Below are positions 1 to 64,000 of a DNA stretch of 64,000 bases, in pieces. Each line of letters begins with the position of its first letter. Position 1 is the stretch's first letter. The notes beneath the pieces are model-generated. The model did not search any database. It was given only the letters and a program-made list of their open reading frames with translations, and had not been told where the DNA came from. Source of the stretch: Actinomycetes bacterium (GTDB lineage: Bacteria > Actinomycetota > Acidimicrobiia > Acidimicrobiales > Aldehydirespiratoraceae); assembly GCA_024276495.1 (NCBI GenBank), contig JAJRXC010000110.1, positions 1 through 64,000 on the forward strand, in the 5' to 3' direction. The position numbers and the translations under genes were made by a program.

Positions 1-836
1 GTGCACGGGGTCACGGCCGGGGCCGCGGCCTCGGTCTCGTCGGGGGTGAAACGATCCGAGGCCCGATCGAGGAACCCGAAGTAGAAGGCGTGCTTGGCCC
101 CCGGAGAATCGAGCTCGATCTCGTTCAGCGCCGCCTTGTAGGAGAGGTGTTTGTTGCCGGTCGCCATCGGACACTCGTCGACGAGATAGTCGATGCCGCG
201 CAGGACGCAGTACGCGGCGGTGTCGCGCTCGGTGAGGCGCACCAACGGCTTCACCTTCTTCGGGAACCCGTTGGCCGCGGGGAGATGAGGGAGCTGCCGG
301 CCGAGATAGTCGGTGTGCCAGTGCAAGACGTTGCCCATGAGCACGGCGGCCTCGTCATCGAGGTTGTGGCCGGTGACGATCGCGTCGTACCCGCCGCGGC
401 GGGCGGCCTCGTCGAAGAGGTGCCGTTTCGAGAGCCCACACGCCGAGCAGGGGGCCCGCTTCGCGGCCCGGCTGCCGTTGGGGACGTCGAACCCGTGGTC
501 GCGAAGGAGGTCGTCGACGTGCAGCACCAGCCCCCGCTCGCTCGCGAAACGGGTCGCGTGGTGGTGTGACCGGTCGCTGTAGTCGCCGATGCCCAACCCG
601 ATGTAGAAGCCCTCGGCTTTCCAGCCGAGCGCGAGGAGGATGTCCCAGACCGCCAGGGAGTCCTTCCCGCCGCTCACGGCAACGAGGACCCGATCATCGG
701 GGGCGAGCATGGAGAACTGGTCGATGGCCTTGCGGGTCTGGTCGCGGCAGAGCCGGACGAAGTGCTCGGCACAGAAGTTCGCGTTGTGGCGGCGCACATC
801 GATCACGGCAGGGCCACGGCACACCTGGCACTTCAT
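1..836 (-). CDS. TtuA/NcsA-like tRNA 2-thiolation enzyme, 3' end cut by window edge
   Basis: The first 278 codons of an ATP-pyrophosphatase of the TtcA/TtuA/Ncs6 group are present, and the C-terminus lies outside the window. The N-terminus carries a zinc-finger-like set (Cys3, Cys6, Cys22, His25), then the PP-loop SGGKDS at residues 55-60, and a Cys130-x-x-Cys133 pair where TtuA enzymes hold their iron-sulfur cluster; a further Cys occurs in a DECPMA context. Members of this family adenylate a tRNA uridine or cytidine and replace oxygen with sulfur. The ATG overlaps the stop of the upstream TtuB-like carrier in a TGATG arrangement, which supports a TtuA-TtuB type pathway with a protein-bound sulfur donor. 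The exact tRNA position modified cannot be read from the sequence. Confidence 0.85.
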   Translation of the reverse strand, partial: MKCQVCRGPAVIDVRRHNANFCAEHFVRLCRDQTRKAIDQFSMLAPDDRVLVAVSGGKDSLAVWDILLALGWKAEGFYIGLGIGDYSDRSHHHATRFASERGLVLHVDDLLRDHGFDVPNGSRAAKRAPCSACGLSKRHLFDEAARRGGYDAIVTGHNLDDEAAVLMGNVLHWHTDYLGRQLPHLPAANGFPKKVKPLVRLTERDTAAYCVLRGIDYLVDECPMATGNKHLSYKAALNEIELDSPGAKHAFYFGFLDRASDRFTPDETEAAAPAVTPC

Positions 837-1033
837 CACGAACCGCCCGAGATCACCGGTCGGATCTCGACCGTGGCGGACTTCGCGAGCAGCTTGTCGT
901 TCGGCACGAGCTCGCCGTTCTCGATCACGAGATGCGACTCCCGGTTGAGGTCGAGGCGGCGCAACAGGACCGACACCTGAACGGGGCCGTCCATCTCGAT
1001 CTCACGGGACGGATTTCGCAGGAGAACCCGCAC
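836..1033 (-). CDS. TtuB-like ubiquitin-fold sulfur carrier ending Gly-Gly-Ser
   Basis: A 65-residue MoaD/ThiS/TtuB-type beta-grasp protein. The opening MRVLLRNPSREIEM and the closing EIRPVISGG resemble Thermus TtuB more than MoaD or ThiS as I recall those sequences. Carriers of this family are adenylated and thiocarboxylated on a C-terminal glycine and hand sulfur to the partner thiolase. Here the frame continues one codon past GG, ending GGS before TGA, so the glycine would be exposed only after trimming. The start is GTG directly after the stop of the preceding gene (TGAGTG), and the stop overlaps the thiolase ATG. The E1-like and rhodanese partners are not in the window. Confidence 0.8.
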   Translation of the reverse strand: MRVLLRNPSREIEMDGPVQVSVLLRRLDLNRESHLVIENGELVPNDKLLAKSATVEIRPVISGGS

Positions 1034-1273
1034 TCAGGCCGACTCGCGACGGGGATCGATGTGGCGAACGAGGAGCGTCTCGCCGGGTGCGAGCGGCTCG
1101 GAGAAGCGCACGGGCATCTCTCCCCGTTTGGTCACCCTGCCCGACCATCGCACCACGTACCCGGCCGCGAACACGGTGAGCCAGAACCTCGATCCGCCGA
1201 GCAGCCCCTTGCGGATGCTGTTCATCCGGATCATCCGCTTCACGTAAGTGGGCCCGAAGCCGGCTCGGGCCAT
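1034..1273 (-). CDS. Small uncharacterised protein in the thiolation operon
   Basis: A 79-residue protein I do not recognise. It is basic, with a motif FGPTYVKRMIRMNSIRKG near the N-terminus, a short hydrophobic stretch FWLTVFAAGYVV at about residues 30-41 and a C-terminal half that reads like a small beta domain (FSEPLAPGETLLVRHI). Its ATG overlaps the stop of the upstream gene (TGATG), and its own stop abuts the GTG of the sulfur carrier, so it is translationally coupled on both sides. That arrangement, rather than similarity, is the reason for calling it a real gene. A role near the membrane is only a guess. Confidence 0.7.
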   Translation of the reverse strand: MARAGFGPTYVKRMIRMNSIRKGLLGGSRFWLTVFAAGYVVRWSGRVTKRGEMPVRFSEPLAPGETLLVRHIDPRRESA

Positions 1274-1488
1274 CAGATCCGCCGAATCTCCACGACGGTG
1301 GACTTGGTCGTGCCGACTCGTCGCCCCACCCGGTAGACGACGTAGAGAACCAGCAAGCCGGCGCCGATGGCGACCGGCATCAACTTCTTCGCGGTGGCCT
1401 CGGCCCGCTCCTCGGCGTCGCCGACGACCGAGCGCAGCCCGGCTTCGATGTCGTCGCGGGTGATCGGTGCGGTTTCGTCGGCGGCCAT
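1273..1488 (-). CDS. Small single-span membrane protein
   Basis: A 71-residue protein. The first 35 residues are charged and probably helical (DDIEAGLRSVVGDAEERAEA), followed by one hydrophobic segment at about residues 38-55 (VAIGAGLLVLYVVYRVG) and a short basic tail. The frame stays open further upstream, but the ATG at 1488 overlaps the stop of the preceding holin-like gene as TGATG, and the upstream in-frame translation is arginine- and proline-rich shadow sequence, so this start is preferred. Its function is unknown. Confidence 0.7.
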   Translation of the reverse strand: MAADETAPITRDDIEAGLRSVVGDAEERAEATAKKLMPVAIGAGLLVLYVVYRVGRRVGTTKSTVVEIRRI

Positions 1489-1784
1489 CACAGGCTCCTC
1501 TTCGTGATCCGGAAGCCGAGCAGGGCGATGACGATCACCACGGCCACGAGGGTGAGCGTGTGGGGAACCCAGGACAGGTTGCCGGTGAACGTCGACCCGG
1601 TCTCCTCCTGAAGGAAACGCAACAGCGCGAGGGTGAGGGAGATTCCGCCGAGTATCAGCACGACACTGCCGGCGAGGCCGAGGAGGAGCCATCGTCCGGC
1701 GCCCTTCAGCGGATCGAGGGTCTCCTGTTTGGCGTAGGCCTTCACCAGGTCGAAGAAGTCGCCGACTCCCATGCGTTCTGACAT
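1488..1784 (-). CDS. Holin-X-like two-span membrane protein
   Basis: A 98-residue protein with an amphipathic N-terminus (FFDLVKAYAKQETLDPLKGAG) and two hydrophobic spans at about residues 32-56 and 73-93. This layout matches the actinobacterial holin-X / phage-holin-family proteins, which in most genomes are ordinary chromosomal membrane proteins and not lysis genes. It is fourth from the end of a minus-strand operon, 9 nt downstream of the Lon-domain gene, and overlaps the next gene by TGATG. No phage genes are nearby, so lysis is unlikely. Confidence 0.7.
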   Translation of the reverse strand: MSERMGVGDFFDLVKAYAKQETLDPLKGAGRWLLLGLAGSVVLILGGISLTLALLRFLQEETGSTFTGNLSWVPHTLTLVAVVIVIALLGFRITKRSL

Positions 1785-1793
1785 CGCGTCACC

Positions 1794-2429
1794 CTATCCG
1801 GCCTGATCGGCGAGAGCCTCCAGCAACTCCGCGTGTTCGCGGATGATCTCGATCGCGTCGGCGAGCCGCCTCGTCGCCGACGGTTCTTCCAGGAGGCGCA
1901 TCGAATCGAACGGCCCGAGCCCCGCCGCGACCGAGGCTTGCCAGGTCGCGAGGGCCGGGTCGCCGGAGAGATCGGGGGTGACCGACGGGCGCCCGGGATC
2001 GAGGCGTTTCGTGACGGCCGCCACCCGGGCGACGGCGTCGACGAGGGGACTTCTCGCCCCCGGCCCGATCGACGATCGACAGGTGTCGGCGTCGACGTCG
2101 GGCCAATCGGTCACCATCGCCCGGGGGAAAGGATCGTCGGTCAGCCACTCCTCGACCCGGATGCGGCGGGTCGCGACGGCGAGGATCCCCCACTGGCCGT
2201 CGGGGAGCTCGTCGGCCCGCACGACCCGGGCCACCACCCCGGTCGACGCGCGTTGGTCGGCGCCGCCGACCTCTCGTCCCCGTTCGATCATGACGGTGCC
2301 GAGCTCCGGTTCGGCCCGGGCGGTCACGACCCGGGCCAACTCCCGATACCGCGGTTCGAAGATGTGCAGGGGAATCGCCGCGGTCGGAAGGACCGTCTGT
2401 TCCAGCGGGAACATCGGCAACTCGTACAC
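1794..2429 (-). CDS. Lon N-terminal (substrate-binding) domain protein
   Basis: A 211-residue stand-alone Lon N-domain protein with the typical opening PMFPLEQTVLPTAAIPLHIFEPRY. It has neither the AAA+ nor the protease domain of Lon. Proteins of this kind bind substrates, but their cellular job is poorly defined. A C-terminal helical region (about residues 150-211) completes the fold. The ATG lies 4 nt downstream of the PBP4-like gene's stop, so the two are probably cotranscribed. Confidence 0.85.
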   Translation of the reverse strand: MYELPMFPLEQTVLPTAAIPLHIFEPRYRELARVVTARAEPELGTVMIERGREVGGADQRASTGVVARVVRADELPDGQWGILAVATRRIRVEEWLTDDPFPRAMVTDWPDVDADTCRSSIGPGARSPLVDAVARVAAVTKRLDPGRPSVTPDLSGDPALATWQASVAAGLGPFDSMRLLEEPSATRRLADAIEIIREHAELLEALADQAG

Positions 2430-2433
2430 GGCG

Positions 2434-3906
2434 CTACGAGTTGGTGACCGGGGGAAGCGGCTCGAGTTGCTCGAGGGCCGGCCCGCCGGGATGATCGGCG
2501 ATCACGTCGAGGACCGCGGGCAGGATGCCGTCACACGCGGACTCGGGGCCCGCCGCACCGGTGTCGGGATCGGTCGCCCAGTTGACGATGACCACGAAGG
2601 CGAGCTCGTCGCCGTTCGAGGCGACCGCCCGCCCGGCCATCGCGGTCACGTCGTCACGGGCCGAGGCGAGGACATCGAGCGTGTCGAGGCCCGCCGGGGC
2701 GCAGGCGCCGAGCGGGCCCTGCCCGATCGGCGGAAGCGACGCCGCCGCGAGCGAGTCGTCGCCGAGATCGAGGATGTCGGCGAGGATGCCGCAGGTGTTC
2801 CGGTCGTCGCCGGAGAGCCCGGATCCGTCCTCGGCCTTCGCGAGGTTGACCTCGCCGGGCTCGATGACACCGGCGTCGGTGAGCTGGGCCGAGACGGTGA
2901 GCAGCGCCGCGACCTGGGTGGCCTCGAATCCGCTGCGGACCGCGAGCTCCCGGAACAGCATCTCCGCGGTCGTACCGTCGAGCAGGGCGCGACGGGCGAT
3001 GTCGATGATCGGCGGGGAACTGATCGAGGCGACCGGCTCCCGGTTGACGGCCTCGGGTTGGACGCCGACGGTCGGGGATCCTTCGACGACGATCCCCCCG
3101 GCTTCGAGGAGATCCGTGAAGCGTTCGGCGGCGTGGCGTGCCGGGTTCGAGGCCCGGCTGTTCGCCGGCGGGTCGACCTCGTCGGGGAAGGCGTCGAAGC
3201 CGTTGTCGAGCAGGAGCGCCGAAATCGGACCGACCACGTTCGAGGCGACGTCGGCCGATGTCCACGTCTCTTCGGAGTAGACCCGCTCCCCTCCCTCGTA
3301 CTTCGTGTCGTCACCGACGACCGAGCCGGCGATCGTGGTGATCCCGTCTTCGGCGAGGGCGGCGACGACGGCTTCGGCCAGGTCCTCGATGGAGGTTCGG
3401 GCCCGGTCGTCGCCGAATCGACTGATGTAGGCGTCGGTGCTCAACACGGGGTCGGCGCCGCCCACCAGCCACAGGTCGCCGCCGAGCACGCCTTCGGAGA
3501 TCTCGGCGGCCGAGTCACGCACGACGTCGGTGGTGAACCCCTGTGAGCCCAAGGTGTCGAACGCCGCGAGGGTGGCGAGCCGTTGCAGGTACCCGGGGAC
3601 GAGGCTCGCGGCCGGGTCGATCTCGATGATCGGCTCACCATCGCGTCGCACCGACACACACCGGGGGTTGGCGTCGTCGACGCCGGCGATCGCGCCGCGC
3701 ACGGCGCCGGCCAGGATCGTGTCGTTCGTGGGTTGACGAAGCCATTCGGGCGCCCGACGGACGTTGAGCAGCGGCGTGCCGAGCGACGGCACCGGGTCGG
3801 TGGGTTCCGGATCGTCGGGGTCGGCCGCGTCGTTGGCCCGGCCGGTGAGGACGGACGCCACGATGACGACGACGAGGACCACAGCGGGAAGGAAGAACCG
3901 ACGCAT
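2434..3906 (-). CDS. D-Ala-D-Ala carboxypeptidase (S13/PBP4)-like protein lacking catalytic motifs
   Basis: A 490-residue exported protein with an N-terminal membrane anchor or signal (residues 4-22) and the overall pattern of S13 peptidases (DacB/PBP4), which trim peptidoglycan peptides. Family landmarks remain: ATLAAFDTLG at about 111-120 and DGSGLSGDDR at about 360-369. However, the three catalytic motifs appear lost. The SxxK helix reads as GYLQRL where Ser and Lys should stand, the SxN motif is replaced by DGT at 310-312, and the KTG stretch is replaced by SARDD at about 415-419. It is therefore probably a non-catalytic homologue, perhaps a peptidoglycan-binding or regulatory protein. 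A TAACCT box sits 9 nt before the ATG, which would give a leaderless message for the whole operon down to the tRNA thiolase. Confidence 0.8.
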   Translation of the reverse strand: MRRFFLPAVVLVVVIVASVLTGRANDAADPDDPEPTDPVPSLGTPLLNVRRAPEWLRQPTNDTILAGAVRGAIAGVDDANPRCVSVRRDGEPIIEIDPAASLVPGYLQRLATLAAFDTLGSQGFTTDVVRDSAAEISEGVLGGDLWLVGGADPVLSTDAYISRFGDDRARTSIEDLAEAVVAALAEDGITTIAGSVVGDDTKYEGGERVYSEETWTSADVASNVVGPISALLLDNGFDAFPDEVDPPANSRASNPARHAAERFTDLLEAGGIVVEGSPTVGVQPEAVNREPVASISSPPIIDIARRALLDGTTAEMLFRELAVRSGFEATQVAALLTVSAQLTDAGVIEPGEVNLAKAEDGSGLSGDDRNTCGILADILDLGDDSLAAASLPPIGQGPLGACAPAGLDTLDVLASARDDVTAMAGRAVASNGDELAFVVIVNWATDPDTGAAGPESACDGILPAVLDVIADHPGGPALEQLEPLPPVTNS

Positions 3907-3959
3907 CAGCCAGGCAGGTTACGCGCTCGCCGGCCCCGGATCGTGCCGCCCCGTGTCGA

Positions 3960-4601
3960 TCATGTCGACGTCGGTTCGAGCGCGGCCCGAAAGAGCGCCC
4001 GGATGTGACGGAGTCGGGCGTCGAGCGCCTCGGCCCCGAGCGGGTCGCGAAGCAGGAGATCGCCGATGAACGGGACATCGCTGAAGTACGAGAGAAGGGC
4101 GCCGTAGCCGGTGAGCAGGAACTGCTCCGGATCATGGCGCCGGAACCGGCCGGCGTCCATCTCCCGCTCGAAGTACTCGACGGCCCGGGCGAAAAGAGGT
4201 TGGAGCGCGACCCCGAGCTCGATGTGGCCGGTCCCTTCCTCGGCCAGCGCCTCCCGCCGCACGATGCGGACGAAGTCGGGGTTGTCCATGAAAAACTCGA
4301 ACCCGGCGGTGAGAACGAAGTCGACCTGTTCCCATCCGTTCGCCGACGACTGCGTCACCGCGGCCTCGACTCGCTGGTACCACTCGGCGAGGGCCCGTTC
4401 GAAGACCTCCCGGTACATCGCCTCCTTCGAGGCGAAGTGGTGCAGCAGGCTCTGCCGACGGATCCCGACGACGCCGGCGATGTCGTTCAGCGACGTGCCG
4501 TCGAACCCGCGTTCGGCGAAGAGTCGCTGGGCCGCGTTGACGATCGCCTCCTTGGTCGGCACGTCGGCCTCGGTCGCGGCGGTCCCGTTCACCCGCGGCA
4601 T
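3960..4601 (-). CDS. TetR-family transcriptional regulator
   Basis: A 213-residue regulator with a TetR helix-turn-helix at about residues 17-62 ([21 protein letters not shown], then [21 protein letters not shown]). The C-terminal ligand-binding half is helical and not diagnostic. The frame is open well upstream, but MPRVNG at 4601 is the first start that gives TetR-like sequence and avoids the divergent gene. It is transcribed away from the small protein at 4657, which is the obvious candidate target, and lies 53 nt upstream of the PBP4-like gene on the same strand. No palindromic operator stood out in the 55-nt gap. Confidence 0.85.
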
Positions 4602-4644
4602 CGTAGTGGGAGGAAGCGGCAGGGCCCCGATGGTGTGCGCGCGA

Positions 4645-4650
4645 TAGCGT
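4645..4650 (+). promoter_or_regulatory. -10 box of leaderless promoter
   Basis: TAGCGT ends exactly 6 nt before the ATG at 4657, so transcription would begin at the start codon. Confidence 0.5.
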
Positions 4651-4656
4651 CCGCCC

Positions 4657-5070
4657 ATGGCCAACGAACCCCGGGCCGAGATGGAGATCGTCTCGGCCCT
4701 CTTCATCGACGAGATCGATCTCCGGTCGGTGCCCGGTCCGTCGACGCGCATCGACTTGTCGGGCATCCAGTTCAGCGCGGTGGCCCCCACACCGGTGCCG
4801 CTGGTGTGGGCGCCGCACCTCTGCGTGATCGTGCGTTGCCCCGCCGAAGCCGGTGGCCAGGGCGTGCTCGAAGTGACCTTCCACCGTGGTGAGGAGCAGA
4901 TCGCCCGCAACGTCCAACCCTTCGAGGTCGAGCCGGGAAAGTTCACGTACCGCCTGGTCCGGGCCGAGCTGCAGTTCGACGACTACGGCTCGATCGAGGC
5001 CCGTTGCCGGATCGGACACGGACCCCATCTCACCGTTCCGTACACGTTGCTCCCACCGGTCGAGGAGTGA
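4657..5070 (+). CDS. Uncharacterised small soluble protein
   Basis: A 137-residue protein with no signal peptide and no membrane segment. Alternating hydrophobic stretches ([55 protein letters not shown]) suggest an all-beta sandwich, similar to small actinobacterial DUF proteins, but I do not recognise a family. It is divergent from the TetR regulator at 3960-4601 and lies 69 nt upstream of transketolase. A -10-like TAGCGT 6 nt before the ATG suggests leaderless expression. Confidence 0.75.
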
Positions 5071-5105
5071 CCGGAGCGATCCGGGCCGACGTCGGCCGAC
5101 GCGGG

Positions 5106-5111
5106 TAGGGT
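5106..5111 (+). promoter_or_regulatory. Possible -10 box for tkt-tal
   Basis: TAGGGT lies 28 nt before the tkt ATG and would leave a short leader carrying the GGGAGG ribosome site. No good -35 is visible. Confidence 0.35.
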
Positions 5112-5139
5112 CCGTCGGGTTCGGCGACCGGGAGGATCG

Positions 5140-7092
5140 ATGACCGATTTCGACGAGCGTGCCATCAGCACCATTCGCGGCCTGGCGATGGACGCGCCCC
5201 ACGCCGCCCGATCGGGCCACCAGGGAACGGCGATGGCGCTCGCGCCGCTGGCCCACGTCTTGTTCACCCGGGTCATGGACTACGACGCGTCACGGCCCGA
5301 CTGGGCCGACCGCGACCGGTTCGTTCTCTCCGGCGGACACGCGTCGATCATCCAGTACTCGATCCTGCACCTCGCGGGGTTCGGCCTCTCGCTCGACGAC
5401 CTGAAGGCGTTCCGCCAGTGGGGATCGGCCACTCCGGGGCATCCCGAGGTCGGCCACACCGCCGGGATCGAGGTCACCACGGGGCCGCTCGGGCAGGGTG
5501 TCGCCAACATGGTGGGGATGGCCATCGTCGAGGCGCAGCTGCGGAGCCGCTACGGGTCGGATCTGTTCGACCATCACGTGTTCGGGATGTGCGGCGACGG
5601 CGACCTGTCGGAGGGAGTCAGTCACGAGGCCGCCTCGCTCGCCGGTCACCTGGGGCTCGGAAAGCTGGTGCTGTGCTACGACGACAACCACATCACCATC
5701 GACGGGGTCACCGAGCTCGCGCTGACCGACGACGCGGCCGCCCGCTTCCGCGCCTACGGGTGGCATGTGCAGGAGCTCGGTGAGGTGGGTGAGGATCTCG
5801 ACGCGCTCGAAGCCGGTCTGCGCGCCGCGATGGCCGTGACCGACAAGCCCAGCCTGATGATCGTGCGCACGATCATCGGCACGCCGGCACCCGATTCGGC
5901 AGACACCCCCGCCGCGCACGGGTACGCGTTCTTCGACGAGGAGATCGCCGCCACGAAATCGCGGATGGGAATGCCGCCCGACGAGACCTTCTTCGTTCCC
6001 GCCGACGTCCTCGAGGAGTACCGGATCCGGGGCACCCGAGGCCGGGCCGAGCGCGAGGCATGGGAGGCGCGGCTCGCCGCGCACGGCGACGACCGCACGA
6101 CCCTCGAGGCGCAACTGGGCGGCTCGGGGCTTCCCGGCTGGGACGACGAGCTGCCGAGCTTCGAAGTCGGGACGTCGGTCGCCACCCGCAAGGCGTCCAA
6201 CGCGGCCCTGCAGGCGCTGGTTCCCCTCGTCCCCGGTCTGACCGGCGGTGGCGCCGACCTGACCGGCAACACCGGCACCGTGATCGACGACGAAGGGGTG
6301 TTCTCCGCGGCCAACCCCGGCGGACGTCAGATCTACTTCGGCGTTCGCGAGCACGCGATGGGCGCGATCGCCAACGGCATGGCGCTCCACGGCGGCGCGA
6401 TACCCGTGATCGGCACATTTCTCGTCTTCGCCGACTACATGCGGGGCGCGGTTCGTCTCGCGGCCCTGTCGCAGGCGCACACGATCTTCATCTGGTCCCA
6501 CGACTCGGTCGGGGTCGGCGAGGACGGCCCGACCCATCAGCCGATCGAGCAGATCGCGTCGTTGCGGGCCATTCCCGGCCTGCGGGTCATCCGACCGGCC
6601 GATGCCAACGAGACGGCCGCGGCGTGGCGTCTCGCGATCGAGTCCGGTGGTCCGACCGCGTTGATCCTCACCCGGCAGAACGTGCCGGTGCTCGAGGGCA
6701 CATCGGCGGCCGGCGTGGCTCGTGGCGGCTATGTGCTCCACGACGTCGACGACCCGGTCATCACCCTGGTCGGCACCGGCAGCGAGGTCGCGGTCTGTGT
6801 CGACGCGGCGGCCCGGCTGGCCGCCGACGGCATCGCCGCGAGAGTCGTCTCCCTGCCGTGTTGGGAGCTGTTCGAGGCCGCCCCGGACGATGTTCGCGAG
6901 GCGGTGATCCGGCCGGACCTCCCGTCGCTCGGGATCGAGGCGGGGGCGACGATCGGGTGGCACCGCTGGGTCGACGACATCATCGGGATCGACCGCTTCG
7001 GCGCGTCCGCTCCGGGCGCTACGGTCATGGCCGAGCTCGGCATCGGCCCCGACACCGTCGTCGCCCGGGCCCATGCCCTTCTCGAGTCCTGA
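5140..7092 (+). CDS. tkt: Transketolase
   Basis: A 650-residue thiamine-diphosphate enzyme that moves two-carbon ketol units between pentose-phosphate sugars. The N-terminal PP domain has the ThDP signature GDGDLSEGVSHEAASL at about residues 152-167 ending in YDDNHITIDG. The Pyr domain has GVREHAMGAIANGMAL and the catalytic-Glu region, and a C-terminal transketolase domain follows. Length is typical. The ATG follows a clear GGGAGGAT ribosome site, and a TAGGGT box sits at 5106-5111. Transaldolase follows after 34 nt, so the two form the non-oxidative pentose phosphate unit. Confidence 0.96.
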   Translation: MTDFDERAISTIRGLAMDAPHAARSGHQGTAMALAPLAHVLFTRVMDYDASRPDWADRDRFVLSGGHASIIQYSILHLAGFGLSLDDLKAFRQWGSATPGHPEVGHTAGIEVTTGPLGQGVANMVGMAIVEAQLRSRYGSDLFDHHVFGMCGDGDLSEGVSHEAASLAGHLGLGKLVLCYDDNHITIDGVTELALTDDAAARFRAYGWHVQELGEVGEDLDALEAGLRAAMAVTDKPSLMIVRTIIGTPAPDSADTPAAHGYAFFDEEIAATKSRMGMPPDETFFVPADVLEEYRIRGTRGRAEREAWEARLAAHGDDRTTLEAQLGGSGLPGWDDELPSFEVGTSVATRKASNAALQALVPLVPGLTGGGADLTGNTGTVIDDEGVFSAANPGGRQIYFGVREHAMGAIANGMALHGGAIPVIGTFLVFADYMRGAVRLAALSQAHTIFIWSHDSVGVGEDGPTHQPIEQIASLRAIPGLRVIRPADANETAAAWRLAIESGGPTALILTRQNVPVLEGTSAAGVARGGYVLHDVDDPVITLVGTGSEVAVCVDAAARLAADGIAARVVSLPCWELFEAAPDDVREAVIRPDLPSLGIEAGATIGWHRWVDDIIGIDRFGASAPGATVMAELGIGPDTVVARAHALLES

Positions 7093-7126
7093 ACCCCTGA
7101 TCCCCGACCGCCAGCCCGGAGGAATG

Positions 7127-8218
7127 ATGACCCGCCTGCACGACCTCTTCGCCGAGCAGGGTCAGAGTCCCTGGCTCGACAACATCCGGCGCGGCTGGAT
7201 CACCAGCGGTGAGCTCGAGGGGTGGGTTCGTCGAGGAGTTCGCGGCCTCACGTCGAACCCGTCGATCTTCCAGAAGGCGATCCAGGGATCCGAGGAGTAC
7301 GACGCCGAGTTCGCCGATGCGATCGGCGACGGACTCGACGTCGAAGCCTCCTACTGGCAACTGGTCACCAGCGACATCCGATCGGCACTGGAGATCCTGC
7401 GGCCCGTCCACGACGAGTCCGACGGTCTCGACGGCTACGTCTCGGTCGAAGTCGACCCCGGGCTCGCCCGTGACGGCGCCGGAACCGAGGCCGCGGCCCG
7501 TGCCCTCGACACCCGCCTCGACGCACCCAACCTCTACGTGAAGATCCCCGCGACCGCCGAGGGTCTGGCGCCGATCGAGCAGATGATCGCGGAGGGGCGC
7601 TCGATCAACGTCACCTTGATCTTCTCCCTGACGCGCTACGCCGGCGTGATGGAGGCCTACCTGAGGGGACTCGAGCGGGCCGAGGGCGACCTGTCCGACA
7701 TCTCGAGCGTCGCGTCGTTCTTCATCAGCCGAGTCGATGTCGAGGTCGATCGTCGCCTCGACGCGATCGGGTCTCCCGCAGCCACCGCGCTCAAGGGAAA
7801 GGCCGCGGTCGCGAACGGTGTGCTCGCCTACGAGCTCTTCCGACAGACCTTCACCGGTCCCCGGTGGGAGGCGCTCGCCCGCCGCGGCGCTCGGGTCCAA
7901 CGCCCGCTGTGGGCATCCACGTCGACCAAGAGCCCCGACTATCCCGACACCTTGTATGTCGACGAGTTGATCGGCCCCGACACCGTCAACACCCTCCCCG
8001 ACTCGACGCTCGAGGCGTTCGAAGACCACGGCACCGTCGCTCGCACGATCGACGCCGACGTCGAGGCGGCGCGCCAGGTGATGGCCGATCTCGCCGCCGT
8101 CGGTGTCGAAATCGACGACGTCACCCGCCTGCTGGAGGACGAAGGGGTCGCCGCGTTCGAGAAGAGCTTCGACGAGTTGCTGTCGGCGCTCGCCGTCAAA
8201 GCAGAAGGGATGCACTGA
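7127..8218 (+). CDS. tal: Transaldolase
   Basis: A 363-residue transaldolase of the actinobacterial type, which transfers a dihydroxyacetone unit between sugar phosphates. Landmarks are LTSNPSIFQKAI near residue 40, the Schiff-base lysine in LYVKIPATAEG, NVTLIFSLTRY, and RVQRPLWASTSTKSPDYPDTLYV, all closely matching mycobacterial Tal. Two adjacent ATGs (7124 and 7127) follow GGAGGA. The second is chosen because the ribosome site ends immediately before the first. The stop overlaps the next ATG (TGATG), coupling an acyl-CoA dehydrogenase to it. Confidence 0.95.
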   Translation: MTRLHDLFAEQGQSPWLDNIRRGWITSGELEGWVRRGVRGLTSNPSIFQKAIQGSEEYDAEFADAIGDGLDVEASYWQLVTSDIRSALEILRPVHDESDGLDGYVSVEVDPGLARDGAGTEAAARALDTRLDAPNLYVKIPATAEGLAPIEQMIAEGRSINVTLIFSLTRYAGVMEAYLRGLERAEGDLSDISSVASFFISRVDVEVDRRLDAIGSPAATALKGKAAVANGVLAYELFRQTFTGPRWEALARRGARVQRPLWASTSTKSPDYPDTLYVDELIGPDTVNTLPDSTLEAFEDHGTVARTIDADVEAARQVMADLAAVGVEIDDVTRLLEDEGVAAFEKSFDELLSALAVKAEGMH

Positions 8219-9441
8219 TGGATCCGACCTACAGCGCCGAGGCCGAGAGCTTTCGCGAGAAGATCCAGGCCTTCCTCGCCGAGCAGCTCCCCTCCGACTG
8301 GCGAGGCATCGGGGCCATGGCGCGCGACGAGATGGAGGTCTTCCAGACCGCGTGGCGAGCGACGCTCGCCGATCACCGCTACCTGGCGCCCTCCTGGCCG
8401 ACCGAGTACGGCGGCGGTGGCATGACCGAGGTCGAGCAGGTCGTCCTGGCCGAGGAGTTCCAGCGGGCCGGCGTGCCCACCGGCGGGCTCAACGACGGGT
8501 TCAGCATCCAGATGGTCGGGAACACCATCTTGCACTGGGGCACTCCGGAGCAAAAGGCCCACTTCTTGCCCCGCATCATCTCCGGCGACGACGTCTGGTG
8601 CCAGGGCTACTCCGAACCCGATGCGGGATCGGATCTCGCCGGCCTGGGCTGTCGCGCCCATCTCGACGGCGACGAGTGGGTGATCAACGGACAGAAGATC
8701 TGGACCTCGGCCGGGATGACCGCGAACTGGATCTTCGTGCTGTGCCGCACCGATCAGGACGCGCCCAAACACCGCGGCATCAGCTTCATGCTCTGCCCGA
8801 TGGAACAAGACGGGGTCGAGGTCCGGCCGATCATGATGATGTCGGGCGAGTCGGAGTTCAACGAGACGTTCTTCACCGACGCACGAACCGCGAAGGACAA
8901 CGTCGTCGGTGAGGTCAACGGCGGCTGGGCGGTCGCCATGACCCTGCTCGGGTACGAACGAGGCGAAGCCGCCGCCACCATGCCGATCATGTTCCGGGGG
9001 GAGGCCGACAAGCTCATGCGCCTCGCGAAGGAGCGCGGCCTCGACCGGGATCCGGTGTTTCGCGACCGTCTCGCCCGCATCCACACCGAGGTCGAGATCA
9101 TGGGGTACCTCGGGAAGCGCTCGCTCACGAACTTCCTGCAAGGCGGCATCCCCGGCCCGACCGAGTCGATGTTCAAGCTCTACTGGTCCGAGTACCACAA
9201 GCGCGTCACCGAGCTCGCCGTCGACCTGCTCGGCGAGGCGGCCATGATCGTCGAGGGAAAGTCGCCGAACACGTCGTTTTGGTGCGACCTCCCCGGCTCC
9301 GCGAACAGCTCCGCCTCCTGGCTCGGCGCCTTCTACAACGCCCGGGCCGGCACGATCTACGCCGGCACGTCGCAGATCCAGCGGAACATCCTCGGTGAGA
9401 TGGTGCTCGGACTTCCCAAGGAGCCCAAACCGCAGAGCTGA
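8218..9441 (+). CDS. Acyl-CoA dehydrogenase family protein
   Basis: A 407-residue flavoprotein. The N-terminal helical domain is followed by the FAD-binding region GYSEPDAGSDLAGL and IWTSAGMTANWIFVLCRT, then the C-terminal helical domain ending IYAGTSQIQRNILGEMVLGLPK. These enzymes put a double bond in acyl-CoA thioesters and pass electrons to ETF. The MCAD-type catalytic glutamate (YEGT) is alanine here (YAGT), which is usual in several actinobacterial FadE subgroups that use another base, so the substrate cannot be inferred. It is coupled to tal by a TGATG overlap, an unexpected partner for pentose-phosphate genes. Confidence 0.9.
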   Translation: MDPTYSAEAESFREKIQAFLAEQLPSDWRGIGAMARDEMEVFQTAWRATLADHRYLAPSWPTEYGGGGMTEVEQVVLAEEFQRAGVPTGGLNDGFSIQMVGNTILHWGTPEQKAHFLPRIISGDDVWCQGYSEPDAGSDLAGLGCRAHLDGDEWVINGQKIWTSAGMTANWIFVLCRTDQDAPKHRGISFMLCPMEQDGVEVRPIMMMSGESEFNETFFTDARTAKDNVVGEVNGGWAVAMTLLGYERGEAAATMPIMFRGEADKLMRLAKERGLDRDPVFRDRLARIHTEVEIMGYLGKRSLTNFLQGGIPGPTESMFKLYWSEYHKRVTELAVDLLGEAAMIVEGKSPNTSFWCDLPGSANSSASWLGAFYNARAGTIYAGTSQIQRNILGEMVLGLPKEPKPQS

Positions 9442-9473
9442 CCCGGCGGCGGTGGCGTGCCGGGTTCGACGCC

Positions 9474-9633
9474 ATACACTCATGGGCAGGCCGTTGTCGC
9501 CGAAAGGCAGACCACGGAGCCGGTGAGGAACACGGAACCGCCACCGGCTGCCGCATCAGGCGCCACTCCCTGCGGGTGACGAAGGTGCGTCCCCCAGAAC
9601 CGGAACGTCCTGTTCCGCCTGCCGTAGGAGAGC
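9474..9633 (+). other. Structured 5' leader upstream of the SNF2 gene
   Basis: This stretch has a -10-like TACACT (9474-9479) followed by several hairpins on the plus strand: GCC-GAAA-GGC near 9507, a 7-bp stem GCCGGTG/CACCGGC with a 16-nt purine-rich loop, and GGAAC-GTCCT-GTTCC just before AGGAG at 9626-9630. I could not match it to cobalamin, c-di-GMP, c-di-AMP, glycine, guanidine or ZTP riboswitch cores. It may be a regulatory leader of the helicase gene, or ordinary intergenic DNA. Confidence 0.35.
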
Positions 9634-9822
9634 ATCGTTACCATCACCGAACGGGCGGTCCTGACGTCGAGCCAACTCGACGATCTGGTCCAGGCCCACC
9701 TCGACGGTCGTACGACCGAAGAGGATGCCGCATACCTCTCAGAGCGCAAGGACGCGTGGGTCGCGAGCCTGTGGCGTCTGCTCGACCAGGCCGAGAGTCG
9801 GCTCGCCGCGGCCCGCCGCGAG

Positions 9823-12800
9823 GTGCGGGGGCCCGAACGAGCGGTCGTTCTCGCCGATCTCGACGCCGACTGCTGGCGCATCGACGCCGCCCTGACCGAA
9901 CTGGTCGGTGAGCCCGACGAAGACGAGCTGCAGCCGCCCGTCGACGACCGACGCAGCGGCGACCCCTCGGCTGCTCCCCCGGTCGTCGGTGAGGTGCAAC
10001 TGCACCTCTCTCGTTCGGACGGTCGGATCGTCGCCTGGGCCGCGGGGCCGGGCCGGCGCCCGGAGACCCACGAACAGGTCCTGCAGCGAATCCGAGACCT
10101 CGGCGGCGTGGTCGACGACTGGGACGAGCAGGCCACCGTCAAGATTCCCGGCAACGGCCGCGTCGCGACCGTCTCTGCTCCCATCACGAAGGTCCTCGGG
10201 TGGCTCGCCCCCCTCGGTTCGACGGCCGACGACGACCGGGTCGGGACGAGCCTCACATGGATGGGAATCGCCACCGCGGCCGCGATCGAGATGGTGATGC
10301 AGGGTCGGTACGTCCCTCAGCTCGTCCAACAGAAACGTCGACGCAAGGATCCGTCGACCCCCGATCTCGGGACGTTCCGGGTCCGATGGATTCCCGCCCT
10401 GGTCGACGACGAGATGCTGTCCGGGCTGGTCGCGTCGGTACCCGGCGCGGCGATGCTCGGGAGCCGCGAGCAGGACAAGGAGAAGTTCACCCTCGCGGCC
10501 CTGACCGATCTCACCGACGCGATCGTCGGCTTCGCGGCCGGCCAACTCGAGACGCCGGCCCCGCCACCGGAGATAAAGACGAAACAAGACGTCGCCGAGG
10601 CGGCGTTGTGCCGGCTCGACGGTGAGCCCTTCCTTGCACCGACGAAGACGGGCGGTGAGCTGGTCCGCCGGCTCGCCCAGTGGGGCCAATCGGTGGTCGG
10701 TGCCACCGGACCGAAGCTCGTCGTGCAACTCGACGCCCCCGATGAGGTCGGCGCGTGGCACGTCGCCGTGCTCGCCCCGACGGAGAACGGGAGCCTGGAG
10801 CCGGTCGAGGTGGCCGTGACGACCGGAAGCAAGACCCGGGCGAAGCACACCGCGGCTCAGCTCGCCCGTCTCGAACGGTTGTTCCCGGAGTTGCTCCGGC
10901 TCGGTGGTCGTCGTCGGGGCGAGGTGATCCTGTCCCAGGACGAGGCCTGGAGCCTGATGACCGAATCGGGTGACATCTTGCGTTCAGCCGGCTTCGACGT
11001 GCGGGTGCCGGCCCTGCGCCGGCAGAAGGCGACGGCATCGCTTCGGCTCACCTCCGAGGCCGACGAGTCCGTCGTCGGAGCCCAGCAGCTGGCCGACGTG
11101 CGATGGTCGGCGGTCTTCGACGAGGTCGAGCTGACGGCGGCAGAGATCGCCAAGCTCGCGGCCGAGGCCCGCCCGTTGGTGAAGTCCCGCGGTCAATGGA
11201 TCGAGATCGACAAGGTCGATCTGGCCGAAGCCGCGGCGGCACTCGCCGAACGGGCCGACAAGACCCGGCTCACCGGCGCCGACATGTTGCGGCACGCCCT
11301 GGGGCTCGAGGGTTCCCCCCTGGCCGGCGGGATCAACATCGTCGGCGACGGGTGGGCCGCCGAGTTGCTCCGCAGCGTCGAGTCGTTGCCCGAGTCGCCC
11401 GACACCCGCCCCGAGGGTTTCCGTGGCGAGCTCCGGAGCTATCAGGCCGACGCGCTGGCGTGGCTGAACTTTCTCGACGGGGCCGGGTTGGGTGGCTGTC
11501 TGGCCCTCGACATGGGCCTCGGCAAGACGCCCACGGCGCTGGCCGCCCTGTACGCGGGCCGTGAGCAGGGCACCAGCCTGGTCATCGCACCTCCGGCGGT
11601 GGTCGGCAACTGGGCGAGCGAGGCGAAGAACTTCGTGCCCGACCTCAAGGTCGTCGTGCACCACGGCGCGAACCGGGCGAAGGGGCCGGCGTTGGGCGCC
11701 GCGATTCGGGCGGCCGATGTCGTGATCACCACCTACGGAACCGCGGTGCGCGACATGGATCAACTCAGCGAGCTCGACTGGGGAAAGATCGTCATCGACG
11801 AGGCCCAGGCCATCAAGAACCCGGCGGCCGAGACCAGCCGGCAGCTTCGCCGTCTCGACGCCCGAACGAGAATCGCGCTCACCGGTACGCCGATCGAGAA
11901 CGGACTCGGGGACCTCTGGGCGATCCTCGATTGGGCGAATCCGGGCCTTCTCGGTCCGCGGGCGCAGTTCATCGCCCAGCTCACGCCCGACGCGAAGGGA
12001 AACGGCCGGGCGGCAGCCGATGGCGAGCAGGCCCTCCGGGCGCTGAACGGGATCCTGGTCTATCGCCGCACCAAGGCCGAGCCGGCCATCGCCGCCGAGC
12101 TCCCCGACCGGATCGACGAGCTCGATCATTGCGCGATGACCCCCGAGCAGATCGGTCTCTACCAGGCCGTCATCGACTCGCTCATCGCGTCGACGACCGA
12201 GAAGGAACCTGGCACCCCCGAACGCAAGGGGGCGGTCCTTGCGGCGATCACCGCCCTGAAACAGATCTGCAACCATCCGGTCAACTACCGCCCGGACGAC
12301 CGGGGGATCGAAGGTCGTTCGGGCAAGCTCGTGCGCCTCAACGAGATCATCGACAACGTCTTCGCATCCGACGAGAAGGTGCTGATCTTCACCCACTTCG
12401 CGTCGTGGGGCGAGACGCTCGCGGCCTATCTGAGCGAGCGGACCGGCAAGTCGATCTCGTGCTACCACGGTGGTCTGGGCCGGGGGGCTCGTGACCGTCT
12501 CGTCGACGAGTTCCAGAAGTCGTCGGGTGCGGGAGCGATGGTGCTGTCGTTGAAGGCCGGCGGCACCGGGCTCAACTTGACCGCGGCGAACCATGTCGTG
12601 CTCTATGACCGTTGGTGGAATCCGGCGGTCGAGGATCAGGCCCGCGACCGGGTGTGGCGGATCGGTCAGGAGAACACGGTGATCTGTCATCGACTGGTTT
12701 GTCCGGGCACGATCGACGAACGGGTGGAGGAGGTCGTCGAGGGCAAACGCCAGATCGCCAACCTGACCCTGCCCAAGTCGAGCTCCATCGGTGATCTGAG

Positions 12801-12897
12801 CGCCGCCCAACTCCAACAGGCGTTGGGAATAGATGCCGGCGCGCTGCTCGATGTCGACGGCGAGCTGGACGACGAGAACGTGGCCGTGACCTCATGA
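9823..12897 (+). CDS. SNF2/RapA-type DEAD-like helicase (with DUF3670-like region)
   Basis: A 1024-residue protein from the GTG at 9823. The SNF2 ATPase has Walker A DMGLGKT at about residue 563, DEAQ at about 659, a conserved TGTPIENGL block, a helicase-C domain with HYHGG-like CYHGGLGRGARD and the terminal DRVWRIGQ motif. Upstream of it, LVKSRGQWIEIDKVDL matches the bacterial SNF2-associated DUF3670 region. Such proteins remodel protein-DNA or RNA polymerase complexes; the specific role is unknown. Coding-like sequence in the same frame continues upstream to a TAG at 9625 without ATG, GTG or TTG. The expected initiation site is codon 9637 (GTT), 6 nt after AGGAG, so the true protein is probably about 62 residues longer. 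The stop overlaps the next ATG. Confidence 0.92.
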   Translation: MRGPERAVVLADLDADCWRIDAALTELVGEPDEDELQPPVDDRRSGDPSAAPPVVGEVQLHLSRSDGRIVAWAAGPGRRPETHEQVLQRIRDLGGVVDDWDEQATVKIPGNGRVATVSAPITKVLGWLAPLGSTADDDRVGTSLTWMGIATAAAIEMVMQGRYVPQLVQQKRRRKDPSTPDLGTFRVRWIPALVDDEMLSGLVASVPGAAMLGSREQDKEKFTLAALTDLTDAIVGFAAGQLETPAPPPEIKTKQDVAEAALCRLDGEPFLAPTKTGGELVRRLAQWGQSVVGATGPKLVVQLDAPDEVGAWHVAVLAPTENGSLEPVEVAVTTGSKTRAKHTAAQLARLERLFPELLRLGGRRRGEVILSQDEAWSLMTESGDILRSAGFDVRVPALRRQKATASLRLTSEADESVVGAQQLADVRWSAVFDEVELTAAEIAKLAAEARPLVKSRGQWIEIDKVDLAEAAAALAERADKTRLTGADMLRHALGLEGSPLAGGINIVGDGWAAELLRSVESLPESPDTRPEGFRGELRSYQADALAWLNFLDGAGLGGCLALDMGLGKTPTALAALYAGREQGTSLVIAPPAVVGNWASEAKNFVPDLKVVVHHGANRAKGPALGAAIRAADVVITTYGTAVRDMDQLSELDWGKIVIDEAQAIKNPAAETSRQLRRLDARTRIALTGTPIENGLGDLWAILDWANPGLLGPRAQFIAQLTPDAKGNGRAAADGEQALRALNGILVYRRTKAEPAIAAELPDRIDELDHCAMTPEQIGLYQAVIDSLIASTTEKEPGTPERKGAVLAAITALKQICNHPVNYRPDDRGIEGRSGKLVRLNEIIDNVFASDEKVLIFTHFASWGETLAAYLSERTGKSISCYHGGLGRGARDRLVDEFQKSSGAGAMVLSLKAGGTGLNLTAANHVVLYDRWWNPAVEDQARDRVWRIGQENTVICHRLVCPGTIDERVEEVVEGKRQIANLTLPKSSSIGDLSAAQLQQALGIDAGALLDVDGELDDENVAVTS

Positions 12898-13253
12898 GTG
12901 ATCGCAACGCCGGCCGGAGCCGGAAACGCAACCGCTCGCGTCGCGGCGCGAACCCGCAGGGTGGGAAGTCGGGATCGCGGGGCGGATCGAAGAAGATCTC
13001 CCCGAAGGTCGATCCCCGGGAGTTCTGGGGTGATCCCGAGCGACTTCCCGACCGAATCGCGGGCCTGGCGCATCCGCCCGATGTCCGGGCGGTGCTGACG
13101 TCGCTGGGTCGGCCGCCCCTGACCGGGAACGAGACCGCGGCCGAGCACTGGTTCTCCATGGTCTACGAGCGGGCCGCCTTCCTGGCGGGCGCGCTGGCCG
13201 CGGCCGGGGGTCTCGACGAGGCCGCCGACGACGACGCCGCGGCGTCGGGGTGA
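12894..13253 (+). CDS. Small basic protein coupled to the SNF2 helicase
   Basis: A 119-residue protein with an intensely basic N-terminus (residues 1-35, rich in Arg, Lys, Gly, Ser), suited to nucleic-acid binding, then a compact region PREFWGDPERLPDRIAGLAH and GNETAAEHWFSMVYERAAFLAGALA that looks helical, and an acidic tail. Its ATG overlaps the helicase stop (ATGA), so the two are made together. I do not recognise a domain. A helper of the SNF2 enzyme is a reasonable inference from the coupling alone. Confidence 0.75.
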   Translation: MSDRNAGRSRKRNRSRRGANPQGGKSGSRGGSKKISPKVDPREFWGDPERLPDRIAGLAHPPDVRAVLTSLGRPPLTGNETAAEHWFSMVYERAAFLAGALAAAGGLDEAADDDAAASG

Positions 13254-13343
13254 GATGGCACCGAAAGTGGTCCGGCAAGTGATAAAGCTTGGATCACCAC
13301 GTGACGACATCTGTAGGGCGGATCGAGCCACGAAGGGTGAGCA

Positions 13344-14348
13344 ATGCGAGGACGGAGCCGGTCGACAGTCGGATTGATCGTCGCGCTCTTGTTGTGGATG
13401 CCGGCACCGGCCGAGGCGGTGGCCGGTTTCGGTGACGTCGCCGCCGACGAGTTCTACAGCGAAGCGGTGCAGTGGATGGTCGATGAAGGGATCACCTCGG
13501 GGACATCGCCGGGTTGCTTCTCGCCGGGGGTCGCGACGACCCGCGGGGAGGTCGCGACCTTCATCCATCGGGCCTACGGAGAACCCGGCGCCGCCCCATC
13601 GGGGTTCGTCGACGTCGAGCCCTCCGATTTCTTCGCCGACGCTGTCGGCTGGATGGTGGCCCGCGACATCACCACCGGAACCTCTCCGATCACGTTCTCT
13701 CCCGATCGCCTCGTCACCCGCGGCGAGCTCGCCGCGTTCTTGTATCGAGCCGCCGGCGCCCCCGCGGCCGGGACGGAGAACTTCTCAGATGTCGTTCCCT
13801 CCGATTTCTTCGCCGACGCGGTCGCCTGGATGGTCGGGCAGGGCATCACGACCGGTACCTCGTCCACGACGTTCTCGCCCTCTCGGTTCGTGACGCGCGG
13901 CGAGGTCGCGACCTTCCTGTATCGCAACGCGGGAAGTCCGGCGGTGTCGCTGACGGCCGGTGGCGACTGTTCGACGGCCGGCGACGCGGTCGAGTTGGCG
14001 GTCGCCGAAGCGATGTCGTTCAACCTTTTGAACGAGCTGCGGGCCGACCTCGGCCGGGCCCCGCTCGTGCGGCTCGCGTCGATGGATCTCGACGCCCGGG
14101 CCTGGTCCGAGAGAATGAGCCTGACCGGCGCGTTCACCCACAGCAATCTGGGGTACGGCGAGAACATCGCCTGGTGGAGCGCCGGTTCGGCCTCTCCCGA
14201 GGAGGCCGCGGTGAAGATGCACGAGCTCTGGGTGAACAGCCCCGGCCACTTCACCAACATGACGCGGGCGTCGTACACCGCGATGGGCATCGGCTTTTGG
14301 CGCAGCGACGCCGGTGGCTGGTACGCGACCCACATCTTCGTGAACTGA
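13344..14348 (+). CDS. Secreted protein with three SLH repeats and a CAP domain
   Basis: A 334-residue exported protein: signal peptide (residues 1-25, cleavage after AEA), three S-layer-homology repeats at about 28-85, 87-145 and 147-203 (each with DFFADAVGWM-like and TRGEVATFLYR-like halves), then a CAP/SCP/PR1 domain at about 220-334 with FTHSNLGYGENIAWW and WVNSPGHFTNM. SLH repeats usually bind pyruvylated secondary cell-wall polymers, and CAP domains occur in secreted proteins of varied function. A purine-rich GAAGGGTGAG lies just before the ATG. It stands alone between the SNF2 pair and the HxlR-fbiC operon. Confidence 0.9.
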   Translation: MRGRSRSTVGLIVALLLWMPAPAEAVAGFGDVAADEFYSEAVQWMVDEGITSGTSPGCFSPGVATTRGEVATFIHRAYGEPGAAPSGFVDVEPSDFFADAVGWMVARDITTGTSPITFSPDRLVTRGELAAFLYRAAGAPAAGTENFSDVVPSDFFADAVAWMVGQGITTGTSSTTFSPSRFVTRGEVATFLYRNAGSPAVSLTAGGDCSTAGDAVELAVAEAMSFNLLNELRADLGRAPLVRLASMDLDARAWSERMSLTGAFTHSNLGYGENIAWWSAGSASPEEAAVKMHELWVNSPGHFTNMTRASYTAMGIGFWRSDAGGWYATHIFVN

Positions 14349-14364
14349 TCACCCCGAACGAGTC

Positions 14365-14396
14365 GGTTGCAAATCGAAACCAACTGCTCCTAGAGT
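14365..14396 (+). promoter_or_regulatory. Promoter and possible operator of the HxlR-fbiC operon
   Basis: TTGCAA (14367-14372) and TAGAGT (14391-14396) are spaced by 18 nt and end 9 nt before the ATG at 14406, so the message is nearly or fully leaderless. An imperfect inverted repeat, GGTTG...CCAAC (14365-14384), overlaps the -35 and spacer, a plausible site for autoregulation by the HxlR protein. Confidence 0.55.
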
Positions 14397-14405
14397 GCCG
14401 GGGCG

Positions 14406-14927
14406 ATGTCCCGAGTCGATGCAACCGCGCAACCGATGCCGAGCGCGGACGAGGCACAGGCGGCACAGGCGGATGCCTGCTCGATACAGGCCACACTCGA
14501 CGTCATCGGCGATCGATGGACCCTGCTGATCCTTCGTGACGTGTTTCGCGGCGTCCGCCGCTTCTCGCGGATCCAAGGTGACCTGGGGATCGCCAAGAAC
14601 CTGCTGACCGATCGATTGGCCGCCCTCGTCGAGGCCGGCGTGGTCGAAAAGGTGCCCTACCAGGACCGTCCGGTCCGCCACGAGTACCGGCTGACCGACA
14701 AGGGCCGGGCCCTGTCCCCCGCCCTCGTCGCCTTGATGCGATGGGGAGACGTCTGGTGTCGCGACGACGGCGCGCCCACCGAGTTGGTCCACGACGACTG
14801 CGGCACCCGCCTCGAGCTCCAGCCCTGGTGCACGACCTGCAACGAACCCGTCTCCCCCACCCGAATCAGCTCGCGGCCCGGTCCGGGCCGAGCCCAACCA
14901 GAGGACACGACCCATGCCCCGTCCTGA
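14406..14927 (+). CDS. HxlR-family transcriptional regulator
   Basis: A 173-residue winged-helix regulator of the HxlR group: CSIQATLDVIGDRWTLLILRDVFRGVRRFSRIQ at about residues 25-57, then NLLTDRLAALVEAGVVEKVPY and the wing HEYRLTDKGRAL. The C-terminal part carries Cys-x8-Cys-x2-Cys (DCGTRLELQPWCTTC), a possible metal or redox site. The promoter is at 14367-14396. Its last 14 nt overlap the start of fbiC, so regulator and F420 gene are one transcript, which suggests it senses a redox or F420-related signal. That is inference. Confidence 0.88.
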   Translation: MSRVDATAQPMPSADEAQAAQADACSIQATLDVIGDRWTLLILRDVFRGVRRFSRIQGDLGIAKNLLTDRLAALVEAGVVEKVPYQDRPVRHEYRLTDKGRALSPALVALMRWGDVWCRDDGAPTELVHDDCGTRLELQPWCTTCNEPVSPTRISSRPGPGRAQPEDTTHAPS

Positions 14928-17313
14928 TCTGTCGGCGATGCCACTCGACGAGCTGATGGCCCACGCTCGCGAGATACGGGATCGGGCCCACGGCTCGGTG
15001 GTCACCTACTCACCGAAGGTGTTCATTCCCCTGACGATGCTGTGCCGGGACAAGTGCGGCTACTGCACCTTCGCCCGACCTCCCGCCCGACTCGAGTCGC
15101 CGTACCTCGACCCCGCCGAGGTGCTCGAGATCGCCACCCGCGGGGCCGAGATGGGGTGCCACGAGGCATTGTTCACGCTCGGCGAACGGCCCGAACGGCG
15201 CTACCCCGTGGCCCTCGACTGGCTCCGACGCCACGGTTACGAGAGCACCGTCGACCATGTGGTCGCGATGGCACAACTCGTCCTCGACGAGACCGGGCTC
15301 CTCCCCCACGCGAACACCGGAGCGATGACCGCCGACGAGTTGGGCCGACTGCGCCGGGTCGCGCCCAGTCAGGGCATGATGATCGAGTCACTTCGCGACG
15401 ACCTCGACTGTCATCGTGGCGCACCCGACAAGGCCCCCCACCGCCGACTCGCCACACTCGAATGGGCCGGCGAGCAGCACATCCCCTACACGACCGGGAT
15501 CCTGGTGGGCATCGGGGAGACCCGAGCGGACCGGATCGCGGCGCTCGAGGCGATCGCCGACGCCCATCGCCGTCACGGCCACGTGCAGGAGGTGATCGTC
15601 CAGAACTTCCTTCCCAAGGCCGGAACGGCGATGCACCAGGCCGAACCGTGCCCCCGGCGCGACCATCTCGACGCGATCGCGCTCGCCCGGGTGATCCTTC
15701 CCGCCGAGATCCACGTGCAGGCGCCCCCGAACCTCACGGAGGACTTCGGCGATCTCCTGGCCGCCGGGGTCAGCGACTGGGGCGGGGTCTCTCCCGTGAC
15801 CGCCGATCACGTCACCCCCGAACGGCCATGGCCCGACCTCGACCGTCTGCGAGCGGTCACCGAGGCCGCCGGCCACACCCTGGCCCCCCGGCTCACCGCG
15901 CACGCCCGCTATGTCCGCGCCGCGCCGACCTGGATCGACGAGGCGTTGCACTTCGCGGTCATGGACCGATCCGACAGCGACGGCCTCGCTCGAGATGATC
16001 CCGGATCGGTGTGGCCCGAGCGCACGATGGAACGGGCCAAGGTCGGCGACGGAGCCGAATTCGACCTGGTCGGCACGCTCTCGAGCCAGTGGTACGTGGG
16101 TGCGGGTGGAGATCCGCGGCTGATCGTCCCCGGCCGGGCATCAGCGGGTGGCGCGGTCGGCGAGGTCCTCCAGGGGGTGATCGGCGGGACCGACATCGGG
16201 TTCGACGAGATCGTCACCTTGTTTCGTGCTCGTGGCCCCGAAGTCGTCGCCGTCGCCGAAGTGGCCGACGAGTTGCGGGCCGAGATCGTCGGCGACGATG
16301 TCACCTGGGTCGCGAACCGCAACATCAACTACACCAACGTGTGCACGTTCAAGTGCCGATTCTGCGGGTTCTCCAAGGGTCCGCTCTCCCTCAACCTGCG
16401 GGGAACGCCCTACCTGCTGTCCCTCGACGACATCGCCGATCGGGCCATCGAGGCCGCGGAGCTGGGAGCCACCGAGGTCTGCCTGCAAGGCGGCATCCAT
16501 CCCGACTTCGACGGCGACTACTACATCGACGTCGCCTCGGCCGTCCACGACGCCGTTCCCGGGATGCACATCCACGGGTTCACCGCGCTGGAGGTCACCG
16601 AGGGCGCGAAACGCAACGGTGAACCCCTGGCTGACTACCTGACCCGGCTGCGCGACGCCGGGCAACAGTCACTGCCGGGCACCGCGGCGGAGATCCTCGA
16701 CGACGACGTTCGCGAGATCCTGTGCCCCGACAAGATCACCACCGAGGAGTGGTTGGAGGCCCATCGGGTCGCGCATTCGGTCGGGCTCGGATCGAACGTC
16801 ACCATGATGTTCGGATCGGTCGAGCGGCCCGAACACTGGGCCCGCCACATCCTTCGCACCCGGGCGTTGCAGGAGGAGACGGGAGGGTTCACCGAGTTCG
16901 TGGGTCTGCCGTTCGTGCACATGGCCTCGCCGATCTATCTCCGCAAGATGGCTCGACGGGGGCCGACCTGGCGCGAGGTGCTGTTGATGCACGCCGTGGC
17001 CCGGATCGCCTATCGCGGACGCATCGACAACATCCAGGGGTCGTGGGTCAAGCTCGGGTTCGGCTCGATCACCCAGCTGCTGCGCGCCGGTGCCAACGAT
17101 CTCGGTGGCACCCTCATGGACGAGAACATCTCCCGGGCGGCGGGCGCCGACCACGGCACCGGTGTGACGGCCGAGGACTTCCGGCGGGTCGTCGAACCGC
17201 TCGGGCGCACGCTGGTGCAGCGCACCACCCTCTACGGCCGGCCGGATCCGGCGGTGTTGCCTCTCGAGACGACCCGCCGGACCCGGGTCGTCATCCCGGT
17301 GGCCGGCGCCTGA
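14914..17313 (+). CDS. fbiC: FO synthase (fused CofG-CofH)
   Basis: A 799-residue fusion of two radical-SAM enzymes that make FO (8-demethyl-8-hydroxy-5-deazariboflavin), the chromophore of coenzyme F420. The CofG half has CRDKCGYC at residues 44-51, and the CofH half has CTFKCRFC at about 476-483; each set holds a 4Fe-4S cluster. They act on tyrosine and the flavin precursor 5-amino-6-ribitylamino-uracil. The fused form is typical of Actinobacteria. It starts inside the end of the HxlR gene, and no other fbi gene is present in the window. Confidence 0.96.
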   Translation: MPRPDLSAMPLDELMAHAREIRDRAHGSVVTYSPKVFIPLTMLCRDKCGYCTFARPPARLESPYLDPAEVLEIATRGAEMGCHEALFTLGERPERRYPVALDWLRRHGYESTVDHVVAMAQLVLDETGLLPHANTGAMTADELGRLRRVAPSQGMMIESLRDDLDCHRGAPDKAPHRRLATLEWAGEQHIPYTTGILVGIGETRADRIAALEAIADAHRRHGHVQEVIVQNFLPKAGTAMHQAEPCPRRDHLDAIALARVILPAEIHVQAPPNLTEDFGDLLAAGVSDWGGVSPVTADHVTPERPWPDLDRLRAVTEAAGHTLAPRLTAHARYVRAAPTWIDEALHFAVMDRSDSDGLARDDPGSVWPERTMERAKVGDGAEFDLVGTLSSQWYVGAGGDPRLIVPGRASAGGAVGEVLQGVIGGTDIGFDEIVTLFRARGPEVVAVAEVADELRAEIVGDDVTWVANRNINYTNVCTFKCRFCGFSKGPLSLNLRGTPYLLSLDDIADRAIEAAELGATEVCLQGGIHPDFDGDYYIDVASAVHDAVPGMHIHGFTALEVTEGAKRNGEPLADYLTRLRDAGQQSLPGTAAEILDDDVREILCPDKITTEEWLEAHRVAHSVGLGSNVTMMFGSVERPEHWARHILRTRALQEETGGFTEFVGLPFVHMASPIYLRKMARRGPTWREVLLMHAVARIAYRGRIDNIQGSWVKLGFGSITQLLRAGANDLGGTLMDENISRAAGADHGTGVTAEDFRRVVEPLGRTLVQRTTLYGRPDPAVLPLETTRRTRVVIPVAGA

Positions 17314-17357
17314 CGGCGCGCCGCGTCGTGCCGGGGTGAGGTGGGGGAACGGAGCGC

Positions 17358-17363
17358 TATCGT
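17358..17363 (+). promoter_or_regulatory. -10 box of leaderless promoter
   Basis: TATCGT ends 6 nt before the GTG at 17370. No ribosome site is present, consistent with a leaderless transcript. Confidence 0.5.
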
Positions 17364-17369
17364 CACGCG

Positions 17370-18407
17370 GTGATCGAGATCCCCTCCCACTATCGCACCG
17401 GCGACGACGCGCTCGACCAACGACTCGCCGACCTGCTCGACGTCGTCGACCCTCCCGAACGGGGCCTCGTCTTCGAGATGATGGTGTCGGCCATGCGCCT
17501 CGCGGCCGAGGAGGTCGACCGCGGTGAGCTGAAGCTGGTCTCCGCTGCGGTGAAGGAGTTCCGCTACTCCTTTCGGGTCTTCGCGCCGTATCAGGGGATT
17601 CGCAAGTGCACGGTGTTCGGCAGCGCCCGAACCCGTGAGGGCGACCCCGCCTACACGTGCGCCCGCGACTTCGCGGCGGCGATCGCGGCCCGCGACTGGA
17701 TGATCATCACCGGGGCCGGTCCTGGAATCATGGAAGCCGGTCACGAGGGCGCCGGGGCCGACAAGAGCTTCGGCGTCAACATCATGTTGCCCTTCGAGTC
17801 CGACGCGAATCCGGTCATCGCCGACGACCCGAAGCTCATCAACTTCAAGTACTTCTTCACCCGCAAGGTGATGTTCATGAAGGAGTCCCATGCCTTCGTG
17901 ATGTTGCCGGGCGGTTTCGGCACGATGGACGAGGCGTTCGAACTCCTCACCCTGATCCAGACCGGCAAGTCGACGCCTGCGCCGATCGTGCTGCTCGACC
18001 CACCCGGCGGCACCTACTGGAAGCGTTGGAAGGAGTTCATCGAGATCGAGCTGCGCGACGGCGGCCTGATCTCCCCTGACGACCTCGCCCTCGTCATGGT
18101 CACCGACTCGATCGACGAGGCGGTCGCCGAGGTGTGCCACTTCTACGACACCTACCATTCGATCCGCTTCGTCGGCAGCCGGATGGTCATGCGGCTCACC
18201 CGCGACGTTCCCGACGACGAGCTGGCCGACCTCAACGAACGGTTCGCCCATGTCGTCGAGAAGGGCGAAATCGAACGGATCGATGCCACCGACGCCGAAC
18301 GACGAGACGACGACCATGTCGACCTCCACCGCATCGCGTTCCGGTTCGACCGACGGAGCTGGGCCGGGGTCCGGCGGCTCATCGACGCCCTCAACGACGC
18401 GACCTGA
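17370..18407 (+). CDS. LOG-family (lysine decarboxylase-like) protein
   Basis: A 345-residue member of the LOG family, many of which are nucleotide 5'-monophosphate phosphoribohydrolases (cytokinin-activating enzymes in plants). The Rossmann core runs from VFGSAR near residue 90 through ITGAGPGIMEAGHEGA to the diagnostic PGGFGTMDE at about 180-188. It is longer than the usual 180-250 residues because of an N-terminal helical segment of about 80 residues and a C-terminal extension of about 80. The GTG start has no ribosome site but a -10 box 6 nt before it. Confidence 0.88.
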   Translation: MIEIPSHYRTGDDALDQRLADLLDVVDPPERGLVFEMMVSAMRLAAEEVDRGELKLVSAAVKEFRYSFRVFAPYQGIRKCTVFGSARTREGDPAYTCARDFAAAIAARDWMIITGAGPGIMEAGHEGAGADKSFGVNIMLPFESDANPVIADDPKLINFKYFFTRKVMFMKESHAFVMLPGGFGTMDEAFELLTLIQTGKSTPAPIVLLDPPGGTYWKRWKEFIEIELRDGGLISPDDLALVMVTDSIDEAVAEVCHFYDTYHSIRFVGSRMVMRLTRDVPDDELADLNERFAHVVEKGEIERIDATDAERRDDDHVDLHRIAFRFDRRSWAGVRRLIDALNDAT

Positions 18408-18422
18408 CCTCCGACGCCGGCA

Positions 18423-18626
18423 TCAGCCAAACGGATCGTCGGGTTCGTCGAGAAGATGAATCGCCTTCTCGACTGCCCGCCGGGCCCGGGTGAGCCGCTT
18501 CTCGTCGACCGGAAGCTCGTTTCCGCCGGCATCGATCGACTCGCGGAGCCGCACGATCGCCAAGTCGGCGAGCTCCTCGGCGATCGTCTCGAGCTTGCCT
18601 CTTATCTCGTCGAACTCACCGGCCAC
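18423..18626 (-). CDS. Small helical protein, unknown
   Basis: A 67-residue, highly charged helical protein (FDEIRGKLETIAEELADLAI, then EKRLTRARRAVEKAIHLLDE). I do not recognise it; its size and composition resemble small coiled-coil proteins common in Actinobacteria. The GTG at 18626 is preferred because a TACGGT box lies 7 nt upstream on the minus strand. It is divergent from the gene at 18670, with only 43 nt between the two start codons. Confidence 0.65.
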   Translation of the reverse strand: MAGEFDEIRGKLETIAEELADLAIVRLRESIDAGGNELPVDEKRLTRARRAVEKAIHLLDEPDDPFG

Positions 18627-18633
18627 GGAAGAG

Positions 18634-18662
18634 ACCGTATCGGCCGGCGGCGACGGTACCGT
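18634..18662. promoter_or_regulatory. Divergent leaderless promoters
   Basis: TACGGT on the minus strand (18639-18634) lies 7 nt before the GTG at 18626, and TACCGT on the plus strand (18657-18662) lies 7 nt before the ATG at 18670. The two boxes are back to back within 29 nt. Confidence 0.5.
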
Positions 18663-18669
18663 CGCGGCG

Positions 18670-19431
18670 ATGGACGATGCCGGACTCCATGAATGGGTCA
18701 CCTTCGACGATGACGACGGGAACACGTGGCAGTTCGACGTCACGTTCCTCACGAGCAACTACGGCTGCATCTACGGTCGGGGTTGCCCCGGTGTCTTCAC
18801 CGAGCTGGCACCCGAGTACGAGCACGGATGCTGCACCTACGGCGCCCACTTCGTCGACGAGGCCGATCGCACCGCCACCATCGACAGAGTCGGCGAGCTC
18901 GGTCCCGACGAGTGGGAGCTGCGAGATCGAGCCGACGAGATGGGGGGCGCGATCTTCGAGAACGAACACGGCGAGTGGGTGACCCGGTCCGTCGACGATG
19001 CCTGCATCTTCCTCAACCGGCCGGGATTCCCCGCCGGCGCCGGATGTGCGTTCCACCAGGCCGCCCTCGCCCGCGGTGAACGTCCACTCGACTGGAAGCC
19101 GCAGGTCTGCTGGCAGGTCCCGCTCCGCTTCGACGAGTGGACCGACGACAACGGTCACACGACGTATCTGCTGCGAGAGTGGAAGCGCCGCGACTGGGGC
19201 GAGGGCGGCGCGGAGTTCGCCTGGTGGTGCACCGACGATCCGCTGGCGTTCTCCGAGGATCGTCCGGTCTGGCGAACGCTGCGCGACGAGATGGTCGAGC
19301 TCGTCGGACAGGAGCCCTACGAGCGGTTCGTGGACTATGTCGTCGACCGGGAAGCACGCCACCCGATCGACAGCGTCGAGCCGGTCTTTCTCCCCCACCC
19401 CCGGGTCCGGCGCCGAAATACCCGATCCTGA
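18670..19431 (+). CDS. Cysteine-rich protein, possibly DUF3109/YkgJ-like
   Basis: A 253-residue cytosolic protein with spaced cysteines: CIYGRGC near residue 34, a CC pair near 55, C in DACIFLNRPG near 116, GCAFHQAA near 129 and VCWQVP near 147. The pattern resembles the putative metal-chelating DUF3109/YkgJ group, where the cysteines may hold a cluster or zinc. It also has clusters of Trp and acidic residues. The start ATG has a TACCGT box 7 nt upstream. It ends 38 nt before the AAA ATPase gene on the same strand and may belong with it. Confidence 0.7.
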   Translation: MDDAGLHEWVTFDDDDGNTWQFDVTFLTSNYGCIYGRGCPGVFTELAPEYEHGCCTYGAHFVDEADRTATIDRVGELGPDEWELRDRADEMGGAIFENEHGEWVTRSVDDACIFLNRPGFPAGAGCAFHQAALARGERPLDWKPQVCWQVPLRFDEWTDDNGHTTYLLREWKRRDWGEGGAEFAWWCTDDPLAFSEDRPVWRTLRDEMVELVGQEPYERFVDYVVDREARHPIDSVEPVFLPHPRVRRRNTRS

Positions 19432-19469
19432 GGGCTCAGATCGGTCGGGGTTCGGCCGAAAGGATCGTC

Positions 19470-20405
19470 GTGACTGCCTTCACCAGCGACGACCTCAACG
19501 CAGCGGCCGAAGAAGCGGGAATGATCTTTCCCGCCCACGTCATCGATCAGCTCGTTGCCGCGATCGACGCCGGTAAGCACGTGATCCTGACCGGCCCGCC
19601 AGGGACCGGCAAGACGACCCTCGCCTACATCGCCAGCGAGGTCGCCCGCAAGGCCATGTTCTGCACCGGCTACCTGCCGACAACGGCGACGACCGAGTGG
19701 ACCACCTTCGAGACGATCGGTGGTCTCCAGCCCACCGCCGAGGGTCTGATCTTTCGACCCGGACTGTTCGTGGAGGCCATCGAGAGCGGCCGTTGGCTGG
19801 TCATCGACGAGCTCAACCGGTCCAACTTCGACCGGGCCTTCGGCCAACTGTTCACGGTCCTGTCGGGATCCGCGGTGGTGTTGCCCTTCAAGCGCAAGGG
19901 TCAGCCGCATCCGCTCGCCCTGGTGCCGTCGGGCGCCGAGGCCCCCGAGGACACCGATGTCATCCGGGTCTCGGCGAACTGGCGGATCATCGCCACGATG
20001 AACGTCTTCGACAAGAACCTACTCTTCGAGATGTCGTACGCCCTGATGCGACGGTTCGCCTTCATCGAGGTCGGCTCACCGTCGGACGCGGCCTACCGCG
20101 AGCTGTTGGAGGGCAGAGGCGAGATCGTGCAGCGGCTGCTCGGGTTGCGCGACTTCACCGATCTCGGCCCCGCGGTGTATCTCGACGCGGCCAAGTACGC
20201 CGCCCGACGGGCCCGGGACGGGATCACCGAGTCCCGACTCCTGTACGAGGTCTTCTACGCCTATTTCCTCCCGCAGTTCGAGGGGATGGAGGAACGCCGG
20301 GCAATGACGCTCTACCGCACGGTCGCCGAGCACCTCGACGCACCCGAGCAACTCGAAGCCCAGCGCACGATCAGCGACATCCTGGGTGTCGAGCTGGTCG
20401 TGTGA
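19470..20405 (+). CDS. McrB/MoxR-like AAA+ ATPase
   Basis: A 311-residue AAA+ protein starting at a GTG behind AAAGGA. It has Walker A GPPGTGKT at residues 41-48, Walker B WLVIDELNR at about 111-119, sensor-1 IATMNVFDKN and an arginine-finger region YALMRRFAF. The order DELNR...MNxxD...RRFAF is that of the McrB clade, but McrB's GTP-specifying MNTAD reads MNVFD here, so ATP use is more likely. No DNA-reading N-terminal domain is present. The stop overlaps the GTG of the next gene (GTGA), which resembles McrC, giving a two-gene McrBC-like unit. Confidence 0.85.
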   Translation: MTAFTSDDLNAAAEEAGMIFPAHVIDQLVAAIDAGKHVILTGPPGTGKTTLAYIASEVARKAMFCTGYLPTTATTEWTTFETIGGLQPTAEGLIFRPGLFVEAIESGRWLVIDELNRSNFDRAFGQLFTVLSGSAVVLPFKRKGQPHPLALVPSGAEAPEDTDVIRVSANWRIIATMNVFDKNLLFEMSYALMRRFAFIEVGSPSDAAYRELLEGRGEIVQRLLGLRDFTDLGPAVYLDAAKYAARRARDGITESRLLYEVFYAYFLPQFEGMEERRAMTLYRTVAEHLDAPEQLEAQRTISDILGVELVV

Positions 20406-21412
20406 ACACCCCCCGGATCGACCCGTTCGCGGCGGGGCTCGACGCGACCGAGGAGCTCTGGCGTCGCCTGGCCCGTCCCTTCGACACCGCCACCACGGTC
20501 GATGCCCTGCTGGGTCTCTCCCCCGACGTGGTGGAGCAACTCGTCGGAGTCCTCGTCGCGACCTGCGACGAGGCCGAGCTCCTGCTCGACGAGATGCCCA
20601 AGACCCTGCGGCGACTCAAGACGTCCGTCGGCGCGAACAACGAACGATGCCTGAGCGAGCTCCGGGGGCCGATCCAGTGGTCGGAGACGTTCGCCGCCCA
20701 GGCGTCGAGCCTCGGGAACCGCGACGTCTACGTCTGCGCATCGACCCGGAGGGCCTACGACATCGAGGAGAACCAGGTTCTCGTCGGCGCGCTCCGCGCG
20801 GTGGCCTGCGCCGGTACCGGCGTCGACTCGGTGGGCGAGGATTCCTACGAGGACGAGGGCCTTCGGCGGGCCCGCCACAACGCGAAGCTCGCCCGCCGGT
20901 ACCTCGACCACCGCATGCTCGAGGCGGTCCGGGTCGACGGTCGTCCGTCGGCCCGGGCGATCAAACGCACCCGCAGCGGGAAGACCCGAGCGTCGTACCG
21001 GCCGGCGTTGGCCATGCTCGAGCGGGTCACCGAGCCACTCTCCCTCGACGACCTCTCGCCCTACTGCGACCGGCGTACGCGGGTGCAGCACGGTGTGCTC
21101 CTCGGCGTCGTCGAGGAGCTCGAATCCCGGGGGATGCGGGTGCCGTCGCTGCGAGCCGAGGCCGGATCGTTGTTCGCCGGCCCGGTCGAGTACATCCATC
21201 CCCGTCGCCGCGGTGACCGCACCCGTCTGCACGGGATCCTCATCGGCAACGTGTTGGTGGACGTGCCCGAGCGGCTCAAGGAGCGCGATCCCCGGGCGGT
21301 CGCCGCTGAGCTTCGTGCCCGGGCCCACGGACGCCAGATCGTGCCGGTCGTAGCGGCCGATGACATCGAGCATGCGGTCGACGTCGCGGTTCGGGCGGCC
21401 CGCGGCGACTGA
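20402..21412 (+). CDS. McrC/DUF2357-like partner of the AAA+ ATPase
   Basis: A 336-residue protein coupled to the ATPase by a GTGA overlap. The middle contains STRRAYDIEENQVLVGALRAV at about residues 117-137, the signature that precedes the nuclease core in McrC and DUF2357 proteins (usually RREYDTPENRFL). The N-terminal third is helical and acidic. In the C-terminal part I cannot find the PD-(D/E)xK residues of McrC: the stretch GSLFAGPVEYIHPRRRGDRTRLHG and what follows has no D...ExK pattern, so nuclease activity looks lost or strongly modified. A defence or nucleic-acid-processing role is inferred from the pairing, not shown. Confidence 0.65.
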   Translation: MNTPRIDPFAAGLDATEELWRRLARPFDTATTVDALLGLSPDVVEQLVGVLVATCDEAELLLDEMPKTLRRLKTSVGANNERCLSELRGPIQWSETFAAQASSLGNRDVYVCASTRRAYDIEENQVLVGALRAVACAGTGVDSVGEDSYEDEGLRRARHNAKLARRYLDHRMLEAVRVDGRPSARAIKRTRSGKTRASYRPALAMLERVTEPLSLDDLSPYCDRRTRVQHGVLLGVVEELESRGMRVPSLRAEAGSLFAGPVEYIHPRRRGDRTRLHGILIGNVLVDVPERLKERDPRAVAAELRARAHGRQIVPVVAADDIEHAVDVAVRAARGD

Positions 21413-21463
21413 TCGATCGGCCATCGGTGTGATGGCGGTGGATGGGGTGTAGGAAGAGACGGC

Positions 21464-23161
21464 GTGAAGAAGTATCTCGCCGCCGCGATCGGTGGCCACG
21501 ACCTCCGACTCCTGGCCGCGTCCGTCGCCACCGGCGTGATGGTCGCGGTCGTCGTTGCCGCGTTCGAAGCGATCACGCAGCCGGTGATCCTCGACTGGTT
21601 GCTCGAACAGCGCCTCCCCTACCTCATGGCGGCGCCGATCCTCGGGCTGGCCGTCGCCCAGGTCGTGTTGCGGTACCTGGGAAGGGGTACCAGCGGGTCC
21701 ACCTCCGACGAGTACATACGGGTGTTCCACGATCGCCATCCGCGGCTGCCGATCGGTGAGCTGCCGGGGAAGCTGCTCGCCGGCGTCGCGACGATCGGCA
21801 TGGGTGGTGCGGTCGGGCTCGAGGGCCCGTCGATCTACGCCGGTTCCTCGCTCGGTCTGTGGATCCACGAGAAGGCCGGCGGCCTCCTTCGCCGCGACGA
21901 GGCCCGACTGCTCTTGACCGCCGGGGCCGCGGCTGGCGTCGCCGCGGTGTTCAAGGCTCCCGCGACCGGGGTGATCTTCGCGATGGAGGCGCCCTATCGC
22001 GACGACGTCACCCCACAGGCGCTGCTCCCGTCGCTGCTGGCGTCGGCGGCGAGCTACGCCACCTTCGTCTCCCTCGTCGGTACCACTCCGGTGGTTCCCT
22101 TCTTCCAGGAGGGAAGCGTTTTCCTCGAGGAGGAGGGAAACGTCTCCGTGCTCGGCGTCGACCTTGTCGATCTCGCCGGGGCCCTGCTGCTCGGCATCGC
22201 CGCTGGTCTGGCCGGGCGCGGCTTCGCCTGGCTCACCCGGCAGGCGAAGTCGGGTGCGGTCCGGGTGCCCCTGATGACGCGTCTCGCGATCGGCGGCGCG
22301 GCCCTGGCTGCGCTCGCCTGGCTCGCGGAGCTGGCCTTCGACGCCCCGCTCACGCTCGGGCCCGGCACCGAGGCTATGGCGTGGGTCGTCGACGACCGCG
22401 GTCTCGGGCTCATCGCCTTGCTCTTCGGGTTCCGCCTCGCCGCGACGACCGCCACCGTGTTCGCCGGTGGGGTCGGCGGAATGTTCATCCCTCTCGCCGC
22501 CCTCGGTGTCATCCTCGGCGAGTTCGTGGGCGCGGCGATCGGTCAGAACGACACCGCGCTCTACCCGATTCTCGGTCTGGCCGCGTTCCTCGGCGCCGGC
22601 TATCGCGCCCCGATCGCCGCGGTGATGTTCGTCGCCGAGTCGACGGGCGGTGTGGGGTCGTTCGTCGTTCCCGCCCTCGTGGCTGCGGCGGTGAGCCAGG
22701 TCGTCGCCGGTCCGTCGTCGGTCGCGTCGTACCAGCGGGCCAAGCGACTGGGCCACCTCGAACGTCGCTTCACGCTGCCGCTCACATCGATCCTGTCGAC
22801 CGATGTGTTCACCGTTCCGTCCGACGCGACCGTGTCGGAGTTCGTGTACGTCCATGTGCTCGGACGGCGCGAACGTATCGTGCCGGTCGTCGACCGCGGC
22901 CGATTCGAGGGAATGGCGAGGCTGGAGGACATCTCCGAGCTCGATCGTGACGACTGGGAGACGACCACCGTCGGTGAGTGCATGGCAACGGACTTTCCGA
23001 CGGCACGGCCGTCGTGGACCCTTCGAGACGCGGTCGCGGCGATGGACGCCGTCCACATGGACGTGCTCGCGGTCACCGATGATGACGGCAACTTCATCGG
23101 TGTCGTCACCGAGGCCGAGATCCTGAAGCTCGACGAGATCCTCGACGAGACGGGCGGCTGA
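21464..23161 (+). CDS. CLC-type chloride channel/transporter with C-terminal CBS pair
   Basis: A 565-residue membrane protein with about ten hydrophobic segments followed by two CBS domains at about 445-500 and 505-560. The gating-glutamate loop reads GLEGPSIY (about residue 119), keeping the external Glu, and GGMFIPLAALG provides the second anion-site loop. The internal proton-glutamate position of Cl-/H+ antiporters (E203 of the E. coli protein) is alanine (FAMEAPYRD), and the GSGIP loop is not recognisable. It may therefore be a channel or use another coupling. The GTG start follows AGGAAGAG. CBS domains suggest adenine-nucleotide control. Confidence 0.88.
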   Translation: MKKYLAAAIGGHDLRLLAASVATGVMVAVVVAAFEAITQPVILDWLLEQRLPYLMAAPILGLAVAQVVLRYLGRGTSGSTSDEYIRVFHDRHPRLPIGELPGKLLAGVATIGMGGAVGLEGPSIYAGSSLGLWIHEKAGGLLRRDEARLLLTAGAAAGVAAVFKAPATGVIFAMEAPYRDDVTPQALLPSLLASAASYATFVSLVGTTPVVPFFQEGSVFLEEEGNVSVLGVDLVDLAGALLLGIAAGLAGRGFAWLTRQAKSGAVRVPLMTRLAIGGAALAALAWLAELAFDAPLTLGPGTEAMAWVVDDRGLGLIALLFGFRLAATTATVFAGGVGGMFIPLAALGVILGEFVGAAIGQNDTALYPILGLAAFLGAGYRAPIAAVMFVAESTGGVGSFVVPALVAAAVSQVVAGPSSVASYQRAKRLGHLERRFTLPLTSILSTDVFTVPSDATVSEFVYVHVLGRRERIVPVVDRGRFEGMARLEDISELDRDDWETTTVGECMATDFPTARPSWTLRDAVAAMDAVHMDVLAVTDDDGNFIGVVTEAEILKLDEILDETGG

Positions 23162-23162
23162 C

Positions 23163-23348
23163 CTAGCGGTCGTCGGTTGCCGGATCCTCGATGGTGGCGT
23201 CGAACTCGTCGGCCCAGGCCTGATGCTCGGGCTTGGGATCGTCCTCGTCGTCGTCGGTGAAGCTGTTGAGGAGGGCGTCGAAATCGCCGTCGTGTGAGCG
23301 TTTCAGCTCACGAGCCTCCTCATAGCGTCGGTGTCGCCCCTTCTTCAC
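23163..23348 (-). CDS. Small acidic/basic protein, unknown
   Basis: A 61-residue soluble protein: a basic first third (KKGRHRRYEEARELKRSHD) and an acidic remainder (DDDEDDPKPEHQAWADEFDA). I do not recognise it. A GGAG precedes the GTG start, and a good TACAAT -10 box lies at 23390-23385 on the minus strand. It converges with the CLC gene, leaving 1 nt between the two stops. Confidence 0.6.
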   Translation of the reverse strand: MKKGRHRRYEEARELKRSHDGDFDALLNSFTDDDEDDPKPEHQAWADEFDATIEDPATDDR

Positions 23349-23384
23349 CTGGTGAGCTCCCGTTCGACAACGTCAAGGAGTCCG

Positions 23385-23390
23385 ATTGTA
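23385..23390 (-). promoter_or_regulatory. -10 box for the 61-residue gene
   Basis: TACAAT on the minus strand lies 36 nt before the GTG at 23348. It is the best -10 match in this part of the window; the -35 region is weak. Confidence 0.4.
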
Positions 23391-23415
23391 GCCGCCAAGT
23401 GCCGGTCAGCCCACG

Positions 23416-24576
23416 TCACGTGATGGGTCGTCCGGATCGTTCCTCCAGGATCACTGCCCCGTCCTCGAACGCGAGCGCCGCGTCACCGGCCACCAGGCGA
23501 CGGATGGGGCCGCCGGCGAGCTCGGCCCGCCAGCCGATCGCGAGGCGTGCGTCGTCGTCGCCGCGCACGAGCGCTTCGACATCGGCTCTCGTCGCGAGGA
23601 GGGTCGGGTCGAGCTGGCGGTCGTGGGCGAGCTGGTTCACCCACGCGGCCACGAGGGCGACCGCGGGGCGCAGATCACGGTTGTCGTTCGAACGCCGGGG
23701 TGGCCTCGGCGGCCGCCAGTCGGACGCGATGCCGTCGGCGACCGCGGCGAGCACCGCCGTGCCGAGCGAGCTCTTCGCCATCCCCTTGTCGACGCCGCGT
23801 ACCCGCGCGAGGGCATCGACGGTCTCGGGGGCGGCCTGGGCAACGCCGACGACCGCGATGTCGGAGAGAACGAAACGAACGGGTTGGTCGATCTCGGCCG
23901 CCCGACGCTCTCGCCACGCGGCGACGGAGCGGGCGATCGTGAGCGCCTTTCCCCGCAGATGTCGGGCCTCCTTGATCTTGCGCCACGCCTCGTCGGGGTC
24001 ACGGGGTCCCCGCCACCGGGTCCGGAGGATCTCGAACTCGGCCTCGGCCCAGTCGACTCGGCCCAACGCGGCGAGCTGTTCGACGAGGCGATCGTGGATC
24101 TCGAGGAGCCGGTCGACGTCGGAGGCCGCGTAGTCGAGCTGCGCCGTTCCGAGGGGCCGCTCGAGCCAGTCGGTGAGCCGATTCGACTTCGGGAGCTGGA
24201 TGCCGAGCTCCCGCTCGTGCAGCGACGAGAGCGAGGGTGTGGACATCCCGAGGAAGCCGGCGGCGATCTGGGTGTCGAACAGGCGTCGCGGCACCGCCCC
24301 GCATTCCAGCTCGAGCACCTCCAGATCCTGCGACGCCGCATGGAGCACCGCGAGCGTGTCGGATTCCATCACCGCCCGCAGCGGGCCGAGGTCGACGGCC
24401 AGAGGATCGATCAGCACGAGGTCGCCGGGCCAAGCGACCTGGACCAGCGCCACCTTCGGGAAGTAGGTGCGTTCCCGGTGAAACTCGGTGTCGAGCGCGA
24501 ACCTCGGCTGGTCGAGAAGCGCTTCGACCACGGCCTCCAGCTCGTCGTCGCGGTCGACGATGCGATACTCAGGCAC
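23416..24576 (-). CDS. rnd: Ribonuclease D
   Basis: A 386-residue 3'-5' exoribonuclease of the DEDD family, which trims tRNA and other structured RNA ends. Exo I is FALDTEFHRERTYFP (Asp29, Glu31), Exo II is AVLHAASQDLEVL near residue 85, and Exo III is LDYAASDVDRL near 150. An HRDC-like helical region follows (about 205-290, DALARVRGVDKGMAKSS) and a second helical domain closes the protein. The GTG at 24576 gives the normal N-terminus EYRIVDRDDELEAVV. No ribosome site is well placed; a 24-codon frame ending 5 nt inside the gene may supply coupling. Confidence 0.93.
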   Translation of the reverse strand: MPEYRIVDRDDELEAVVEALLDQPRFALDTEFHRERTYFPKVALVQVAWPGDLVLIDPLAVDLGPLRAVMESDTLAVLHAASQDLEVLELECGAVPRRLFDTQIAAGFLGMSTPSLSSLHERELGIQLPKSNRLTDWLERPLGTAQLDYAASDVDRLLEIHDRLVEQLAALGRVDWAEAEFEILRTRWRGPRDPDEAWRKIKEARHLRGKALTIARSVAAWRERRAAEIDQPVRFVLSDIAVVGVAQAAPETVDALARVRGVDKGMAKSSLGTAVLAAVADGIASDWRPPRPPRRSNDNRDLRPAVALVAAWVNQLAHDRQLDPTLLATRADVEALVRGDDDARLAIGWRAELAGGPIRRLVAGDAALAFEDGAVILEERSGRPIT

Positions 24577-24643
24577 AGAGTGCCCGGCGGTCCTCGTCGA
24601 CAGAGCGGCGGACGTGCTCGGCGGCGGTCTCGGAGATGTCCAT
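24569..24643 (-). CDS. Possible 24-residue leader ORF overlapping rnd
   Basis: A short frame, opening MDISETAAEHVRRSVDEDRR and ending at a TGA at 24571-24569, overlaps the rnd GTG by 8 nt. Its ATG lies 7 nt after TAGCAT (24656-24651), the same spacing seen at other leaderless starts in this window. rnd itself lacks a well-placed ribosome site, so termination-reinitiation from this frame could drive its translation. The composition is protein-like, but at this length chance cannot be excluded. Confidence 0.4.
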   Translation of the reverse strand: MDISETAAEHVRRSVDEDRRALCA

Positions 24644-24650
24644 CGGCGCG

Positions 24651-24656
24651 ATGCTA
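24651..24656 (-). promoter_or_regulatory. -10 box upstream of the rnd leader ORF
   Basis: TAGCAT on the minus strand, 7 nt before the ATG at 24643; its first three bases are also the TAG stop codon of mobA. Confidence 0.4.
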
Positions 24657-25250
24657 GCCACGTCGCCGCCGGTCGGGAGCCACCCGACCCGGGCCGGGCA
24701 GGTCTTCGGGTCGGTCGGCGTCGTGGTACCAACCGGGATCACCATCGAGGAGCCGAACGACGTCGAGGGATCGAGCGGCCCGGCGAGGGGCCCGAACCCC
24801 CGCGTCGAACTCGGCCCGCAGCGTGGGGAGGCACCGTCGGTGCCATGCCGCGTGGAGCCACTGGTCGTGGCCCTCGACCACGGGAACGGCCACGTCGGCA
24901 TCGCCCAAGGCGCCGACGACGGCGCGCACGGCGATCGCCGACGCGTCGGTCAGGTCACACGACAGCACCACGACCACCTCCGTCGGGATGGCGTCGAGGG
25001 CGGTGATGATGCCACCGAGGGGCCCCTCCCCCGGCCAGAGATCGGCGACGGCGGTCAAGCCGAGGGCGGTGAACGCGGCGCCGTCGCCGCCGACGATCAG
25101 CACCGGGTCGGCCGCGGCGGCCCCGAGCGCGGCGACGGCCCTGGTGACGAGCGCGGCCCCGTCGACCTCGATCAGCGCCTTGTCGGTACCCATTCGCGAG
25201 CTGGCACCGCCGGCGAGAACCGCGCCGCCGATCGCGCGGCGATCACTCAC
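24654..25250 (-). CDS. mobA: Molybdenum cofactor guanylyltransferase
   Basis: A 198-residue nucleotidyltransferase of the MobA type, which links GMP to molybdopterin. The signature GGAVLAGGASSRMGTDKALIEVDG begins at residue 7, with the later LWPGEGPLGGIITAL and VVVLSCDL (metal-binding Asp) and a C-terminal region (WLHAAWHRRCLP) of the family. The GTG start overlaps the stop of the DUF3151 gene (GTGA). The long open frame upstream of it is arginine-rich shadow. No other moco genes are in the window. Confidence 0.88.
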   Translation of the reverse strand: MSDRRAIGGAVLAGGASSRMGTDKALIEVDGAALVTRAVAALGAAAADPVLIVGGDGAAFTALGLTAVADLWPGEGPLGGIITALDAIPTEVVVVLSCDLTDASAIAVRAVVGALGDADVAVPVVEGHDQWLHAAWHRRCLPTLRAEFDAGVRAPRRAARSLDVVRLLDGDPGWYHDADRPEDLPGPGRVAPDRRRRG

Positions 25251-25675
25251 CCGGCGGGAGGCCACTCGGGATCGAGTTGACGCAGAAACAGCGCGCAGCG
25301 CTCGTCCTCTTCGGTCTCGCCGATCTCGGCGGCGACCCGTTGGAGGCCGGCGAGGGCGCGGAGGAAACCCCGGTTGGTCTCGTTGCGCCAACGGACGTAG
25401 CCGCTTCCCCGCCAGCCGCTGGCCCGGAGCCGGTCGAGGCCCCGGTGATAGCCGGTGCGGTACGCGGCGTAGGCCAACGCCGGCTCGTCGACGGCATCGC
25501 CGAGCGACGCCCACGCGGCGAGAAACGTCGGCCATCGCTGACAGACCGATCCGATCGCGGCCACCGGGTCGTCGTTGTCGGTGAGCGCCGCGTCGAGGGC
25601 GGCGAGGGCGTCGTCGGGTTCGGGTGGGAGCACCGTCTCGGGTGGACCGGACCGGTAGAGGTTCACTTCGGGCAT
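25247..25675 (-). CDS. DUF3151 family protein
   Basis: A 142-residue protein of the actinobacterial DUF3151 family: VNLYRSGPPETVLPPEPDD at the start, then ALAYAAYRTGYHRGLDRLRASGW and VRWRNETNRGFLRALAGLQ, a helical repeat-like fold. The function is unknown in the family. It starts at an ATG with TAGGCT 7 nt upstream on the minus strand, and it is coupled to mobA by a GTGA overlap. It is divergent from the small membrane gene at 25720. Confidence 0.85.
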   Translation of the reverse strand: MPEVNLYRSGPPETVLPPEPDDALAALDAALTDNDDPVAAIGSVCQRWPTFLAAWASLGDAVDEPALAYAAYRTGYHRGLDRLRASGWRGSGYVRWRNETNRGFLRALAGLQRVAAEIGETEEDERCALFLRQLDPEWPPAG

Positions 25676-25682
25676 GACGACG

Positions 25683-25711
25683 AGCCTAGCGACGCCCGCC
25701 TCGGGTAGAGT
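25683..25711. promoter_or_regulatory. Divergent leaderless promoters
   Basis: TAGGCT on the minus strand (25688-25683) is 7 nt before the ATG at 25675. TAGAGT on the plus strand (25706-25711) is 8 nt before the GTG at 25720. Confidence 0.5.
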
Positions 25712-25719
25712 TTCCGGCC

Positions 25720-26040
25720 GTGCTCCCCGACTGGCTCGATCCCGAACTCCTGCAGTGGATCATCCTCGTCGTCCTCGTGGTGCTGTTGTACATGATGTAC
25801 GTCGTGATGCGCTTCGTGCAGCGCACCGTGCTCAAGCTGGTGTTGTTCGCCCTGTTGGCGGGCATCGGCGCATCGCTGTGGTTCCAACGCGCCGACCTCG
25901 CGGACTGTGCCCGCAGCTGCGAGTGCCGGCTCTACGGACAGACGGTCGAGGTGCCCTGGGAGCAACTCCCCGACGACCTGCGGATACGGTTGGCCGACGG
26001 CGACGTCGGGTGTCGAGTGGCGCCGGACGCCGACGCCTGA
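25720..26040 (+). CDS. Small membrane protein with cysteine motif
   Basis: A 106-residue protein with two hydrophobic segments at about residues 12-33 (WIILVVLVVLLYMMYVVM) and 38-55 (VLKLVLFALLAGIGASLW), then a probably external tail with Cys at 64, 68 and 70 (DCARSCECRLYGQTVEVPW) and one later Cys, suited to disulfides or metal. I do not recognise a family. A TAGAGT box ends 8 nt before the GTG. It converges with pyruvate kinase, with 4 nt between the stops. Confidence 0.7.
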   Translation: MLPDWLDPELLQWIILVVLVVLLYMMYVVMRFVQRTVLKLVLFALLAGIGASLWFQRADLADCARSCECRLYGQTVEVPWEQLPDDLRIRLADGDVGCRVAPDADA

Positions 26041-26044
26041 ACGG

Positions 26045-27475
26045 CTACGGGACCCGCTCGATCCGCAACACGTTGGTCGAGCGGCTCCGACTGTCGGATC
26101 CCGCCAGCACGGCCACCGACTCGCCCGAGCGGATCATGCCCTCCGCCTTCGCGTGGCGGACCGCCTCCGTGACCATCGCCTCGTTGCTCTCGCGCGGTTC
26201 GATCAGGATCGGGGTCGTCCCCCAGCTCAACGTGAGCTGCTGCACGGTCGACTCGTTGACCGAGAAACCGAGGATCTCGGCTTCGGGACGGAAGCGGGCG
26301 ATCGATCGGACGGTGAACCCCGATCCGGAGATGCACAGCACGTGTTCGATGCCGAGCTCCTTGGTGGCTCGCCAGGTGGCCATGGTCATCGCGTCGGTCA
26401 CCGACGCCGCCTCGGCCTCCTCGTCGGTCATCCGGAACTCGGCGAGTTGGCGGGCCCAGGCCTCGTGGTCCATCTCCTCGTCGGCGCGGCGGGCGATTCG
26501 ACTCATGGTGCGAACGACGTTGACCGGATCGACTCCGATCGCGGTCTCCCCCGAGAGCATGACCGCGGACGATCCGTCGAACACCGCGTTCGCCACGTCG
26601 GACGCCTCGGCCCGGGTCGGGGCCGGGCTCGTGATCATCGACTCCAGCATCTGGGTCGCCGTGATGACCGGCCGGCCCCCGGCGATGCAATCGCGAATGA
26701 TCTGCTTTTGGAGATGGGGTAGGTCCTCGAGGCTGCACTCGTTGCCGAGATCGCCGCGGGCCACCATGATCGCGCCGGCCGCCTCGATGATCCCGGGGAG
26801 GTTCTCGACCGCGGCGCGGGTCTCGATCTTGGCGATCAGCAACGGGCCACGGGGATGGGGCTCGGTGCCGACGCGGCGAATGTCGTGAGCCGAACGCACG
26901 AAGCTCACCGCGATCATGTCGACCCCGGCATCGACGAAGGCGTCGAGAGCGACGAAGTCCTGGTCGGTCGGCGTCGCCATCTGCAGACGATCCGACGGCA
27001 CGTGTATTCCCGGTCGACCGCGGAGCCGCCCGCCGTGGACCACGGTCGCCAACATCTTGTCGGTCGACTTCTCCGAGATCTCCAGCACCGCCCCGCCGTC
27101 GCCGACGGTCAGCCGATCTCCCTGTTGGACGTCGCGAAGCAGGCCCTCGTAGTCGACCTCGATGACCGAGGCGGTCGATCGGTCGTGGCCGGTGCGGAGC
27201 TCGAGCGAGTGACCGGCGGGGAGGTCGACGCCGTCGTCACCGAACGAGGCGGCCCGAACCTTGGGTCCCGGGAGGTCGACCAGGATGCCGACCCGGCGTC
27301 CCTCGTCGGTGGCGACCTCGCGAACCCGGCGGAAACGTTCGAGTCCGTCGTCGATCGTGCCGTGGGCGAGGCCGATTCGGGCAACGTCCATGCCGGCGCG
27401 GATCATGCCCCTCAGGGTTGCCTCGTCTTGTGAGGCGGGTCCGATCGTGGCGACGATTTTGGTGCGGCGATGCAT
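26045..27475 (-). CDS. pyk: Pyruvate kinase (K+-independent-type signature)
   Basis: A 476-residue enzyme converting phosphoenolpyruvate and ADP to pyruvate and ATP. Core motifs are IAKIETRAAVENL (catalytic Lys, Mg-binding Glu), MVARGDLGNE and VITATQMLESM, with B domain and C-terminal allosteric domain at full length. The K+ site is altered: the usual RLNFSHG is RIGLAHG (residues 33-39) and DTKGPEIR is DLPGPKVR (67-74). Lys in place of Glu117 and Leu for Thr113 (rabbit numbering) are the known marks of K+-independent pyruvate kinases. Loss of the Asn and Ser of NFS is more unusual. Confidence 0.93.
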   Translation of the reverse strand: MHRRTKIVATIGPASQDEATLRGMIRAGMDVARIGLAHGTIDDGLERFRRVREVATDEGRRVGILVDLPGPKVRAASFGDDGVDLPAGHSLELRTGHDRSTASVIEVDYEGLLRDVQQGDRLTVGDGGAVLEISEKSTDKMLATVVHGGRLRGRPGIHVPSDRLQMATPTDQDFVALDAFVDAGVDMIAVSFVRSAHDIRRVGTEPHPRGPLLIAKIETRAAVENLPGIIEAAGAIMVARGDLGNECSLEDLPHLQKQIIRDCIAGGRPVITATQMLESMITSPAPTRAEASDVANAVFDGSSAVMLSGETAIGVDPVNVVRTMSRIARRADEEMDHEAWARQLAEFRMTDEEAEAASVTDAMTMATWRATKELGIEHVLCISGSGFTVRSIARFRPEAEILGFSVNESTVQQLTLSWGTTPILIEPRESNEAMVTEAVRHAKAEGMIRSGESVAVLAGSDSRSRSTNVLRIERVP

Positions 27476-27518
27476 TCCCCAACGCTACCCCTCCACTCGG
27501 CGCGACCCCTGCCACTCC

Positions 27519-28301
27519 CTAGTTGAGGCGGGCGCGCAGCCGATGGGCACGATCGCGGATGCGGTGGTCGCCGGGTTCGGCCGGGTCGGCATCGCGGACC
27601 CGGTCGAGAAGGTCGGCGGCGTCGTGGTAGCGGCCGCGTAGTTCGCACAGGTCCGCCAGGGCCCGCAGGTCCGGCGGATCGGCGGGGATCCGGATTCGGA
27701 TGTCGAGCAGCCAATCGAGCGCGCGGGGATCCCGACTGCGAAACGTCACCGTGAGGTTGTTGAGCACCCGCTGGACGATGGACCGGCTCGCGACAGGTTC
27801 GAGATAGCTCGGGTGGAACTCGGCGGTGGGGCCGTGGATGGTCCGGAAGCGGGCCTTGCACGCGTCGGGCCCGATCCGGACGCCCTGATGGAACGGGTCG
27901 ATGAACCCGTCGGGCCGCCCCCGCTCCCTCACGAGGAAGTGACCGGGCATTCCGACCCCGTCGAGCGGGATGCCCAACCGACGCCCGACCTCGACGAGCA
28001 CCACCGCCAGCGTGATCGGCATTCCGATCCGTCGCTCCAAGACCTCGTCGAGATAGGAGTTGCGCGGGTCGTGGTAGTCGGTCCGGTCACCGGAGAACCC
28101 CTGGTCGACGAAGACGTGCCGTATCAGCGAGTCGAGGGAGTCATCGGGGCACGACCAGGCCAGCGCGTCGAGCGCGGCGATGCCGTCGGGCAGCGAGCAG
28201 CGGGTGTCGGGCCGGGCCGCCGCGAGCAACAAGAGCGCCTCGTCGAGCGGCACGGCGTGATCGTCCGACAAGAGGTCGGTCAATCGGTTGGCGGCGTCCA
28301 C
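27519..28301 (-). CDS. SirB1-like transglutaminase-fold protein
   Basis: A 260-residue protein of the SirB1/transglutaminase-like group: LDSLIRHVFVDQGFSGDRTDYHDPRNSYLDEVLERRIGMPITLAVVLVEVGRRLGIPLDGVGMPGHFLVR. The usual catalytic Cys position is occupied by Ile-Thr (GMPITLAVV), as in SirB1, so it is not a normal protease. A C-terminal TPR-like region (about 205-260, LRALADLCELRGRYHDAADLLDR) follows. The GTG at 28301 sits 6 nt from a TACGGT box that forms half of a palindromic divergent promoter. Confidence 0.85.
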   Translation of the reverse strand: MDAANRLTDLLSDDHAVPLDEALLLLAAARPDTRCSLPDGIAALDALAWSCPDDSLDSLIRHVFVDQGFSGDRTDYHDPRNSYLDEVLERRIGMPITLAVVLVEVGRRLGIPLDGVGMPGHFLVRERGRPDGFIDPFHQGVRIGPDACKARFRTIHGPTAEFHPSYLEPVASRSIVQRVLNNLTVTFRSRDPRALDWLLDIRIRIPADPPDLRALADLCELRGRYHDAADLLDRVRDADPAEPGDHRIRDRAHRLRARLN

Positions 28302-28307
28302 GGTTGG

Positions 28308-28325
28308 ACCGTAGCGAACTACGGT
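28308..28325. promoter_or_regulatory. Palindromic bidirectional leaderless promoter
   Basis: ACCGTAG-CGAA-CTACGGT is a perfect 7-bp inverted repeat with a 4-nt centre. Each arm contains a TACGGT -10 box, one reading left and one right. Each box is followed by exactly 6 nt and then a GTG start (28301 minus, 28332 plus), so one 18-bp palindrome appears to start both genes. Confidence 0.6.
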
Positions 28326-28331
28326 GACCGC

Positions 28332-29099
28332 GTGCCGAGCCTCCACCCCTATCTCGACGTCGGTCACCCGATCGCGTTTGCCCACCGGGGCGGGGCCAGT
28401 GTGCACCCGGAGAACACCGAGCGGGCGTTTCGTCACGCCATCGAGCTCGGATTCACCCACATCGAGACCGATGTGCACGTCACCCGTGACGGTGTCGCGA
28501 TCGCGTTTCACGACGACCGTCTCGATCGGGTGACGGACGCGGCGGGGGTCATCGCCGAGCTCCCGTGGTCGGAGGTCCGCCGGGCCCGTGTCGGCGGAAC
28601 CGAACCGATCATGCGACTGGACGAGCTCTTCGAGGTGTTTCCGACGGCGCACATCAACCTCGATCCCAAGCACGACGCGGCCGTGGAGCCGCTCGCCGAG
28701 ACGATCCTGCAGACCGACGCGACCGACCGGGTGATGGTGGGGTCGTTCAGCGATCGCCGCATCGATCGGGTTCGGTCGCTCGTCGGTCGCGGCCTGGCGG
28801 TCAGCGCGGGGCCTCGCCGGACTCTGGCCCTGCTCGCTCGCAGCCGGGGCCTGCGGCTCCCGGTGGCGCAGGTCCACGCCGCCCAGGTGCCGGTGGCGGT
28901 GCGGGGCGTCACGATCGTCACGTCACGATTCGTGTCCCATCTCCACGACCGGGGTGTGCACGTGCACGTCTGGACCATCAACGAGGCCGACGAGATGCAT
29001 CGCCTCCTCGATCTCGGTGTCGACGGCATCATGACCGATCAGCCGGAGCGGCTTCGCACCGTGTTGTCCGACCGGGGCGCGTGGCCGCCTCGTCGGTGA
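28332..29099 (+). CDS. Glycerophosphodiester phosphodiesterase
   Basis: A 255-residue GDPD-family TIM barrel: IAFAHRGGASVHPENTERAF (His and Arg of HRG), HIETDVHVTRDGVAIAFHDDRLDRVTD (catalytic Glu, Asp and His) and the C-terminal VHVWTINEADEM and GVDGIMTDQPE. Such enzymes hydrolyse glycerophosphodiesters to glycerol-3-phosphate and an alcohol. No signal peptide is visible, so it probably acts in the cytosol. The GTG start is set by the symmetric -10 box 6 nt upstream. Confidence 0.93.
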   Translation: MPSLHPYLDVGHPIAFAHRGGASVHPENTERAFRHAIELGFTHIETDVHVTRDGVAIAFHDDRLDRVTDAAGVIAELPWSEVRRARVGGTEPIMRLDELFEVFPTAHINLDPKHDAAVEPLAETILQTDATDRVMVGSFSDRRIDRVRSLVGRGLAVSAGPRRTLALLARSRGLRLPVAQVHAAQVPVAVRGVTIVTSRFVSHLHDRGVHVHVWTINEADEMHRLLDLGVDGIMTDQPERLRTVLSDRGAWPPRR

Positions 29100-29195
29100 C
29101 ACCCCGTCCACCGCATTCGACCGTCGCTGAGTAGAGTGTCCCGACGGGTCACGCGGGCGATCCTGGACCTCAGCGGTCCACGAGGTGATGATCCC

Positions 29196-30530
29196 GTGCG
29201 CCCACACCGCAACCGACCGAGCATTCGACCACGACGGCCGTTCGTCCACGCGACGATTCTCGGATTGCTGGTGTCTCTGGCCGCGTCCGTCGTCGCGACG
29301 AGGGACCGGTCCGGCGACATCGCCGCGGCGAGCAGCGACGACTCGATCGCGTCGGTGGCGATTCTCGTTCCCGACGATCAGCTGGACCCGCGAATCGTCG
29401 CGCTCGAGCTCCGAGGGACCCGCTGGACCCGGGCCGTGGAACGGCTCGACAAGGCGCTGTTCGCGGTCGCGGACAACGAGCGGCAGCTGACCGGGTCGCG
29501 CGACCGGCTCGGCGAGCTTCGCGCCGCGTTCGCCGAAGTCGGACGCGACTACGCGGCGGTCGTCGCCGAGGTCGACGAGCTGCGCGACAACATCGAGAAG
29601 GTCGAGGCGATCCTGCGGGCCCGCGCCCTCGACCGGTACGTGCACTTCGGCGACGACCCGTTGGCGGGCCTCGACGACCCGAGAAGGGCGACCGACGCCG
29701 GACGTTCCGTCGAGCTCGGACGGCGCGTCGACGAGGTCCAGTTCTCGGCCCGCGACGCCCTCTTGGCGCGACGAGAGCAGACGGACATCGAAGAGTTGAC
29801 CCTCGCGTCCCGGGCGGTCGAGCTGGCCGCCGAGATCGCGTCGACCGAGTCGGTGATCGCCGAGCGGGCCGCGCTCGTCGAGACGCTCGAGGCGGAAGTC
29901 GACGGGGCCACCGCGGCGGTACGGGCCGCCCGGTTCACCGCCGGCATCCCGGGCACCGATCTCTCCGTGGTCGCCCTCGACGCCTACCTCAACGCCGAGG
30001 AGCTCCTGGCGGAGGTCTGGCCGTCGTGTGGTCTTCGCTGGTGGATGATCGCCGGCGTGGCCCGTGTCGAGAGCCGCCACGGCCGTTTCGGGGGGCGTTC
30101 GCTGCGAGCCGACGGCCGAGTCGATCGGCCGATCATCGGGATCGCTCTCGACGGAGGTCCCGGGGTTCGCGCCATGACCGACACCGACGACGGCCGCTTC
30201 GACGGCGACGACGTCTGGGATCGCGCCGTCGGACCGCTCCAGTTCATCCCCGAGACCTGGCTGCGCCGGGGTCGCGACGGGTCCGGCGACGGCCGCGCCG
30301 ATCCGCAGAACATGTACGACGCGGCCTACAGCGCCGGCCGCTACCTCTGCGCGCTCGGTGGCAACCTCGGGTCACGGGCCGGTCTGCGCGGCGCCTACTT
30401 CGGCTACAACAACTCGTCGGTCTATGTCGCCGACGTGATCGGCTTCGCGGATCGCTACGCCGCCTTCGAGCTCCCCGACCCGGCCGAATCCTCCGTTCCT
30501 GTGGTCGAAGCTGTGGAGAACCCGGACTGA
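29196..30530 (+). CDS. Exported lytic transglycosylase-like protein with coiled coil
   Basis: A 444-residue cell-wall protein. It has an N-terminal signal/anchor (about residues 13-35), a long coiled-coil region (about 75-255) rich in Glu, Arg and Ala, then a lytic-transglycosylase domain with WWMIAGVARVESRHGRFGG (catalytic Glu in ESRHG), AVGPLQFIPETW and YDAAYSAGRYLC. These enzymes cleave peptidoglycan glycan strands. The GTG at 29196 follows AGGTGA at good spacing. The frame is open back to 29136, but without a ribosome site. The coiled coil resembles that of peptidoglycan hydrolases controlled by division proteins. Confidence 0.85.
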   Translation: MRPHRNRPSIRPRRPFVHATILGLLVSLAASVVATRDRSGDIAAASSDDSIASVAILVPDDQLDPRIVALELRGTRWTRAVERLDKALFAVADNERQLTGSRDRLGELRAAFAEVGRDYAAVVAEVDELRDNIEKVEAILRARALDRYVHFGDDPLAGLDDPRRATDAGRSVELGRRVDEVQFSARDALLARREQTDIEELTLASRAVELAAEIASTESVIAERAALVETLEAEVDGATAAVRAARFTAGIPGTDLSVVALDAYLNAEELLAEVWPSCGLRWWMIAGVARVESRHGRFGGRSLRADGRVDRPIIGIALDGGPGVRAMTDTDDGRFDGDDVWDRAVGPLQFIPETWLRRGRDGSGDGRADPQNMYDAAYSAGRYLCALGGNLGSRAGLRGAYFGYNNSSVYVADVIGFADRYAAFELPDPAESSVPVVEAVENPD

Positions 30531-30541
30531 GCTGGGGATTG

Positions 30542-30560
30542 CCGGTGGGTTTCTCACCGG
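30542..30560 (+). terminator. Hairpin after the transglycosylase gene
   Basis: CCGGTG and CACCGG form a 6-bp stem with a 7-nt loop, 11 nt after the stop. No T run follows, as is common in high-GC actinobacteria. Confidence 0.45.
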
Positions 30561-30585
30561 AGCCTGGGGAAATCGTCTCGACCCC

Positions 30586-30613
30586 TTGACCTCGGGTCGG
30601 GAGATGGCAGGAT
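30586..30613 (+). promoter_or_regulatory. Sigma-A-like promoter of the structured RNA
   Basis: TTGACC (30586-30591) and CAGGAT (30608-30613), spacing 16 nt. This is the best -35/-10 pair in the window, and no plausible gene starts behind it, which points to an RNA gene. Confidence 0.6.
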
Positions 30614-30618
30614 GCCCC

Positions 30619-31190
30619 TTGTCGAAGCAGGAGCACCCGCTCCGGGATGCCGACACGGACGGATTGGGCGCAAGCCCAAAAGACCGGGTCGGGTTCCTCG
30701 GAACAGGAGCGATCGCTTCGGTACGGCAAGATCAGGCCGGTCCCCTCACGGGGGTCGGCGGGTCGACCGGAGGCACGGAGGTGCGAAACCGGAACGACCG
30801 GAACGGTTCCCGACGGGGACCACCCGGGAGTGAAGGTGACAATCCGCCGGCCGGAGGGTCCGCCACCGTCAGGCGCACACCGCGGGGTGTGAGGCCGGGA
30901 GGGGGAACACACCCACCGGTGGGTACGTGTCAGGGTCGCATCGAGACGGATTCACACTGACGGGTGTGGGAACGCATCTAGGCGAACCGGGTGCCGCCGG
31001 GTACCGACGGTTGATTCAGGCAAGCGGAACCGAAACGTACGGGTCCGTGAGTCAGAGCCACGCTCCGCAAGAGCCGGCTCCATAGGCAGGACGTTCCGAC
31101 GGGGCGGCCACGCCAGGTGATCGGGTCGATTCGAGGCCCCGAGGAGTTGACCGGTGCGAGCCGGGAGGCTACTCGGGGCCTTGTTCTGTC
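30619..31190 (+). ncRNA. Candidate large structured non-coding RNA, class unknown
   Basis: About 570 nt without a credible protein gene on either strand but full of compensable hairpins on the plus strand. Examples are GGAGC-ACCC-GCTCC (about 30630), TTGGGC-GCAA-GCCCAA (30664-30679, GNRA loop), GCAC-GGAG-GTGC (30773-30784), CACACC-GCG-GGTGTG (30876-30890), ACCCAC-CG-GTGGGT (30911-30924), CACAC-TGACG-GTGTG near 30955, and a nested GAGCC/GGCTC plus GCTC-CGCAA-GAGC (31055-31080). Loops and junctions are purine-rich (GAAAC, GGAAC, GGGAAC), as in real RNAs, and the GNRA loops appear only on the plus strand. A promoter precedes it and a terminator-like stem ends it. I found no RNase P, tmRNA, 6S, SRP or rRNA core. 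Confidence 0.6.
31135..31190 (+). terminator. Terminator-like stem at the end of the structured RNA
   Basis: GGCCCCGAG (31135-31143) pairs perfectly with CTCGGGGCC (31172-31180), followed by TTGTTCTGTC. The loop holds a small CCGG/CCGG hairpin. The loop is long for a classic terminator, so this could instead be the closing helix of the RNA. Confidence 0.45.
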
Positions 31191-31230
31191 CGGGACCGGG
31201 GCGGCGGCCGCACCGGTCGCGAGAACGCGC

Positions 31231-31413
31231 TCAGTCGTCCTTGAGCGCCACGGCGTTGGGCGTCACATTCATCTTCGGCTCGTACTCCACCGCGTCGCCC
31301 GCGTCTCCCGACACGCCGGCCATCGTCGCCCGCAGCCCGCGCCGACACTCGTCGCAGGGCCCGTAGAACTCGACGTCGACCGAGGCGTGACAGCGGGGGC
31401 AGGTGATCTCCAT
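31231..31413 (-). CDS. Small zinc-ribbon protein
   Basis: A 60-residue protein opening MEITCPRCHASVDVEFYGPCDECRRG: a CxxC...CxxC zinc ribbon, followed by a tail DAVEYEPKMNVTPNAVALKDD. Its function is unknown; such proteins are often small nucleic-acid or protein adaptors. The ATG at 31413 is the only sensible start and lies inside a perfect 11-bp inverted repeat (31408-31433). It points towards the structured RNA's 3' end, converging with it. Confidence 0.75.
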   Translation of the reverse strand: MEITCPRCHASVDVEFYGPCDECRRGLRATMAGVSGDAGDAVEYEPKMNVTPNAVALKDD

Positions 31414-31433
31414 GCGACGAGTGTCGCATGGAG
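31408..31433. repeat. Perfect 11-bp inverted repeat over a start codon
   Basis: CTCCATGCGAC and GTCGCATGGAG are separated by GAGT. The start codon of the zinc-ribbon gene is inside the left arm. It could be an operator, or in the mRNA a hairpin hiding the start. Confidence 0.7.
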
Positions 31434-31499
31434 ACGACGGACGGGGGGTGATCGGGCGAACCGAGGTAAGCTCCCGCGGCTCCGGGGAGGGAGCAACCG

Positions 31500-32954
31500 A
31501 TGGGCGAGGATCACCCGAACGACACGGCGGCACGGACCGTCGTCATCGGCGCGGGCCCGGCCGGGCTCACCGCGGCCTACCAGCTGGGCAAGGCCGGGCG
31601 TACGGCCACCGTGCTCGAGGCCACCGATGTGGTCGGCGGCATCTCTCAGACCGCGGAGCGTGACGGCTGGCGATTCGACATCGGAGGACACCGGTTCTTC
31701 ACGAAGGTCACCCCGGTCCAGGAGCTGTGGCACGAGATCCTGCCCGACGAGGATTTCCTGCTGCGTCCGCGGATGAGCCGGATCTACTACAAGGGGAAGT
31801 TCTACGACTACCCGCTGAAGGCCTTCAACGCGCTGCGGAACCTCGGCATCGTCGAAGCGGTCCGCTGTGTGCTCTCCTACGCGTGGGTCCGCCTCAACCC
31901 GCCCGAGGACCTCAGCACCTTCGAAGGGTTCGTTGCCTCCCGGTTCGGCTGGCGGCTCTACCGGATCTTCTTCAAGACCTACACCGAGAAGGTCTGGGGT
32001 GTGCCGGCCGACGAGCTCCAGGCCGACTTCGCCGCCCAACGAATCAAGGATCTCAGCCTGTTCAAGGCGATCTGGAACGCCGTCACCCCCAGCCGGAACC
32101 AAAAGGACATCACCAGCCTGATCGAAGAGTTCGAGTACCCCCGTCACGGTCCCGGGATGATGTGGGAGCGGTGTCACGGTCTCGTGGTCGACCAGGGCAG
32201 TTCGGTGCTGTTCGGGCGAATGGTCGACAAGATCCGGCATCGCGACGGGGTCGCCTACGAGGTCGTGGCGTCGACCACCGACGGGGAGACCAGCGCGCAC
32301 CCCTGCACCGAGGTCATCTCCTCGATGCCGATTCCCCTGCTCGTGCAGGCGATGGATCCACCGGCCCCCGAGGACGTGCAGCTCGCCGCGAAGCGGCTGG
32401 AGTTCCGTGATTTCCTGACCGTCGCGCTGGTGGTGCCCGAAGAAGACGGCTTTCCCGACAACTGGATCTACATCCATGCACCGGAGGTGCAGGTCGGACG
32501 GGTGCAGAACTTCGGCTCGTGGTCGCCCGAGATGATCCCCGAACCGGGCAAGACCTGTCTCGGGCTCGAGTTCTTCGTCAACGAAGGCGACGACCTGTGG
32601 ATCGCCGACGACGACGATCTGATCGCCCAGGCGACGGCGGAGATGCAGCTGCTCGGCCTTCTCGACGCGGACCGGGTCGAGAAGGGCTATGTGGTGCGGA
32701 TGCCGAAGGCGTACCCGATGTACGACGCGACCTACAAGGACAACGTCGAGACCCTGCGGACCTGGCTGCGCGAGGTGGCCGCCAACGTCTTTCCCGTCGG
32801 GCGCAACGGCATGCACCGCTACAACAACCAGGACCACTCGATGTACACCGCGATGTTGACGGTCGAGAACATCGTCAACGGGACCGATCACGACGTGTGG
32901 GAGGTCAACGTGGAGGCCGAGTACCACGAGGAGATCGACGAGCCGGCGCGATGA
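31500..32954 (+). CDS. FAD-dependent oxidoreductase (UDP-galactopyranose mutase-like fold)
   Basis: A 484-residue flavoprotein. The N-terminal dinucleotide motif VIGAGPAGLTAAYQLGKAG is at residues 15-33, followed by GGISQTAERDGWRFDIGGHRFFTK, typical of the amine-oxidase/UDP-galactopyranose-mutase-like enzymes found in polysaccharide loci. The C-terminus RYNNQDHSMYTAMLTVENI closes the FAD site. The substrate is unknown; a nucleotide sugar or lipid-linked sugar is likely from the neighbours. A GGGGAGGGAG ribosome site precedes the ATG. Its stop overlaps the next gene's ATG (ATGA), a glycosyltransferase. Confidence 0.88.
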   Translation: MGEDHPNDTAARTVVIGAGPAGLTAAYQLGKAGRTATVLEATDVVGGISQTAERDGWRFDIGGHRFFTKVTPVQELWHEILPDEDFLLRPRMSRIYYKGKFYDYPLKAFNALRNLGIVEAVRCVLSYAWVRLNPPEDLSTFEGFVASRFGWRLYRIFFKTYTEKVWGVPADELQADFAAQRIKDLSLFKAIWNAVTPSRNQKDITSLIEEFEYPRHGPGMMWERCHGLVVDQGSSVLFGRMVDKIRHRDGVAYEVVASTTDGETSAHPCTEVISSMPIPLLVQAMDPPAPEDVQLAAKRLEFRDFLTVALVVPEEDGFPDNWIYIHAPEVQVGRVQNFGSWSPEMIPEPGKTCLGLEFFVNEGDDLWIADDDDLIAQATAEMQLLGLLDADRVEKGYVVRMPKAYPMYDATYKDNVETLRTWLREVAANVFPVGRNGMHRYNNQDHSMYTAMLTVENIVNGTDHDVWEVNVEAEYHEEIDEPAR

Positions 32955-33670
32955 GCGACGGGGTCGATGTGCGAACGCTCGTCGTAATCCCCGCGTTCAA
33001 CGAGGAGGAAGCGCTCCCCGCGGTGCTCGCCCAGCTCCGCGAGGTCACTCCGGACCTCGACATCGTCGTCGTCGACGACGGGTCGAGCGACGGGACGGCC
33101 GCGGTCACGCGGGCGGCCGGGCTCCCCTGCCTCCAGCTCCCCTTCAACCTCGGGATCGGTGGCGCCCTGCGGGCCGGCTATCGGTACGCCGCCGACAACG
33201 GCTACGACCGCGCCGTGCAGTTCGACGCCGACGGTCAGCATCGGGCCGACCAGATCGCGGTGCTGCTCGCCGAGCTCGACGCGGGCGCCGACATGGCGGT
33301 CGGGAGCCGATTCCTGGCCGGCGGGTACCGGGTCGGGCGAGGTCGCGGAATGGCGATGGGCCTGCTCCGGCTCGGAGTTCGGCTCCTGACCGGCCAGAAG
33401 TTCAGCGACACGTCGTCGGGGTTCCGGGCGACGCGCCAGCCCCTGCTCGATGTCTTCGCCCGCGACTATCCCGTCGAGTACATGGACTCGGTGGAGACCC
33501 TCGTCGGGGCCTGCCGGGCCGGATTCACCGTCTCCGAGGTCCCGACGTTGATGGAGGAACGCGCCGGGGGCGTGCCGTCGCAACGCCCGTTGCACCTCGC
33601 CTACCACTACGCCCGGCTTCTCGTGGCGTTGGTGGGCACCCCCCGACGGGCCGTCCCCACCGGCGGGTGA
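32951..33670 (+). CDS. Family 2 glycosyltransferase (DPM1-like)
   Basis: A 239-residue GT-A enzyme: LVVIPAFNEEEALPAVLAQL, the DDGSSDGT motif at about residues 46-53, QFDADGQH (DxD-like metal site) and a C-terminal region with DTSSGFRATRQPLL. It resembles polyprenyl-phosphate mannosyl/glucosyl transferases, which load a sugar onto a membrane lipid. No membrane segment is present. It is coupled by an ATGA overlap to the FAD enzyme, so the two probably act on the same glycan. Confidence 0.88.
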   Translation: MSDGVDVRTLVVIPAFNEEEALPAVLAQLREVTPDLDIVVVDDGSSDGTAAVTRAAGLPCLQLPFNLGIGGALRAGYRYAADNGYDRAVQFDADGQHRADQIAVLLAELDAGADMAVGSRFLAGGYRVGRGRGMAMGLLRLGVRLLTGQKFSDTSSGFRATRQPLLDVFARDYPVEYMDSVETLVGACRAGFTVSEVPTLMEERAGGVPSQRPLHLAYHYARLLVALVGTPRRAVPTGG

Positions 33671-33779
33671 CGGGCCGACAACTCAAGAGTCGGGGTCTGC
33701 GGGCCGACGGGAAGGGGTAAGGCGACGTCGCCGACCCGCCGCGTTCGTCGCTGCTGCGTGAGAGGAAGGAACCCGAGTC

Positions 33780-35474
33780 GTGGCTCGAAAGGAACGAGAT
33801 CCGCATCCTCTTCGCATCGAGCACCTCGTCGAGTCGGAACACCGCGCCGGCACCGATCTCGCCTGGATCGTCGCCTTCGCCGTTGTCCTGTGTGTCGTGG
33901 CGATCGTCTTCGCGGTGCCCGACATCCTCCTCGATCGGATCGCCGACACCAGCGGCCTGAACACGAACGGCGTGATCGCGCTGATCACCGTCGTGCCCCT
34001 CGGTGCGACACTGTTCGCTTTTCGTCGGTACCACGATGCCGTCAACGCGCAACGGGAACTGACCCACCTCTCCCTGCACGACGCCCTCACCGGGCTGCCC
34101 AACCGGCGTCATCTGCGGGAGGTGCTCCCGGAGGCGTTCCGACACGCCCGCCGGTTCCACACCAAGGCCGCCGTGTTGTTCGTCGACCTCGACGGGTTCA
34201 AGTCGGTGAACGACACCTACGGGCACGAAGTCGGTGACCGGTTGATGGTCGCCGTCGGAGAACGCCTGGCCCGCACGGCGGGCGAGGACCGCTGGGTGGC
34301 CCGCTACGCCGGGGACGAGTTCGTGATCATCGACCCCGCGCCACAGACCGCCGAGCAGGCCGCCCGCTTCGCCCGTGAGCTGATCGGGGTGATCGAGACG
34401 CCGTTCGAGCTGGGCGAGGACCGCATCGGGATCTCCGCGAGCATCGGTGTGGCCTACGGCGACGTGACCGACGACCCCGAAGACGTGCTGCACGACGCCG
34501 ACACCGCGATGTACGACGCCAAACACAGCGACAACCGCACCGCGGTCTTCTCCGAGACGATGCGGTCACGCCTGACCCCGGCAACCGCGGAACGAAGGCT
34601 CGAACAGGCCCTGGAGCAGGGCGAGTTCCGGCTTCTCTACCAGCCGATCGTCGCCCTGCGGACCAGTCGGATCGTCGGCTGCGAGGGGTTGCTCCGGTGG
34701 GACGACCCCGAACGGGGCATGGTCCCCCCGGGAGACTTCCTCGGGTCGCTCGAAGAGACCGGCCTGATCGTGCCCGTCGGGCGCTGGGTGATCGCGGAGG
34801 CCTGTCGACAGGCGGCTCGCTGGGCCGAGATGACGCCCGACGGAGAGATCCCGTTGCGGGTCACGGCCAACGTCTCGCCTCGCCAGATCGGCCAGTCGGA
34901 CTTCGTCGAAGACCTCGAGTCGGCGTTGACGAGTGCCGGGACGAACCCGGCGCTTTTGTTCCTCGAGCTGACCGAGGCCGCGCTCATCGCCGACCCGCGG
35001 GCGGCGTGGACCGCTCTGTCGGCCGCCCGCGAGATCGGCGTCGGCTTGGCGCTCGACGACTTCGGCACCGGCTACTCGAGCCTCGGGCACCTCCGGAACT
35101 ACGAGCTGGAGCTCCTCAAGCTCGACGGGAGCTGCATCGGCGCCCTCGGCGAACGCCCCGTCGACGACGCGATCGTGCGTCATGTGGTCTCCCTCGCCCG
35201 GGCGCTCGGGATCGCCACCCTGGCCGAGGGCATCCAGGAGGCCGCACAGGTCGAACGGCTCCTCGAGTTCGGTTGTGAGCTCGGTCAGGGCTATTTCTTC
35301 TCCGATCCGCAACCACCGACGATCATCGAGGGCCTGTTGCGGCGGCAGTGGCGAACCGGCCCCGGCGAGGGCGGCGTGGAGATGCCCGCGATGCGAGCGG
35401 ACACCGACGCCGACGCCCCGGCCAGCATCGTGTTGCCGAAGCTCCGTCAGACCAGCGTTCCCGCCCAGAGCTGA
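33780..35474 (+). CDS. Membrane GGDEF-EAL protein (c-di-GMP turnover)
   Basis: A 564-residue protein: two membrane segments at about 28-50 and 62-80, a GGDEF domain (about 95-255) and an EAL domain (about 265-520). The cyclase signature is AGDEF at about 178-182, a tolerated variant. The phosphodiesterase signature is EGLLRW at about 302 in place of EALLRW, while the other metal and catalytic residues look present (ANVSPRQ, LELTEAAL, DDFGTGYSSL, AEGI, QGYFFSDP). Either or both activities are possible. The GTG start follows AGAGGAAGG. A 12-bp palindrome GGCGACGTCGCC lies at 33721-33732 upstream. Confidence 0.9.
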   Translation: MARKERDPHPLRIEHLVESEHRAGTDLAWIVAFAVVLCVVAIVFAVPDILLDRIADTSGLNTNGVIALITVVPLGATLFAFRRYHDAVNAQRELTHLSLHDALTGLPNRRHLREVLPEAFRHARRFHTKAAVLFVDLDGFKSVNDTYGHEVGDRLMVAVGERLARTAGEDRWVARYAGDEFVIIDPAPQTAEQAARFARELIGVIETPFELGEDRIGISASIGVAYGDVTDDPEDVLHDADTAMYDAKHSDNRTAVFSETMRSRLTPATAERRLEQALEQGEFRLLYQPIVALRTSRIVGCEGLLRWDDPERGMVPPGDFLGSLEETGLIVPVGRWVIAEACRQAARWAEMTPDGEIPLRVTANVSPRQIGQSDFVEDLESALTSAGTNPALLFLELTEAALIADPRAAWTALSAAREIGVGLALDDFGTGYSSLGHLRNYELELLKLDGSCIGALGERPVDDAIVRHVVSLARALGIATLAEGIQEAAQVERLLEFGCELGQGYFFSDPQPPTIIEGLLRRQWRTGPGEGGVEMPAMRADTDADAPASIVLPKLRQTSVPAQS

Positions 35475-35489
35475 CCGTCCCCCACGATC

Positions 35490-36395
35490 TCAGGCTCCAC
35501 CCACATCGGCCGGGGGAGGTCCGTACCGCCCGAGGAGGTGGTCGCGGATGGCCTTGAGACGACCACGGGGCGACCAGTGCAACCCTCGGGACGGCACATG
35601 GACCATCCCGACGGGAATCTGGATCAGCGCGACCACGATCCGGAACCACTCGTTTCGTCGGCCGTAGTGCTCTTTCAACATGAGCAGCGTGTTGCGGAGC
35701 TGGAGATAGGCGACCCGTTCGATCGATGCGCTCATCCCCGGATTCCGGACCATCGCCCCGCGTACGACCCCGCATCCCCACCCGGCCCGAGCGGCCCGAA
35801 TCGCGAGCTCGCTCTCCTCGCAGTAGGCGAAGTAGCGCTCGTCGAAGATCCCGATCTCGTCGAGGCAGGCGCGCCGGCACATCATCAGGGTTCCATGGGG
35901 GTAGTCGGACGCATCGAAGCCCTCCTCGACGGTCGGGGCCGCGTCGATCGTGCCGAGGTACGGGTCGATCACGGGACGCATGCCATCGCCGACGTCGGCG
36001 CTCACGAGCCCCACGTCGGGTCGCTCCCGGACTTCGGCGAGCATCTTCTCGAGCGTGTCGGGATCGGGAAGTGCGTCGTGGGGGGCGAGCGCGACCCATT
36101 CGCCGAAATCGTGGTGCAAGAAGCGACGCAGGCCGACGTTTCCCCCCGGTCCGAAACCGAGATTGTCGCGGGCGAGGACGAGGGTGGCGTCGCCCACCAG
36201 CGCGGGAAGGGCGGCCACCGTCTCTGCGGTCGAGCCGTTGTCGACGACCATGACCCTTGTCGCGATCGTCTGGTCACGGAACGCCGCGACGGTGCGGCCG
36301 ACCGCGTCGGGCCGGTTGCGATGGATGATCACGACCGTGACCGCATCGGCACCGGCCGGCGACGCGGTCGGGTTCGGATCGGACACGGGTGGCAT
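35490..36395 (-). CDS. Family 2 glycosyltransferase (rhamnosyltransferase-like)
   Basis: A 301-residue GT-A glycosyltransferase: VVIIHRNRPDAVGRTVAAFRDQ, VVDNGST, then RDNLGFGPGGNVGLRRFL and FDERYFAYCEESELAIRAARAGWGC, which is the layout of rhamnosyl- and galactofuranosyl-type enzymes. The C-terminal helical part has no membrane span. The ATG at 36395 is preferred over the longer frame because the upstream portion reads as shadow and runs into the divergent gene's promoter; a CACACT box lies 8 nt before it. Confidence 0.88.
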   Translation of the reverse strand: MPPVSDPNPTASPAGADAVTVVIIHRNRPDAVGRTVAAFRDQTIATRVMVVDNGSTAETVAALPALVGDATLVLARDNLGFGPGGNVGLRRFLHHDFGEWVALAPHDALPDPDTLEKMLAEVRERPDVGLVSADVGDGMRPVIDPYLGTIDAAPTVEEGFDASDYPHGTLMMCRRACLDEIGIFDERYFAYCEESELAIRAARAGWGCGVVRGAMVRNPGMSASIERVAYLQLRNTLLMLKEHYGRRNEWFRIVVALIQIPVGMVHVPSRGLHWSPRGRLKAIRDHLLGRYGPPPADVGGA

Positions 36396-36442
36396 GCGGC
36401 CGAAGTGTGCACTCCGGGGCGAGTGCTCGGCAACCCGGCCGC

Positions 36443-36448
36443 TAACAT
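36443..36448 (+). promoter_or_regulatory. -10 box of leaderless promoter
   Basis: TAACAT ends 6 nt before the GTG at 36455, with no ribosome site between. Confidence 0.5.
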
Positions 36449-36454
36449 GCGCCG

Positions 36455-37636
36455 GTGCCGCCGACCGACCCGTTCCCCGACGAACCATCCCCCGGTCCGG
36501 CGAAGCTCGGCGATCTGGCCGCGGAGTCGGGGCTGCGGCGGGTCCACATCCTCGCGTGGCGTGACCTCGCCGATGTCGAAGCCGGTGGCTCCGAGCTCCA
36601 CGCCTCGATGGTCGCCGGTCGTTGGGCCGATGCCGGGATCGAGGTCACGATGCGAACCTCCTACGCCCAGGGCGCTCCGCCGGAGACGACCCGCGACGGG
36701 TACCGGGTGGTGCGGCGGGCCGGACGGTATCTGGTCTTCCCCCGGGCGGTCGCGGCCGAGCTGGCCGGGCGCCACGGTCGACGCGACGGTCTGGTCGAGA
36801 TCTGGAACGGCGTTCCCTTCTTCTCCCCGATCTGGGCCCGTGGACCGAAGGTCACGTGGCTGCACCACGTGCACGAGGACATGTGGCCGATGGTCCTTCC
36901 TCCCGCCCTGGCGCGGGTCGGACAGATCCTCGAACGCCGCATCGCGCCGCCCTTCTACCGCGGCACTTCGATCATCACCCTCAGCGAGTCGTCGCGGACC
37001 CATCTGCTCGATCGGCTTCGGCTTCGACCCGGCGACGTGCACGTGGTGCCCCCCGGGATCGACCCGAGGTTTCGACCCGGCGACGAGAAGACTCCGGAGC
37101 CCTCGGTGCTCGCGGTGGGTCGTCTCATGCCGTCGAAGGGCTTCGCAGAGCTGATCGACGCCGTTCATCGGGTACGGGAACAGGTTCCCGCCCGACTCAC
37201 GATCATCGGCGAGGGCTACGAACGCGACGATCTCATGCGGAGGATCTCCGCCCTCGGCGCCGAGGAGTGGTGTGAGTTGCCCGGCCGGGTCGACGACGAC
37301 GAGCTCGTTCGTCGGTACCAACGAGCCTGGGTCGTCGCCGGCATGTCTCGAAGCGAAGGTTGGGGGATGACCCTCACCGAGGCGGCGGCATGCGCGACCC
37401 CGGCGGTCGCCACCCGCATCCCGGGTCACATCGACGCGGTTCGCGACGGGGTGGGCGGGCAACTCGTCGACTCCGACGACGAGTTCGTGTCGGCCCTCGC
37501 GATGGTCCTGCGCGACCACGAGCACCGCGAGCGGCTCCGGGAGGGCGCCGTCCGCCAGGCCCGGGAGTTGACCTGGGACCGAACGGCGTACGAGACCCTC
37601 GCGGTTCTCGCGGCTGATTCCCGCGGCCGCGGTTGA
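36455..37636 (+). CDS. Family 4 glycosyltransferase
   Basis: A 393-residue GT-B enzyme. The N-terminal domain has GGSELHASMVAGRWADAG (acceptor side) and a WLHHVHEDMWP loop. The C-terminal domain has VVPPGIDPRF, VLAVGRLMPSKGFAELIDA and the E-x7-E region SEGWGMTLTEAAACATPAVAT, as in retaining glycosyltransferases. It is divergent from the GT2 gene and overlaps or abuts the AftD-like gene, so it probably helps build the same envelope glycan. The GTG start is leaderless by the TAACAT box. Confidence 0.9.
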   Translation: MPPTDPFPDEPSPGPAKLGDLAAESGLRRVHILAWRDLADVEAGGSELHASMVAGRWADAGIEVTMRTSYAQGAPPETTRDGYRVVRRAGRYLVFPRAVAAELAGRHGRRDGLVEIWNGVPFFSPIWARGPKVTWLHHVHEDMWPMVLPPALARVGQILERRIAPPFYRGTSIITLSESSRTHLLDRLRLRPGDVHVVPPGIDPRFRPGDEKTPEPSVLAVGRLMPSKGFAELIDAVHRVREQVPARLTIIGEGYERDDLMRRISALGAEEWCELPGRVDDDELVRRYQRAWVVAGMSRSEGWGMTLTEAAACATPAVATRIPGHIDAVRDGVGGQLVDSDDEFVSALAMVLRDHEHRERLREGAVRQARELTWDRTAYETLAVLAADSRGRG

Positions 37637-37653
37637 CGGGATCGATACTGCCG

Positions 37654-40600
37654 ATGGGCAACCACTGGGCCCGTCTTCGCCGCCACTCCGTCGTGCTGAT
37701 CGCGGCCGCGATCGCCTACCTCCCGATCATCTTCTCCAGCCCGGGTGCCGTCGGGGCCGACACCAAGACGTATCTCTACATCGACCCCGGCCGCGTGCTG
37801 CGAAACGCCACGAGTCTGTGGGACAGCGATGTCGCGCTCGGGACCGTGACCCACCAGAACATCGGCTACCTGTGGCCGATGGGGCCGTTCTACTGGCTGT
37901 TCGAGACCGTCGGCAGCCCGGATTGGTTCGCCCAACGGATTTGGCTCGGGACCTTGCTCTTCGCGGCCGGCACCGGCGTGCGCTATCTCCTGCGCACTCT
38001 CGAATGGGAAGGCGCCGGGATGCTGGTCGCGGTGCTCGCCTACGAGCTCAGTCCGTACCTGCTCGACTACAGCGCCCGCATCTCCGCGGTGCTGCTCCCG
38101 TGGGCCGGGCTTCCGTGGATGCTGGCCCTCACGATCCGGGCGGCCCGCCGCGGCGGGTGGCGCGACCCGGCCAGGTTCGCGCTCGTCGTCCTCACGGTCG
38201 GTTCGGTCAACGCGACCTCCCTGCTGCTCGTGGGCATCGCCCCGGTGGCCTGGCTCCTCCACGCCCGTTTCGCGGAGCGGTCGATCACGTCACGACAGGG
38301 ACTCGGCGCGGCTGTGCGGATCGGTGCGCTGAGCCTCGTCGTCTCGGTGTGGTGGATCGCGGGCCTGGTCCTCCAGGGGGGTTACAGCCTTCCCGTCACC
38401 CGCTACACCGAGACGTATCAGACGGTCGCGTCGGCCTCGACCGCACCCGAGGTGATGCGGGGCCTCGGCTACTGGTTCTTCTACGGCAACGACAAGTTCG
38501 GGCAGTGGATCGAACCGAGCATCGAGTACACCCAGGGCGTCTGGTTGTTGTTCCTCAGCTTCGGCCTGGTGGTGCTCTCGCTCCTCGGTGCCGCCCTCGT
38601 CCAGTGGCGCCACCGGAGCTTCTTCGTGCTGCTGGTCGTTCTCGGCGGGTTCATCGCGATCGGCGCGCACCCGTTCGACGCGCCGTCCCCGCTCGGGTCG
38701 TTGTTCAAGGACTTCACCGGGACCGACGCCGGACTCGCCCTGCGATCGACCCCGCGGGCGCTGCCGATGCTCGTCCTCGCGACATCGGTGTTGTTGGGCA
38801 CCGTCATCAACGCCCTCGATGGGCGATGGCCGGCGATCGCGCGCCCGTTCGCCGCCCTGGTGCTGGTCGCGGTCGTCCTGAACAATCCGGCGATGTGGCG
38901 GATCCGGATGATCGAGGAGAACCTGCAGCGCGACGAGACCCTCCCGGAGTACTGGATCGATGCGATCGACGCGCTCGACGCCAGCGGCCGCGACGGTCGG
39001 GTGATGGAGATCCCCGGCAGTGATTTCGCCTCGTATCGGTGGGGAAACACCGTCGATCCGATCACCCCGGGGCTGCTCGATCGGGGCTATGTCGCCCGCG
39101 AGCTCGTTCCGTTCGGGTCGCCCGAGTCGGCCGCGTTCCTGACGGCATTCGATCGGCGCTTCCAGGAGGACTCGGTCGACGCCGACGCGATCGTCCCCAT
39201 CGCCGAGCTGCTGTCGGTCGACGATGTCGTGCACCGGGCCGATCTGACATACGAACGGTTCCGTACCCCGCGACCGGTGCCGACGGCGGACCTCCTCGAC
39301 AACCGTTCGGGGCTGGGGCCGGGGGTGGGATTCGGGCCGAACCTCCCGAACGTCGCAGGCCCGCAGCAGACCCTGCTCGACGAGGTGTTCTTGGCGATCG
39401 ATCCATCACTCCCCGATCCCGCGCCGGTCACCGTCTACCCGGTTCCCGACGCGCTCGACATCGTGAGGACCCGTCCCCTCTCCGGCGCGACCGTGGTCGT
39501 CGGCGACGGCGAGGGGATCGTCGACGCGGCCGGTGCCGGCCTGCTCGACCCGGACCGGCCGTTGTGGTTCGGTGCCGACCTGGTCATCGATGACGCGCTG
39601 CGGGAGGTCGTGCTCGCCGAGCCGGCGGCGATCGTCGTCACCGACAGCAACAAGCGCCGGGCCCGCCGATGGGGAACGTTGCGCGAGAACCTCGGCTACG
39701 TCGAACGGCCCGGAGAGGAACCCCTCGTCGACGACCCGACCGACAATCGGCTCGAGCTCTTCCCCGCGGTCGAGGCCCAGACGGTCATCGACGTCGACGA
39801 CACCCGCACGGTCAGTGTCCAGCCGGGTCCCTTCGTTCTGCGCGCATCCAACTACGGCAACCCGGTGACCTACACCAACGACGATCGACCGGCGCTCGCG
39901 ATCGACGGGGACGTCGACACGGCCTGGGTGGTGGGCGCGTTCGCCGAAGCCCGGGGCGAGTGGCTCGAGTTCCGGTTCGCCGAGCCGACCGTCGTGCCCG
40001 AGATCACGTTCGTGCAGGCCCAGGCCGACGCCAATCGGCACATCACGGAGGTGACGATCCGTGGCGACGGCCGGGAGTTGACGGTCGCGTCGCTCGACCC
40101 GAGCTCGTGGACGCGCGACGGACAGACCGTCGTCCTGCCCGACCACGACCCCGTCGAGGTCTACGAAGTGGAGCTGACGGACCTCGACTTGCCGCGTCAA
40201 CCGTCGTATCCCGGGGTCTCCCCGGTCGGCTTCGCCGAGGTTCGTCTCGGCGACGCCGCGCCGGTGATCGAGTCCCTTCGTCTGCCGACGGCGTTCGTCT
40301 CCCGAGTCGGCGCGGATCTCGAACGCCACGATCTCTCCGTGGTCATGACCCGCGAACGGTCCAATCCGCAGGAGCCGGTCCGGGCCGATCCCGAAGCGGA
40401 GATGCGTCGCGACGTCGTGCTGCCCGCCGGCCGGTCGTTCACGGTGCAGGGCGCGGCCCGGCTGTCGGCCGCGGTCGACGAGTCGGTCATCGACGACCTG
40501 ATCGGCCGCACCACCGGGTCGACCGGCGCCGCGCTGGTGGCGAGATCGAGCGGGCGGTTGCCCGGAGATCTCCGCAGCGCCGCGTCGTTCGCGATCGACG

Positions 40601-41982
40601 GCGACACCGAGACGGCGTGGACCGGTCGGTTCGGTCCCCAGGCCGGCCAATGGTTGGAGTTCCGCAGTGACGAGGAGGTGTCCTTCGAGGAGTTGTCCGT
40701 CTCGGTCGTGACCGATGGCCTTCACTCGGTTCCCACCGGCTTCCGAGTCGTCATCGACGACGAAGAGGCCGGCGAGTTCCCCACGGGGCTCCGTCTGCTC
40801 GACGAAGCCCGTGGCGCCACGACCGACGTGGTGCTCCCGGTCTCGGGGTCGGGCCGGACGGTACGGCTGGAGATCGCCGGGGTCGACGAACGGCCCACCC
40901 GCGACTGGTACTCGAACATCTTCACCGCCATGCCGGTCGCCATCGCCGAGGTCGACCTCGGTCCGACCATGCGATTCGATCCGGCCGCGGCCGTCTCCGT
41001 CGATTGCGCGGTGATCGCGACGGTCGACGGAACGCCGATCCGGGCGAGCATCGAGGGGGCCGCGGCGGCCGCGTTGGAACGTCAGGAGCTCGCCCTCGTC
41101 GGTTGCGATGCCGTCGACGTTCCCGCCGACGGGTTCACGATCCAGACGGCGGGCCGGACGATCGGCATCGACGTCGATCAACTCGTTCTTCGGAGCCCCC
41201 GACCACTCCCGCCGCCGATCGAGCCGCCGGCGGTCCAGATCACCGAACAGGACAAGACCAGCTATGTGCTGTCGGTTCCGCCGTCGACCGAGGACCGATG
41301 GCTGGTACTCGGTCAGAGCCACAATCGCGGCTGGCGAGCGACGCTCGACGGCCGTTCCCTGGGCGACCCGGTCCTGATCGACGGCTTCGCCAACGGCTGG
41401 CGGCTTCCGGCCGGCACCGATCAGGTCGTCGAGCTGGAGTGGACACCGCAGCGCCTCGTCGGCCGCAGCCTGGGGGTCTCGGTCGCCGGGATCGTGGTCG
41501 CCATCGGGCTCGCGTGGCGCGGCCGTCGAGACGACGACTCGTGGCCGGCGACGCGAAGTGACGGGCCGACGCGCCCGATGCTGCGCCCGGTGCCGTTCGT
41601 CGATCCGGCCCCACCGGCCCGGCTCGGACCGTGGCGGTCGGCCCTGATCGCCGGCACCGGGGTCGCGTTGTTCTCCTGGCTGAACCTGCCGCGGCTGCCG
41701 GGACTGGCGATCCTCGTCGGCCTCGCCGTCGTCGTCGCGCTGCGGTTCCGCACCCGCTGGACGATGCCGGCACTCGGCGGTGCCCTGGTGTTCGGGCTCA
41801 CCTCCGTCGCGATCATGATCGCCCAGCGCCGCTTCCGCTACCCGCCGGATTTCGGTTGGCCCCAGCAGTTCCGCGAGCTCCACGTGTTCGGGGTGCTGTG
41901 CCTGTTGCTACTCGCGGCCGACTATGTGGTGGCGGTGGTCGCGCCGGATCGGACGAAGACGGCGCCCGAGCGCTCCGGTTAG
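37654..41982 (+). CDS. aftD: AftD-like alpha-arabinofuranosyltransferase (GT-C, DUF3367)
   Basis: A protein of about 1442 residues. The N-terminal half is a GT-C membrane enzyme with about ten spans; the first external loop has SPGAVGADTKTYLYIDPGRV, as in mycobacterial AftD, which adds alpha-1,3 arabinofuranose using decaprenyl-phosphoarabinose. The external part carries two discoidin/carbohydrate-binding-like modules, at about 729-830 (AIDGDVDTAWVVG) and about 963-1060 (AIDGDTETAWTGR), and further spans lie at about 1280-1300 and 1330-1430. Length matches the family. A TTG at 37633 overlapping the GT4 stop is an alternative start. The last 4 nt overlap the convergent cvnD stop. Confidence 0.82.
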   Translation: MGNHWARLRRHSVVLIAAAIAYLPIIFSSPGAVGADTKTYLYIDPGRVLRNATSLWDSDVALGTVTHQNIGYLWPMGPFYWLFETVGSPDWFAQRIWLGTLLFAAGTGVRYLLRTLEWEGAGMLVAVLAYELSPYLLDYSARISAVLLPWAGLPWMLALTIRAARRGGWRDPARFALVVLTVGSVNATSLLLVGIAPVAWLLHARFAERSITSRQGLGAAVRIGALSLVVSVWWIAGLVLQGGYSLPVTRYTETYQTVASASTAPEVMRGLGYWFFYGNDKFGQWIEPSIEYTQGVWLLFLSFGLVVLSLLGAALVQWRHRSFFVLLVVLGGFIAIGAHPFDAPSPLGSLFKDFTGTDAGLALRSTPRALPMLVLATSVLLGTVINALDGRWPAIARPFAALVLVAVVLNNPAMWRIRMIEENLQRDETLPEYWIDAIDALDASGRDGRVMEIPGSDFASYRWGNTVDPITPGLLDRGYVARELVPFGSPESAAFLTAFDRRFQEDSVDADAIVPIAELLSVDDVVHRADLTYERFRTPRPVPTADLLDNRSGLGPGVGFGPNLPNVAGPQQTLLDEVFLAIDPSLPDPAPVTVYPVPDALDIVRTRPLSGATVVVGDGEGIVDAAGAGLLDPDRPLWFGADLVIDDALREVVLAEPAAIVVTDSNKRRARRWGTLRENLGYVERPGEEPLVDDPTDNRLELFPAVEAQTVIDVDDTRTVSVQPGPFVLRASNYGNPVTYTNDDRPALAIDGDVDTAWVVGAFAEARGEWLEFRFAEPTVVPEITFVQAQADANRHITEVTIRGDGRELTVASLDPSSWTRDGQTVVLPDHDPVEVYEVELTDLDLPRQPSYPGVSPVGFAEVRLGDAAPVIESLRLPTAFVSRVGADLERHDLSVVMTRERSNPQEPVRADPEAEMRRDVVLPAGRSFTVQGAARLSAAVDESVIDDLIGRTTGSTGAALVARSSGRLPGDLRSAASFAIDGDTETAWTGRFGPQAGQWLEFRSDEEVSFEELSVSVVTDGLHSVPTGFRVVIDDEEAGEFPTGLRLLDEARGATTDVVLPVSGSGRTVRLEIAGVDERPTRDWYSNIFTAMPVAIAEVDLGPTMRFDPAAAVSVDCAVIATVDGTPIRASIEGAAAAALERQELALVGCDAVDVPADGFTIQTAGRTIGIDVDQLVLRSPRPLPPPIEPPAVQITEQDKTSYVLSVPPSTEDRWLVLGQSHNRGWRATLDGRSLGDPVLIDGFANGWRLPAGTDQVVELEWTPQRLVGRSLGVSVAGIVVAIGLAWRGRRDDDSWPATRSDGPTRPMLRPVPFVDPAPPARLGPWRSALIAGTGVALFSWLNLPRLPGLAILVGLAVVVALRFRTRWTMPALGGALVFGLTSVAIMIAQRRFRYPPDFGWPQQFRELHVFGVLCLLLLAADYVVAVVAPDRTKTAPERSG

Positions 41983-42575
41983 ACCGCCGCCGTCGTCGCG
42001 CGGGTGAGGGCGTGTTGCACGAGCTCGAGCAGGGCACCCTTGGTGGAGGCCCGGTCCCGGGCGTCGGTGACCAACATGGGGATGTCGGCGGAGATCGCGA
42101 GCGCTTCGCGCACATCGTCGAGTGAGTGATGGATCCGGCCGAAGAAGGCGTTGACGGCAACGATGAACGGGATGCCGGCCGACTCGAAGTAGTCGACGGC
42201 CGCGAAGCAGTCCTCGAGCCGGGATGTGTCGACGACGACGACGGCGCCGATGGCGCCACGAACGAGGTCGTCCCACATGAAGTGGAAACGGTCCTGTCCC
42301 GGCGTGCCGAAGAGGTAGAGGATCAAGTCGTTGCCGAGGCTGATGCGACCGAAGTCCATCGCGACGGTGGTGGACGTCTTGGCCGCCTCGCCGGCGATGT
42401 CGACTCCTGCGCTGTGCGAGGTGAGGGATGCCTCCGTCGTCAGCGGCTCGATCTCGGAGATCGAGCCGACGAAGGTCGTCTTGCCGACGGCGTAGCCGCC
42501 GGCGACGACGATCTTGACCGGGATGGGAACACCGTCGCTTTGGACGTCGTTCTTCTCAGAGCGCTTGAAGACCAT
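41979..42575 (-). CDS. cvnD: Conservon GTPase (CvnD-like)
   Basis: A 198-residue small GTPase of the MglA/CvnD group. P-loop VVAGGYAVGKTTFVGS is at about residues 22-37, switch region LTSHSAGVDIAGE, then GTPGQDRF (G3) and the G4-like region PFIVAVNAFF. It is the last gene of a four-gene conservon, where these GTPases act with a membrane kinase, a roadblock protein and a DUF742 protein in a eukaryote-like membrane signalling complex. The ATG at 42575 overlaps the end of cvnC by 20 nt. Confidence 0.92.
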   Translation of the reverse strand: MVFKRSEKNDVQSDGVPIPVKIVVAGGYAVGKTTFVGSISEIEPLTTEASLTSHSAGVDIAGEAAKTSTTVAMDFGRISLGNDLILYLFGTPGQDRFHFMWDDLVRGAIGAVVVVDTSRLEDCFAAVDYFESAGIPFIVAVNAFFGRIHHSLDDVREALAISADIPMLVTDARDRASTKGALLELVQHALTRATTAAV

Positions 42576-42921
42576 CGAGGACCCTTTCGAGGAGTCGGAG
42601 GTCGGGGCGGGACCCCTCTTCGGCCGATGCCGGGTTGGCATGGGAGTCGAGGAATCCATCGGTGACCATGTCGCCGACGAGAACGCGGGCGACACCGAGT
42701 GGGAGACCGAGGTGGGCGGACACCTCGGCTATGGATGTTGGTTCGGCACATTGTTCGAGAATCTGTCGGCGTTCGGACGGGAGCCCGTCCGCGCCATGTC
42801 GACCCCGCGCGGTGACTCGCACGATCGTCTCGAGCGCGAGCTCGGTCGACGATCGCACTCGTCCACCGGTCAACGCGTACGGGCGTACACGAAGCCGGCT
42901 GTCGCGGGGCTGGTCGTTCAT
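42556..42921 (-). CDS. cvnC: Conservon DUF742 protein (CvnC-like)
   Basis: A 121-residue DUF742 protein: RVRPYALTGGRVRSSTELALETIV at the start, then a winged-helix-like stretch SERRQILEQCAEPTSIAEVSAHLGLPLGVARVLVGDMVTDGFL. DUF742 proteins bind DNA or partner proteins in conservons. The ATG overlaps the cvnB stop (ATGA), and its 3' end overlaps cvnD, so all are coupled. Confidence 0.92.
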   Translation of the reverse strand: MNDQPRDSRLRVRPYALTGGRVRSSTELALETIVRVTARGRHGADGLPSERRQILEQCAEPTSIAEVSAHLGLPLGVARVLVGDMVTDGFLDSHANPASAEEGSRPDLRLLERVLDGLQAL

Positions 42922-43340
42922 CGGGGCAGGGCGCTCTGCAGTTCGGCGCGGAGCTCCGGGGTCAGGAACGGGCCGGTCTTCTCGACCAGAACTGCCATCT
43001 CGTACCCGACCAGGCCGACGTCGCAGTCGGCATCGGCCACGACCGCGAGGCAGGACCCGTCGCTGACGCCGGTCACGAAGAGAAAGGCGTTCTCCATCTC
43101 GATGATGATCTCGTTGACCCGTCCCCCGCCGAACCGGCCGGCCGCGCCATAGGCGAGGCCGATCAGCCCGGAGGCGACGGCGGCGAAGCGATCGGCCGCG
43201 TCGCGGTCGAGCCCACCGGAGAGGGCCATGGGGAGCCCGTCGGAGGAGACGACGACGGCTTCACTGACGCCGGGGACTCGTTCGACGAAATTGGCGACCA
43301 ACCAGTTCACGTTGGTCGCGGCGGTGCTCATGGTGCTCAT
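42918..43340 (-). CDS. cvnB: Conservon roadblock/LC7 protein (CvnB-like)
   Basis: A 140-residue roadblock/LC7 protein, the likely GTPase-activating or scaffold partner of CvnD. Typical sequence: NVNWLVANFVERVPGVSEAVVVSSDGLPMALS, then AADRFAAVASGLIGLAYGAA and EIIIEMENAFLFVTGVSDGSCLAVVAD. It lies 11 nt after the kinase gene and overlaps cvnC. Confidence 0.93.
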   Translation of the reverse strand: MSTMSTAATNVNWLVANFVERVPGVSEAVVVSSDGLPMALSGGLDRDAADRFAAVASGLIGLAYGAAGRFGGGRVNEIIIEMENAFLFVTGVSDGSCLAVVADADCDVGLVGYEMAVLVEKTGPFLTPELRAELQSALPR

Positions 43341-43351
43341 GTCGGTGCTCC

Positions 43352-46039
43352 TCAGCTCCGTCGTTTCGGTTGGTCGGTCTCCGAGTCGGAGGTGCGGCCC
43401 TTGCGCAACCCGGCCCGGTATCGAGACAGCATCTGGCGAACTTCCTCGGGTGAGCGATTGGTGGTCGGCACCGGGCTCTCCACGCTCGGCGGGACCGCGG
43501 TCGTCGCGACGGTGTACTTGGACTCGTCCGGGACATCGATCTGCTTCGGGGTTCGGCGGATCAGTCCGGCGCTCGTGACCTGGGGCGACACCGCGCCGAC
43601 GCCCGCGGGGTCGCGCGACGGCGGACTCGGCGGCGCCGGTCGTTCGGCGACGGGCGATGGCTCGGCCGCGACCGCCGGTGGTCGCGGTTCGCTTCCGGTG
43701 GTGGGCCCGGGCGTGCGGGTCGGGAGGGTCGGGCCGCCGTCGAGCGGGGCGAAGAGATCGGTCTGAGGGTCCGACGGGGGTGCGGGAAGGGTGGATGGGC
43801 TTCCGAACGCCGCGAAGAGATCGCCGTCGGTCGCGGTCGGCTCGGGAACCGGCGCGTTCGGGGCGGTCGACGGCGACTTCGGGCGACGGGTCGGAAGCTT
43901 CGCGAGCCCGCCGTCGTTGTCCGCTCGGACCGGTTCCGGCGCGGCGGGAGGGTCGGGCTGCGGCGCCGGGTCGTCGCCGACCGCCGGGGCCAACGTCGGC
44001 GTGACGTCACCGAACGGGTTGGCGGGTGTGGGAACCGGGGTCGGGGGTGTCGGCGGCGCCGGAATCGAGGGAAGGGCCGGGCTCGGCTCGGGCTCGGCCA
44101 ATGCCGGCTCCGACTCGAGCTCCGAGAGGAGCGGTTCGGGCGTGCCGCGGGACTCGTCGTCCTCGGGGGAGCCGATCATCTCGGCCGGGATGGTGATGAC
44201 GGCGGTGACGCCGCCCTCGCTGCCGCTGGTCAGTTGAACGACCACGCCGAGCCGATGGGCCAGGCGCGACACGACCGTGAAACCGAGCGACCGACTGAGG
44301 TCCAACCCGACGAGGGGTGGTTCGGCGAGGGTGCGGTTCGCAGTGGCGATCTGCTCGGCACTCATGCCGATGCCCCGATCGGCGAGGGTGAGCTGGTAGC
44401 TGTCGTCGTCGATGCGGTAGCCGACCACCTCGACGGGAGAGTCGGGCGGCGAGAACTGGGTCGCGTTCTCCATCAGCTCCGACATCAGATGGGCGAGGTC
44501 GACGGCCACGGATCCGGCGACGGTCGACGGATCCACCGACCGCAACTCGATGCGGCTGAAGTCCTCGATCTCCCCCATCGCGACGCGCAACACATCGACG
44601 ATCTCCACCGGGCGGCCACGTCGTCGGGTCGGTTCGGCCCCGGCCAGCACCAGCAACGACTCGGCGTTGCGGCGCATGCGGGTGGCCAGGTGGTCGAGCC
44701 GGAACAGGTTCTCGAGCTGGTCCGGGTTCTCCTCACGCGACTCGAGCTGATCGATGAAGTCGATCTGGCGGTCGAGGAGGCTCTGGTTCCGGCGGGCGAG
44801 GTTCACGAAGATGTCGGAGATGCCCCGGCGCAGGAGATCGCCCTGCTCCTCGGCCACGTCGATGGTCACCTGCTGGATCTCCGAGATCGCATGGGCGAGC
44901 TGGGCCACCTCGTCGCGGCCCTTCGCCTCGATCGGCGTGAGAACCGGGGCTTCGGCCCGGCCCGAGCTGCGCATCGATTCGACGAGGGCGGGAAGCTCCT
45001 CGGTGGACAGCTGCTCGGCGCTGCGGGTCAGGCGGGACAGCGGACGGCTGATCGAGCGGCCGATGACGACCGCCATGATCAACGCGAGAAGGATGACGGA
45101 CCCGGCGAGGATGAGGAACGATTGCGCTTCGTCGTTGGCTCGGGTCGCCTCGGTCTCCGCGGCCAGCGAGGCATCGCTGATGACGGTGTCGATCAGCTCG
45201 TTGAGCGCGGTCAGCTGCTCCTCTCCCCTGACCAGCCAGGCTTCGACACCGCCCTTGTCCGGGTCGTTGATGAACTGGCGCACCTCGGTCAACGCGTCGA
45301 CGGTTCCTCCGGCCGGGCTGGGGAGGATGCCCGTCGTCTGGAGCCGGAGGAGATCCTCGACGTACTGCTGGTCGGCGGTCTCGTTGAACGAGACGATGTT
45401 GTTCTGGGCGGTGCGTTCGGCCTGGGTGATGAGTGTCGCCGCGACCGCGCTCAGCTGGTCCTGGAAGATCGCCTCGGAACCGACGGAGGTGATCGTGGCG
45501 TACGACGACTGGATGTTGAGCAGGGCGTTGAGATCGGTCAGGGCCCGGAACAAGTCGAGGTCGGACGCCTCGGCGGCCAGGCGGCGGGTGATGTCGTCGA
45601 CGGCGCGCCCGGCGGACCCGAGCAGGGTGCCGGTGACGACATCGGCGCCACGATCCGGGGACAGGGTCGTCGGCAGTCGTTCGATCAGATCGTCGAGGGC
45701 GCTGATGAGCTCCGGATCCTCGAGGTCGGCTCGCGCCGCGGTTGCGGCTCCCATCCAATGGTGGAGGTGGAAGTTCGTCGCGTCTCGTTCTTCGGTGAGG
45801 ACGGTTCCCTCGTCCATCATCATCCGTTCGACCTCGAGCACCCCGAGACGTTCGACTTGAATGGCGAGAGAGAGGTCGGATCCGGCGTTGGCGAGCTCTG
45901 CGATCCTGGCTTCTTCCTCTTGGAACGCGGTCTGCTCGGTGCGGTCGACGATGCCCGAGTAGGCGAACACCATCACCGCCACCAACGGCGTGGCGAGGAG
46001 TAGCAGGAGCTTGCCTCGAACCTTGATCCTCTTGAGCAT
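43352..46039 (-). CDS. cvnA: Conservon sensor kinase (CvnA-like) with nitrate-sensor-like domain
   Basis: A protein of about 895 residues: membrane span (about 10-28), a helical extracellular sensor region like NIT (nitrate/nitrite-sensing) domains (about 30-315), a second span (about 318-340), HAMP (about 342-395), the CvnA helix LFRLDHLATRMRRNAESLLVLAG carrying the conserved His, an HATPase_c domain (HLMSELMENATQFSPP, ADRGIGMS, GLDLSRSLGFTVV) and a proline-rich low-complexity tail of about 250 residues ending in TSDSETDQPKRRS. The ATG at 46039 follows AGAGG. The tail is a likely docking arm for the partner proteins. Confidence 0.9.
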   Translation of the reverse strand: MLKRIKVRGKLLLLLATPLVAVMVFAYSGIVDRTEQTAFQEEEARIAELANAGSDLSLAIQVERLGVLEVERMMMDEGTVLTEERDATNFHLHHWMGAATAARADLEDPELISALDDLIERLPTTLSPDRGADVVTGTLLGSAGRAVDDITRRLAAEASDLDLFRALTDLNALLNIQSSYATITSVGSEAIFQDQLSAVAATLITQAERTAQNNIVSFNETADQQYVEDLLRLQTTGILPSPAGGTVDALTEVRQFINDPDKGGVEAWLVRGEEQLTALNELIDTVISDASLAAETEATRANDEAQSFLILAGSVILLALIMAVVIGRSISRPLSRLTRSAEQLSTEELPALVESMRSSGRAEAPVLTPIEAKGRDEVAQLAHAISEIQQVTIDVAEEQGDLLRRGISDIFVNLARRNQSLLDRQIDFIDQLESREENPDQLENLFRLDHLATRMRRNAESLLVLAGAEPTRRRGRPVEIVDVLRVAMGEIEDFSRIELRSVDPSTVAGSVAVDLAHLMSELMENATQFSPPDSPVEVVGYRIDDDSYQLTLADRGIGMSAEQIATANRTLAEPPLVGLDLSRSLGFTVVSRLAHRLGVVVQLTSGSEGGVTAVITIPAEMIGSPEDDESRGTPEPLLSELESEPALAEPEPSPALPSIPAPPTPPTPVPTPANPFGDVTPTLAPAVGDDPAPQPDPPAAPEPVRADNDGGLAKLPTRRPKSPSTAPNAPVPEPTATDGDLFAAFGSPSTLPAPPSDPQTDLFAPLDGGPTLPTRTPGPTTGSEPRPPAVAAEPSPVAERPAPPSPPSRDPAGVGAVSPQVTSAGLIRRTPKQIDVPDESKYTVATTAVPPSVESPVPTTNRSPEEVRQMLSRYRAGLRKGRTSDSETDQPKRRS

Positions 46040-46184
46040 GCGCGGGACCTCTGAGCGTCGGAGCACCCACGGTGGATGCCTCCCGGCTCACGTCGGCGGT
46101 GCCGGCTCGGAGTTGAGGCCTCCGGGCTGTCCGACCCGGCGACAATGAGCCGAACGACCCATCAACCCTCGGGGCCCCGGCGGC

Positions 46185-47648
<1,464 letters not shown>

Positions 47649-47658
47649 GATCGTCTCC

Positions 47659-52275
<4,617 letters not shown>

Positions 52276-52423
52276 GGGTCTCCTCGAGGTCTCCTGCGCC
52301 CGGGCGTGAGCCCGGTGAACGGTGCGGAAGGGACGACGTTGGCCCGGCCACCAGAGCGTTGCATCGTAGCGATGAGCGCAATGGGACGACCACATCGGGC
52401 CGTCACTGCGTCATCATAGACCG

Positions 52424-53707
52424 ATGCGCGCTCCCGACCTCTCCGTCTCCCGCCGCGTGGCCGGCCTCATCGATGCGTCGCCCACGCCGTACCACGCCGT
52501 CGAAACCGCGGTGTCCGTCCTCGCCGCCGCCGGATTCTCGGAGTTGTCCGACGCCGACCCGGTGCCGGCCGAGGGCGCGTCGTTCGTTCGCCGGGGCGGT
52601 TCCCTCGTCGCCTGGGTCGTCGCCGACCACCACCGGGCGGCAAGCGGGGTCCGCATCGTCGGCGCCCACACCGACAGCCCCAATCTGAGGATCAAGCCGC
52701 AGCCCGACACCGGAAACGGATCATGGCACCAACTCGGCGTGGAGATCTACGGAGGGGCCCTCCTCAACTCCTGGCTCGATCGTGACCTGGGCCTCGCGGG
52801 GCGGGTCGCGGTGCGCCAGGAGAACGGAGTCGAGCTCCGACTCGTGTGCGACAACCGGCCGTTGCTGCGAATTCCACAGCTGGCGATCCACCTCGATCGC
52901 GACATCGGCGAGAAAGGGCTGCGTTTGGATCGACAACGCCACATGGTGCCGCTTTGGGCGACTGGCGCCGACACGCCCACCTTCTCTGCCTACCTGGCCT
53001 CGCTGCTCGACGTGGACGCCGCCGACGTCGTCTCGTGGGACATCATGGCGCACGACGTGACCCCCGCCGCGCTCACCGGTCTCGACGAGCAGTTTCTCGC
53101 ATCGGCTCGAATCGACAATCTCCTCTCGAGCTTCGTCGGCCTCGACGCGCTCGTGGCCGCGGCCGACGCACCCGGGCCGCGGATCCCCGTGCTGTGCCTG
53201 TTCGATCACGAGGAGATCGGCAGCGTGTCCACCACCGGGGCGTCGTCTCCCCTGCTGGGCGACGTCCTCGACCGGATCGGCGCCGCGCTCGACGGTGACC
53301 TCGAGGATCGGGCGCGATCTCGGGCCGACAGCCTGCTCGTCTCCGCCGACGGTGCCCACGCGACACATCCCAACTACGCCGACCGTCATGAACCCGATCA
53401 CCTGGTCGAGGTCAACGCCGGCCCCGTGCTGAAGATCAACGCGAACCAGCGCTACGCGACCGATGCCGAGACCGCCGCGCGGTTCACACTCGCCTGTGAG
53501 ACCGCGAACGTCCCGATGCAACGATTCGTGAGCCGCACCGACCTCGCGTGCGGTTCGACGATCGGCCCACTGTCGGCCGGTCGCCTCGGAATCCCGGTCG
53601 TCGACGCGGGGTGCGCCCAGCTGGCGATGCATTCGGCCCGCGAGATGGCCGGCAGCCACGATCCGGGCTGGTTCCTCGCCGCCCTCACCGTCGTGCTCAC
53701 CGGGTGA
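52424..53707 (+). CDS. M18 family aminopeptidase
   Basis: A 427-residue zinc aminopeptidase of the aspartyl-aminopeptidase (M18) family. Metal and catalytic motifs: VGAHTDSPNLRIKP (His and neighbouring Asp), LFDHEEIGS (Glu-Glu), DGAHATHPNY and GCAQLAMHSARE (His). It removes N-terminal acidic or other residues from peptides in the cytosol as a large oligomer. The ATG has a CATCAT box 6 nt upstream and no ribosome site. Its last 11 nt overlap the convergent trkH gene. Confidence 0.93.
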   Translation: MRAPDLSVSRRVAGLIDASPTPYHAVETAVSVLAAAGFSELSDADPVPAEGASFVRRGGSLVAWVVADHHRAASGVRIVGAHTDSPNLRIKPQPDTGNGSWHQLGVEIYGGALLNSWLDRDLGLAGRVAVRQENGVELRLVCDNRPLLRIPQLAIHLDRDIGEKGLRLDRQRHMVPLWATGADTPTFSAYLASLLDVDAADVVSWDIMAHDVTPAALTGLDEQFLASARIDNLLSSFVGLDALVAAADAPGPRIPVLCLFDHEEIGSVSTTGASSPLLGDVLDRIGAALDGDLEDRARSRADSLLVSADGAHATHPNYADRHEPDHLVEVNAGPVLKINANQRYATDAETAARFTLACETANVPMQRFVSRTDLACGSTIGPLSAGRLGIPVVDAGCAQLAMHSAREMAGSHDPGWFLAALTVVLTG

Positions 53708-55274
53708 CGGAATCCCTGATCGCCCGATAGGGGGCGGCGAACATCAAGAGGATCGGGAAGATCTCGAGGCGCCCGATCACCATGAGCAACGCCAGCACGA
53801 GCCGCGCGGGTTGACTGAACGCGTCGGAGAACGACGCGGTCGGGCCTGCGTTGCCGATGGCCGGGCCCATGTTGCCGAGCGACCCGAGCACCGCGCCGAT
53901 CGTCGCGTCGAGATCGCCACCGAGGCCGGTCACGACGATGACACCCATCGAGACGATCAGCACGTACAACAAGAAGAAGCCCGCCATCCGGGACAAGATG
54001 TCCTCGTCGACCGGCGTCGAGCCGTGTTTCACCGGCAGCACGGCCCGCGGCTGTTGGGTTCGGCGGATCGATCGGATCGTGTGGTTGAACAGCACCTGCA
54101 CCCGCATGACCTTGATGCCGCCCGATGTCGAGCCGGTCGACGCGCCCGCGATGAACAACAAGAGCAGGATCATCTGCGCGGCAGGCGCCCAGGTCACGAA
54201 GTCGCCGGCGCTGCCGGATCCGGTCGCGTTGCCGAAACCGGAGCTGGTGCCGAGGCTCACGACGTTGAACGCACCCACCCGCAGCGCCGTGGCGAACTCC
54301 ATGCCGTCGTCGAGCCACAAGAAGCCGACGACGATGACGACCGCTCCCGCCACCATGGCGAGATAGCCGCGGAGCTCGGGATCTCGACGGTAGGCGCTGA
54401 GCTCGCCGCGCGCCGCCCGCCAGTGCAGGGCGAAGTTCATCCCGCCGTAGAGCATCCCGGCGATCACCACCAGTTCGACGACGACACTGTCGTAGTAGCC
54501 GATCGACGCACCGTATGGGGAGAAACCGCCGGTTGAGGTCGTCGTGAGGGCGTGCGCCACACTGTCGTAGAGACTGGGACCGGGCACGATGAAGAGGGCC
54601 GCGGCGACCACGATCGTGAACACGATGTAGATGATCCACAGGTGGCGGGCCGTTTCCGAGACCCGGGGAGCCAGCCGGTCCGAGGCGGGCCCCGGTGCCT
54701 CGGCGGTCATGAGGTCGAGGCCGCCGACGCCGAGGAACGGCAGCACGCTGACGGCGAGAAGGACGATGCCCATCCCTCCGTACCACTGTGTCGCCTGGCG
54801 GTACATCAACAGGCCCCGGCCCGGACGATCGAAGTCTCGGAGCGCGGTGGAGCCCGTGCACGAGTAGCCCGACGCCGACTCGAAGACGGAGTTGACGACC
54901 TGCTCGACGAAGTCGGCACCGGGGATGGCGAACGTGCCGGAGAGAAGGTAGGGCAGCGAACCGATGAGGGTCACCACGATCCAGGTCCAGCCGACCGCGG
55001 CGAAGATCGAGCGGGCCCGGACCGAACCCGCGGTGGTGCTCCGCCACAACGCGAGACCGAGCCCGGCGCACACGATCGTCGAGATCAGCAGGCCGACCGT
55101 GTCGCGATTCGTCGACAGCGCTTCGAGGACGGTGCTGAGCCCCATGCCGACCGAGACGAAGACGAGCGCGATGCCCATGACGTGCAGGGTCGTGTTCGGC
55201 CGCGCCCCGAACCGTGCCGGTGCGCGGTCGGGCTCGAGCACCTCTCGCGACCGGGCGGGGGCCGCGTCGGTCAT
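53697..55274 (-). CDS. trkH: TrkH/Ktr-type potassium transporter subunit (second copy)
   Basis: A 525-residue membrane protein with four pore repeats of the SKT fold. Filter loops read SGYSCTGSTAL, TTTSTGGFSPYG, VSLGTSSGFGN and GSLGNMGPAIG. It forms the K+ pore and is gated by TrkA. The N-terminal ATG overlaps the stop of the upstream trkH (ATGA). Of the two copies this one has the more canonical loop 3 and a longer cytosolic N-terminus; the two differ greatly in sequence, so it is not a recent duplication. Confidence 0.9.
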   Translation of the reverse strand: MTDAAPARSREVLEPDRAPARFGARPNTTLHVMGIALVFVSVGMGLSTVLEALSTNRDTVGLLISTIVCAGLGLALWRSTTAGSVRARSIFAAVGWTWIVVTLIGSLPYLLSGTFAIPGADFVEQVVNSVFESASGYSCTGSTALRDFDRPGRGLLMYRQATQWYGGMGIVLLAVSVLPFLGVGGLDLMTAEAPGPASDRLAPRVSETARHLWIIYIVFTIVVAAALFIVPGPSLYDSVAHALTTTSTGGFSPYGASIGYYDSVVVELVVIAGMLYGGMNFALHWRAARGELSAYRRDPELRGYLAMVAGAVVIVVGFLWLDDGMEFATALRVGAFNVVSLGTSSGFGNATGSGSAGDFVTWAPAAQMILLLLFIAGASTGSTSGGIKVMRVQVLFNHTIRSIRRTQQPRAVLPVKHGSTPVDEDILSRMAGFFLLYVLIVSMGVIVVTGLGGDLDATIGAVLGSLGNMGPAIGNAGPTASFSDAFSQPARLVLALLMVIGRLEIFPILLMFAAPYRAIRDSVTR

Positions 55275-56782
55275 CGGCGTGCCCTGAGCAGTCGGCGGGC
55301 CCGCCGTTCGAGCCCGCTCTGGGCCCGGAACAACCACGCGACACCGAGCAGCAGCGGCAAGATGGTGAGGCGGCCGGCGAGCATGAACGGGACGAGGAAC
55401 AGCCGGGCGATCGGGGAGAACCCGGTGATGTCGCCGAAGGGGCCGGCGCCGACCCCCGGGCCGTTCGTCGACAACACCGAGATGCCGGTGTAGATCGCGG
55501 CGACGACATCGACACCCGCCGCGGCGAGCAGGAACGCGGCGAGGCCGCACAGGCCGAGATGGGCGATCTGATATCCGGTGGTGCGCTCGAGAACCCGTTC
55601 GTCGATGGCGCCGCCTCCCTGCTTGACGACGACGACGGAAGACGGGTCGAGCTGACGCCGCAGCTCACGGAGCGCGAACCCCATCAGGGCCCACGCCCGG
55701 ACGACGTGGAGTCCGCCACCGGCGCTGCCCGACATCGATCCGGTGCCGATCAAGATGAGCAGGACCATGAGAACGGAGTCGTCGAGCACCGTCCAGTCGC
55801 CGACGGCGTACCCGGTCGTGCTGATCGCCGACACCGACGTGAAGATCGCGTCGCCGACCGCGATGCCGTCGCCGCCGATGGTGACGAGAACGGATCCGGC
55901 GGCGAGCACCGCGGCGTAGAGTCGGAGCTCGGTGCTGCGCCACACCGGGCGCAGACGCCCGCGCACCGCCCACCACACCACGAAGTAGCTGCTACCGGCG
56001 GTCACCATGCCGACCATGGCCACCGTTCGTGCGCCGGTGCCGAATCCCACGAACGAGTCGGTCTGCGACGAGAAGCCACCGGTCGAGATCGTGGTGAGCG
56101 CGTGGACCACGGCGTCGAGCGTCCCGAGCCCGGTGAGCAGGTAGCCGGCGACCAACGCCACGGTGAGTGCCGAGTAGATCGACAGCACACGGCGGCGCCC
56201 GAGGGTCGGTGTCGGCGCCAGCCGGTCGCCGGTGTGGTGGGAGTCCCCCTTCGCGAGCACCCGGCCCCGCAGCGCGAGGGGAAGGGCGACGACCGCGACG
56301 AGGATGCCGAAGAACCCTCCGACCCACTGGGTTGCCGCCCTCCACAGCTGCATCGAGACGGAGAGCTCCCCGGGGTCGAGGACGGTCACGTTGGTGGTGC
56401 TGAACCCGGCGGCGGCTTCGACGAACGCATCGTCGACCCGGTCGATGGTGCCGGTGCCGAGATACACGCCGGTGCCGACCACGACCAGGATCAACCAGGC
56501 GAGGGCGAGGCCGCTCAGAATCCGGCCGGGAGCGGGCCGGTGGCGGCGTTGCAGGGTCCGGCGGCCGACCATTCCGACGCCCATCGCGGTCGACCCGGTG
56601 AGGAGGAGGAACAGCGCATCGCCACGGTCGTCGAACATCCCGGCCAGGCCACACAGGGCGGTGACGACCCCGAGCGCTGCCATCCCGTCGGTGATCGCGA
56701 GCCGGGCGTAGGACTGACGTCGGGAGCGTCCGCCATCGAGGGGCGTTGGCGTCGGCGCGCTCGGGACGGGGCGAGCGTTCAC
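55271..56782 (-). CDS. trkH: TrkH/Ktr-type potassium transporter subunit (first copy)
   Basis: A 503-residue SKT-fold membrane protein. Filter loops: AAAGFSTTNVTVL, TTISTGGFSSQ, SAISTTGYAVGDW and SVLSTNGPGVG. The GTG start overlaps the trkA stop (GTGA) and its stop overlaps the second trkH, so the three genes form one translationally coupled unit. A basic N-terminus (RSRRQSYAR) precedes the first span. The presence of two different pore subunits for one TrkA suggests either alternative or mixed dimers. Confidence 0.9.
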   Translation of the reverse strand: MNARPVPSAPTPTPLDGGRSRRQSYARLAITDGMAALGVVTALCGLAGMFDDRGDALFLLLTGSTAMGVGMVGRRTLQRRHRPAPGRILSGLALAWLILVVVGTGVYLGTGTIDRVDDAFVEAAAGFSTTNVTVLDPGELSVSMQLWRAATQWVGGFFGILVAVVALPLALRGRVLAKGDSHHTGDRLAPTPTLGRRRVLSIYSALTVALVAGYLLTGLGTLDAVVHALTTISTGGFSSQTDSFVGFGTGARTVAMVGMVTAGSSYFVVWWAVRGRLRPVWRSTELRLYAAVLAAGSVLVTIGGDGIAVGDAIFTSVSAISTTGYAVGDWTVLDDSVLMVLLILIGTGSMSGSAGGGLHVVRAWALMGFALRELRRQLDPSSVVVVKQGGGAIDERVLERTTGYQIAHLGLCGLAAFLLAAAGVDVVAAIYTGISVLSTNGPGVGAGPFGDITGFSPIARLFLVPFMLAGRLTILPLLLGVAWLFRAQSGLERRARRLLRARR

Positions 56783-58122
56783 CCCAGGACTCGGTGGACC
56801 TCGTCGACCGCACTCGGCATGGCGAACGCGACGATGTGGTCACGGCCTCGGAGACGACTTCTTCCGCGGGCGATCTGGGCCTTCCCGTCGCGAATGAGGG
56901 CCCCGATCAGCACCTCTTTCGGGAGGCCGAGATCCTTGACGAGGGCACCGTCGGCCGGGCTGTCGATCGCGACCTCCAACTCGAGGACCTCCGTCTCCCC
57001 GTGAAGGAAGGTGGCGACGGCGGCGACGCCACCTCGCACGAAGCGCAACACGCCGTTGGCGGTTGCGGTGCGAGGCGACAACGCGACGTCGATTCCCGCT
57101 TCCTCGAGCAGGCTGAGCAGTGCGAGACGGTGGAGCACGGCGACGGTCTCGCCGGTTCCCGCGGACTTCGCGTAGAGACACGCGAGGATGTTGGCGTCGT
57201 CCTCTCCGGTCAGCGCGACGACCATGTCGTAGCGGCCCACGTCGGCCTCTTCGAGGAGGTCGGCATCGGCGATGTCGCCTTCGAGCACGAGGGCATCGTC
57301 GAGGTTCTCCGCGAGGGTGCGGGCTCGTTCGGCGTCGCGTTCGACGATGACGACCCGCACGCCGCGGGCGGTGAGCCGCTCGGCGAGGATCTCGGCGGTT
57401 CGGCCTCCGCCCAACAGCATCACCCGGTTCAGCTTCCCACGACCGACACCGAGCAACTCCATGACCGCGCGTCGGGCCCGTCGTTTGACCGCGACCCGAA
57501 GGTGGTCGCCGGCTTCGAGCCGGTGGTCCTTGCGGGGAATGATGGTCTCGTCGCCCCGGCCGATCGACCCGACGACGAAGTCCCAGTCGGGTTCGAACTC
57601 CTCGCCGATCTCCTTCAACGTCCGGCCGACCAGCGGGGCGTGGTCGGGAAGACGGGCGCCGACGACGATCACTTCGCCGCCGGCCATGTAGGTGACCTCG
57701 TCGGCGCCGGGGAAGTCGAGTAGCTCGAGCACCTCGGCCGCGGTCTCGGCATCGGGGTCGATCACGAGGTCGGCCCCGGACGCGTCGCGGATGGCGGCGG
57801 CATCGGATCCGCGCAGCTCGGCGGCCTCGATGCGCACGATGGTTCTCTCGACACCGATCGACTTCGCGAGGAGCGACGAGACGAGGTTGACCTCGTCGTT
57901 GCTCGTCACCGCGACGAGGAGATCGGCCTGTTCGACGCCGGCCCGTCGAAGGATCCGTGGGTGGGTGCCACTCCCCCGGATGGTGAGCACGTCGAGATCA
58001 TCGCTCAGTTGACGGAGCCGGGAGTCGTCGATCTCGACGATCGCCACGTCGTGGCCTTCTCGGCTGAGGCGCTCGGCCACATAGGAACCGACTTCTCCGG
58101 CTCCGACGACGATGACGTGCAC
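56779..58122 (-). CDS. trkA: Trk potassium uptake regulator TrkA
   Basis: A 447-residue cytosolic gating protein with two RCK (KTN plus TrkA-C) units. The first NAD-binding motif is VIVVGAGEVGSYVAERLSREGHDVAIVEID at residue 3 onward; the second is VMLLGGGRTAEILAERLTARG near 230. Each is followed by a TrkA-C domain (REVVLAEP-like beta units near 160 and 400). It binds NAD(H) or ATP and opens the TrkH pore. It is the first gene of the Trk operon. Confidence 0.95.
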   Translation of the reverse strand: MHVIVVGAGEVGSYVAERLSREGHDVAIVEIDDSRLRQLSDDLDVLTIRGSGTHPRILRRAGVEQADLLVAVTSNDEVNLVSSLLAKSIGVERTIVRIEAAELRGSDAAAIRDASGADLVIDPDAETAAEVLELLDFPGADEVTYMAGGEVIVVGARLPDHAPLVGRTLKEIGEEFEPDWDFVVGSIGRGDETIIPRKDHRLEAGDHLRVAVKRRARRAVMELLGVGRGKLNRVMLLGGGRTAEILAERLTARGVRVVIVERDAERARTLAENLDDALVLEGDIADADLLEEADVGRYDMVVALTGEDDANILACLYAKSAGTGETVAVLHRLALLSLLEEAGIDVALSPRTATANGVLRFVRGGVAAVATFLHGETEVLELEVAIDSPADGALVKDLGLPKEVLIGALIRDGKAQIARGRSRLRGRDHIVAFAMPSAVDEVHRVLG

Positions 58123-58155
58123 GGATGTTTTCTACTCCGTTCCGCGCCGTTTCGG

Positions 58156-58752
58156 TCAGATGGCGGGGTCGAATGTCCCAGGACGAAACTCGAGGATGTG
58201 GTCTTCGGTGACCACCGCGTCGATCGGGACGTCCCATTGTTCGGTCGGGATCGAGTCGACCTGCTGGAACGAGTGGGCGATGCCGATCACGACGGGCCGC
58301 GGTGTTGCCCGTGCGAGGGCCCGGTCGTAGAAGCCGCCGCCCTGCCCGAGCCGATGGCCGTCCGCGTCGAACGCGACGAGTGGGACGAGGACGACGTCGT
58401 GGGCGCTGAGCGGGACGGTCCGGTCGCCGATCGGCTCGGGGATGCCGAACGAGCCCGGGGTGGTGTCGTCGACGGGATCCCAGCAGACGAACTCGAGATG
58501 TTCACCGGCGACCCGCGGGATCGTGATCCTCGCGCCCCGTTCGGCCAGCAGGGTCAGGGCCGCGTCGACATCGAGCTCTCCGCGAACTGCGCGATAGCCG
58601 GCGATCGTGTCGGCGGACCGCAGGATGGGTAGTCGGGCGAGACGGGCCATGACGGCCATGGAGGCAGCGGCTTGGTCGTCGGCATCGAGGGCGAGACGGC
58701 GAGCCCGTTGGTCGAGTCGGAGGGTGCGGCGCACGGTCGAGGTGTCGCTCAT
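58156..58752 (-). CDS. 5-formyltetrahydrofolate cyclo-ligase
   Basis: A 198-residue enzyme (5-FCL/MTHFS family) that converts 5-formyl-THF to 5,10-methenyl-THF with ATP. Motifs: basic N-terminus RRTLRLDQRARR, IAGYRAVRGELDV, and the phosphate-binding GQGGGFYDRALA with VVIGIAHSFQQVDSIPTEQWDVPIDAVVTEDHIL. The ATG at 58752 is preferred over a GTG three codons upstream because TACCGT lies exactly 7 nt before it. It lies 33 nt upstream of trkA. Confidence 0.93.
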   Translation of the reverse strand: MSDTSTVRRTLRLDQRARRLALDADDQAAASMAVMARLARLPILRSADTIAGYRAVRGELDVDAALTLLAERGARITIPRVAGEHLEFVCWDPVDDTTPGSFGIPEPIGDRTVPLSAHDVVLVPLVAFDADGHRLGQGGGFYDRALARATPRPVVIGIAHSFQQVDSIPTEQWDVPIDAVVTEDHILEFRPGTFDPAI

Positions 58753-58835
58753 CGACCGCACGGTACCGGCTTCGGCTGTGCGCGCCCAGGGCCGATCGAC
58801 CCCTCCGTCTCCCGCCGCCCCGCCCGCCCCGTCCC

Positions 58836-58895
58836 CCCGGGCTTTTCTGACGACCTGGTCGCGCCATGCGCGATCAACGCGTCAGAAAAGCCGGG
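58836..58895. repeat. Long inverted repeat with inner hairpin
   Basis: GCTTTTCTGACG (58841-58852) and CGTCAGAAAAGC (58880-58891) are perfect arms. They extend by four more pairs with one bulged base, giving a stem of about 16 bp. The interior holds a second hairpin TCGCGC-CAT-GCGCGA. It lies between hppA and the folate gene, where it could end the hppA transcript; no T run follows it. Confidence 0.7.
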
Positions 58896-58964
58896 AGAGG
58901 AGGATCGGGGGGGCAGGGGCCGGTTGGGCGGGTTGGGTTGGGAGGGACGTTCGGGCGGTGATCC

Positions 58965-61061
58965 TCAGACGAACGCGCTGGCGAACACAAGCGAGACGAT
59001 GGTCATCACCTTGAGGAGGATGTTCATCGCCGGGCCGGAGGTGTCCTTGAAGGGGTCACCGACCGTGTCGCCCACGACCGCGGCCTTGTGGTTGTCGGAA
59101 CCCTTGCCGCCGTGGGCGCCGGCCTCGATGTACTTCTTCGCGTTGTCCCACGCGCCACCGGCGTTGGCCATGAAGATCGCGAGGGCGAAGCCGGTCACCA
59201 GCGCGCCGGCGAGGAGGCCACCGAGCGCATCGACGTCGATGAAACCGACCACGAGGGGCACCACCACGGCGAGTGCGCCGGGGATGATCATCTCCTTGAG
59301 GGATGCCTCCGTGGAGATCTGCACACAGCGGGCCGAGTCGGGCACGACGCCCTCCTTGCCTTCCCGCAGACCCGGTATCTCCCGGAACTGGCGACGCACC
59401 TCCTCGATCATCGCGCCGGCGGCACGGCCGACCGCGTCGATCGTGAGCGCGGCGAACAAGAACGGTAGCCCGGCGCCGAGGAAGAGCCCGATGAAGACGT
59501 CGACCTCGCCGATGTTGAGATTGAGGCTTCCGCCATCTTGTTGAACGGCGAACTCGAAGCTCTTGAACAGGGCAAGGGCGGTGAGGGCAGCGGACCCGAC
59601 CGCGAATCCCTTGGCCACCGCGGCCGTGGTGTTCCCGAGCGAGTCGAGGGCATCGGTGACCTCCCGAACGGACGGGTCGAGCTCGGCCATCTCGGCGATG
59701 CCGCCGGCGTTGTCGGCGATCGGACCGTAGGCGTCGACGGAGACGACGACGCCGGTGGTCGCCAGCATGCCGATGGCGGCGACGGCGATGCCGTAGATGC
59801 CCGCGAAGTCGGTGTCGGACCCGAGGGTCACCTGACCGCCCCAGTAGGCGATGCCGACCCCGGCGAGGATGAGGACCACCGAGGTCGCGACCGAGACCAT
59901 TCCGGCGCTGATGCCGGAGAGGATCGTGGTGGCCGGGCCCGTCTCGGTCTGCGCGGCGATCTTCTTCACCGGCGCGAAGTGCTCCGACGTGTAGTACTCG
60001 GCGGTCTTGCCCAGCGCCCAGCCGACGATCAGGCCGCCGATGACCGAGAGGGCGAGGCCGTACGGCGCGTTCTCCGGGAAGATGTCGCTGTCGCCGAACA
60101 TCCAGTAGGCGACGCCCACCGTGCCGACGATGGTGATGCCCATGGCGACGTTGGTGCCCATGTGCAAGGCCTTGCTCAGCGCCTTGCTGTCGGTGCTGTC
60201 GCCGCCCTTCACCATGAACGAGCCGATGATCGAGCCGATCATGCCGACGAAGGCGATGGCCATCGGGAAGGTGAGGAACGAGATGATGCCGTCGGCACCG
60301 GCATCGGTCGACGCCACGCCGAGCGCGAAGGCGGTGAGGGAGATCGGGGCGATGATCGAGCCGGCGTATGACTCGAAGAGGTCGGCCCCCATGCCGGCGA
60401 CATCGCCGACGTTGTCACCGACGTTGTCCGCGATGGTCGCCGGGTTGCGGGGGTCGTCTTCGGGAATTCCGGCCTCGACCTTGCCGAGGAGGTCGGCACC
60501 GACATCGGCTGCCTTCGTGTAGATGCCGCCGCCGACGCGGGAGAACAGGGCGATCGACGATGCGCCGAGGCCATAGGCCGTGACGATCTCGAACGCGTCG
60601 TCGGCCTCGATCCAGACCACGAACAGCAGATAGGTGAACATCAGGCCCGCCAGGGCGAGACCGGCGACCGAGAATCCCATCACCGCGCCACCTCGGAAGG
60701 CGATCGGCAACGCCTTTCCAGGGCCGTCCTTGGCGGCTTCGGTGGTGCGGGCGTTGGCCATCGTGGCGACGGTCATGCCCGCGTAGCCTGCGGCGGCCGA
60801 CAGCGACGCGCCGAGGAGGTAGCTGATCGACGCGAGGGGGGTGATGACCGCCGCGAGGAGGATCATCATGATGACGACGAAGACCGAGACCCACGTGTAT
60901 TCCTTCTTCAGGAAGGCCTTCGCACCTTTCTGGATCTCCTCCATGAGAAAAACCATGCGGGCGTTGCCGGGTGGGGCGGCCTCGACGGCCTTGAAGTAGA
61001 AGCCGGCCAAGCCGAGCCCGGCAAGTGCCGAGATCAGGGCCAGATAGGGAACGGCGCTCAC
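58965..61061 (-). CDS. hppA: Membrane-bound pyrophosphatase, K+-dependent type
   Basis: A 698-residue integral membrane protein with about 16 spans that couples pyrophosphate hydrolysis to H+ or Na+ pumping. Substrate loops: GGIYTKAADVGADLLGKVEAGIPEDDPRNPATIADNVGDNVGDVAGMGADLFESY, then VVSVDAYGPIADNAGG, and the C-terminal GDTVGDPFKDTSGPA. The residue that decides K+ dependence is Ala (GNTTAAV near residue 478), where K+-independent enzymes have Lys (GNTTKA). It should therefore need K+; the ion pumped cannot be decided here. The GTG follows AGGAGA. Confidence 0.96.
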   Translation of the reverse strand: MSAVPYLALISALAGLGLAGFYFKAVEAAPPGNARMVFLMEEIQKGAKAFLKKEYTWVSVFVVIMMILLAAVITPLASISYLLGASLSAAAGYAGMTVATMANARTTEAAKDGPGKALPIAFRGGAVMGFSVAGLALAGLMFTYLLFVVWIEADDAFEIVTAYGLGASSIALFSRVGGGIYTKAADVGADLLGKVEAGIPEDDPRNPATIADNVGDNVGDVAGMGADLFESYAGSIIAPISLTAFALGVASTDAGADGIISFLTFPMAIAFVGMIGSIIGSFMVKGGDSTDSKALSKALHMGTNVAMGITIVGTVGVAYWMFGDSDIFPENAPYGLALSVIGGLIVGWALGKTAEYYTSEHFAPVKKIAAQTETGPATTILSGISAGMVSVATSVVLILAGVGIAYWGGQVTLGSDTDFAGIYGIAVAAIGMLATTGVVVSVDAYGPIADNAGGIAEMAELDPSVREVTDALDSLGNTTAAVAKGFAVGSAALTALALFKSFEFAVQQDGGSLNLNIGEVDVFIGLFLGAGLPFLFAALTIDAVGRAAGAMIEEVRRQFREIPGLREGKEGVVPDSARCVQISTEASLKEMIIPGALAVVVPLVVGFIDVDALGGLLAGALVTGFALAIFMANAGGAWDNAKKYIEAGAHGGKGSDNHKAAVVGDTVGDPFKDTSGPAMNILLKVMTIVSLVFASAFV

Positions 61062-61133
61062 GAATTCTCCTGTTCGTCGCCTCGTTGAACGGCCGCCCGA
61101 CGATGGGCGGCCGCGTGGAAAGACCGGGACACG

Positions 61134-61898
61134 CTATCCAGACGCGTGACGAGACGCCCATTCGACCACGACGTCGGCCAGTCGGCGCGCATGGTCACGG
61201 TTGGCGAACAGATGGTCGGCACCCTCGACCACCGCGAGGTCGGCGGTCGCGGCGGCCGCGAGGGCGCGGGTCTGGTCGCGGCCGACGATCTCGTCGTCGC
61301 CGGCCTCCACGACGAGCACCGGCCGTTCGAGTGAACGGGCCGCGGCGAGCACGTCGTGGTTGTCGAGGTCGTCGAGGAAGTCGGGGTTCAGGTCGAAGGG
61401 CCGGCCTCCGACGCAGATCGAGAACGGCTTGCCGTCGGCGCCCGCGTCGACCGGCAGGAGACGGCGGATGTGATGGACGTCGGCCGGGGAGGCGACACAG
61501 ATCACCGCGTCGACGGTGTGAAGACGGGCGGCGGCGAGCATCGATGCGCTCCCTCCGAGGCTGTGGCCCAGCAGCAGGCATGGGCCGATTCGACGTTCGA
61601 GCATGGCGACGGCGGCCCTGGTCAGGTCGGCGACATCGGTGCTGACGGTCGACTCGCTGAAGCTCCCGCCGCTCTCCCCCAGGCCGGTGAAGTCGAAGGC
61701 GAAGCTGATCCAGCCGGCCTGGGTGAAGGCGTTGGCGAGCCGGGTCGTCGTGTGCAGGTCCTTGGAGCAGGTGAAGCAGTGCGCCATCAGCACGCTGCCG
61801 CGAACCGGTCCGTCGGGCCGCCGAATCGTGGCGGAGAGCGGCGCACCGCCGGCACCGACGAAGGTCATGGTCTCGGGTGGGATGGTCTGCGGTGTCAT
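61134..61898 (-). CDS. Alpha/beta hydrolase
   Basis: A 254-residue serine hydrolase: MTFVGAGGAPLSATIRRPDG, VLMAHCFTCSKDLHTTTRLANAF, then the nucleophile elbow GHSLGGSAS (Ser near 117), the acid in VVEAGDDEIVG and the His in GADHLFANRDH. It resembles the hydrolases often linked to OsmC-type proteins, which probably act on small esters or thioesters. No signal peptide is present. TACGCT lies 8 nt before the ATG at 61898; the long open frame upstream is not coding-like. Confidence 0.88.
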   Translation of the reverse strand: MTPQTIPPETMTFVGAGGAPLSATIRRPDGPVRGSVLMAHCFTCSKDLHTTTRLANAFTQAGWISFAFDFTGLGESGGSFSESTVSTDVADLTRAAVAMLERRIGPCLLLGHSLGGSASMLAAARLHTVDAVICVASPADVHHIRRLLPVDAGADGKPFSICVGGRPFDLNPDFLDDLDNHDVLAAARSLERPVLVVEAGDDEIVGRDQTRALAAAATADLAVVEGADHLFANRDHARRLADVVVEWASRHASG

Positions 61899-62070
61899 CG
61901 GTCGCGAGCGTAGGTCGCCGTGAAGGAATCCGAGGGTCGTCACGCTGTGCGGTCGATTCGGTGGACGCACCGTCGGACTTGCGTGACGGTCCCGTGACGT
62001 TCGCGTCGGTTCGCTCGGCCGGTTTCGTTCCTCGGCCGATTGAGGGACCAAAAGGCACTGGGAGGTCATC

Positions 62071-62529
62071 ATGCTCTCGATCGGACGATCGACACAGACC
62101 ACTCCCGTCACGACCGGCGGGTGGGCACAGTTGTTGGAGAACGAGGAACGCCATGTCGCGCGGCAGGGCTTCGGGGCCGGTGTATTGGTCGTGAACTTCG
62201 GCGGGGAGCTCCTCCGCCACATCGACGAGGACACGCGGGCGCTCACCGAGGCGGCCGTCTTGGCCATCATCGACCGGCATCTCGGCTGGACCGACCGGAC
62301 GGAGATGATCACCGCGGGCCGGCTCGGCGTCGTCGCGGTTCCGATCGACGGGGCCCTCGCGCTCTCCCGCCGGGCCCGGGAACTGCACCGCGATCTGCGG
62401 GAGTGCGGTCTCGACGTCGACGTCGCCTATTCGGTGCGCCGTCGTTCGGGAGGGCTGGCCGGCGCGGCCGCGCGAGCCGATGCCGCCCTCGACACCGCCC
62501 TGGCTCGGCGGGCGAACGCCACGCGGTGA
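62071..62529 (+). CDS. Degenerate GGDEF-like protein
   Basis: A 152-residue soluble protein that I read as a worn GGDEF fold: WAQLLENEERHVARQGFGAGVLVVNFGG (first strand), AGRLGVVAVPIDG where GGDEF and the following strand should be, and AYSVRRRSGGLAGAAARADAALDTALARR at the usual closing SIG...AD..l..AK helix. The active-site GG(D/E)EF and the metal Asp are absent, so it cannot make c-di-GMP; it could bind nucleotide or a partner. A GGGAGG ribosome site precedes the ATG. The family call is tentative. Confidence 0.6.
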   Translation: MLSIGRSTQTTPVTTGGWAQLLENEERHVARQGFGAGVLVVNFGGELLRHIDEDTRALTEAAVLAIIDRHLGWTDRTEMITAGRLGVVAVPIDGALALSRRARELHRDLRECGLDVDVAYSVRRRSGGLAGAAARADAALDTALARRANATR

Positions 62530-62547
62530 TTCACCGCTCCGCTACGC

Positions 62548-62553
62548 CACAAT
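62548..62553 (+). promoter_or_regulatory. -10 box of leaderless promoter
   Basis: CACAAT ends 6 nt before the GTG at 62560. Confidence 0.4.
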
Positions 62554-62559
62554 GAGGGC

Positions 62560-63090
62560 GTGGACGAGGACGAGGCACGGTTGATTCTCGGCGTCGCGGT
62601 CGGCGGGGACGAAAAGGAGCTGCGGGCCGCGCATCGCCGACGCATCCGCGACGCACATCCCGACGCGGGGGGAACGGCGCGCGAGGCGTCGCGGATCAAC
62701 GAGGCGGTACGGGTGCTGCGGCGAGCTCAGGGCAAGACGGTGTCGCCGGTCCGGCCGCCGTCGCGACCGCCGGCGCCGTCGCGGCCGGCGACGCCCCCGC
62801 CGGGCGATGTCGACGGCTACTTCCTGATCGACTGCCCTCCCGACGAGCTCCTGGCTCGGTTGGTCGAGGCCGGACACGTCGTCGGCGAGGTCGTCTTCAT
62901 GGATCCTCACGGTGGCCTGCTCGAGATCGTCGTCGGTGAGGCTCCCGCGGTCGGCCAGCTCGCGGTGACAGTCGGTGCGGTCGGACCCGACGGGACGCCC
63001 GTCTCCTTCACGCTCGACCCCTTGGGGGTGACACCGGCCCCACCGATCGGTGAGATCGTCGCCGCGTTGATGGCCGAGCTCGGCACCTGA
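62560..63090 (+). CDS. J-domain protein with unknown C-terminal domain
   Basis: A 176-residue protein. The first 55 residues form a short J-domain (ARLILGVAVGGDEKELRAAHRRRIRDAHPDAGGTAREASRINEAVRVL) with the essential HPD motif, which stimulates Hsp70/DnaK. A proline-rich linker (about 62-80) leads to a beta-rich C-terminal domain (YFLIDCPPDELLARLVEAGHVVGEVVFMDPHGGLLEIVVGE) that I do not recognise. No Cys zinc region is present, so it is a class III type. Confidence 0.8.
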   Translation: MDEDEARLILGVAVGGDEKELRAAHRRRIRDAHPDAGGTAREASRINEAVRVLRRAQGKTVSPVRPPSRPPAPSRPATPPPGDVDGYFLIDCPPDELLARLVEAGHVVGEVVFMDPHGGLLEIVVGEAPAVGQLAVTVGAVGPDGTPVSFTLDPLGVTPAPPIGEIVAALMAELGT

Positions 63091-63108
63091 CCCGGGGTGC
63101 CACCGGCA

Positions 63109-63963
63109 TCAACCGAGGGCGGTTGGTCCCAGCCGTCGAAGCACTCGCGCCGCGACGCGGTGGCCGGCGTGAACCGCGGCGACCGCGTCGGCGCCGCGGC
63201 GACGCGACGCGAGGAACCCGGCCATGAAGCCGTCACCCGCGCCGGTGCGGTCGAGGATGTCGTCGACCGGCGGGACTTCGACCGCTCGAACGTCGTGCCC
63301 CTCCATCACGAGGGTCGGACGGCGCCCGTTGGTCACAACGGTGACCGTGGCACCGGCGATCGCCTCTCTGGCGGCCAACCCGAGACCGGAGTGCTCGACG
63401 CGATTCACGACCACATGGGCGGGGCGCATCGTGGCGCAGAGCTGCAGGAACGGCTCGGCCCCGATGCTCTCCAACTCGGTTGCCGTCGGGCCGCCGATCG
63501 AGACAGGGAGTCGTCGATCCGCGACCTCGCCCAGGAGACGATCGACTGCGCTCGCCAGCGGGTCGTCGGTGAACGCCCCGGCCGCGAGATAGAGATGGTC
63601 GGCCTCCTCGAGCACCGAAGGGTCGATTCCCGAAAGTCGGCGTGACGCACCCCGGTCGATCAGGCGGCTTCTTCCGCCCTTGCCGATCATCGTGACGATC
63701 ACGCCGGTGCCGCCCGCGAACTCGACGCGGCTGTCGACCCCGCGGCGACGAAGATCCTCGACGAGGGTGTGACCGACATGGTCGTCGCCGACCTTGCCGA
63801 CGAATCGGGGGGAGCCGCCCATCTCTGCGTCGAGCGCGGCGACGTTGGCGGCGCTTCCCCCCCTCACCCGCGCCGAACGAACCATCGCGTCGCCGCCCCG
63901 GACCGGGTCGGCCCGAAGTCGTACGAGGATTTCCTCGACCAGATCGCCCACGCACACGAGCAC
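63109..63963 (-). CDS. PfkB-family carbohydrate kinase
   Basis: A 284-residue ribokinase-like sugar kinase: VCVGDLVEEILVRL and RGGSAANVAALDAEMGGSPRFVGKVGDDHVG at the N-terminus, and the catalytic LDRTGAGDGFMAGFLASRR near residue 240 with the Asp base. The substrate is unknown (ribose, fructose, adenosine and others are possible). The GTG at 63963 has TAGGTT 6 nt upstream, and an in-frame TAG follows just beyond, so the gene is complete. It converges with the J-domain gene. Confidence 0.9.
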   Translation of the reverse strand: MLVCVGDLVEEILVRLRADPVRGGDAMVRSARVRGGSAANVAALDAEMGGSPRFVGKVGDDHVGHTLVEDLRRRGVDSRVEFAGGTGVIVTMIGKGGRSRLIDRGASRRLSGIDPSVLEEADHLYLAAGAFTDDPLASAVDRLLGEVADRRLPVSIGGPTATELESIGAEPFLQLCATMRPAHVVVNRVEHSGLGLAAREAIAGATVTVVTNGRRPTLVMEGHDVRAVEVPPVDDILDRTGAGDGFMAGFLASRRRGADAVAAVHAGHRVAARVLRRLGPTALG

Positions 63964-63969
63964 GGGGGA

Positions 63970-63975
63970 AACCTA
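63970..63975 (-). promoter_or_regulatory. -10 box of leaderless promoter
   Basis: TAGGTT on the minus strand, ending 6 nt before the GTG at 63963. Confidence 0.45.
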
Positions 63976-64000
63976 CTTCGCGTTCGGGAGGCGTCGACGA

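Follow-up and report, generated by a model that had tools for sequence, protein, structure and literature searches.

This locus raises the question of what occupies the gap of 700 nt that separates a transglycosylase-like gene (plus strand, ending at position 30530) from a gene encoding a small zinc-ribbon-like protein (minus strand, ca. 31231-31413) in the window, that is, the whole stretch of 64,000 nt that was analysed. The first-pass annotation had proposed a gene for a large structured RNA that had not been described before, equipped with a promoter and a terminator of its own. Comparative data support this reading, on the grounds of synteny, covariation, a conserved promoter, a conserved terminal hairpin and the lack of any match in Rfam. 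The gap thus very likely carries a stand-alone structured noncoding RNA gene on the plus strand (30620-31190), a conclusion that rests on comparison and not on transcript data. The mature RNA is likely to be ca. 565 nt in length, with ends that were inferred from the promoter and the terminal hairpin (Table 1). The start initially proposed, 30586, corresponds to the -35 box and lies upstream of the probable RNA start at ca. 30620.

Several other statements of the first-pass annotation concerned the immediate surroundings of the RNA and were confirmed. Both hexamers of the proposed TTGACC-N16-CAGGAT promoter and its 16-bp spacer were recovered, and almost all close homologues have a -35/-10 pair of the same kind in the corresponding position, most often separated by 17 bp; comparison shows this to be a conserved sigma-A-type promoter, in the absence of transcript data. 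The claim that no plausible protein frame exists also held, with no frame being conserved among six congeners. In these congeners, 44 of the 45 internal indels are not a multiple of three, indicating that the RNA is non-coding, and substitutions are spread evenly across codon positions. A protein gene was ruled out by these two observations together with a Pfam search that gave no match for the 124-aa ORF present in the region. Finally, the RNA had been said not to lie upstream of a same-strand gene at a distance expected for a riboswitch. Indeed, the next same-strand gene starts only at 31500, beyond the small protein gene encoded on the opposite strand, which makes a riboswitch position unlikely.

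Table 1. Positions in the window of the RNA gene, its domains and its upstream elements
Feature	Position	Strand	Remarks
Box 1, TGTGGT	30500..30505	+	Weakest upstream box; contained, in this genus, within the 3' end of the transglycosylase-like CDS; relatives have a box at -86/-85 relative to the -35
Box 2, TGTGGAGAA	30512..30520	+	DnaA-box-like (reverse TTCTCCACA); start at -74
Box 3, TGGGGATTG	30533..30541	+	Start at -53
Box 4, TGGGGAAAT	30565..30573	+	Start at -21
-35 hexamer, TTGACC	30586..30591	+	
-10 hexamer, CAGGAT	30608..30613	+	
Structured noncoding RNA	30620..31190	+	Ends inferred from promoter and terminal hairpin
5' domain	30620..30723	+	Closed by helix 1 (30620-30623 with 30720-30723); columns 7-113 of alignment A2 mapped to the window
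Main multibranched domain	30724..31128	+	Closed by the long-range helix 5/6; repeated C(GNCG)G-capped hairpins
Terminal hairpin	31126..31183	+	Conserved class-wide (models R1/R2); inner stem, GA/GA internal loop, intrinsic-terminator-like end

Folding of the single sequence gave a z score of -4.2 relative to dinucleotide shuffles for the plus strand and the same value for the minus strand relative to its own shuffles, and therefore does not give the strand. In an alignment of 28 homologues having a mean identity of 59%, the consensus fold energy was -292.6 kcal/mol versus -119 +/- 7 kcal/mol in tree-based null alignments, with z scores of -23.8 for the plus strand and of -10.5 for the minus strand, a difference that indicates the plus strand. 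Since the tree-based null ignores rate variation between columns, the value of -23.8 is generous. Cross-clade tests of pairing and covariation are independent of this null: when the fold derived from one clade was laid on other clades, 61-79% of the cells were paired versus 36-40% for rotated copies, and the transferred pairs covary in sequences that had no part in deriving the fold (AUC 0.65-0.69, p 1e-9 to 1e-13, these p values assuming an independence of column pairs that is not quite met). Three independently derived folds have 60 pairs at identical columns, 34 of which display compensatory double changes. The A2 structure, built on ten sequences, shows 95.5% of cells paired versus 34-48% in slid versions, double changes in 50 of its 147 pairs and a covariation of 0.338 versus 0.202 +/- 0.007 after shuffling. 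A de novo search of all pairs in the 28-row alignment, with a tree-resampled null, found no pair covarying at E < 0.05; individual pairs thus remain unproven and the support is collective, bearing on the structure as a whole.

The RNAalifold consensus comprises 147 pairs in 24 helices, more than the "at least seven local hairpins" originally recognized, and its domains are listed in Table 1 (the conversion of A2 columns into window coordinates was done by hand). In the A2 structure the terminal hairpin extends from 31133 to 31182 and includes the inner stem and the GA/GA internal loop; the 9-bp terminal stem initially described is present, with 9 pairs that can be extended to 12, in addition to the conserved inner stem. 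Across relatives, this hairpin is 96.6% paired, double changes occur in 12 of 20 pairs, and in many cases a T-rich stretch follows on its 3' side as in an intrinsic terminator. Another recurrent feature is the loop motif CCGNCGGG, which occurs two to seven times per RNA in most long forms (ca. 4 copies per long RNA when ca. 0.3 are expected), several copies being located in predicted hairpin loops. Almost none of the short forms (150-270 nt) contain the motif, a few long ones (e.g. L104) also lack it, and CUUCGG is likewise enriched.

Homologues were sought in related genomes, another check that had been proposed, and were found mostly at the same syntenic place where the flanks are kept. BLAST detected full-length homologues in five congeners at 78-80% identity and diverged ones across the family, and the stretch running from the -10 box through to the terminal hairpin is 566-575 nt long in all of the 28 closest full-length homologues. 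The usual gene order is pyruvate kinase (minus), transglutaminase-like (SirB1; minus), GDPD (plus), often transglycosylase (SLT; plus), the RNA (plus), zinc-ribbon-like (minus) and FAD oxidoreductase (plus), and is entire or partial in most matches; GT2 and GGDEF-EAL genes also occur among the flanking genes. The zinc-ribbon-like gene, which adjoins the RNA in many relatives, encodes a protein of 60 aa with CxxC pairs for which Pfam gave only a sub-threshold match (DUF7575). A scan of the genomes of 84,980 species with a pattern of the terminal hairpin returned 40 stretches, nearly all of which keep some of the neighbours flanking the RNA; most are labelled as Acidimicrobiia, Acidimicrobiales or Acidimicrobiaceae MAGs and the others bear broader or odd labels (Actinomycetota, Actinomycetes, Actinomyces sp., Candidatus Aldehydirespirator, "bacterium").

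Within the class, a 58-nt model of the terminal hairpin matched 80 of 395 genomes, and a refined model matched 91 of 389 good genomes, or about a quarter of those sampled, belonging to 53 of 198 genera. A single match per genome was obtained with one listed exception, a genome whose two matches overlap each other on opposite strands. All of these are minimum values, as shown by one genome (G009) that has the box cluster, the promoter and the hairpin and yet was missed by BLAST. In a phylum-wide sample of 396, five matches fell outside the class, all of them weak. Two of these (L115 in G444 and L120 in G458) combine the weak hairpin match with a TTGACC-N17-CAGAGT promoter, an adjoining TGGGGA word and an RNA of ca. 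207 nt, and may possibly be true relatives in another class of the phylum. The length of the RNA varies with the family, from ca. 150 nt (L041) through 210-280 nt (e.g. f31 and f52) and 370 nt up to ca. 725 nt (L042, L049, L058 and L062); across these variants the TTGAC promoter and the terminal hairpin remain, and the upstream boxes described below are kept in most families. This large variation in length, the class-wide spread and the phased boxes had all escaped the first-pass annotation. In one genome (G007; L151), the FAD oxidoreductase gene lies within ca. 100 nt after the GDPD gene, and the RNA, transglycosylase and zinc-ribbon genes are missing from this place. The hairpin models matched nothing in that genome, a relocation of the RNA elsewhere not being excluded, and the locus is possibly a natural deletion background. 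A mobile element was also considered and was ruled out, since no copy of the RNA was found in collections of viral contigs, phages and plasmids.

Comparison with known RNAs was carried out against Rfam 15. At gathering scores the window gave no match, and a cmscan of 30500-31260 with all 4227 families, the verification initially recommended, gave only four unrelated matches at chance level (E 2-10). The GOLLD, ROOL, OLE and raiA RNAs are among these 4227 models. A search of 15 diverged relatives gave no match up to E 1. The RNase P RNA (RF00010) and tmRNA (RF00023) models had no match in the window, and these two RNAs are located at C98 and C10 of the same genome, respectively; the 6S RNA model (RF00013) matched neither in the window nor anywhere in the genome. 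The earlier statement that the cores of RNase P RNA, tmRNA and 6S RNA are absent thus held, and the resemblance it had drawn to GOLLD, ROOL, OLE and raiA holds for size and ornateness only. The RNA is not detectably an RNase P, tmRNA, 6S, Ms1, GOLLD, ROOL, OLE or raiA RNA, and a functional counterpart that has drifted is not excluded.

The sequence upstream of the -35 hexamer contains plus-strand words of the type TGTGGA, TGGGGA or TGTGCA (Table 1). In 50 loci, the plus-strand density of TGKGGA words is 2.26 per 115 bp versus 0.02 for the minus strand and 0.02 in controls, and two or more are found in 88% of the loci versus 0.1% of controls, counts that are slightly favoured by a small bonus given to boxes when promoters were picked. 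Their starts cluster at -21, -42 or -53, -64, -74 and -85 from the -35, in steps of ca. 10.5 bp, so that the boxes would be expected to share one face of the DNA. The distance from Box 4 to the -35 is 20-21 bp in many families, and the position of Box 2 is occupied in relatives by TGTGGACAA, TGTGGAAAA or TGTGCATAA. In this genus two of the boxes (30500-30520) fall on the final codons of the transglycosylase-like gene, and in genera that lack that gene at this place they are intergenic. The same words are found near dnaA, where TGGGGA reaches 1.9 versus 0.14 per 260 bp in the region 3' of this gene (19 genomes; 18 of 19), and a DnaA-type box, TTNTNCACA, occurs upstream of the RNA in 20 of the 50 loci versus 0.2% of controls.

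On the basis of the phased TGKGGA words, of their clustering beside dnaA and of the enrichment in TTNTNCACA, we lean towards the view that the upstream boxes are DnaA boxes that control the RNA, an inference made without binding data and held by a modest margin only. The region 3' of dnaA in Acidimicrobiia (L080-L084 and L137-L150) displays clusters of TGGGGA and TGTGGA, with a TCCACAATCCACA-like word in several genomes; these elements suggest that a variant of the DnaA box possibly exists in the class. In the deep families f52, f53 and f68, the RNA is present without boxes, and control by the boxes is thus either derived or was lost there. The mraZ upstream regions of the same genomes share the core TGKGGA. 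The possibility that this is a replication-origin locus was rejected: dnaA lies 2.04 Mb away in a genome of 4.48 Mb (G005), 1.44 Mb away in 3.6 Mb (G365) and 1.05 Mb away in 3.8 Mb (G830), so that the RNA locus does not adjoin dnaA and lies at varying distances from it.

Comparison establishes the gene, its strand, fold, promoter and end, its near-universal occurrence as a single copy and its location at one locus in most carriers. The mode of action is a matter of inference. In the mechanism that we propose, DnaA bound to an array of boxes on one face of the DNA, upstream of the -35, would set the transcription of the RNA, whose output would follow the activity of DnaA and, through it, the replication cycle or the growth rate. 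The RNA would then act in trans through protein binding and not through base pairing, serving as a scaffold or a sponge, and its 3' hairpin may double as terminator and constant protein-binding site. A trans-acting, protein-binding RNA with transcription tied to DnaA is, as a whole, a proposal that could equally well prove right or wrong: neither transcript nor binding data are available, and there is no proof of partner or function. That the RNA works by binding protein, also inferred without binding data, is for us an evenly balanced matter. Protein binding is preferred to pairing because the shape and the end-hairpin are maintained despite drift in sequence and length, because the same capped hairpin recurs within most long forms and because no single-stranded stretch common to all families was noticed, target pairing itself not having been tested.

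Other explanations differ in how far they can account for these data. That the region is an untranslated leader, a riboswitch or a degenerate protein gene is suggested by its location between genes and by the chance open frames that occur at ca. 70% G+C, but is all but excluded by the opposite orientation of the adjacent downstream gene, by the terminal hairpin with a T-rich tail seen in many relatives, by the out-of-frame indels and by the silence of Pfam. The locus might instead be a DNA element, namely a datA-like site titrating DnaA with incidental transcription, as dense phased DnaA-like boxes far from dnaA could indicate; this is very unlikely given that the downstream RNA has compensatory changes and a fold conserved well beyond the boxes, and that some families have the RNA without boxes. 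The boxes could also bind another regulator such as MraZ, in which case the RNA would follow cell-wall or division control and not replication. The GTGG/TGGGG words common to mraZ upstream regions speak in favour of this reading, which we nonetheless regard as unlikely: mraZ sites look like GTGG words ca. 10 bp apart, whereas the boxes of the RNA resemble those between dnaA and dnaN and are extended by AT-rich sequence, as in TGTGGATAAC or TGTGCATAAC, in agreement with the DnaA consensus and with the enrichment given above.

Two further alternatives bear on the function of the RNA. It could be the acidimicrobial counterpart of 6S or Ms1 RNA, binding RNA polymerase and drifted beyond recognition. 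A search based on synteny has been reported to locate Ms1 in many Actinobacteria, with a HAD-IB hydrolase gene as neighbour (PMC9130861). This alternative finds support in the fact that 6S RNA was not found in the genome, in the single-copy, stand-alone and weakly conserved nature of the RNA, as reported for Ms1 (PMC9130861), and in the flavin oxidoreductase gene downstream, "oxidoreductase" being among the words of Ms1 synteny (PMC9130861). It is nevertheless unlikely, because the consensus fold is multibranched and lacks the rod shape and central bubble of 6S RNA, no HAD-IB hydrolase occurs among the flanking genes and Rfam remains silent even at permissive thresholds, although the silence of the 6S model, which extends to most control genomes, says little. 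A sponge of the CsrB/RsmZ type, in which the repeated C(GNCG)G loops would titrate one RNA-binding protein, is suggested by the abundance of CCGNCGGG in most long forms and by its location in predicted loops. It is equally regarded as unlikely: the capped hairpin is missing from nearly all short forms and some long ones, so that such a sponge cannot be the general function, and the joint enrichment of CUUCGG means that the motif may serve merely as a stable cap.

Overall, these data define a new RNA class of Acidimicrobiia that has no detectable relative in Rfam and that occupies one locus across many families. No description of it was found in the literature searched, most subscription journals being outside its scope, and the searches found no structured RNAs of this kind described for Acidimicrobiia. 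A bolder reading, in which the synthesis of a large class-wide RNA is governed directly by a phased array of DnaA, falls slightly short of what we would endorse; if true, it would provide an RNA regulator or scaffold coupled to replication or to the cell cycle and having no known counterpart in other bacteria. Were the DnaA reading correct, control of replication initiation would be linked to a noncoding RNA in Actinomycetota. The variation in length around a fixed promoter and end-hairpin, and the fact that at least one genome lacks the RNA at this locus, offer direct routes to the functional core.

When compared to known systems, the RNA shares with Ms1 and 6S RNA (PMC9130861) a single-copy, stand-alone gene at a fixed locus in Actinobacteria and weak sequence conservation, but differs in being multibranched and not rod-like, in its neighbours, in its conserved terminal hairpin and in its DnaA-like promoter boxes. 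The CsrB/RsmZ RNAs are known for repeated identical hairpin loops, conserved upstream activation sites and variable length, all of which are found here (the loops in long forms); the loop motif is however GNCG and not GGA, and nearly all short forms lack it. The Caulobacter RNA CcnA, reported to modulate CtrA and GcrA (PMC8959179), is likewise a noncoding RNA tied to cell-cycle control, a tie that is only inferred for the RNA described here, and it belongs to an unrelated lineage with a different reported role. The raiA motif RNA is, like this RNA, a conserved and rather large structured RNA of Gram-positive bacteria; here, no Rfam match was obtained and no raiA gene occurs among the flanking genes examined. 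Finally, GOLLD, ROOL and OLE (PMC12286853) are similarly large, ornate and stand-alone RNAs with many helices and an unsettled function. In contrast to these, the present RNA has no match in Rfam, and searches of phage, plasmid and viral collections gave no copy; it is chromosomal, resides at one locus in most carriers and exists as short forms in other families.
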